From the IMG/VR virus record IMGVR_UViG_3300002184_000006, positions 1-23,765 of that record: a stretch of 23,765 nucleotides of DNA, one strand, 5' to 3'. Shown here piece after piece: positions 1 through 23,765 of the stretch; position 1 is the first letter of the stretch; each line of letters opens with the position of its first letter. The notes beneath the pieces were generated by a model that was not told the DNA's origin, did not search any database, and saw only the letters and a list, made by a program, of their open reading frames with translations. The position numbers and the translations under genes are program-made. This DNA is from a virus.

Positions 1-1
1 T

Positions 2-94
2 ATAGCAATGGGATGGACGCGCAGCGTTTGGGTATGCCAGAAGTGCAAACATGAATACTGGTCTGGCGATCTGCATAAGATGACAAAAAGATAA
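2..94 (+). CDS. 3' end of a small Cys-containing phage protein (partial)
   Basis: An open frame enters from the left edge and stops at TAA 92-94, giving 30 residues that end in CQKCKHEYWSGDLHKMTKR. The CxxC pair followed by His looks like half of a zinc-binding knuckle. The start lies outside the window, so family and function cannot be named. It precedes another tiny CxxC protein, suggesting a cluster of small zinc-ribbon genes near the early/late boundary. The frame choice rests on the CxxC motif and on being the longest frame to the edge; it could still be noncoding. Confidence 0.45.
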   Translation: MAMGWTRSVWVCQKCKHEYWSGDLHKMTKR

Positions 95-121
95 ATTTAA
101 TCAAGCTAAGTGTTTGAAAAC

Positions 122-137
122 ATTATCGTACGATAAT
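122..137. promoter_or_regulatory. Perfect 16-bp palindrome ATTATCGTACGATAAT
   Basis: Both halves are exact reverse complements with no spacer. It sits directly before the Shine-Dalgarno sequence (139-144) of the small gene at 152. Its right arm contains GATAAT, five of six matches to a -10 box, but no -35 lies at normal distance. It could be an operator or an mRNA hairpin. One palindrome of this length in about 24 kb is not far from chance, so only its position makes it interesting. Confidence 0.35.
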
Positions 138-151
138 TAAGGAGAAAAGGA

Positions 152-259
152 ATGCTCCGATACATACGCCAGATATTCTGTTTCCACTGCTGGGAGTTTG
201 AGAATGATGTGTTCAGGGTGAAAGAGTGTAGGAAGTGTGGGAAATGTGAGAGTGCGTGA
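152..259 (+). CDS. 35-residue zinc-ribbon-like protein
   Basis: ATG 152 follows a strong AAGGAG (139-144) at good spacing and reads 35 codons to TGA 257-259. The peptide holds CFHC near residue 10 and ECRKCGKC near its end, so two CxxC knuckles separated by about 18 residues, the layout of a single zinc ribbon. Nothing else is recognisable; function unknown. Its stop codon lies inside the loop of a terminator hairpin, so the gene is immediately followed by a transcription stop signal. Such tiny zinc proteins are common next to phage late regulators, but that link is inference. Confidence 0.6.
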   Translation: MLRYIRQIFCFHCWEFENDVFRVKECRKCGKCESA

Positions 260-273
260 GCGCTCTTTTTTTT
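250..273 (+). terminator. Intrinsic terminator 1
   Basis: GAGTGC, loop GTGA, GCGCTC (one G-T pair), then eight T. It overlaps the stop of the 152 gene. It is the first of two terminators within 60 bases. Confidence 0.7.
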
Positions 274-282
274 GTTTGAATT

Positions 283-308
283 AAGCCCTCTTCGGAGGGT
301 TTCTTTTT
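283..308 (+). terminator. Intrinsic terminator 2 (TTCG loop)
   Basis: AAGCCCTC, loop TTCG, GAGGGTTT, followed by a broken T tract. Together with terminator 1 it forms a double stop ahead of the packaging genes, a plausible place for the late antitermination control point. Confidence 0.75.
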
Positions 309-319
309 GGGTGGTCGAT

Positions 320-505
320 ATGTCATGCCAAGGCTGTGAAGCACGACGTAAAAGGATGAAAGAACAATATGAACGATCAAAAGAAAGAATGCAGTTGTGC
401 ATCGAACGACTTACTTCTAAAGCTACTCGAGCAGAACAATCAGTTGCTAATGAATCAAAACAAACTAACAGAGCAAAACAATCAGCTCATTCAGATCAAC
501 AATGA
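320..505 (+). CDS. Small Cys/Arg/Lys-rich phage protein, 61 residues
   Basis: ATG 320 lies 12 bases past terminator 2 with only a weak GGTGG before it. The protein starts MSCQGCEARRKRMKEQYERS, with a CxxC pair and a basic helical stretch; the second half (Ser/Gln/Lys/Thr-rich) is low complexity. From 369 on it shares DNA with the next gene in another frame, and the downstream frame looks the more protein-like of the two, so the C-terminal half here may be under weak selection. Its opening resembles small phage proteins I recall from Acinetobacter prophages. Function unknown. Confidence 0.5.
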   Translation: MSCQGCEARRKRMKEQYERSKERMQLCIERLTSKATRAEQSVANESKQTNRAKQSAHSDQQ

Positions 506-587
506 ACAGAATGCTCAGATTAATGAGTTGTTAATGCGGCTTGAAGATGAAGAAGAACCGAAGTCATCAGGTTATTTGGATGGGTAG
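369..587 (+). CDS. Small Asn/Gln-rich coiled-coil protein, 72 residues
   Basis: Starts inside the preceding gene and overlaps it by 137 bases. After a Cys-containing head the protein is a run of Leu/Ile spaced by Asn, Gln and Glu (LLEQNNQLLMNQNKLTEQNN), the pattern of a parallel coiled coil, and it ends in an acidic patch and SGYLDG. No enzyme motif is visible. It is three bases upstream of the next gene, so it is probably co-translated. It could be a virion-assembly accessory or oligomerisation factor; this is only a guess. Confidence 0.65.
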   Translation: MNDQKKECSCASNDLLLKLLEQNNQLLMNQNKLTEQNNQLIQINNEQNAQINELLMRLEDEEEPKSSGYLDG

Positions 588-590
588 AAT

Positions 591-881
591 ATGAAATATA
601 CAGACACACGATTACAGGTTGCAGGCATTGAAGTGGTAGGTGATGGTCGAGTTACCTCACAAGGTACACGAGTTCGCTTGAATAATGGTATGTATCTCGG
701 TGATGTGCAGGACTTATCTTTAAATGCTAATCATGGCGATGCGTGGACAGTAGACGTGACCGTACGTGCACATATTACCAGTCAACAAGTATTAGAACTA
801 TTTGGAAAGATTGATAATGAAACTACAGCAGCTCAAGCCGAGACTACAGACAGTCAAGGAGCCGAGACCAACCAAGGTTAA
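591..881 (+). CDS. Hypothetical phage protein, 96 residues
   Basis: Begins three bases after the previous stop. The first ~70 residues look beta-rich (alternating hydrophobic residues, repeated Gly/Asn turns), the last ~25 are Thr/Gln/Ala-rich and probably disordered. That tail overlaps the start of the HNH gene by 65 bases in another frame. No family recognised. Conservation of position just upstream of an HNH-terminase pair suggests a late-region accessory gene. Confidence 0.65.
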   Translation: MKYTDTRLQVAGIEVVGDGRVTSQGTRVRLNNGMYLGDVQDLSLNANHGDAWTVDVTVRAHITSQQVLELFGKIDNETTAAQAETTDSQGAETNQG

Positions 882-1101
882 TTGGGGTAGTGGTCGTGGT
901 GGTAGACCTTGGCGCAGACTCAAGCAGAAGATTCATACACGTGATGGTTGGACATGCTGTTCATGTGGTCGTGTGACCATGGAGCTTGAGTTGGATCATA
1001 TCGTGAATGTGGCGCAAGGTGGCACTGATGATGAGATTAACCTTCAGTCGTTATGTGTTGAGTGTCATAAGAAAAAGACGAGTAGGGAGAGTAAGTTATG
1101 A
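817..1101 (+). CDS. HNH endonuclease, packaging-associated
   Basis: A 94-residue HNH nuclease. I chose ATG 817 because GGAAAGA (804-810) sits six bases before it; a TTG at 802 is in frame but lacks a site. Seen: GSGRGGRPWRRL near residues 24-35, zinc ligands CCSC at 47-50 and CVEC at 80-83, the catalytic Asp-His at 60-61 (ELELDHIV), Asn 75 and His 84. In HK97-type phages an HNH protein encoded next to terminase is needed with the terminase for cutting DNA at cos; the order HNH, small terminase, large terminase is the same here. Overlaps the next gene by ATGA. Confidence 0.9.
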   Translation: MKLQQLKPRLQTVKEPRPTKVNWGSGRGGRPWRRLKQKIHTRDGWTCCSCGRVTMELELDHIVNVAQGGTDDEINLQSLCVECHKKKTSRESKL

Positions 1102-1268
1102 AAAAGTTTAAAGTAGAAATTACCCATGTAAGTGGTGTTGATCATGTTATTGAGGCTGAAGACTACGATCATGCAATGGAGATAGCGAGTGAGCTATCGA
1201 GTGACTCAAAGCCAGATCGAAAGTTCCATATTGAAACAAACTGGAAAGCTGAAGAACTCTCTGGGTAG
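1098..1268 (+). CDS. Small phage protein, 56 residues
   Basis: ATG 1098 overlaps the HNH stop as ATGA, with AGGGAG at 1084-1089. The protein (MKKFKVEITHVSGVDHVIEA...) reads as beta strands followed by a helix (HAMEIASELSSD) and two more strands, a compact alpha/beta fold. It is acidic and lacks Cys. Function unknown; translational coupling suggests co-expression with the HNH nuclease. Confidence 0.7.
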   Translation: MKKFKVEITHVSGVDHVIEAEDYDHAMEIASELSSDSKPDRKFHIETNWKAEELSG

Positions 1269-1292
1269 GGGGGAGTAAAATCCTTAAAAATC

Positions 1293-1322
1293 AGTGGGTA
1301 GCGGACACCACCCGCCAACCCA
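1293..1322 (+). other. GC-rich hairpin before small terminase; candidate cos region
   Basis: TGGGT (1295-1299) pairs with ACCCA (1318-1322) and GCGG (1301-1304) with CCGC (1312-1315), leaving a seven-base loop. No T tract follows, so it is not a terminator. It is a GC-rich island in AT-rich DNA, lying between the HNH and the small terminase, where cos sites of HNH-carrying HK97-type phages are often found. The cos assignment is inference. Confidence 0.35.
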
Positions 1323-1374
1323 TTTATAAAAAAATTCCCGGTTTTAACGCCTTGTTATGGTGAGGTTTCATGTT

Positions 1375-1776
1375 ATGGCACTTACAGATCGAAAACTTGC
1401 CTTCGTGGAAGCAATCAACGAGGGTTTAAATCAAACAGACGCAGCAATACAGGCAGGTTATTCAGAACACACAGCCCAAGTGCAAGGTTCACGATTAATG
1501 AATGACCCGGATGTTATGCAAGCCCTTGCTGGCGAGATTGGTGATGGTGAAATTAATATTCCCAAAACTTCTGACCCCTTAGAGTTTTTACAGACTGTCT
1601 GGAATTCAAACGGACTCGAAGTAAAAGATCGGATTGCAGCAGCACGAGCCGCACTACCTTACAAACATCAACGTCTTGGTGAAACTGGTAAGAAACAGGC
1701 AAAAGAAGAGAATGCTAAAAATGCCACTCAGGGTGGTGGGAAGTTTGGAACACTGGGTTCACAGTTGAGGAGCTAA
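1375..1776 (+). CDS. terS: Terminase small subunit
   Basis: 133 residues beginning MALTDRKLAFVEAINEGLNQ. The first 55 residues match the usual small-terminase helix-turn-helix layout: a helix, NQTDAAIQAGYS, then HTAQVQGSRLMNDPDVMQALA. It recognises the packaging site and hands DNA to the large subunit. ATG 1375 is preferred because GGTGAGG (1359-1365) precedes it; ATG 1357 is in frame but lacks a site. The last ~30 residues (Lys, Gln, Asn, Gly) look disordered. Confidence 0.9.
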   Translation: MALTDRKLAFVEAINEGLNQTDAAIQAGYSEHTAQVQGSRLMNDPDVMQALAGEIGDGEINIPKTSDPLEFLQTVWNSNGLEVKDRIAAARAALPYKHQRLGETGKKQAKEENAKNATQGGGKFGTLGSQLRS

Positions 1777-1778
1777 TC

Positions 1779-1994
1779 ATGCCTTTTAATATGCCGTTTA
1801 ATCCTGAAGACTTGATAAGTGAATTATCAGACAAATACTTTGCAATGACACCGCAAGGGAGGCAGCAATTTTTGTTTGGTGAGTTTAAGACAAAACAAGA
1901 AAGTCAGCCAATTTGGATTGGTATTGATTACTCTGGAAAGAAAGACCAAACGATTAAGTTTAAAAATACAGGATTTTCAATAGAAGTAATTTAA
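1779..1994 (+). CDS. Hypothetical phage protein, 71 residues
   Basis: Starts two bases after the small terminase stop, with GAGGAGC just before it. The protein opens MPFNMPFNPEDLISELSDKY, a short helix, then has a beta-like second half (PIWIGIDYSGKKDQTIKFKN). No known domain. Its stop codon is embedded in the stem of terminator 3. Sits between the two terminase genes, where some phages carry accessory packaging factors; no direct evidence for that role. Confidence 0.65.
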   Translation: MPFNMPFNPEDLISELSDKYFAMTPQGRQQFLFGEFKTKQESQPIWIGIDYSGKKDQTIKFKNTGFSIEVI

Positions 1995-2016
1995 GCCACC
2001 TTCGGGTGGTTTTTTA
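1993..2016 (+). terminator. Intrinsic terminator 3 (TTCG loop)
   Basis: AAGCCACC, loop TTCG, GGTGGTTT, then T tract. It separates small and large terminase, so the latter needs readthrough or its own promoter. Confidence 0.8.
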
Positions 2017-2196
2017 ATGCACCAGTTTTGGATGAATCCGTAGGCGATACGGCAAGTATGCACAATGGCTAGCGAGGCGAGGTGAATGCGCATGAGCTAT
2101 CAGGTTTGAGCTGAGTACCGTAAGAAAACTCACACATTGTGCTGAATTTCACAAGCAAGGGTTCGCAACTTGCCATCCAAGTTTAATAGGTAATTT
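2017..2196. other. 180-base noncoding stretch before large terminase
   Basis: No frame codes for more than about 20 residues. GCACAATG (2060-2067) has an exact inverted partner CATTGTGC (2135-2142), and TACGG (2048-2052) pairs with CCGTA (2118-2122); the two pairings interleave, as a pseudoknot would. GCAAG (2155-2159) and CTTGC (2169-2173) could form a further small hairpin. No tRNA, promoter or ORF is convincing. Could be a packaging site, an untranslated RNA structure or a decayed gene. Confidence 0.4.
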
Positions 2197-3870
2197 ATGT
2201 CAGCAATGCTCCCAGACTGGACAACAGCGTGCCCAGATTGGGAGGAACGCATTGTCGCTAAACAATCTCTCATGCCGTGTAAGCCGCTATTTCCTGATGT
2301 GGCAGACATTGCGCTAAGAATATTTAATGAGTTAATCCTGGTTGATGTGATGGATAGCCCGAAAATGGGTGAAGTCACATTGCCTTGGGTGCTTGAATTC
2401 GTTGCAGCAATCTTTGGTTCATACAATCCTGAGACCAAGCGCAGACTGATTCGTGAATTCTTCTTATTGATTTCAAAGAAAAATACTAAGTCTACGATTG
2501 CAGCCGGAATCATGATGACTGCATTGATTCTGAATGATCGGAAATCAGCAGAACTCATTATTATTGCACCAACAAAAGAAGTAGCGGACAACTCATTTAA
2601 TCCAATCCGGGATTTTATTCGAGCTGATGAAGAACTGTCGGAGATGATCAATATCTCTGAGCACACAAAGACAGTAACTCATTTAGGTACTGGCGCAACA
2701 CTGAAAGTGATTGCTGCAGAAAGTAATGCGGCTGCCGGTAAAAAGGCTTCAATTATTCTGATTGATGAAGTCTGGCTCTTTGGTAAACGTGCTAACGCTG
2801 AATCAATGTTTCGTGAAGCAAAAGGTGGTCTGGCATCGCGTCCCGAAGGTTGTGTGATTTATCTGTCTACGATGTCAGATGAAGTGCCATGTGGCGTGTT
2901 TAAGCAGCTTCTGGACTATGCTCGTGATATACGAGACGGCATCAAAGTTAATCCGCAATTCTTGCCACTGATTTATGAATTTCCTAAGTGGATGCTTGAA
3001 GCAGGCGAACACTTAAAACCTGAAAACTTCTACATCACCAATCCGAATCTAGGTGCATCGGTTGATGTGGATTATCTGATCAATGAATTTGAGAAGGTTC
3101 GTGATGCAGGTGAGGAATCACTAAGGGACTTTCTGGCCAAGCACTTAAATGTCGAAATCGGCATGAACCTGCGGGCCAACCGCTGGGCCGGTGCTGAGTT
3201 CTGGCTACCACAAGCCAAGAAGTTCACTATCGAGAAACTGATAGACCAATCTGATGTAATCACCATGGGAATTGATGGTGGTGGTCTGGATGACTTGCTT
3301 GGATTTGCTGTACTGGGTCGGCATGCAAAAAGTCGTAAATGGTGGCTTTGGAATCATGCGTGGGCCAATAAAATTGCAGTCGAAAGGCGTAAAGAAAATG
3401 CACCTAAATATGCCGACTATCAAGAAGAAGGCAGTCTGACAATTGTAGAACATCTTGGTGATGACCTTCATCAGCTGGGGGTGATAGCTAAGAAGGTCTT
3501 TGATTCTGGAAAGCTGGATAGAATTGGCTTGGATAAGATGGGAATGGGCGGACTTGTTGATGGGCTGCTTGCTGCTGGAATACCAGAAGATAACCTTATC
3601 GCAGTACCGCAGGGCCATCATCTTATGGGCTACATTCTTACAGCAGAGCGCAAACTGGCCGAAGGGAATCTATATCATGCAGGGCAAGGCCTGATGACAT
3701 GGTGTGTAGGGAATGCGCGTATCGTGATGATTGGTAATAGTATGCGAATTACTAAACAGGAATCAGGTGTTGGGAAAATTGATCCGCTGATAGCTTCATT
3801 CAATGCTATCGCACTCATGAGCATGAATCCTGAGCCGGCCCAAAAAGATTACAACGTCTACTTTATTTAA
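2197..3870 (+). CDS. terL: Terminase large subunit
   Basis: 557 residues, normal for HK97-type large terminases (ATPase plus nuclease that pumps DNA into proheads). The ATPase half shows a Walker A region SKKNTKST at residues 93-100 and Walker B SIILIDEVW ending with Asp190-Glu191. The nuclease half has Asp360 in MGIDGGGLDDLLG, Asp446 in IGLDKMG and Asp529 in GKIDPLIASFNA, the expected acidic metal ligands. Walker A has Thr where many homologues have Gly before the Lys. Start ATG 2197 follows AGGT at 2187-2190. It is flanked by terminators on both sides. Confidence 0.96.
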   Translation: MSAMLPDWTTACPDWEERIVAKQSLMPCKPLFPDVADIALRIFNELILVDVMDSPKMGEVTLPWVLEFVAAIFGSYNPETKRRLIREFFLLISKKNTKSTIAAGIMMTALILNDRKSAELIIIAPTKEVADNSFNPIRDFIRADEELSEMINISEHTKTVTHLGTGATLKVIAAESNAAAGKKASIILIDEVWLFGKRANAESMFREAKGGLASRPEGCVIYLSTMSDEVPCGVFKQLLDYARDIRDGIKVNPQFLPLIYEFPKWMLEAGEHLKPENFYITNPNLGASVDVDYLINEFEKVRDAGEESLRDFLAKHLNVEIGMNLRANRWAGAEFWLPQAKKFTIEKLIDQSDVITMGIDGGGLDDLLGFAVLGRHAKSRKWWLWNHAWANKIAVERRKENAPKYADYQEEGSLTIVEHLGDDLHQLGVIAKKVFDSGKLDRIGLDKMGMGGLVDGLLAAGIPEDNLIAVPQGHHLMGYILTAERKLAEGNLYHAGQGLMTWCVGNARIVMIGNSMRITKQESGVGKIDPLIASFNAIALMSMNPEPAQKDYNVYFI

Positions 3871-3886
3871 CTAAACCATATTAACC

Positions 3887-3912
3887 AAAGGTCGCATTTA
3901 GCGGCCTTTTTT
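3887..3912 (+). terminator. Intrinsic terminator 4
   Basis: AAAGGTCGC, loop ATTTA, GCGGCC (one G-T pair), then six T, 17 bases past the terminase stop and 15 before the protease start. Confidence 0.75.
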
Positions 3913-3927
3913 CATTGGGAGAGCCTT

Positions 3928-4518
3928 ATGTCAGCTCTACATAAAACCTTTGGCTCTGTCGAAATTAAGAGCCTTGATGAGCAAAAGCGAACCTTCAAAG
4001 GAATCGCCAGTACACCAAATCAAGATCGTGCCAAGGATGTGATGGTGCCAAAAGGCGCGGAGTTTAATCTGCCTATGCCTTTACTTTTCCATCATGACCC
4101 ACGTTCAGCCATTGGCCATGTGACAAGCGCAAAAGTCACTGCGAATGGCATTGAGGTCGAGATTCATATTCCTGAAATTGAAGAAGATGGCGACCTAAAA
4201 CGCGAAGTCGACAAGGCTTATCAGTCACTGAAATACGGTCTAGTCAAAGGCTTATCAGTTGGTTTTATCCCGAATTGGGATGAAGCGGAAATGATTAAGG
4301 GTGGTGGCATCCAGTTCAACTCATGGGAATGGTATGAGCTTTCATTGGTGACTATCCCTTGTAACCGTGAATCAGAAACAGAATTTTCAAAAGCATTTGA
4401 GGAACACAAAGCCGCGTTGGGTAAAAAACCTCAAGACGTTCCAGGTGGCGCTTCATCTGAACAAAAACACGTTGTCGTAAAACTTAATAGCCCAACAAAG
4501 GGTGGAGTGAAACTATGA
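3928..4518 (+). CDS. HK97-family prohead protease
   Basis: 196 residues of the S78 / HK97 gp4 peptidase family, which trims the capsid protein during maturation. Catalytic residues are recognisable: His in LFHHDPRSAIG (55-56), Ser110 in VKGLSVGF, and Glu137 in EWYELSLVTIPCN. The ~40 C-terminal residues (Lys, Gly, Pro-rich) are probably the self-cleaved tail. GGGAGAG precedes ATG 3928. It overlaps the capsid gene by ATGA (4515-4518), which keeps the two in stoichiometric coupling. Confidence 0.95.
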   Translation: MSALHKTFGSVEIKSLDEQKRTFKGIASTPNQDRAKDVMVPKGAEFNLPMPLLFHHDPRSAIGHVTSAKVTANGIEVEIHIPEIEEDGDLKREVDKAYQSLKYGLVKGLSVGFIPNWDEAEMIKGGGIQFNSWEWYELSLVTIPCNRESETEFSKAFEEHKAALGKKPQDVPGGASSEQKHVVVKLNSPTKGGVKL

Positions 4519-5843
4519 AAGAATATTTACAGAAGTTGCTAAAAGCCTTGGCGGAAAAAAATCAGGCTATGCAACAAGCCCTCACTAAGTCTGCTGCGGA
4601 TGGCACTACACCAGACGAAGAAACCGAAGGTCAGATTAAGGCTCTAGAAGCCGAAATTGAGCAAATTGAAAAGAATATTGCTCGCGTTAAAAAACAAATC
4701 GCTGCTGCTGAAGCTGCTGCAAAGACTGCGACTCCTGTTGATGGTCAAAGCGAAGAAGGTGCAAAAAAATCAGCTGAAGGTGATCCAGACCCTGGTAAAA
4801 AAACCAAAGTTGAAATTGTGCCACTCGCTAAAGGTGTCGGTTTTGCCCAATATGCTCGTGCAAAAATCCTGTCACAATTAGCAGCAAAAGAAGGTAACTA
4901 TAAGTCTGCTCTCGATGTTGCAAAAGAGCGTGGCTTTGGTGATGAGGTTCAAGACCTAGTGACAAAGGCAACTTTGGGTACCACTACAGACTCAGGTTTT
5001 GCAGCATCACTGGTCACTGAAAACCGTTTGGTTGGTGAATTTGTTGAGATGCTTCGTGCTGCAACTGTATTTGACCAACTTACAGGCTTCCGTAATGTGC
5101 CGTTCAACTCAAAAATCCCTAGCCAGTTAACCGGCGGTCAAGCGCAATGGGTGGGTGAGGGCGCTCCAAAGCCATTAACAAACCCAACCTATGGTGAAGT
5201 GGAAATTAAGGAGCATAAGCTTGCTGCTATCACGGTCTACACTCAGGAATTAATGCGTCGTTCTGATCCGGCAGTTGATGTTCTGGTTCGTGATGATCTG
5301 ATTGAAGCGTCAAAAACCTTAATTGATAACACTTTCCTTGATGATGCGGCTGCTACTGCTGTTCGTCCTGCGGGTCTTTTAAATGGCATTACTGCTACCG
5401 CCAATACTGGTACCACAGCAGAAAACTATGAAGCCGACCTACTGGCCTTAGTGAATAGCTTTGTGACCGCAAACCTCTCACTGGATGGTGCGTACTTCAT
5501 TATGTCTGAAACGCGCGCTGCTCGGATCAGCCTACTTCGTGATGCTTTGGGCCGTAGTTATTTTGAAGGTATGGCACTTCGTGGTACTCGCACGCTGATG
5601 GGTATTCCAGTTATCACTTCTCAGACTGTTGGCAACAAGATTATTCTTGTGAAGACTTCTGAAATCCTGCTTGCTCAGGATGGTGGTGTGGATGTGTCCT
5701 ACTCTGATCAAGCGACTCTGGTTGATGGTGGTACGACTCATCACTTATGGCAAGAAAACAAATTTGCGGTACGTGTTGAGAAATTCATCACTTGGGCAAA
5801 ACGTCGCCCAATCGCAGCGGCATTCCTGGATTACACACCATAA
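4515..5843 (+). CDS. Major capsid protein, HK97 fold with scaffolding-like N-terminus
   Basis: 442 residues. Residues 1-70 form a charged Ala/Glu/Lys coiled coil (MKEYLQKLLKALAEKNQAMQ, IKALEAEIEQIEKNIARVKK) like the delta domain of HK97 gp5 that acts as internal scaffold and is removed by the protease. An acidic linker follows, and the capsid core starts near 155 (TLGTTTDSGFAASLVTENRL) with typical stretches FNSKIPSQLTGGQAQWVGEG and EIKEHKLAAITVYTQELM. The cleavage point is probably near residues 100-155 but cannot be fixed by eye. Followed by terminator 5. Confidence 0.95.
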   Translation: MKEYLQKLLKALAEKNQAMQQALTKSAADGTTPDEETEGQIKALEAEIEQIEKNIARVKKQIAAAEAAAKTATPVDGQSEEGAKKSAEGDPDPGKKTKVEIVPLAKGVGFAQYARAKILSQLAAKEGNYKSALDVAKERGFGDEVQDLVTKATLGTTTDSGFAASLVTENRLVGEFVEMLRAATVFDQLTGFRNVPFNSKIPSQLTGGQAQWVGEGAPKPLTNPTYGEVEIKEHKLAAITVYTQELMRRSDPAVDVLVRDDLIEASKTLIDNTFLDDAAATAVRPAGLLNGITATANTGTTAENYEADLLALVNSFVTANLSLDGAYFIMSETRAARISLLRDALGRSYFEGMALRGTRTLMGIPVITSQTVGNKIILVKTSEILLAQDGGVDVSYSDQATLVDGGTTHHLWQENKFAVRVEKFITWAKRRPIAAAFLDYTP

Positions 5844-5860
5844 TCTAAATTGAATGCTTC

Positions 5861-5890
5861 AAAAACAGCTCCTTAATCGGGGCTGTTTTT
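5861..5890 (+). terminator. Intrinsic terminator 5
   Basis: ACAGCTCC (5865-5872), loop TTAATC, GGGGCTGT (one T-G pair), then T tract. It lies directly after the capsid gene, so capsid mRNA would accumulate over portal and tail mRNA if it works partially. Confidence 0.8.
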
Positions 5891-5930
5891 ATATCTAAGC
5901 ATCACAATTGTTTAGCTATAGGAACAGTCT

Positions 5931-6098
5931 ATGAAGATTAAATATTTAAAGATAACCCACGACTCTAATGTTGGGGATGTGAAAGAAGTTCCTGACTTTC
6001 AGGCAAACGTTCTGCTCAAAATTGGGGTAGCTGAAGCATATAAAGAGCCTAAAAAGGCTGCTCCAAAAGCGAAAAAAGAAGATAAAACTCAAGAATAG
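5931..6098 (+). CDS. Small Lys-rich protein after capsid, 55 residues
   Basis: ATG 5931 follows AGGAAC (5920-5925). The first ~38 residues (MKIKYLKITHDSNVGDVKEV, then FQANVLLKIGVAEAY) look like a small beta fold in which a residue position, GDVKEVPDFQANVLLKIG, recurs in phage proteins found next to capsid genes. The last ~17 residues are a Lys/Ala/Pro tail (KKAAPKAKKEDK). Possibly a head accessory or decoration protein; I cannot confirm it. Ten bases before the portal start. Confidence 0.7.
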   Translation: MKIKYLKITHDSNVGDVKEVPDFQANVLLKIGVAEAYKEPKKAAPKAKKEDKTQE

Positions 6099-6108
6099 GA
6101 TGTAAAGA

Positions 6109-7548
6109 ATGGGCTTTTTCGGAAATTTATTTGGTAAAAAGAAATCTCTCCAGGGAGTCCATTCAAACCAAGGGTGGACTTCTTTGTCTGTGCAGGAACC
6201 TTGGTCAGGTGCTTGGCAGCATAACCAAGAATTAACTCGGGAGGATTTGGCAGCACATCCTGCGGTTTTTTCATGCATTTCCCTGATCTCTCAAGATATT
6301 GGGAAAATGGGTGTTTTGCTTAAAAAGCAGAAAGGCGGAATTTTAGTTAATGCCCCTATTCCTGATGACTTGGTTGTTCTTAAACGCCCAAACCATTACC
6401 AGAACTGGCAGCAGTTTTTAGAGTTTTGGATGATCTGCCGAAAATTACGCGGTAATGCATACGGATTTAAGGTACGTGATGTATTTGGGCAGGTAGTTAA
6501 AATTGTTATTTTAAATCCAGATCAAACAAAACCACTGATTAGTGATGATGGGCAAGTCTTTTACCAGCTTGGGATTGATCGGCTGAATGGTACAGAGTCT
6601 GTTGTTGTTCCAGCCTCCGAAATTATCCATGACCGTGAAAACTGTCTCTATCATCCACTGGTAGGTATTCCGGCTATCACTGCTTATGGGATTTCAGCGG
6701 GATTAGGTTTAAATATTCTGAAAAATTCCAAAACCTCTTTTGGGAACATGAGTCGACCAAGCGGCATTCTGGTTGCACCTGGTGCGATTTCAGAAGATAA
6801 AGCACGTGCCATCGGTGCAGCATGGAATGCGAACTATACCGGCCAAAACATCGGTAAAACTGCGGTGCTCGGTGATGATTTGAAATATCAGCCAATCAGC
6901 ATGACAGCTTCGGATACTCAAACGATTGAGCAGCTGAAAATGTCGAATGAAATTATTTGCTCAGTGTTACATGTGCCAGCGTTTAAAGTTGGGTATGGAA
7001 CAATTCCGGCGGGGCAGAAGGTTGGTGATCTAAATGAAATCTATTTTTCTGACTGCCTGCAAAGTCCGGTAGAAGCTATTGAAAACCTGCTTGATGATGC
7101 ATTTGATTTAAAAGCACGTGGCCTTGAAATATTCCTTGATGTTGATTCTCTACTCCGCATGGATAAAGAAACAAAAATGGGTATTCAGGAGCGCGGTGTT
7201 AAGGCTTCAATCTTTACTCCAAATGAAGCGCGTCAACAGTTCAATTTAGAGCCTTTGGTGGGTGGCGACACAGTTTATATGCAGCAGCAGAACTATTCGC
7301 TTGAAGCATTGTCTAAACGCGACCAGATGGATGATCCTTTTGGGAAATCAGTACCAAATACGCCTCAAAATACGGATAATTCAGACCAAAAAGGCCAATA
7401 TCAAGGCATTTTTAAGACTGAAAATCAGTATAAATCAGGCCAGTTTGTGACGCATAAAGGCTCATTATGGCACTGTGAAAAAGATCATTCAGGTGAATTT
7501 AGTCATGAAAACTTCAAATTAGCGCAGAAAAAATGGGGTGAAGAATGA
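6109..7548 (+). CDS. Portal protein with C-terminal carbohydrate-binding-like module
   Basis: 479 residues. Residues ~30-400 are an HK97-family portal: ACAPAVFSCISLISQDIG-type helix (50-65), KRPNHYQNWQQFLEFW (92-107), PSGILVAPGAISED (217-230), the long helix and turn QLKMSNEIICSVLHVPAFKV (275-294), and the C-terminal crown region with TPNEARQQFNLEPL. It forms the dodecameric DNA gate. After a Gln/Asn/Asp linker (405-428), residues 428-476 (YQGIFKTENQYKSGQFVTHK, then GSLWHCEKDHSG) match the short Trp/Tyr module seen in chitin-binding-like and phage adhesin domains. AGGA (6097-6100) precedes ATG 6109. Overlaps the next gene by ATGA. Confidence 0.93.
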   Translation: MGFFGNLFGKKKSLQGVHSNQGWTSLSVQEPWSGAWQHNQELTREDLAAHPAVFSCISLISQDIGKMGVLLKKQKGGILVNAPIPDDLVVLKRPNHYQNWQQFLEFWMICRKLRGNAYGFKVRDVFGQVVKIVILNPDQTKPLISDDGQVFYQLGIDRLNGTESVVVPASEIIHDRENCLYHPLVGIPAITAYGISAGLGLNILKNSKTSFGNMSRPSGILVAPGAISEDKARAIGAAWNANYTGQNIGKTAVLGDDLKYQPISMTASDTQTIEQLKMSNEIICSVLHVPAFKVGYGTIPAGQKVGDLNEIYFSDCLQSPVEAIENLLDDAFDLKARGLEIFLDVDSLLRMDKETKMGIQERGVKASIFTPNEARQQFNLEPLVGGDTVYMQQQNYSLEALSKRDQMDDPFGKSVPNTPQNTDNSDQKGQYQGIFKTENQYKSGQFVTHKGSLWHCEKDHSGEFSHENFKLAQKKWGEE

Positions 7549-7835
7549 GTATTGTAAGCCTTGAAACCCTAAAAGAGCATTTGCGCTATGACGATGATTC
7601 AAATGATTTGATGCTTCAGGGTTATTTGGATGCAGCGGATTCAGTGGTGTTGAATTACATCACTGATGAACTTGAACCTGATTACCCCAAAGCAATTCAT
7701 CAGGCAATTTTATTGCTGTGTGGATATTGGGATCAGTACCGCAATGCTGAGCAGGAAATGCCGGTAAATGGCAACTTTCTGCCGATGCCGGTACAAAGCC
7801 TGCTTTATCCATATCGTAAGCCTACAGCGATTTGA
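7545..7835 (+). CDS. Head-tail connector (HK97 gp6-like)
   Basis: 96 residues, nearly all helical: SLETLKEHLRYDDDSNDLML, then YLDAADSVVLNYI, then PKAIHQAILLLCGYWDQYRN and a Pro/Tyr-rich tail ending SLLYPYRKPTAI. This four-part pattern is that of the gp6-type connector that forms a ring under the portal. Its location right after the portal, with ATGA overlap, agrees. Confidence 0.9.
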   Translation: MSIVSLETLKEHLRYDDDSNDLMLQGYLDAADSVVLNYITDELEPDYPKAIHQAILLLCGYWDQYRNAEQEMPVNGNFLPMPVQSLLYPYRKPTAI

Positions 7836-7843
7836 GGTGATCT

Positions 7844-8173
7844 ATGGCCCAACGTGCCGGCGAACTATGCCACCGTGTAACGATTCAACATAAAACCACG
7901 GTCTATGATGAATACAATTACGAAACTGAAGACTGGACTGAATACAAAAAGCTCTGGGGAAAGCTAGATTTCCTATCTGTTAAAGACTCTATCAATGCCA
8001 AAGCTGCCGGATCAGAAACCACAGCCCGGCTAAAACTGCGTAAACGTGATGATATTGACTCAGGTATGCGTGTGTTATTTGATGGTCAGACATTCCAGAT
8101 CGTTTCGCCACCTAAACCAGACAATGAAAATGGTCGGATTTACATGACGTTGGAGTTGTCTTTGGTAGGGTGA
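7844..8173 (+). CDS. Head closure / head-tail joining protein
   Basis: 109 residues of the phage head-tail joining family (lambda gpFII / SPP1 gp16 type). Seen: MAQRAGELCHRVTIQHKTTV, TEDWTEYKKLWGKLDFLSVK, RDDIDSGMRVLFDGQTFQIV and a final strand YMTLELSLVG, which is the usual small beta-barrel sequence pattern. It starts eight bases after the connector stop, following GAGGTG. It seals the filled head and gives the docking surface for the tail. Confidence 0.9.
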   Translation: MAQRAGELCHRVTIQHKTTVYDEYNYETEDWTEYKKLWGKLDFLSVKDSINAKAAGSETTARLKLRKRDDIDSGMRVLFDGQTFQIVSPPKPDNENGRIYMTLELSLVG

Positions 8174-8212
8174 GGCTCTATTATTTAGGTACAAACTTAA
8201 ATAAGCAAAATT

Positions 8213-8386
8213 ATGAAAGCGCTCATTTTTTATGTAGCAATGTTCAGTATTCTTTATCTGATGTGTCTATTTACTTTGTTTGTTGCCGATGCATCATTTG
8301 AAGACATTAAAATCATCTCTCTTGGATTTTTGGTGAGCGTATTGGCTTGTTACCCAGCTTATCTAAAAGTAAAAACTTGGTTATGA
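8213..8386 (+). CDS. Small two-helix membrane protein, 57 residues
   Basis: ATG 8213 begins MKALIFYVAMFSILYLMCLF and continues to residue 25 as one membrane helix; a short loop (DASFEDIK) leads to a second helix (IISLGFLVSVLACY). The ribosome site is weak (AAGC). It sits between head closure and gp10-like genes, where no structural membrane protein is expected, and is followed by its own terminator, so it looks like an inserted accessory gene (moron). Function unknown; superinfection exclusion is a reasonable guess only. Confidence 0.6.
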   Translation: MKALIFYVAMFSILYLMCLFTLFVADASFEDIKIISLGFLVSVLACYPAYLKVKTWL

Positions 8387-8400
8387 ATATTCTGATTCAA

Positions 8401-8424
8401 AAGCCCGCCTAGTGCGGGTTTTTT
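8401..8424 (+). terminator. Intrinsic terminator 6
   Basis: AAGCCCGC, loop CTAGT, GCGGGTTT, six T. It ends the 8213 membrane gene. Confidence 0.8.
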
Positions 8425-8438
8425 AACGCGAGGCATTT

Positions 8439-8918
8439 ATGTCAGTAGAATTTAAACTCGAGGGTCTTGAAGATTTCACCAAGAAAATTGACGCGCTAAC
8501 AGATCGAAAAGCAGTAAATAAGAGAGCCAGATCAGCAGCTCGTAAGGCTATGCAGCTTGTTGTGTTTGCTGCGAAGGTGGCAGCCTCAAGAATTGATGAT
8601 CCAAAGACAAGAGAAAGCATTGTTGAAAACATTGCTATTCGGAATGGCAAGAGTCGAGACTTAAATACGGTACGTATGAGAGTAGGTGTTCTTGGTGGCG
8701 CAGGTATCAATGCTAAATCCGACATAGAAAAACTTAATGGATTGCCAGGTGGAATGACTGTTTACTGGCGCTTTATAGAATTTGGAACATCAAAGGTTCC
8801 GCCTACACCATTCATGCGTCCAGCCCTTGCTGAAAACATTCAAGTAGTGACAGATGAGTTTAATAGGCAGTTTATGAAAAGCATTGAAAATGCGATTAAA
8901 AAGGGCAAGATTGAATGA
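8439..8918 (+). CDS. HK97 gp10-like tail completion protein
   Basis: 159 residues of the HK97-gp10 family, which helps tail assembly or joining. Key features: MSVEFKLEGLEDFTKKIDAL, the basic helix KAVNKRARSAARKAMQLVVF, and the typical core YWRFIEFGTSKVPPTPFMRP. CGAGGC precedes ATG 8439. ATGA overlap with the tail terminator gene. Confidence 0.92.
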   Translation: MSVEFKLEGLEDFTKKIDALTDRKAVNKRARSAARKAMQLVVFAAKVAASRIDDPKTRESIVENIAIRNGKSRDLNTVRMRVGVLGGAGINAKSDIEKLNGLPGGMTVYWRFIEFGTSKVPPTPFMRPALAENIQVVTDEFNRQFMKSIENAIKKGKIE

Positions 8919-9286
8919 ACATTTTACCCGTAGTTCCGACACTGAAAGCCAGTCCAGAAGTCACAGCATTGCTCGGCACCAGTCCTTTAAAAGTCTGGGA
9001 AGATATTGCGCCAAGTGGTACGCCTTATCCTTATGCAGTCTGGTCGGTAGTCACGGCAAATCCTGAAAACAATTTAGATTGCCCAGCGAATACTGATCAT
9101 GTGTCATTCCAAATCGTGGTTTACGACACTCAGCAGAAAAGAGCGTCAGATATTCGGTCTGCAATTCGAAAGGCCTTAGAGCCACATTGCTATGTCACCA
9201 ATATTCACCCAAACCATTTTGAGCGCATTGCTGACACTAATATTTTTGGCCGTGGCTTTGATGCGAATTGGTTTTTGGATAGATAA
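8915..9286 (+). CDS. Tail terminator / completion protein (gp17-like, DUF3168)
   Basis: 123 residues. N-terminal helix with LKASPEVTALLGTSPLKVWED, then PSGTPYPYAVWSVVTANPEN, a strand FQIVVYDTQQKRASDIRSAI and a C-terminal region ending GRGFDANWFLDR. This matches the tail-terminator family that caps the tail tube and sets the head-proximal end. Its place between gp10-like and tail-tube genes fits. Confidence 0.88.
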   Translation: MNILPVVPTLKASPEVTALLGTSPLKVWEDIAPSGTPYPYAVWSVVTANPENNLDCPANTDHVSFQIVVYDTQQKRASDIRSAIRKALEPHCYVTNIHPNHFERIADTNIFGRGFDANWFLDR

Positions 9287-9300
9287 ATAATTTTTCAACC

Positions 9301-9325
9301 AAGCGTCCATATGGGCGCTTTTTTT
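9301..9325 (+). terminator. Intrinsic terminator 7
   Basis: AAGCGTCC, loop ATAT, GGGCGCTT with one T-G pair, then a T tract. It insulates the Rha-family gene from the upstream tail genes. Confidence 0.8.
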
Positions 9326-9389
9326 ATGCCTGTTTGTTTGTATTTGCATTCTACATTCAGGCTCGAGCAACTCAAAAAAGGAGTTAGTT

Positions 9390-9899
9390 ATGAATGCGAT
9401 GTTAAAACCGATTGAAATCGTTAATGTTGAAAATGGTGAACCCATGACAACCACACTGCAAATCGCGCTAGGCTTGCGTATCCAACATGCCACAGTTATT
9501 AAATTGGTTAGGACTTATATGCCAGATTTTCAGGAATTTGGAAGGGTCAGATTTAAAATCCAATCCTTTGAGACAACTGGTGGTGTTCAAGAAAGAAAAT
9601 ACGTCCCTCTAAATGAACAACAAGCCACCTTCTTAATGACACTCATGCGAAATAGTCCGAGAGTAATTGAGTTTAAGAAGGCTTTAGTAAAGGCATTCTT
9701 TGAAACGCGGGAGTTCATCCGCTCCCAAGATCAGAGTTATAACAATATTCACAACAAATTATCACTTCAACTTGATCTGGCGAAATCAGATGCAAGCCTT
9801 GCAGGTAGTGTTTTAGGAAGCTATCGCAAGAAACGAGATTTACTAATGACTGCAATTACTGAGGTTGAACGACTCATGCAGCCATGTCTATTTGAATAA
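9390..9899 (+). CDS. Rha-family phage regulatory protein
   Basis: 169 residues. The first ~110 residues match the Rha pattern: MTTTLQIALGLRIQHATVIK (winged-helix-like), LVRTYMPDFQEFGRVRFKIQ, then YVPLNEQQATFLMTLMRNSP and FKKALVKAFFETREFI. Rha proteins regulate phage genes and some act as antirepressors or block growth in certain hosts. The rest is a coiled helix (LSLQLDLAKSDASLAGSVLG). AAGGAG precedes ATG 9390. It is bracketed by terminators 7 and 8 inside the tail operon, so it is an inserted unit, not a structural gene. Confidence 0.82.
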   Translation: MNAMLKPIEIVNVENGEPMTTTLQIALGLRIQHATVIKLVRTYMPDFQEFGRVRFKIQSFETTGGVQERKYVPLNEQQATFLMTLMRNSPRVIEFKKALVKAFFETREFIRSQDQSYNNIHNKLSLQLDLAKSDASLAGSVLGSYRKKRDLLMTAITEVERLMQPCLFE

Positions 9900-9919
9900 A
9901 CAAATTTATTAAAACCAAC

Positions 9920-9942
9920 GCCACCATCCGGTGGCTTTTTTT
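9920..9942 (+). terminator. Intrinsic terminator 8
   Basis: GCCACC, loop ATCC, GGTGGC, seven T, just after the Rha-family gene and 28 bases before the tail tube gene. Confidence 0.8.
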
Positions 9943-9969
9943 ATGCCTAAAATTGAGGAGTAGCTACTC

Positions 9970-10455
9970 ATGGCAACAACAAAAGGTGTTTTATCGCAAG
10001 GTACCCATGTATGGATTCTGCATGGCGCGGTACCAGTGCTTACTCGAATTTTATGTGTTAAGTCTATCGGCTGGGGTGATGATTCAACTACGGATATTGA
10101 TAATACTTGCCTCGATGAAACAGATGTAAAAACTTCTGAAAATGGGTTGGCAACGCCCGGCGAGGGAAACTTCGTAATTAATACTGACCCCAAAAATGCA
10201 ACACACATGACTCTTTTGCAGGCTGCTACAAATAAAGAAGTAGTCGGCGTTTATGTTGGCTGGTCGGATGGAACTTCTGCTCCAACTCTTTCTAATGGTG
10301 AGGTTGTATTGCCGGAAGATCGCACATGGTCTTACGCAACAGCGCAGCTTCGTAAAAATTCAGCTGTATTTGATCCTGACGCATTGGTAAACCATACGGT
10401 TCCATTCAAACGCCAGACTGAAGTAATAGACGCATTTAAAACGGTGGTCCCATAA
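9970..10455 (+). CDS. Tail tube (major tail) protein
   Basis: 161 residues. Begins MATTKGVLSQGTHVWILHGA, then WGDDSTTDIDNTCLDETDVK and a late region DPDALVNHTVPFKRQTEVID, the sequence style of siphophage tail tube proteins (gpV type), which polymerise into the hollow tail. GAGGAG precedes ATG 9970. Position directly before the chaperone pair is the standard one. The stop shares bases with the next start (TAATG). Confidence 0.88.
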   Translation: MATTKGVLSQGTHVWILHGAVPVLTRILCVKSIGWGDDSTTDIDNTCLDETDVKTSENGLATPGEGNFVINTDPKNATHMTLLQAATNKEVVGVYVGWSDGTSAPTLSNGEVVLPEDRTWSYATAQLRKNSAVFDPDALVNHTVPFKRQTEVIDAFKTVVP

Positions 10456-10997
10456 TGAAGAAACTGGATATTAAAGGTCTTAAAAAGGTGGCGCTTGAAC
10501 AAAGCCCGCCTGTTGAGAAGACAATTAAATTTAATATTGGTGGTGAGGAGTATGAAGGCCAGGTGTGGGTTCGGCCTTTGAGCTTTAAAGATCAGAGTGA
10601 AATCTCTAAGGCTTACCAATGGAACTTCAACGAAGATGACCCTGCTAAATCAGAAATTAAGTCTATTGATACTCGCCGATTACAGGCAGCTCAGATTTTG
10701 GGAAGTATTTGTGAAGATGTAAAAGGAACAGCATTCTTTAGCACAGTTGATGAAGTGTTGGACTCCAATCCCTCATTAATTGGCGCAATGTATGAAGCTG
10801 CCAATGATGTAAATAATTTTTTGGGAAAGTCACAGAAGACGAGTTTAACGAAAACGAATTCTGGTGCGAGCTTGTCCTTAACGGAATCGGCGGAAAAACA
10901 ATCCAAGAAGCAAAGCAAAACCTTGTCGGCAGAGAGCCAGCAATCTGGCGAGAATACCGACGAAAACGCGGAAGTCTTAACATCGGCAGAAGGGTAG
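10455..10997 (+). CDS. Tail assembly chaperone G
   Basis: 180 residues read without frameshift. Residues 1-125 (IKFNIGGEEYEGQVWVRPLS, DTRRLQAAQILGSICEDVKG, DSNPSLIGAMYEAANDVNNF) are the chaperone body shared with the frameshift product. Residues 126-180 are Ser/Gln/Lys/Glu-rich and look like an unconstrained tail, as expected when the same DNA codes for the T domain in the other frame. It holds the tape measure during tail assembly and is absent from the virion. Confidence 0.88.
   Translation: MKKLDIKGLKKVALEQSPPVEKTIKFNIGGEEYEGQVWVRPLSFKDQSEISKAYQWNFNEDDPAKSEIKSIDTRRLQAAQILGSICEDVKGTAFFSTVDEVLDSNPSLIGAMYEAANDVNNFLGKSQKTSLTKTNSGASLSLTESAEKQSKKQSKTLSAESQQSGENTDENAEVLTSAEG
10823..10829 (+). 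other. Programmed -1 frameshift site GGGAAAG
   Basis: In the zero frame the bases read G GGA AAG, the X XXY YYZ heptamer, identical to the site used by lambda G/GT. After slippage the ribosome reads GTC at 10829 and continues through an open frame to 11155. Confidence 0.9.
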
Positions 10998-11155
10998 AGC
11001 AGGCGGTCGGGAGTCTGCACGAAACCTATCTAAACGGAAAGCTTAAAGAAGAAGACCGATTAGATAAGGACTTCTTTATGCCACATGAAGATGTGCCAAA
11101 ACCACTCACCTTTGAAGAAGAGCGCATGTTAGCCATTAAGAAGAAATCAGGTTAG
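10829..11155 (+). CDS. T domain of frameshifted tail assembly chaperone GT
   Basis: This segment is translated only after the -1 slip, giving a 233-residue product joined from 10455-10829 and 10829-11155. The T part reads VTEDEFNENEFWCELVLNGI, then GGKTIQEAKQNL, REPAIWREYRRKRGSLNIG and a tail DFFMPHEDVPKPLTFEEERM, a pattern I recognise from gamma-proteobacterial lambda-like GT proteins. It recruits tail tube subunits to the tape measure-chaperone complex. No start codon of its own is needed. Its stop overlaps the end of the convergent Mnt-like gene by four bases. Confidence 0.9.
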   Translation, partial: VTEDEFNENEFWCELVLNGIGGKTIQEAKQNLVGREPAIWREYRRKRGSLNIGRRVEQAVGSLHETYLNGKLKEEDRLDKDFFMPHEDVPKPLTFEEERMLAIKKKSG

Positions 11156-11454
11156 CTTGGTTTCTTTTCATCATCACAGTCAATGTCATTAATAGCCTTG
11201 TCCATAGCTTCATCTATAACTTCTATTTGAACACCTTCTTTATGCAAGTTAGCCATTACATTAAAAAGCATTTTTTGGACGGTTTTTTCGTAGTCTGCAA
11301 TGCTTCCAGCATCGTGTTTAAAGCTTTCTTCAAGGCGGTGAACAATTTCAGCATTCAAGGATCGTGTGTGTTTTTTAGCAGATTCGAATAATTTTTCTTT
11401 TAACTCGGGTGGCATTCTCAATTTGTGTTGAGTGCCAGCATCTCTATTATCCAT
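11152..11454 (-). CDS. Mnt-like ribbon-helix-helix repressor
   Basis: The only convincing minus-strand gene. 100 residues. Residues 8-45 (THKLRMPPELKEKL style strand-helix, then RSLNAEIVHRLEESF) are a ribbon-helix-helix DNA-binding fold in which RMP..LKEKL...A...RS.N.EI parallels P22 Mnt and Arc. The second half, EKTVQKMLFNVMANLHKEG, resembles the Mnt C-terminal tetramerising helix. Codes leftward, divergent from an Arc-like gene across the operator region. AGG lies eight bases before its ATG. Likely represses the downstream antirepressor unit. Confidence 0.85.
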   Translation of the reverse strand: MDNRDAGTQHKLRMPPELKEKLFESAKKHTRSLNAEIVHRLEESFKHDAGSIADYEKTVQKMLFNVMANLHKEGVQIEVIDEAMDKAINDIDCDDEKKPS

Positions 11455-11484
11455 TGTATTAACCTGGGTTATTCACAGATGTGT

Positions 11485-11513
11485 AATTTATATCACCCAA
11501 TGGGTGTTGACAA
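11485..11513 (-). promoter_or_regulatory. Leftward promoter for the Mnt-like gene
   Basis: On the minus strand TTGTCA (11508-11513) and TAAATT (11485-11490) are 17 bases apart; a stronger TATAAA at 11487-11492 would give a 15-base spacer. Operator 1 fills the spacer. Confidence 0.5.
11494..11506. promoter_or_regulatory. Operator 1 of the immI-like module
   Basis: CACCC-AAT-GGGTG, a perfect palindrome around a three-base centre. It lies between the leftward -10 and -35 boxes. Confidence 0.65.
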
Positions 11514-11535
11514 GTCACCAAAAGGGTGACATATT
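11507..11535 (+). promoter_or_regulatory. Rightward promoter for the Arc-like and antirepressor genes
   Basis: TTGACA (11507-11512), perfect consensus -35, 17-base spacer, CATATT (11530-11535, four of six). Operator 2 fills the spacer. The -35 box overlaps that of the leftward promoter on the opposite strand. Confidence 0.7.
11514..11530. promoter_or_regulatory. Operator 2 of the immI-like module
   Basis: GTCACC-AAAAG-GGTGAC, a perfect six-base inverted repeat centred at 11522, about 22 bases from the centre of operator 1. Confidence 0.65.
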
Positions 11536-11538
11536 TAA

Positions 11539-11553
11539 GTCACCCAAAGGGTT
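11539..11553. promoter_or_regulatory. Operator 3 of the immI-like module
   Basis: GTCACCC-AAA-GGGTT, same half-site CACCC but with an imperfect right arm, centred at 11547, over the expected transcription start of the rightward promoter. Confidence 0.55.
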
Positions 11554-11567
11554 ATAAGGAGGATGTA

Positions 11568-11732
11568 GTGAAAGAAAACCGTCAAAAACCAATTGATGTT
11601 CGAGTTCGAGTGTCAAATGAGTTGCATGAAAGTCTTAAGACTTATGCAGCAAAAGAAGAGCGTTCAATGAATTATTTAATCAATAAGGCGGTTGAACAGT
11701 TTTTGAAACAACAAGAGAGTGCGAAAGCATGA
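11568..11732 (+). CDS. Arc-like ribbon-helix-helix protein, 54 residues
   Basis: GTG 11568 is chosen because AAGGAGG (11556-11562) lies five bases before it; longer in-frame starts would cross the promoter and operators. The protein (MKENRQKPIDVRVRVSNELH, then SLKTYAAKEERSMNYLINKAVEQF) is one complete ribbon-helix-helix unit: strand DVRVRV, helix A, turn, helix B. P22 Arc is 53 residues, so size matches. Probably binds the CACCC operators and, with the Mnt-like protein, controls the antirepressor. Overlaps a tiny ORF by ATGA. Confidence 0.85.
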   Translation: MKENRQKPIDVRVRVSNELHESLKTYAAKEERSMNYLINKAVEQFLKQQESAKA

Positions 11733-11785
11733 AATCAACAGGCACAAAAAAACCTTGCCCGACTACCAATCAATGCAAGGTTTAG
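11729..11785 (+). CDS. Possible 18-codon leader ORF upstream of antirepressor
   Basis: ATG 11729 overlaps the Arc-like stop as ATGA and reads 18 codons (MKSTGTKKPCPTTNQCKV) to TAG. The reading frame runs through both arms of the hairpin at 11750-11783, so translating ribosomes would open it. It may be a true leader peptide or a chance ORF in the intercistronic space. Confidence 0.25.
   Translation: MKSTGTKKPCPTTNQCKV
11745..11783 (-). terminator. Minus-strand intrinsic terminator in Arc-Ant interval
   Basis: AAACCTTGC (11750-11758) and GCAAGGTTT (11775-11783) form a perfect nine-base stem with a 16-base loop. An A tract (11746-11752) becomes a T tract only on the minus strand, so it ends leftward transcripts. 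No leftward gene is present just upstream of it, which points to a short antisense RNA. Confidence 0.7.
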
Positions 11786-11838
11786 TTGCCATCACTAAGG
11801 ATGAAGACTTATGACAAGTTTAGCATTAAGTTTTAACG
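11746..11838 (-). ncRNA. Candidate Sar-like antisense RNA
   Basis: Predicted leftward transcript of roughly 93 bases from the promoter at 11845-11873 to the terminator at 11745-11783. It would be fully complementary to the ribosome site (AAGGA 11797-11801) and start codon (11811) of the antirepressor. In P22 immI, Sar RNA occupies the same place and lowers Ant synthesis. The position and signals are seen; the RNA itself is inferred. Confidence 0.45.
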
Positions 11839-12623
11839 ATGTAAATTTTAAGCCAGTTCAGCAGAGTGGTCAGATTTGGCTGACAGCAGTTGAATTGGCC
11901 AAGGCCCTAGGGTATGCAAAATCAGATGCTGTAACTCAGGTTTATGAGCGAAATAAAGATGAGTTCACACCTTCAATGACAACGACCCTCAAATTGAGTG
12001 TCGTTAGAAAAACAGGTAAAGTTGAAATGGATCATCGTATCTTTTCTCTTCGCGGTGCTCACTTAATCGCAATGTTTTCTAAAACTGTAATCGCAAAACA
12101 ATTCCGCAAATGGGTGTTGGATGTTTTGGATCGTGAAGTTGTTACCAAGCAGCTTGAAGGTCGCCAATCTATCTCACCAGAACAGCAAGCATTACTTCAT
12201 GAGATTGTGGCGCGTCGCTCTCAAGGTAAACGGAAAATTTTCGCTGAAATGTGGGCACGTCACAACCGACACTTCAAAATCCCACGCTATGCAGAACTTT
12301 TGGAGATACATTTTCCAGAAGCGATTCATTATCTGGAAACAATGGATCTAAAAGCAAAGGTAGAGAAAGAAGAAGTTAAAGCTTTGCCATACCCAGCCGA
12401 AGTGGTTCAAGTGGCTCAGCAGATCAATCATGAATTTAATGGTGGTCAATATGATTCATGGTTCGTAAATGCACGTGATGGCATATTATCCGTAATGCCT
12501 TTACCTCATGGCTACTACCCATTCAATGTGAAAGAGTTCACTAGACATTTTGATGGGGTGCTCAATACCTTATATGGTGGTGATGTGCTCCAAATGGGAA
12601 GATATATGCTGCGAAAGGGCTAA
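11811..12623 (+). CDS. Bro-N domain antirepressor (Ant-like)
   Basis: 270 residues. Residues ~8-108 are a Bro-N domain: GQIWLTAVELAKALGYAKSD, VYERNKDEFTPSMTT, HRIFSLRGAHLIAMFSKTVI, AKQFRKWVLDVLDREV. Residues ~123-175 (SPEQQALLHEIVARRSQG, AEMWARHNRHFKIPRYAELL) resemble the ORF6C-type C-terminal domain paired with Bro-N in phage antirepressors. Such proteins inactivate the prophage repressor when expressed, and are normally held off by Arc/Mnt-type control, exactly the neighbours found upstream. The last ~75 residues are unrecognised. Followed by terminator 9, closing the unit. Confidence 0.88.
   Translation: MTSLALSFNDVNFKPVQQSGQIWLTAVELAKALGYAKSDAVTQVYERNKDEFTPSMTTTLKLSVVRKTGKVEMDHRIFSLRGAHLIAMFSKTVIAKQFRKWVLDVLDREVVTKQLEGRQSISPEQQALLHEIVARRSQGKRKIFAEMWARHNRHFKIPRYAELLEIHFPEAIHYLETMDLKAKVEKEEVKALPYPAEVVQVAQQINHEFNGGQYDSWFVNARDGILSVMPLPHGYYPFNVKEFTRHFDGVLNTLYGGDVLQMGRYMLRKG
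11845..11873 (-). promoter_or_regulatory. Candidate promoter for the antisense RNA
   Basis: Minus strand CTGACC (11868-11873, four of six), 17-base spacer, TAAAAT (11845-11850, five of six). It lies inside the start of the antirepressor gene. Confidence 0.4.
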
Positions 12624-12630
12624 ATTAAAG

Positions 12631-12655
12631 AACCACTCTTCGGAGTGGTTTTTTT
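12631..12655 (+). terminator. Intrinsic terminator 9 (TTCG loop)
   Basis: AACCACTC, loop TTCG, GAGTGGTT and a T tract. It ends the immI-like unit. Confidence 0.85.
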
Positions 12656-12698
12656 GTGCCGGAATTAGTATCTTGTCTCTATTAAGGAGGGGTGGGAT

Positions 12699-13346
12699 AT
12701 GGCATTAATTAAATGTAAGGAATGCGGACACCAGATTAGCAAAAATGCTGAAACGTGTCCTAATTGTGGGGCAAAAAATAAAAAAAATGTTCCAACATGG
12801 CTTGCTGTGTTAGTGCTTATAGTAGTAGGCATTGCAATGATTCAGTGTATTAATCAAAATCATAACAAAAGGCTTGCTACTGAATCTGAGGCAGAAGATA
12901 GTCCAGCAGCGCTGAATAGCAACTGGATATATAAAGAAGAAACAGATGAGATGCGAGGGAGCAAGAAATATTCAGCCTATGCGGTAAGTAGCAACAAGGT
13001 TGATTTTGAGTTTCCGCATCAAGGTGGAGCATCTATGGCTATTAATCTTAGAAAAGATAAAACTGGAACAGATGTGATGCTAATTATGGATAAAGGACAA
13101 TTTTTTTGTGGTATTCAAGGGTGTGAGGTTGCGTTCAAGTTCGATGACGGTCCTGTTCAATCAATAACTATGATTGACCCAGATAACTTAAATACAAAAG
13201 TACTTTTTGTCATGCATGACCGCACTGAAGACAAAATTATTTCACAGTTAAAAAATAGCAAAACCTTAATGATTGAAGCGCCCTTCTTTCAAGACGGAAA
13301 GAGACAATTTAAGTTTGATGTAACTGGTCTCAATTGGGCTCATTAG
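12699..13346 (+). CDS. Zinc-ribbon, membrane-anchored accessory protein
   Basis: 215 residues. Zinc ribbon at 6-23 (CKECG and CPNCG, ten residues between the pairs), one membrane helix at 32-51 (VPTWLAVLVLIVVGIAMIQC), then a ~160-residue outer domain with a possible disulfide (C137, C142 in GQFFCGIQGCEV) and strands such as LMIEAPFFQDGKRQFKFDV. The ribbon should face the cytoplasm and the domain the periplasm. The outer domain resembles a family I recall from bacterial cell-envelope proteins, unnamed here. A strong AAGGAGG precedes ATG 12699. Flanked by terminators 9 and 10: a moron or lysogenic-conversion candidate. Confidence 0.75.
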   Translation: MALIKCKECGHQISKNAETCPNCGAKNKKNVPTWLAVLVLIVVGIAMIQCINQNHNKRLATESEAEDSPAALNSNWIYKEETDEMRGSKKYSAYAVSSNKVDFEFPHQGGASMAINLRKDKTGTDVMLIMDKGQFFCGIQGCEVAFKFDDGPVQSITMIDPDNLNTKVLFVMHDRTEDKIISQLKNSKTLMIEAPFFQDGKRQFKFDVTGLNWAH

Positions 13347-13366
13347 CATGAATTTTTTTAAACCAT

Positions 13367-13391
13367 AAGGCGCCTAGAGCGCCTTTTTTTT
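13367..13391 (+). terminator. Intrinsic terminator 10
   Basis: AAGGCGC, loop CTAGA, GCGCCTT, eight T, 11 bases before the tape measure start. It closes the accessory gene. Confidence 0.85.
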
Positions 13392-13401
13392 GAGGTGCTT
13401 T

Positions 13402-15945
13402 ATGGCCAGCAAGTTAGGTGTTTTAACATTAGATTTGGTCGCTAAGATCGGTGGCTATATATCTCCAATTAAAGAGGCAGAAAAGCAAACTCAAACAAGT
13501 TTTGCGAAGATGAGAGACTCAGTAAGTAAGTATGGCCCAATTGTGGCGGGAATGGCCGCAACAGCAGGTGGTGCCTTGCTTGCAATGGCAACTCAATATA
13601 CTCAGGCTGCAATTGAAGTAGAGCGATTTGCCTTTTTGTCAAATGCTTCTACCACTGAATTTCAAAAGATGGCAGTAGGCGCTGAGACAGTAGGAATTAG
13701 TGCTGAAAAGCTCTCAGACCAGATGAAAGACTTCAACGAGAAGCTGGGGGAGTTCATAACTCTTGGATCGGGCGGGGCATTAGACTTTTTTGAACAGATT
13801 GCTATTCAGACTGAAGGTGGAGCAGAAGGGGCGCGAAAATTAGCTCTGGAAATGCAACGTCTTTCGGGCCCACAAGCGCTACAACTTTACGTTGATAAGA
13901 TGGAAGAAGCTGGAGTTACCCAGCAACAAATGTCCTTCTATTTGGAGTCAATGGCGAGTGATACCACAGCCCTAATCCCACTCCTTCGGAATGGTGGCGA
14001 AGGCTTCAAACTTTGGGCTGATGCTGCTGAACGTGCAGGCGCTGTCATGGATGATGAAGCAATACGCTCAGCTAAGGAGATGAAAGCTCAGATTCATTTG
14101 CTTGATCTGCAAATGACAGGTTTTAAAAACGAGCTTCTCCAAGGGACTATACCAGCTCTTGTTGATATAGCTGATGCATTTAATAGTGCTGATGTTGAAG
14201 GGCAGGGTCTTGCAAGTACCGGTCAGGTTATGGGCAATGTCCTTCGAGGGGTGGCTGCAATTGCTATGGGGGTGTATGCATCCATAAATGCTGTAGCAGT
14301 CTCTATTGCAGGGCTTGCAGCAACAGCCACTCAGTCAAGAGATGTGATAACTGGCGGGCAAGGTTGGTGGAAAACCTTATTTCAACCCGGTTGGAAAACA
14401 ATTGGATTGGCTGCTGGTGCAGTAGCAACGCATGCTGGAGAAGATCTTCAGACAGGATTTGAGCAAACATCTAAGACAATTAATGGTCTTTTTGATGATG
14501 CTGTTAGCAATGCCACAGCTAAAATGGGCCAACTGCAAACAGCTATGGATGGGGCTGCAAAAGGCTCTCAAGATTGGGTTGATAAACAAAACAAAGCCGA
14601 AAAAGCCACAAAGAAAAATAACAAGGAATTGAATGATCAAAAAAGATTGTTAGAGGAACAAAGGCAGCTTCGTGAATCTTTAATTTATTCCTTCGCTGAT
14701 AATGAATATAAGCTTCAGCTAGATTATGAAAAACAAATTGCAGAGGTTAGAAAGGCTGGATTTCCTGCTGATCAGGAAAAACGATTCCTAAATGCCTCAA
14801 AAAATCGCTATCAAACTGAGCGTGATTTATTGCAAGCGCAAATGGCTTTTGATATTTCTGAGCACCGCTTAAATGAAGAGGAAAAGCTTAACTTTTCTCT
14901 AGCACTACAGCAGAAAGAAATCGCAGCTCGAACTGACATTGCTGATAATTTGAAAGGCTTGTACTACAAGGCTGCTCGAGAACAGCATGATCAGGAAATG
15001 GCATGGCTTCGTCTCGAGCAAGCTCAGCGGCTTCAAGATGCGCAATCTTATTATTTGACAGGCATGCAAAACATGACTGCCAGATATGAGTTTGAACGTG
15101 AGCAGATTCGACTTAATAAAGAGCTACTTGAGGAGGATAAGGTTGCTCTGATTGGCGCATCATATAGATCTCAGGATCGTGAGAATGATGATGCCCGCTA
15201 CGCAGCATGGGGCAACTATCGCGATGCAATTGGTATTGATATGTCAGCCGAGGATGACCGCTCTCGGCGTGAAGAGGCAATCACAGAAGCACTTGAGTGG
15301 GAGTTGATTACTAGGGAAGAATATCAACAGCGGATGCTCGAATCTGAGCAAAACTATTATATTGCTAAGGCTCAGCTTGGACTGGACTCTGCACAACAAA
15401 CCTTAGGCACATGGACTAGCGTGTTTGGCAGTTTACTGGGAGAACAATCTTCTGCATATGCTGCAATGTTTGCTCTAGAGAAAGGTTTTGCTGTGGCTAA
15501 AGCACTGATGGCAGCACCTGAAGCTTACTCCAAAGCTTATAACGCAGTTGTAGGTACTCCATACATAGGACCATATATTGCACCTGTTATGGGTGGGGCC
15601 GCAGCAGCAGCTCAGGTAGCGCAGGCGGCTATAATTAAAAGCGTTAATTTTTCCGGTCAAGCGCATGATGGTCTTGAGTATGTCCCGCGTGAAGGCACTT
15701 ATCTTTTAGACAAAGGCGAACGAGTAGTTACATCAAATACCTCAGCTAAACTCGATAAAACACTTGATCGAGTGCAGCAGGCGCAAAGTTCTAATCCAGC
15801 TAACTCGCCAAATGTTAATCTCAATCCAAATTTCGTGATTGTGGATGAGCGTGAAAAGCTCGGTGATTATCTTTATAGCCCTGATGGAAAGAAAGCCTTC
15901 GTGAAGTTCTTTAAGCAGAACCGGCGAGAATTAGGATTGGCATAA
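13402..15945 (+). CDS. Tape measure protein
   Basis: 847 residues from ATG 13402 (GAGGTG just upstream; an in-frame TTG at 13390 has no better site). Sets tail length and enters the cell during DNA injection. Seen: N-terminal MASKLGVLTLDLVAKIGGYI typical of siphophage tape measures, hydrophobic segments near residues 48-67 and 275-300, long charged helices between ~400 and 650, and a C-terminal Gly/Ala-rich hydrophobic stretch followed by YVPREGTYLLDKGERVV. At about 0.15 nm per residue the tail would be near 127 nm. The final 39 residues recur in the next gene. Confidence 0.93.
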   Translation: MASKLGVLTLDLVAKIGGYISPIKEAEKQTQTSFAKMRDSVSKYGPIVAGMAATAGGALLAMATQYTQAAIEVERFAFLSNASTTEFQKMAVGAETVGISAEKLSDQMKDFNEKLGEFITLGSGGALDFFEQIAIQTEGGAEGARKLALEMQRLSGPQALQLYVDKMEEAGVTQQQMSFYLESMASDTTALIPLLRNGGEGFKLWADAAERAGAVMDDEAIRSAKEMKAQIHLLDLQMTGFKNELLQGTIPALVDIADAFNSADVEGQGLASTGQVMGNVLRGVAAIAMGVYASINAVAVSIAGLAATATQSRDVITGGQGWWKTLFQPGWKTIGLAAGAVATHAGEDLQTGFEQTSKTINGLFDDAVSNATAKMGQLQTAMDGAAKGSQDWVDKQNKAEKATKKNNKELNDQKRLLEEQRQLRESLIYSFADNEYKLQLDYEKQIAEVRKAGFPADQEKRFLNASKNRYQTERDLLQAQMAFDISEHRLNEEEKLNFSLALQQKEIAARTDIADNLKGLYYKAAREQHDQEMAWLRLEQAQRLQDAQSYYLTGMQNMTARYEFEREQIRLNKELLEEDKVALIGASYRSQDRENDDARYAAWGNYRDAIGIDMSAEDDRSRREEAITEALEWELITREEYQQRMLESEQNYYIAKAQLGLDSAQQTLGTWTSVFGSLLGEQSSAYAAMFALEKGFAVAKALMAAPEAYSKAYNAVVGTPYIGPYIAPVMGGAAAAAQVAQAAIIKSVNFSGQAHDGLEYVPREGTYLLDKGERVVTSNTSAKLDKTLDRVQQAQSSNPANSPNVNLNPNFVIVDEREKLGDYLYSPDGKKAFVKFFKQNRRELGLA

Positions 15946-15970
15946 GCTCACTTCGGTGGGCTTTATTTTT
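15944..15970 (+). terminator. Intrinsic terminator 11 (TTCG loop)
   Basis: AAGCTCAC, loop TTCG, GTGGGCTT (one T-G pair), then TATTTTTATT. The stem overlaps the tape measure stop codon. Confidence 0.7.
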
Positions 15971-15990
15971 ATTAATTTGAGGAATTTAAA

Positions 15991-16176
15991 ATGAAAACAT
16001 TAGTTGTTCTTGGTGTAGTTATTGCTTTTGGGCTTTTCCTTAAGAAGGTGGAAAAAGTCAAAGAGCCGAAGTTTATTTTGATTGATGATCGAAAATCTTT
16101 AGGCGGGTATCTGTTTGGCGATGATGCTAAAGAGGCTTTTAAGAAACACCTTAAGATTGCTATATCAAATTTATAG
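15991..16176 (+). CDS. Membrane-anchored paralogue of the tape measure C-terminus, 61 residues
   Basis: GAGGA lies seven bases before ATG 15991. Residues 3-17 (TLVVLGVVIAFGLFL) are a membrane helix, then a Lys-rich linker. Residues 26-55 align without gaps to tape measure residues 809-838 with 14 identities of 30, including PxF, D-x-R, LGxYL, D-x-K and AF. The remaining sequence shows no other domain. It therefore looks like a membrane-tethered copy of the piece of the tape measure that leads injection. A role in blocking other phages, or in tail-tip assembly, is inference. Bracketed by terminators 11 and 12. Confidence 0.75.
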   Translation: MKTLVVLGVVIAFGLFLKKVEKVKEPKFILIDDRKSLGGYLFGDDAKEAFKKHLKIAISNL

Positions 16177-16209
16177 TTCACTTAGATTTTCCAAGCCTAA
16201 AAAAGCAAA

Positions 16210-16239
16210 ACCCCAGTGTTAGCGCACCGGGGTCTTTTT
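16210..16239 (+). terminator. Intrinsic terminator 12
   Basis: ACCCCAGTG, loop TTAGCG, CACCGGGGT (one A-C mismatch), C then five T. It ends the 15991 gene. Confidence 0.75.
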
Positions 16240-16280
16240 AATTCCACTCAACCGAGAAGTAAAGAGGAAAAACATCTTGT

Positions 16281-16430
16281 ATGGACTATATTAAACCAAT
16301 GGTGGAGCTTATGAAAGTGTCTATTGAAAAATATGGTTTATGGCAAACAATACTGGCATTTCTGATCCTGTTTTCCATACCAATACTACTCTGGAGACTT
16401 CCAGAAATTATCGCAGCTATTAAAGCTTGA
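16281..16430 (+). CDS. Small single-helix membrane protein, 49 residues
   Basis: ATG 16281 with AGAGGA upstream at a long spacing. The head MDYIKPMVELMKVSIEKYGL is amphipathic, residues ~21-38 (WQTILAFLILFSIPILLW) are a membrane helix, and the tail PEIIAAIKA is short. No family. It is the second small membrane protein wedged between tape measure and distal tail genes, each with its own terminator, which suggests accessory rather than structural function. Confidence 0.65.
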   Translation: MDYIKPMVELMKVSIEKYGLWQTILAFLILFSIPILLWRLPEIIAAIKA

Positions 16431-16458
16431 AACCGACCCAATAAGAGGTCGGTTTTTT
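16431..16458 (+). terminator. Intrinsic terminator 13
   Basis: AACCGACC, loop of eight (CAATAAGA), GGTCGGTT, then T tract. It begins at the stop codon of the 16281 gene. Confidence 0.85.
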
Positions 16459-16481
16459 AATGCCCAAATTTTGAGGACAAA

Positions 16482-17693
16482 ATGAAAATACAAACATCAT
16501 ATGGCGAGGTGCATGTATTAACAAATTGCCCTCTACTCGATTCAACTGAAAGCCTGGAATGGATGACTGAAGTACATGAGTCATTTGACGGTTCTGAGAT
16601 CCGCTATCCGCTTCGCGATGCACCACGACAAATCCTGAATTTCAAGTACACGGAAATGCGTAAAGCTATGGGTGATCTGTTTCATATGCTCTATGCCAAT
16701 CTGCGTAAACAGTGGGGGATTCCGTTGCGTCAGGTGAAGAGAAGCATTCCAGATGTTACCGATGATGACTACATCATTCTCGATGCAGCAGACACCATAG
16801 CCGACCTTCGAGTCGGTTTTGCTTTTATTGAGAGCAAGGAAGGTGGCCAAGTGGTCGAGATTGTTAGCCGTGGCCGCTACATCATTGTTCAGGAAGAAAT
16901 CCGGGACCCGGAAACGGATGAGGTGATTCAAGAATTGATCACTGAGTACCAGGATGGCTTCCGACTGGCTGAAAACATCACAGCAAATAATGCCGTGATC
17001 ATGCCGCTACGGATCTGCATCATTGACGGTGATGCGTCAATTAATACTGGCGGTTTCTGGTCCAATACTTCAGTGGTTTTTCGGGTGCTGGCAGAGGACT
17101 TGCCAGAGCATGAAGGTGATGTGCCAGAACAGTTTAAGGGCCAAGACATTCACTTCAAGCCGTTGCTACTTGATGGTGACTCGCTCGAAATGACATTGAC
17201 ACAGCATCAAAACATTGTTGATGGAGCCATGGGTGGTTTTCAATCTTACACACATCATGCAAGGCCTAAGTACTTCAAGCCTTTTACCTCACTGTTAAAA
17301 AGCTGGTCTGAATTTAACGAATATCGCCGGTTCTTGTTTCGGCGTTCTGGGCGTTACCGTGCGTTCTGGATACCGCTTTATGAGCAGCACCTTAGTATTT
17401 TGAATGCCGAGAATATCACTGAAACGTTATATACCGATACCAAATACACCGTCGAAGCAGGGCGTAAGCATATTGCAGTTAAGCGTAAGAATGGCACCTG
17501 GTCAGCGCATGAGATTACCAGCTGGTCCGGTGGCTCATTCACGATTTCACCGGCAATAAATGCACATCGAGACGACATTAAAACTATCTGTTATTTAGGA
17601 CTTCATCGCCTGGATGCAGACCGGATCGAGTTTCAGTTTTTAGGTGCCGGTAAATCAAGAATTACTGTCCCAATTGTGGAGATTGATAGCTAA
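16482..17693 (+). CDS. Distal tail / minor tail protein candidate
   Basis: 403 residues, preceded by GAGGACAA. Position right after the tape measure and before a gpL-like protein matches lambda gpM or a distal tail protein, the ring linking tube to tip. Seen: FDGSEIRYPLRDAPRQILNF (likely N-terminal beta domain), RKQWGIPLRQVKRS, DRIEFQFLGAGKSRITVPIV near the end. The middle (SYTHHARPKYFKPFTSLLKS, FLFRRSGRYRAFWIPLYEQH) resembles the domain in minor tail proteins of lambdoid phages. Overlaps the next gene by TAATG. Confidence 0.75.
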   Translation: MKIQTSYGEVHVLTNCPLLDSTESLEWMTEVHESFDGSEIRYPLRDAPRQILNFKYTEMRKAMGDLFHMLYANLRKQWGIPLRQVKRSIPDVTDDDYIILDAADTIADLRVGFAFIESKEGGQVVEIVSRGRYIIVQEEIRDPETDEVIQELITEYQDGFRLAENITANNAVIMPLRICIIDGDASINTGGFWSNTSVVFRVLAEDLPEHEGDVPEQFKGQDIHFKPLLLDGDSLEMTLTQHQNIVDGAMGGFQSYTHHARPKYFKPFTSLLKSWSEFNEYRRFLFRRSGRYRAFWIPLYEQHLSILNAENITETLYTDTKYTVEAGRKHIAVKRKNGTWSAHEITSWSGGSFTISPAINAHRDDIKTICYLGLHRLDADRIEFQFLGAGKSRITVPIVEIDS

Positions 17694-18613
17694 TGGCACG
17701 CTCAGAACTTTATCAATTCAAACATGGGGACAAGCAATGGTTTTTTACCAGTGCACGTAAAGCAATTATTCATAACAACATTATGCATTACCCGGTGCGC
17801 GGTTTGAGTCGAGGCGACATTGAAGATGCAGATATTGATAAATGCGAAGTCGAGCTGACCTTTCCGCATCCTTATCCACTATTTAATAATGCTGATGATA
17901 ACTTCAGCCAGGTCTTTCTCAACAAGATTTATCTGGAATCAGTGTATTTCACGCTGATCGAGCTGGATGATGATGAGTCACTGGTACTGTTTAAAGGCCG
18001 TGTGACCCAGCCGAAGTTTGATGACCGTGACAATACCATGACGCTTGTATGCTCGACTGCTGAAAGCTTTATGCGTCGCAATATTCTGACTCGTAAATAT
18101 CAACGTACCTGTCCTAACAAGATATACGACAAATACTGTGGCCTTGATTTTGATGAATGGTCATTTGATGTGACTGTGACTGCAATTAATGGTCTTGAAG
18201 TCACTTATACCGTGAATCCCACACAAGTCATTGATGGACAGGGTAATCCGGTGTTTGAGCAGATTCCAGTGCTTGATGAGCTCGGTCAACCTGTTCTGGA
18301 TGAGCAGGGCAATCCAACTTATATGAATGGCGACCCGGTCATGGAAATCAAGACATATAAATCGGGTTGGCTCAGCCGGGGATTGCTTAAAAAAGATGGG
18401 GTATTCACTTTCATCATTGGCAATAGCACGAACGGTAACATTCGTCTTTACCGGCAACATGTGGGCCTAAAGGTTGGTGATGTTGTGCGAGTGGCTCCGG
18501 GCTGTGATCAGTCTTTGAAGACCTGTGATGAAGATTTTCATAATAATAAGCGATTCGGTGGCCACCCAAATATACCAACAGAGAATCCTGTTGAAACTCA
18601 ACTGATTAAATAA
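17693..18613 (+). CDS. gpL-like tail tip protein with predicted Fe-S cysteines
   Basis: 306 residues of the BR0599 / lambda gpL-related tail tip family. Four cysteines fall in two pairs: C140 and C149 (TCPNKIYDKYCGL) and C271 and C278 (PGCDQSLKTCDEDF). The two gaps, 9 and 7 residues, equal those I recall for the 4Fe-4S ligands of lambda gpL. A ~120-residue segment lies between the pairs, holding a Gly/Gln/Asn/Pro repeat (VIDGQGNPVFEQ, LDELGQPVLDEQGNPTY). The end, FGGHPNIPTENP, is also typical. Acts in tail tip assembly and DNA injection. Confidence 0.85.
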   Translation: MARSELYQFKHGDKQWFFTSARKAIIHNNIMHYPVRGLSRGDIEDADIDKCEVELTFPHPYPLFNNADDNFSQVFLNKIYLESVYFTLIELDDDESLVLFKGRVTQPKFDDRDNTMTLVCSTAESFMRRNILTRKYQRTCPNKIYDKYCGLDFDEWSFDVTVTAINGLEVTYTVNPTQVIDGQGNPVFEQIPVLDELGQPVLDEQGNPTYMNGDPVMEIKTYKSGWLSRGLLKKDGVFTFIIGNSTNGNIRLYRQHVGLKVGDVVRVAPGCDQSLKTCDEDFHNNKRFGGHPNIPTENPVETQLIK

Positions 18614-18628
18614 TTAAGTAGGTATGCC

Positions 18629-21600
18629 ATGCTGGTAATTTTGCTTCTGTTGGCCTTGTTTGTGCCTGCATTGTGCTTTCGCTCATCTGTAAAAATTCCA
18701 AACGATGTGCAAATGCAAAAAGCCATTGCTCCATTGTTATTGGGTGCACTCATTGCTGGTGCTATTTCACTTGTCGTGGGTGTCTATACATTTCTGCAAA
18801 TGCGTAAGATGCAGAAAAAGAATCAACCAAAACCAAACCAGCTAGACGGCACCATTGCGGATGAAGGTATTTCGTTTTATGACCTTGCCGGTAGTCCGCA
18901 TGTGCATACCAATATCACTGATATTTGGGATAAAGATGCCCAAGCCATCAAGAAAAAAAGCGGTGGTTTTCTGGGTATGGGTAAGACATCGCAAGTCACT
19001 GGATATCGCTATTACGCTAAATTTGCAGCGTTTATTGGTAACCGGATTGAAAAGTTTCTCGCTATCAATTTTGATAATCGTGGCTGGATTTTACATGATC
19101 CATTGAAGCATCCAGATAATCTACTTCCCATAGAAAAACCGAGCCTTTATGGTGAGGATGAAGGCGGTGTTTCCGGGAACATTGATATTCATTTTGGCTA
19201 TCCAGATCAGGAGCCAAATGCAGAGTATCAAAAGTATTTTCCGTTAGTTTCTGGCTACCCATATCAGTCTTATTTGGTTTTTCGAAGCCTTACAGGTGGT
19301 GCTCCAAGCTTAGGCCAAGGGTTAAGTCCGGCAGGGTTTTACCTCGGCAACTCTGGCTATATGAAAGAAATGTTGCTGTGGGTGAAGCGGATTTATGTAA
19401 AAAATAATGGTGATGTGCAGTGGCATAAGCCCAAAGCTGGGATACCAGATTTTTATTATCAAGGCGGTGGGGAGTATCCACCAAAATTAGATATTTTCGC
19501 CTCATATACAGGTTTTATTTCAAATCAGCCTGAAAAAATCACAGAGCAGCATTTAGAACAGAAATCATGGAATAGTATATGGTCAATATCAGGTATGGTC
19601 AGTACGAATTGGCCCATTAACTATCCCTACGATGTTAAACAGGATTGGATGATTGCTTACTCATCTGGCGAGCCTATATTCATTGAGCTTATTATTAATA
19701 TTATGAATAATTCTCCAAATACTAAGGCGAATATTGGCTTATATGAATCTGGCGATATAGTAGTAATTTCATCAGAATCATGGGATGAAGATACACCAGA
19801 AAACTATGGAAAGGGGCAGTTCCAGAGAATTAGGGCGATGTTGCCTGCAAAACCAAGCGGCAAGGCTACATTAACAGCAATGGGAAAATTAGAAGCGGGG
19901 CTAATAGCATGGCATAAAGGATGGTTGACATGGGTTGATCCAGTTAAGGGTAAAGAGTGGCTGGAAAGACTAGATGCTTTTGATATCAATCCAATTCATA
20001 AAATCCGTGAAATTTTGACAGACGACACAGCCATGGGTAAGCCTGAGTCTGATATAAATGATATTAATTTTATAAAAGCTGCTGATAGAATTTATGATGA
20101 AGGGCTGGGTGTATCTTGGGCGATTGATGAGAAATCATGTATCGATGCGATTGAAGAGCTTTGTTATCACATTGAAGCCGGAGTTCGGGTAAATCGTCAG
20201 ACCGGTCTTTATGAAATGGTTTTGTTTCGTGATAACTGGTTTTCTGAAGAAGAAATCCACGACATTGCAGAAAACAAGATTAAGAACTTATCACTTGAAA
20301 TCATGAACAGTGATGACATTGTTAATCAGCTGAATGTCACTTATTACGATAGAGAGCGCATCAAGAACTCTGCTTTTTCAGTCTACGAAAATGGTTCAAT
20401 TTTGACGATAGGGCATGTGAATGCGGAATCGGTTGATTTTCCATACTTCATGAATATGCGTAATGCCGAAATTGTTGCGAACTGGAAGTTAAAACAGTTC
20501 TCCACTCCAGCCTGGTCTGGAAGTTTTACGACTGGATGGCGTGAGGCGCGCAAATGGAATCGTTATGACTTGATTCGCTTGCCTTGGTCTAAAAAATGGA
20601 ATGGCACCATTTTAGTACGTATCATGAAAATCAATTTAGGCAATGGTACTGACAATACCGTAACTATTGATTTTGAAGAGATAGTACCCTATTCCGGTGA
20701 AATGAACACCAGCATTGTAGCTGACGAATCTTTAAATCAGGGCACATTGCCACCCCAGCCCTGCCAGTACGAACCATTTGAGCTTCCTTATTATCTTATA
20801 TTAAAAGCACTAGGTCAGCGTCGTGTTGATGATGAACTGGCTTATGAAAGTAATTTTGGTCTGGTGGGCGTTGTTGCGGAGAAGCCACAGAGTAATTCTA
20901 TCTATGCAATCATGATGACTCATGACGAAACAGAAGGCGAAGAGTGGACTCGCGCTGCAACCATTGACTACTCACCAACCGCTGATCTGGATCAAACGAT
21001 CTCAAAAACAGCGACGAGCCTTACAGTTAAGAATCGAAAGAATCTAACTGATCTGCCAAGCGGAACTTTGATCAAGTGTGGCAGTGACTGGATTGGAATG
21101 CCAGGTGAATTTATGGTTTTGCAGAGCATAGATGCATACACAGGAATTATAACTGTGAAACGCGGTGCGCTAGATACCATGCCACAACTATGGGGTCCCA
21201 ATGTAAAGCTCTATTTTTGCGGCAGTGATATCCCGCTTGACGAAACAGAGTATGTTTTAGGCGAGAAGGTTTTGGTATCCGCACTTACAACTACGCCATC
21301 CGGTGTATTGGAGCAAAAAGGTTCAATTCCAGTTGAAATTCAGGCCCGCGCAATCCGACCTTATCCACCAGCCAATGTGAAATTGAATGGAGTATATTTT
21401 CCTGAAACCCATCTTGTTACCCGAGATTTAACCATAACGTGGGCAGACCGGAACCGACTGCAGCAAACTGGCGGAGAACTCTTGGGATTCTATGATGCCG
21501 GAGTGACTGTTGAGCCTGGAGTAACCTATTCTTATGAACTATCTTCAGGAAATTCTATTCTTGAGGCTAAAACAGATCTTGTGGGCAATTTAGCAGTTAT

Positions 21601-21889
21601 ACCTACTTCACTCCTGATTCCAAACAAACCCCATACCCTGAAGTTATGGTCAACTCGGGATGGATATGACTCTTATCAGAAATTTGAACACTCTTTTTTT
21701 GTAGAAGCGGCAAGTTTAATTCTTACAGCATCTACAGATGGATCGAAAGTTTCAGGAAATACAGTGCCAGCAGCAAGCATCTCAATTGATGTAGATGCAT
21801 CTTTGAAAGCAAATATGCGGTCTGACGGCTCAAGCATTAGTGGTAAAGCGCAGGCTGGATCAACAATTACAATTGAGGTAGAAGAATGA
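18629..21889 (+). CDS. Tail tip hub protein (gpI/gpJ-like)
   Basis: 1086 residues. An unusual start: two hydrophobic segments at 1-17 and 33-57 (MLVILLLLALFVPALCF and IAPLLLGALIAGAISLVVGV) and a Lys-rich turn, like small lambda gpI, fused to a large hub. From about 73 the hub pattern follows: DGTIADEGISFYDLAGSP, ITDIWDKDAQ, TGYRYYAKFAAFIGNRIE. The middle has RIYDEGLGVSWAIDEKSCID and LRIMKINLGNGTDN-style beta-rich repeats. From ~1028 there are two Ig-like half repeats (DGSKVSGN, DGSSISGKAQAGSTITIEV). Forms the trimeric host-facing hub. ATGA overlap with next gene. Confidence 0.85.
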   Translation: MLVILLLLALFVPALCFRSSVKIPNDVQMQKAIAPLLLGALIAGAISLVVGVYTFLQMRKMQKKNQPKPNQLDGTIADEGISFYDLAGSPHVHTNITDIWDKDAQAIKKKSGGFLGMGKTSQVTGYRYYAKFAAFIGNRIEKFLAINFDNRGWILHDPLKHPDNLLPIEKPSLYGEDEGGVSGNIDIHFGYPDQEPNAEYQKYFPLVSGYPYQSYLVFRSLTGGAPSLGQGLSPAGFYLGNSGYMKEMLLWVKRIYVKNNGDVQWHKPKAGIPDFYYQGGGEYPPKLDIFASYTGFISNQPEKITEQHLEQKSWNSIWSISGMVSTNWPINYPYDVKQDWMIAYSSGEPIFIELIINIMNNSPNTKANIGLYESGDIVVISSESWDEDTPENYGKGQFQRIRAMLPAKPSGKATLTAMGKLEAGLIAWHKGWLTWVDPVKGKEWLERLDAFDINPIHKIREILTDDTAMGKPESDINDINFIKAADRIYDEGLGVSWAIDEKSCIDAIEELCYHIEAGVRVNRQTGLYEMVLFRDNWFSEEEIHDIAENKIKNLSLEIMNSDDIVNQLNVTYYDRERIKNSAFSVYENGSILTIGHVNAESVDFPYFMNMRNAEIVANWKLKQFSTPAWSGSFTTGWREARKWNRYDLIRLPWSKKWNGTILVRIMKINLGNGTDNTVTIDFEEIVPYSGEMNTSIVADESLNQGTLPPQPCQYEPFELPYYLILKALGQRRVDDELAYESNFGLVGVVAEKPQSNSIYAIMMTHDETEGEEWTRAATIDYSPTADLDQTISKTATSLTVKNRKNLTDLPSGTLIKCGSDWIGMPGEFMVLQSIDAYTGIITVKRGALDTMPQLWGPNVKLYFCGSDIPLDETEYVLGEKVLVSALTTTPSGVLEQKGSIPVEIQARAIRPYPPANVKLNGVYFPETHLVTRDLTITWADRNRLQQTGGELLGFYDAGVTVEPGVTYSYELSSGNSILEAKTDLVGNLAVIPTSLLIPNKPHTLKLWSTRDGYDSYQKFEHSFFVEAASLILTASTDGSKVSGNTVPAASISIDVDASLKANMRSDGSSISGKAQAGSTITIEVEE

Positions 21890-22620
21890 CAACTTACACA
21901 ACAGTAGCAGATTCAAACGGGGACTTTATAGTCCCTTTTTCAACTGAATATTCAAGTGGTGAAAAGATTACAGTGACTGCTGAAAAAGATAGTGCGACAA
22001 AATCAATTGAGATCTATGCACCGAGCAAAGTCATAGGCAGTGGAACAATACAATTTACGGGAAGTCTTAATGATTTCCCAGGGAATATTGGTGGAGTAAT
22101 TATTAGTGGTATTAGTGGAATAATAGGAGATTATGCATTTCAACCGGAAAATACACAGCAGGGAGGATTTCAGCGAAAAGCAACGTCACTCCAGATTTTC
22201 GATGGAGTGACGAAAATCGGAGCTAGCGCGTTCAAGGGCTGGAGTGCTGTAAAAGCGCTATCACTCCCGAGCACGCTTTTGTTCATAGGTTCTAGCGCAT
22301 TCTCGGGACTGAGTGCGCTAACAAGTCTTATTATTCCCAACAGCGTAGACACAATTGATTCATTTGCTTTTGAATACTGTACATCATTAACAACCTTAAC
22401 ATTGGGTAGTGGGGTTCGCTGGGTTGGTGGATTAATAATTAGCAACAGTACAAATTTAAGAAATATTTACAGTCTAGCAACGGTTCCTCCAAACATCATA
22501 AGCAGCACATTCGGTGGCTTACATTCATCTGCTACTATTTACGTCCCAGCAGACTCTGTAGCAGCATACCGTTCAGCTCCGAACTGGTCTACTTTTGCAT
22601 CGCGTATTCAAGCTATCTAA
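21886..22620 (+). CDS. Leucine-rich-repeat tail protein, receptor-binding candidate
   Basis: 244 residues. GAGG (21875-21879) lies seven bases before ATG 21886, inside the hub gene end. Residues 1-47 (TTYTTVADSNGDFIVPFSTE, then GEKITVTAEKDSATKSIEI) are the second half of an Ig-like fold whose first half ends the hub. Residues ~100-185 hold four 23-residue repeats, starting at Leu102, Leu125, Leu148 and Leu171, of the BspA / LRR_5 type (IGASAFKGWSAVKALSLP; IGSSAFSGLSALTSLIIP). The C-terminus (IYVPADSVAAYRSAPNWSTF) is the usual BspA cap. Likely at the tail tip and contacts the host surface. Confidence 0.82.
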   Translation: MTTYTTVADSNGDFIVPFSTEYSSGEKITVTAEKDSATKSIEIYAPSKVIGSGTIQFTGSLNDFPGNIGGVIISGISGIIGDYAFQPENTQQGGFQRKATSLQIFDGVTKIGASAFKGWSAVKALSLPSTLLFIGSSAFSGLSALTSLIIPNSVDTIDSFAFEYCTSLTTLTLGSGVRWVGGLIISNSTNLRNIYSLATVPPNIISSTFGGLHSSATIYVPADSVAAYRSAPNWSTFASRIQAI

Positions 22621-22621
22621 T

Positions 22622-22641
22622 GCACCTTCGGGTGCTTTTTT
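22622..22641 (+). terminator. Intrinsic terminator 14 (TTCG loop)
   Basis: GCACC, loop TTCG, GGTGC, six T, at the stop of the tail protein gene, separating tail and lysis genes. Confidence 0.7.
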
Positions 22642-22664
22642 ATTGCCAAAAATAAGGGGGATTT

Positions 22665-22697
22665 ATGACAAAAGGAGAAATCTATGGACTTCCTTAG
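22665..22697 (+). other. Possible 10-codon leader ORF overlapping the holin start
   Basis: ATG 22665 after AAGGGGG reads MTKGEIYGLP then TAG at 22695, overlapping the holin ATG (22684) in another frame. It may tune holin translation; also possible by chance. Confidence 0.25.
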
Positions 22698-23010
22698 TCA
22701 AGTTCTAGAAAGCGTACGAGACCACGCTCAGATTCTATTTACTGGAATATTGGGCGCAACTTTCGGCTTTCTACTCAGCAAAGAATCTAAACGAGATCGC
22801 TTGGTTGGCTTCTTTGCTGGCTTCATTTTATGCGTGGTCTTTGCTAAACCGGCGAGCTTGTTTCTTGCTAACGGCAATTACCCTGAACTATTCGGTTTTG
22901 TTTTAGGTGCTGCTGGTAAGAGTACAGCTGAAGCGTTGCTGAGTTTGGCTCGATCAAGAATTCTTGGTTTAGTCAAAAAGGAGAATGAAGATGCTGCTAA
23001 TCATAAGTAA
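22684..23010 (+). CDS. Holin-like membrane protein
   Basis: 108 residues with AAAGGAG just before ATG 22684. Two to three membrane helices: ILFTGILGATFGFLL (~17-31), LVGFFAGFILCVVFAKPASLF (~41-60), FGFVLGAAGKSTAEALLSLA (~70-88), and a Lys/Glu-rich cytoplasmic tail. Size, topology and place before the endolysin fit a holin, which opens the inner membrane at lysis time. No family signature I can name. Overlaps the next membrane gene. Confidence 0.7.
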   Translation: MDFLSQVLESVRDHAQILFTGILGATFGFLLSKESKRDRLVGFFAGFILCVVFAKPASLFLANGNYPELFGFVLGAAGKSTAEALLSLARSRILGLVKKENEDAANHK

Positions 23011-23293
23011 GTCAGCGGTCATACTATTTATCATTTCTTTTTCAATCCTGGTGTTTCATCCAAAAATTAAGCTTCCAAAGCACATCGATTTCCTTTTGAT
23101 GTTATCGATCATTTTTGGAGTCGCATTATTAGTTAAAGACAGATATGTGGCTAGTCCAGCCGGCACGCTTTTTTACACAACCGTAAGTGTTCTATTTGCT
23201 CTATTCACTCGGCAGATTTATCTCTGGGGGAAGGGTGGTGCACGACCAAAATTCTTTAAATGGGATAAAGATGATGAACATCGCTCAAATTAA
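22991..23293 (+). CDS. Second lysis-region membrane protein
   Basis: 100 residues from ATG 22991, chosen because AAGGAG ends seven bases before; ATG 22985 is only one base past it. Three hydrophobic helices: SAVILFIISFSILVF, IDFLLMLSIIFGVALLV, and LFYTTVSVLFALFTRQIYLW, with a charged C-terminal tail. It could be an antiholin or an additional holin. It overlaps the endolysin start by 23 bases, so the three lysis genes are one coupled unit. Confidence 0.65.
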   Translation: MLLIISKSAVILFIISFSILVFHPKIKLPKHIDFLLMLSIIFGVALLVKDRYVASPAGTLFYTTVSVLFALFTRQIYLWGKGGARPKFFKWDKDDEHRSN

Positions 23294-23765
23294 AAAGCTT
23301 CAAACTATAGTAGGCGTACATGCTGACGGTATCATTGGCCGAGGCACTTTATCAGCACTGTTCCGTAAACTTGGGGCCAGTAATGCTCGTGCTGAAGAGT
23401 TAGCACTGGCTGCAAATGTTCACATGCGGACGTACGGCATTCTGGACAATTCACTTCGCTTTATTCATTTCATGGCACAGCTTACGCATGAGTCTGGAAA
23501 CTTTCGTTATATGGAAGAAATTGCCTCAGGTAAAGCGTATGAAGGCCGAAAAGATTTAGGAAATATCTATGCAGGGGATGGGGTACGATTTAAAGGACGT
23601 GGACCAATTCAATTGACTGGCCGTGCAAACTATCGACGGTACGGGCAACAACTCGGTATTGATCTGGAAAATAATCCTGAGATTGTTGCATTACCAAGTA
23701 TGGGCCTGATGGTTGCCTGCAAGTTCTGGTCTGATAACGGCTTGAATGTCTTAGCTGATAAGGAT
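23271..23765 (+). CDS. GH19 endolysin (partial, 3' end off window)
   Basis: 165 residues visible. Residues ~3-31 (NIAQIKKLQTIVGVHADGII) look like a short peptidoglycan-binding helix pair. The catalytic domain begins near 45: THESGNFRYMEE contains the expected proton-donor Glu74, followed by GRGPIQLTGRANYRRYG (109-125), the conserved GH19 core. It hydrolyses cell-wall glycan at lysis. ATG 23271 and 23274 are adjacent; GGGA precedes them. No signal peptide is visible, so release depends on the holin. The sequence ends in LADKD at the window edge. Confidence 0.9.
   Translation, partial: MMNIAQIKKLQTIVGVHADGIIGRGTLSALFRKLGASNARAEELALAANVHMRTYGILDNSLRFIHFMAQLTHESGNFRYMEEIASGKAYEGRKDLGNIYAGDGVRFKGRGPIQLTGRANYRRYGQQLGIDLENNPEIVALPSMGLMVACKFWSDNGLNVLADKD

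Follow-up and report, generated by a model that had tools for sequence, protein, structure and literature searches.

A membrane-anchored copy of the phage tape-measure tip, encoded beside the tape-measure gene: a candidate exclusion protein

We analysed a 23,765-nt stretch of viral DNA, the window (IMG/VR record IMGVR_UViG_3300002184_000006, positions 1 to 23,765), in which the gene for the tape-measure protein (TMP) is followed by a gene for a 61-residue protein, P0001, that joins a hydrophobic helix to a copy of the C-terminal tip of the TMP. The reading that we favour, tentatively and on comparative grounds, is that the small gene is a moron that would block TMP-dependent steps of related phages by mimicry, most likely DNA entry at the inner membrane.

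The tape-measure tip and its small copy

The TMP gene (13402..15945, plus strand, as are the two small genes and the distal-tail gene described below) encodes 847 residues starting with MASKLG and matches the tail length tape measure families of PHROGs (phrog_1506, E 1.7e-130; phrog_2854, E 7.8e-117). The ORF for the small protein (15991..16176) is preceded by a Shine-Dalgarno sequence, GAGG, at 15979-15982, and since its homologues differ far more at synonymous than at nonsynonymous sites, the ORF is by both signs a real gene; the same ratio of pS to pN rules out a non-coding frame. The product begins with MK, a 15-residue hydrophobic core (residues 3-17, TLVVLGVVIAFGLFL, 15997..16041) and KK, and AlphaFold models two helices and nothing more, at residues 2-21 and 44-60, with a modest mean pLDDT of 63. 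Residues 26-55 (16066..16155) align gap-free with TMP residues 809-838 (15826..15915), with 14 of the 30 positions identical and an ungapped BLOSUM62 score of 86, while 300 shuffles of the soluble part of the small protein, each compared with the whole TMP, gave a mean of 28 (sd 3.6) and a maximum of 40. A search of the entire record with the small protein found exactly two places, the gene itself (E 7.6e-37) and the TMP end (E 5.9e-7), and the profile of the small family (A3) matched that of the TMP ends (A2) at E 3.9e-18 with a probability of 99%. The shuffles and the homologues together rule out a chance similarity to the TMP. The coordinates and counts of an earlier note, made from the letters of this DNA, were thus right for both ORFs and for the alignment, and its statement that the copy is fused to a membrane helix agrees with the hydrophobic core and the modelled helix 2-21. 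P0001 had no significant match in Pfam, PHROGs or PADLOC, and the small proteins of two homologous loci, L116 and L117, had no PHROG. A lipoprotein was rejected, since members do not consistently have a cysteine where the helix ends.

The copied segment could be placed in a known structure. When the Protein Data Bank was searched with the profile of TMP ends, the single matching entry was 8VJH, the tape measure of phage Chi, at residues 1391-1422 of 1431 (E 2e-7); the small family's own best match was this same stretch, albeit a weak one (E 0.96). In siphophage structures the C-terminal helix is the resolved part of the TMP and lies in the tail tip, as in Sf11 (residues 749-780 of 780; PMC12724387), and that source reports likewise for T5, lambda, 80alpha and Chi. 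It lies in the tip lumen of T1 (PMC11945409), of lambda (gpH 818-842; PMC10721106) and of JBD30, where it anchors the TMP as assembly starts and is proposed to be the first part extruded (PMC11445458). The match to the Chi tip, together with these structures, points to the small protein being a tip segment on a membrane anchor, a point in support of the interpretation in the earlier note. Despite the aligned residues, the settings differ: in Chi and other TMPs the segment ends a protein of 800-1400 residues inside the tail, whereas in the small protein it stands alone on a membrane helix. The gene that borders the slot downstream (16482..17693, 403 aa) encodes a homologue of the distal tail protein, by a profile match to 8VJH chain B, 'Distal tail protein' (E 4.7e-8). 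The window resembles Acinetobacter phages, and all 24 matches to the DNA of this region in the phage collection came from such phages. Further along the tail cluster, a 1086-residue ORF is followed by a BspA-type leucine-rich-repeat protein (21886-22620; LRR_5, E 3.8e-20), possibly a host-binding part.

In all members of the family only Met-Lys precedes the helix and a cluster of net charge +3 to +5 lies just behind it, so that the positive-inside rule suggests, weakly, an N-out/C-in protein with the copy facing the cytoplasm. A copy on this side could still act on DNA entry: SNIPE, which cuts DNA during injection from a place in the inner membrane, has contact with the TMP there (PMC13190303).

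Relatives, the accessory slot and gene conversion

Scans of viral contigs took as queries the small protein and its alignment as well as the C-terminal region and the ends of the TMPs; bacterial genomes were covered in one scan. Seven distinct members of a first type were found (in the window and in L001, L007, L014, L024, L086 and L116), of which the L007 version recurs in the Acinetobacter sp. SFB genome (L084). All type 1 proteins share MKTL..., a hydrophobic core of 15 residues, KK and, ahead of the TMP-like segment, a linker that is short and basic, and each of the seven genes lies straight 3' of the TMP gene and 5' of the distal-tail gene. The alignment first seen in the window holds in homologues; its failure there would, by the earlier note, have refuted the idea. 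A second type, of 79 residues, comes from five near-identical contigs (L117-L120 and L124) and has its parts in the same order with a longer linker, which contains GFSEGGY, like the glycine-rich stretch ahead of the TMP end (e.g. GYADGGMV). In hhalign the C-terminus of type 2 aligns with the profile of TMP ends (93%, E 2.7e-7), and type 2 matches type 1 at E 1.5e-7. When the C-terminus of each long ORF was compared with the other ORFs of its own locus, convincing copies were confined to the small family. Annotated phage and plasmid collections held no copies of the small protein, their matches being TMP C-termini themselves (Cronobacter JC01, Chi-like Salmonella phages and Providencia Redjac), and weak matches in the order lay mostly inside longer frames or contained stops. 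The sample is small, with seven type 1 members, five near-identical type 2 contigs and one carrier in 176 Acinetobacter genomes.

Judged by where it occurs, the small gene is accessory, a moron placed in a slot of variable content. It is inserted between two genes, those for the TMP and the distal tail protein, that are adjacent in several relatives and in YSD1, and most relatives with the same TMP end do not have it. The DNA of L004 is 94% identical to the window through the TMP gene and 91% identical beyond, and it omits window 15998-16469 (homology ends at 15997 and resumes at 16470), which indicates that a tail cluster of that kind manages without both small genes, the second being that of a 49-residue accessory membrane protein in the same slot (16281..16430; phrog_35629 'membrane protein', moron category, E 1e-25). 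The locus L086 has a divergent, B-type TMP end (8/32 identical), and its small protein keeps the usual form. The slot holds the phrog_35629 protein in the window, L130 and L133, a 56-residue protein with a hydrophobic segment in L010, and TPR-like proteins in L023, L024 and L086. Given L004, L086 and the variable slot, the role of an essential assembly partner would be unexpected, whereas an exclusion gene may behave in this manner; the patchy distribution fits exclusion better than an essential part in assembly.

The small gene sits in the late tail operon between two terminator-like hairpins found by scanning. One comes right after the TMP gene (15944..15963, plus strand) and consists of AAGCTCAC-TTCG-GTGGGCTT and a T run; the other lies between the two small genes (16207..16236) and likewise has a T run on the plus strand. 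Almost every relative, carrier or non-carrier of the small gene, has a hairpin behind its TMP stop; base changes keep the stem, and in L115-L126 the stem is a different one. This hairpin separates the TMP gene from the tail-tip genes and may set their relative expression. Promoter matches beside the small gene were at the level expected by chance.

Along its full length the small gene differs between members far more at synonymous than at nonsynonymous sites, as L007 and L014 illustrate (pS 0.75, pN 0.17, with saturation limiting such estimates of rate). Most pairs show constraint in both halves, from which we take purifying selection to act on both halves of the gene. In L007, 22 of 31 residues (71%) are common to the TMP end and the copy, but just 6 of the 22 corresponding codons match; pS is 1.0 and pN 0.14, every synonymous site being altered. 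With synonymous sites saturated and so many residues kept, the L007 copy is, on this reckoning, an old duplication held at the level of the protein. A recent simple duplication is ruled out by the same saturation for the window, L007, L014 and L024.

A recent tract was seen only in L116. Its copy is identical to its own TMP at 30 of 35 residues, that TMP being of a different subtype (ESLSDYLFSPDGTKAF), and L116 5025-5095 and 5247-5317, in the 3' end of the TMP gene and in the small gene, form an exact tract of 71 nt with diverged DNA around it. From its pattern this tract is a gene conversion between a structural gene and an accessory copy. The TMP was probably the donor, since in L115, which lacks the small gene, the TMP end is nearly identical (118/123 nt). 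For most other copies the own TMP is no nearer in sequence than the TMPs of other loci; A-type ends are almost invariant, so that own and foreign TMPs are indistinguishable there. Paired variation of the two copies, which the earlier note had put forward as a check, is thus clear in L116 only.

Proposed function and its rivals

The mechanism that we propose would run as follows. The product would be a small inner-membrane protein with a copy of the TMP C-terminal tip as its soluble part. In the TMP this segment forms a three-helix plug in the tail tip and would be the first part out at ejection, and the tethered copy could join the C-terminal helical bundle of the incoming TMP or, alternatively, occupy the inner-membrane site at which that bundle must engage. 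In either case DNA entry would be stopped, and the outcome would be superinfection exclusion. We infer the insertion of the small protein in the membrane, the cytoplasmic side of the copy, its binding to the TMP or to a partner of the TMP, and the exclusion phenotype. Interference by mimicry is suggested by a homology far above chance, a kept design that is always found by the TMP gene, selection, the conversion in L116, the match of the copied segment to the Chi tail-tip TMP and the accessory status. It accords as well with the TMP being a known target of exclusion and defence proteins (Ltp, HK97 gp15 and SNIPE) and with the slot holding other membrane, TPR and 2TM-TIR-like proteins in relatives. 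The reading is weakened in that no promoter stood above chance, which makes expression from a silent prophage an assumption, that late expression of a cytoplasmic copy could hinder tail assembly of the phage itself, and that paired variation is clear in L116 only. It also counts against mimicry that, to our knowledge, no known exclusion protein acts by copying the TMP. With more reserve, we can envision an entire exclusion family of this kind, in which the tethered tip of a phage's own TMP would poison the TMP-dependent DNA entry or tail assembly of relatives, and conversion from the TMP gene would keep the decoy matched to the tape measures in circulation.

Tail assembly could itself be the step that is hit: a cytoplasmic copy would bind the tip complex of a rival (distal tail, hub) or poison its TMP trimers, so that no tails form, as a mimic-based analogue of Tab or Tai. 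The predicted cytoplasmic side of the copy suits this, as does the anchoring of the siphophage TMP C-terminus in a preassembled baseplate when tail assembly starts (PMC11445458), and there is precedent in Tab, which acts through the TMP (PMC10884400), and in Tai, which blocks tail formation (PMC11364771). However, a membrane anchor would be unnecessary for such an action, the assembly of the phage itself would be hit too unless the timing differed, and no gene for an anti-factor was seen, so that we think this route unlikely. A tethered placeholder could also serve its own phage late in infection, by aiding tip assembly, protecting the tip lumen or tuning the use of the TMP. The gene does lie in the tail operon, where no separate promoter was recognised for it, gene conversion in L116 keeps it matched to its own TMP, and its linkage to the TMP C-terminus survives a swap of the TMP body between the window and L001; but L004, with near-identical tail genes, and most relatives do without it, and L086 pairs it with a different TMP C-terminus (8/32). 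Such help to the phage is rather unlikely, and the aid to tip assembly that the earlier note had offered as its second option is weakened by these two loci in particular.

The same note had implied a copy on the periplasmic face of the inner membrane, where a decoy would occupy the host protein through which related phages bring in their DNA. Host partners of TMP-dependent injection are indeed known at the inner membrane, namely ManYZ for lambda (PMC13190303), and the logic of position is that of the entry block proposed above; however, the flanking charges predict N-out/C-in and hence a cytoplasmic copy, and no partner of this kind is known in Acinetobacter, which makes a periplasmic decoy quite improbable. 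Finally, the rarity and patchiness of the gene (1/176 Acinetobacter genomes) and the match of the window-type copy to the TMP at only 13 of 29 residues might be expected of a duplication relic with no function between phages, or of a small host-modifying membrane protein descended from the TMP end. Against this, both halves are under selection, the design is constant across saturated synonymous divergence, and a second lineage, type 2, has the same design; we consider it very improbable.

As the earlier note had held, no described system of this form was found in a search of the open full-text literature. The nearest in design is HK97 gp15, an exclusion protein whose target, according to a citing paper (PMC10883804), has been traced to the region of the tail tube or the TMP. 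It has 62 residues and an N-terminal membrane helix and adjoins the TMP gene in the tail operon, much like P0001 with its 61 residues, 15-residue hydrophobic core and place straight after the TMP gene, except that gp15 lies upstream of the TMP gene and P0001 downstream. The two are not homologous (score 28; shuffles, mean 22 and maximum 32), and gp15 was rejected as another TMP mimic (best score 35; shuffles, mean 28 and maximum 44). Ltp of Streptococcus phage TP-J34 is likewise a membrane-attached prophage protein that targets the TMP, apparently in its C-terminal region (PMC3952083), but it is a lipoprotein outside a Gram-positive cell and binds the TMP via repeat domains, with no copy. Tab/anti-Tab of JBD26 and Tai share with the proposed function a prophage- or island-encoded interference with the tail of a rival (PMC10884400, PMC11364771), but they are not membrane proteins that copy the TMP, and Tab comes with an antagonist gene as its partner and a promoter of its own. 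SNIPE is an inner-membrane protein that cuts DNA during injection and meets the TMP there (PMC13190303); it has a DUF4041 domain and a nuclease and no TMP copy. TMP-directed exclusion is therefore already known (HK97 gp15, Ltp, Tab, SNIPE), the described proteins being binders or enzymes. If interference by mimicry is true, a self-derived TMP tip on a membrane anchor would make a dominant-negative injection machine, and the roughly 30 residues that the copy isolates would be a small handle on the passage of siphophage DNA through the inner membrane. Natural variants, namely A- and B-type TMP ends and carriers and non-carriers that are one cassette apart, provide ready-made tests.

Signs of exchange among neighbouring modules

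The bodies of the TMPs of the window and L001 are unrelated upstream of window 15669 and L001 5679, while the last ~90 TMP residues and all downstream genes are ~93% identical, which indicates that this C-terminal part of the TMP moves together with the small gene and the tip genes. Comparing L127-L135 with the window and L004, we found that TMP C-termini are of two types, A (NPNFVIVDEREKLGDYL) and B (NNLRVIMVKDENEAKDWL), although the tail genes further downstream are closely related; the TMP ends look swapped, which could be an escape from the decoy.

Other contents of the slot were recorded along the way. In L086 (8295-9532) a TPR-like protein of 272 residues is followed by one of 140 (phrog_5176, unknown function), and the two may be a defence or toxin-antitoxin pair not yet characterised; in L016 (4954-5744) a 124-residue protein with a PADLOC match to 2TM-TIR (E 1.2e-20) is followed by a 139-residue protein with one N-terminal hydrophobic segment. 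Other genes break into the head-tail cluster of the window as well (at 9390-9896, 11811-12620 and 12699-13343), their products being a Rha-like regulator, a Bro-N/ORF6C protein and a zinc-ribbon protein that has a membrane segment; T-run hairpins lie at some of the borders. Window 12631-12677, a hairpin-containing stretch of 47 nt, has 43-46 of its 47 bases in common with L001, L005, L010, L019 and L132, and the coding DNA beside it mostly differs among those loci; it is possibly a boundary sequence that guides the exchange of modules.
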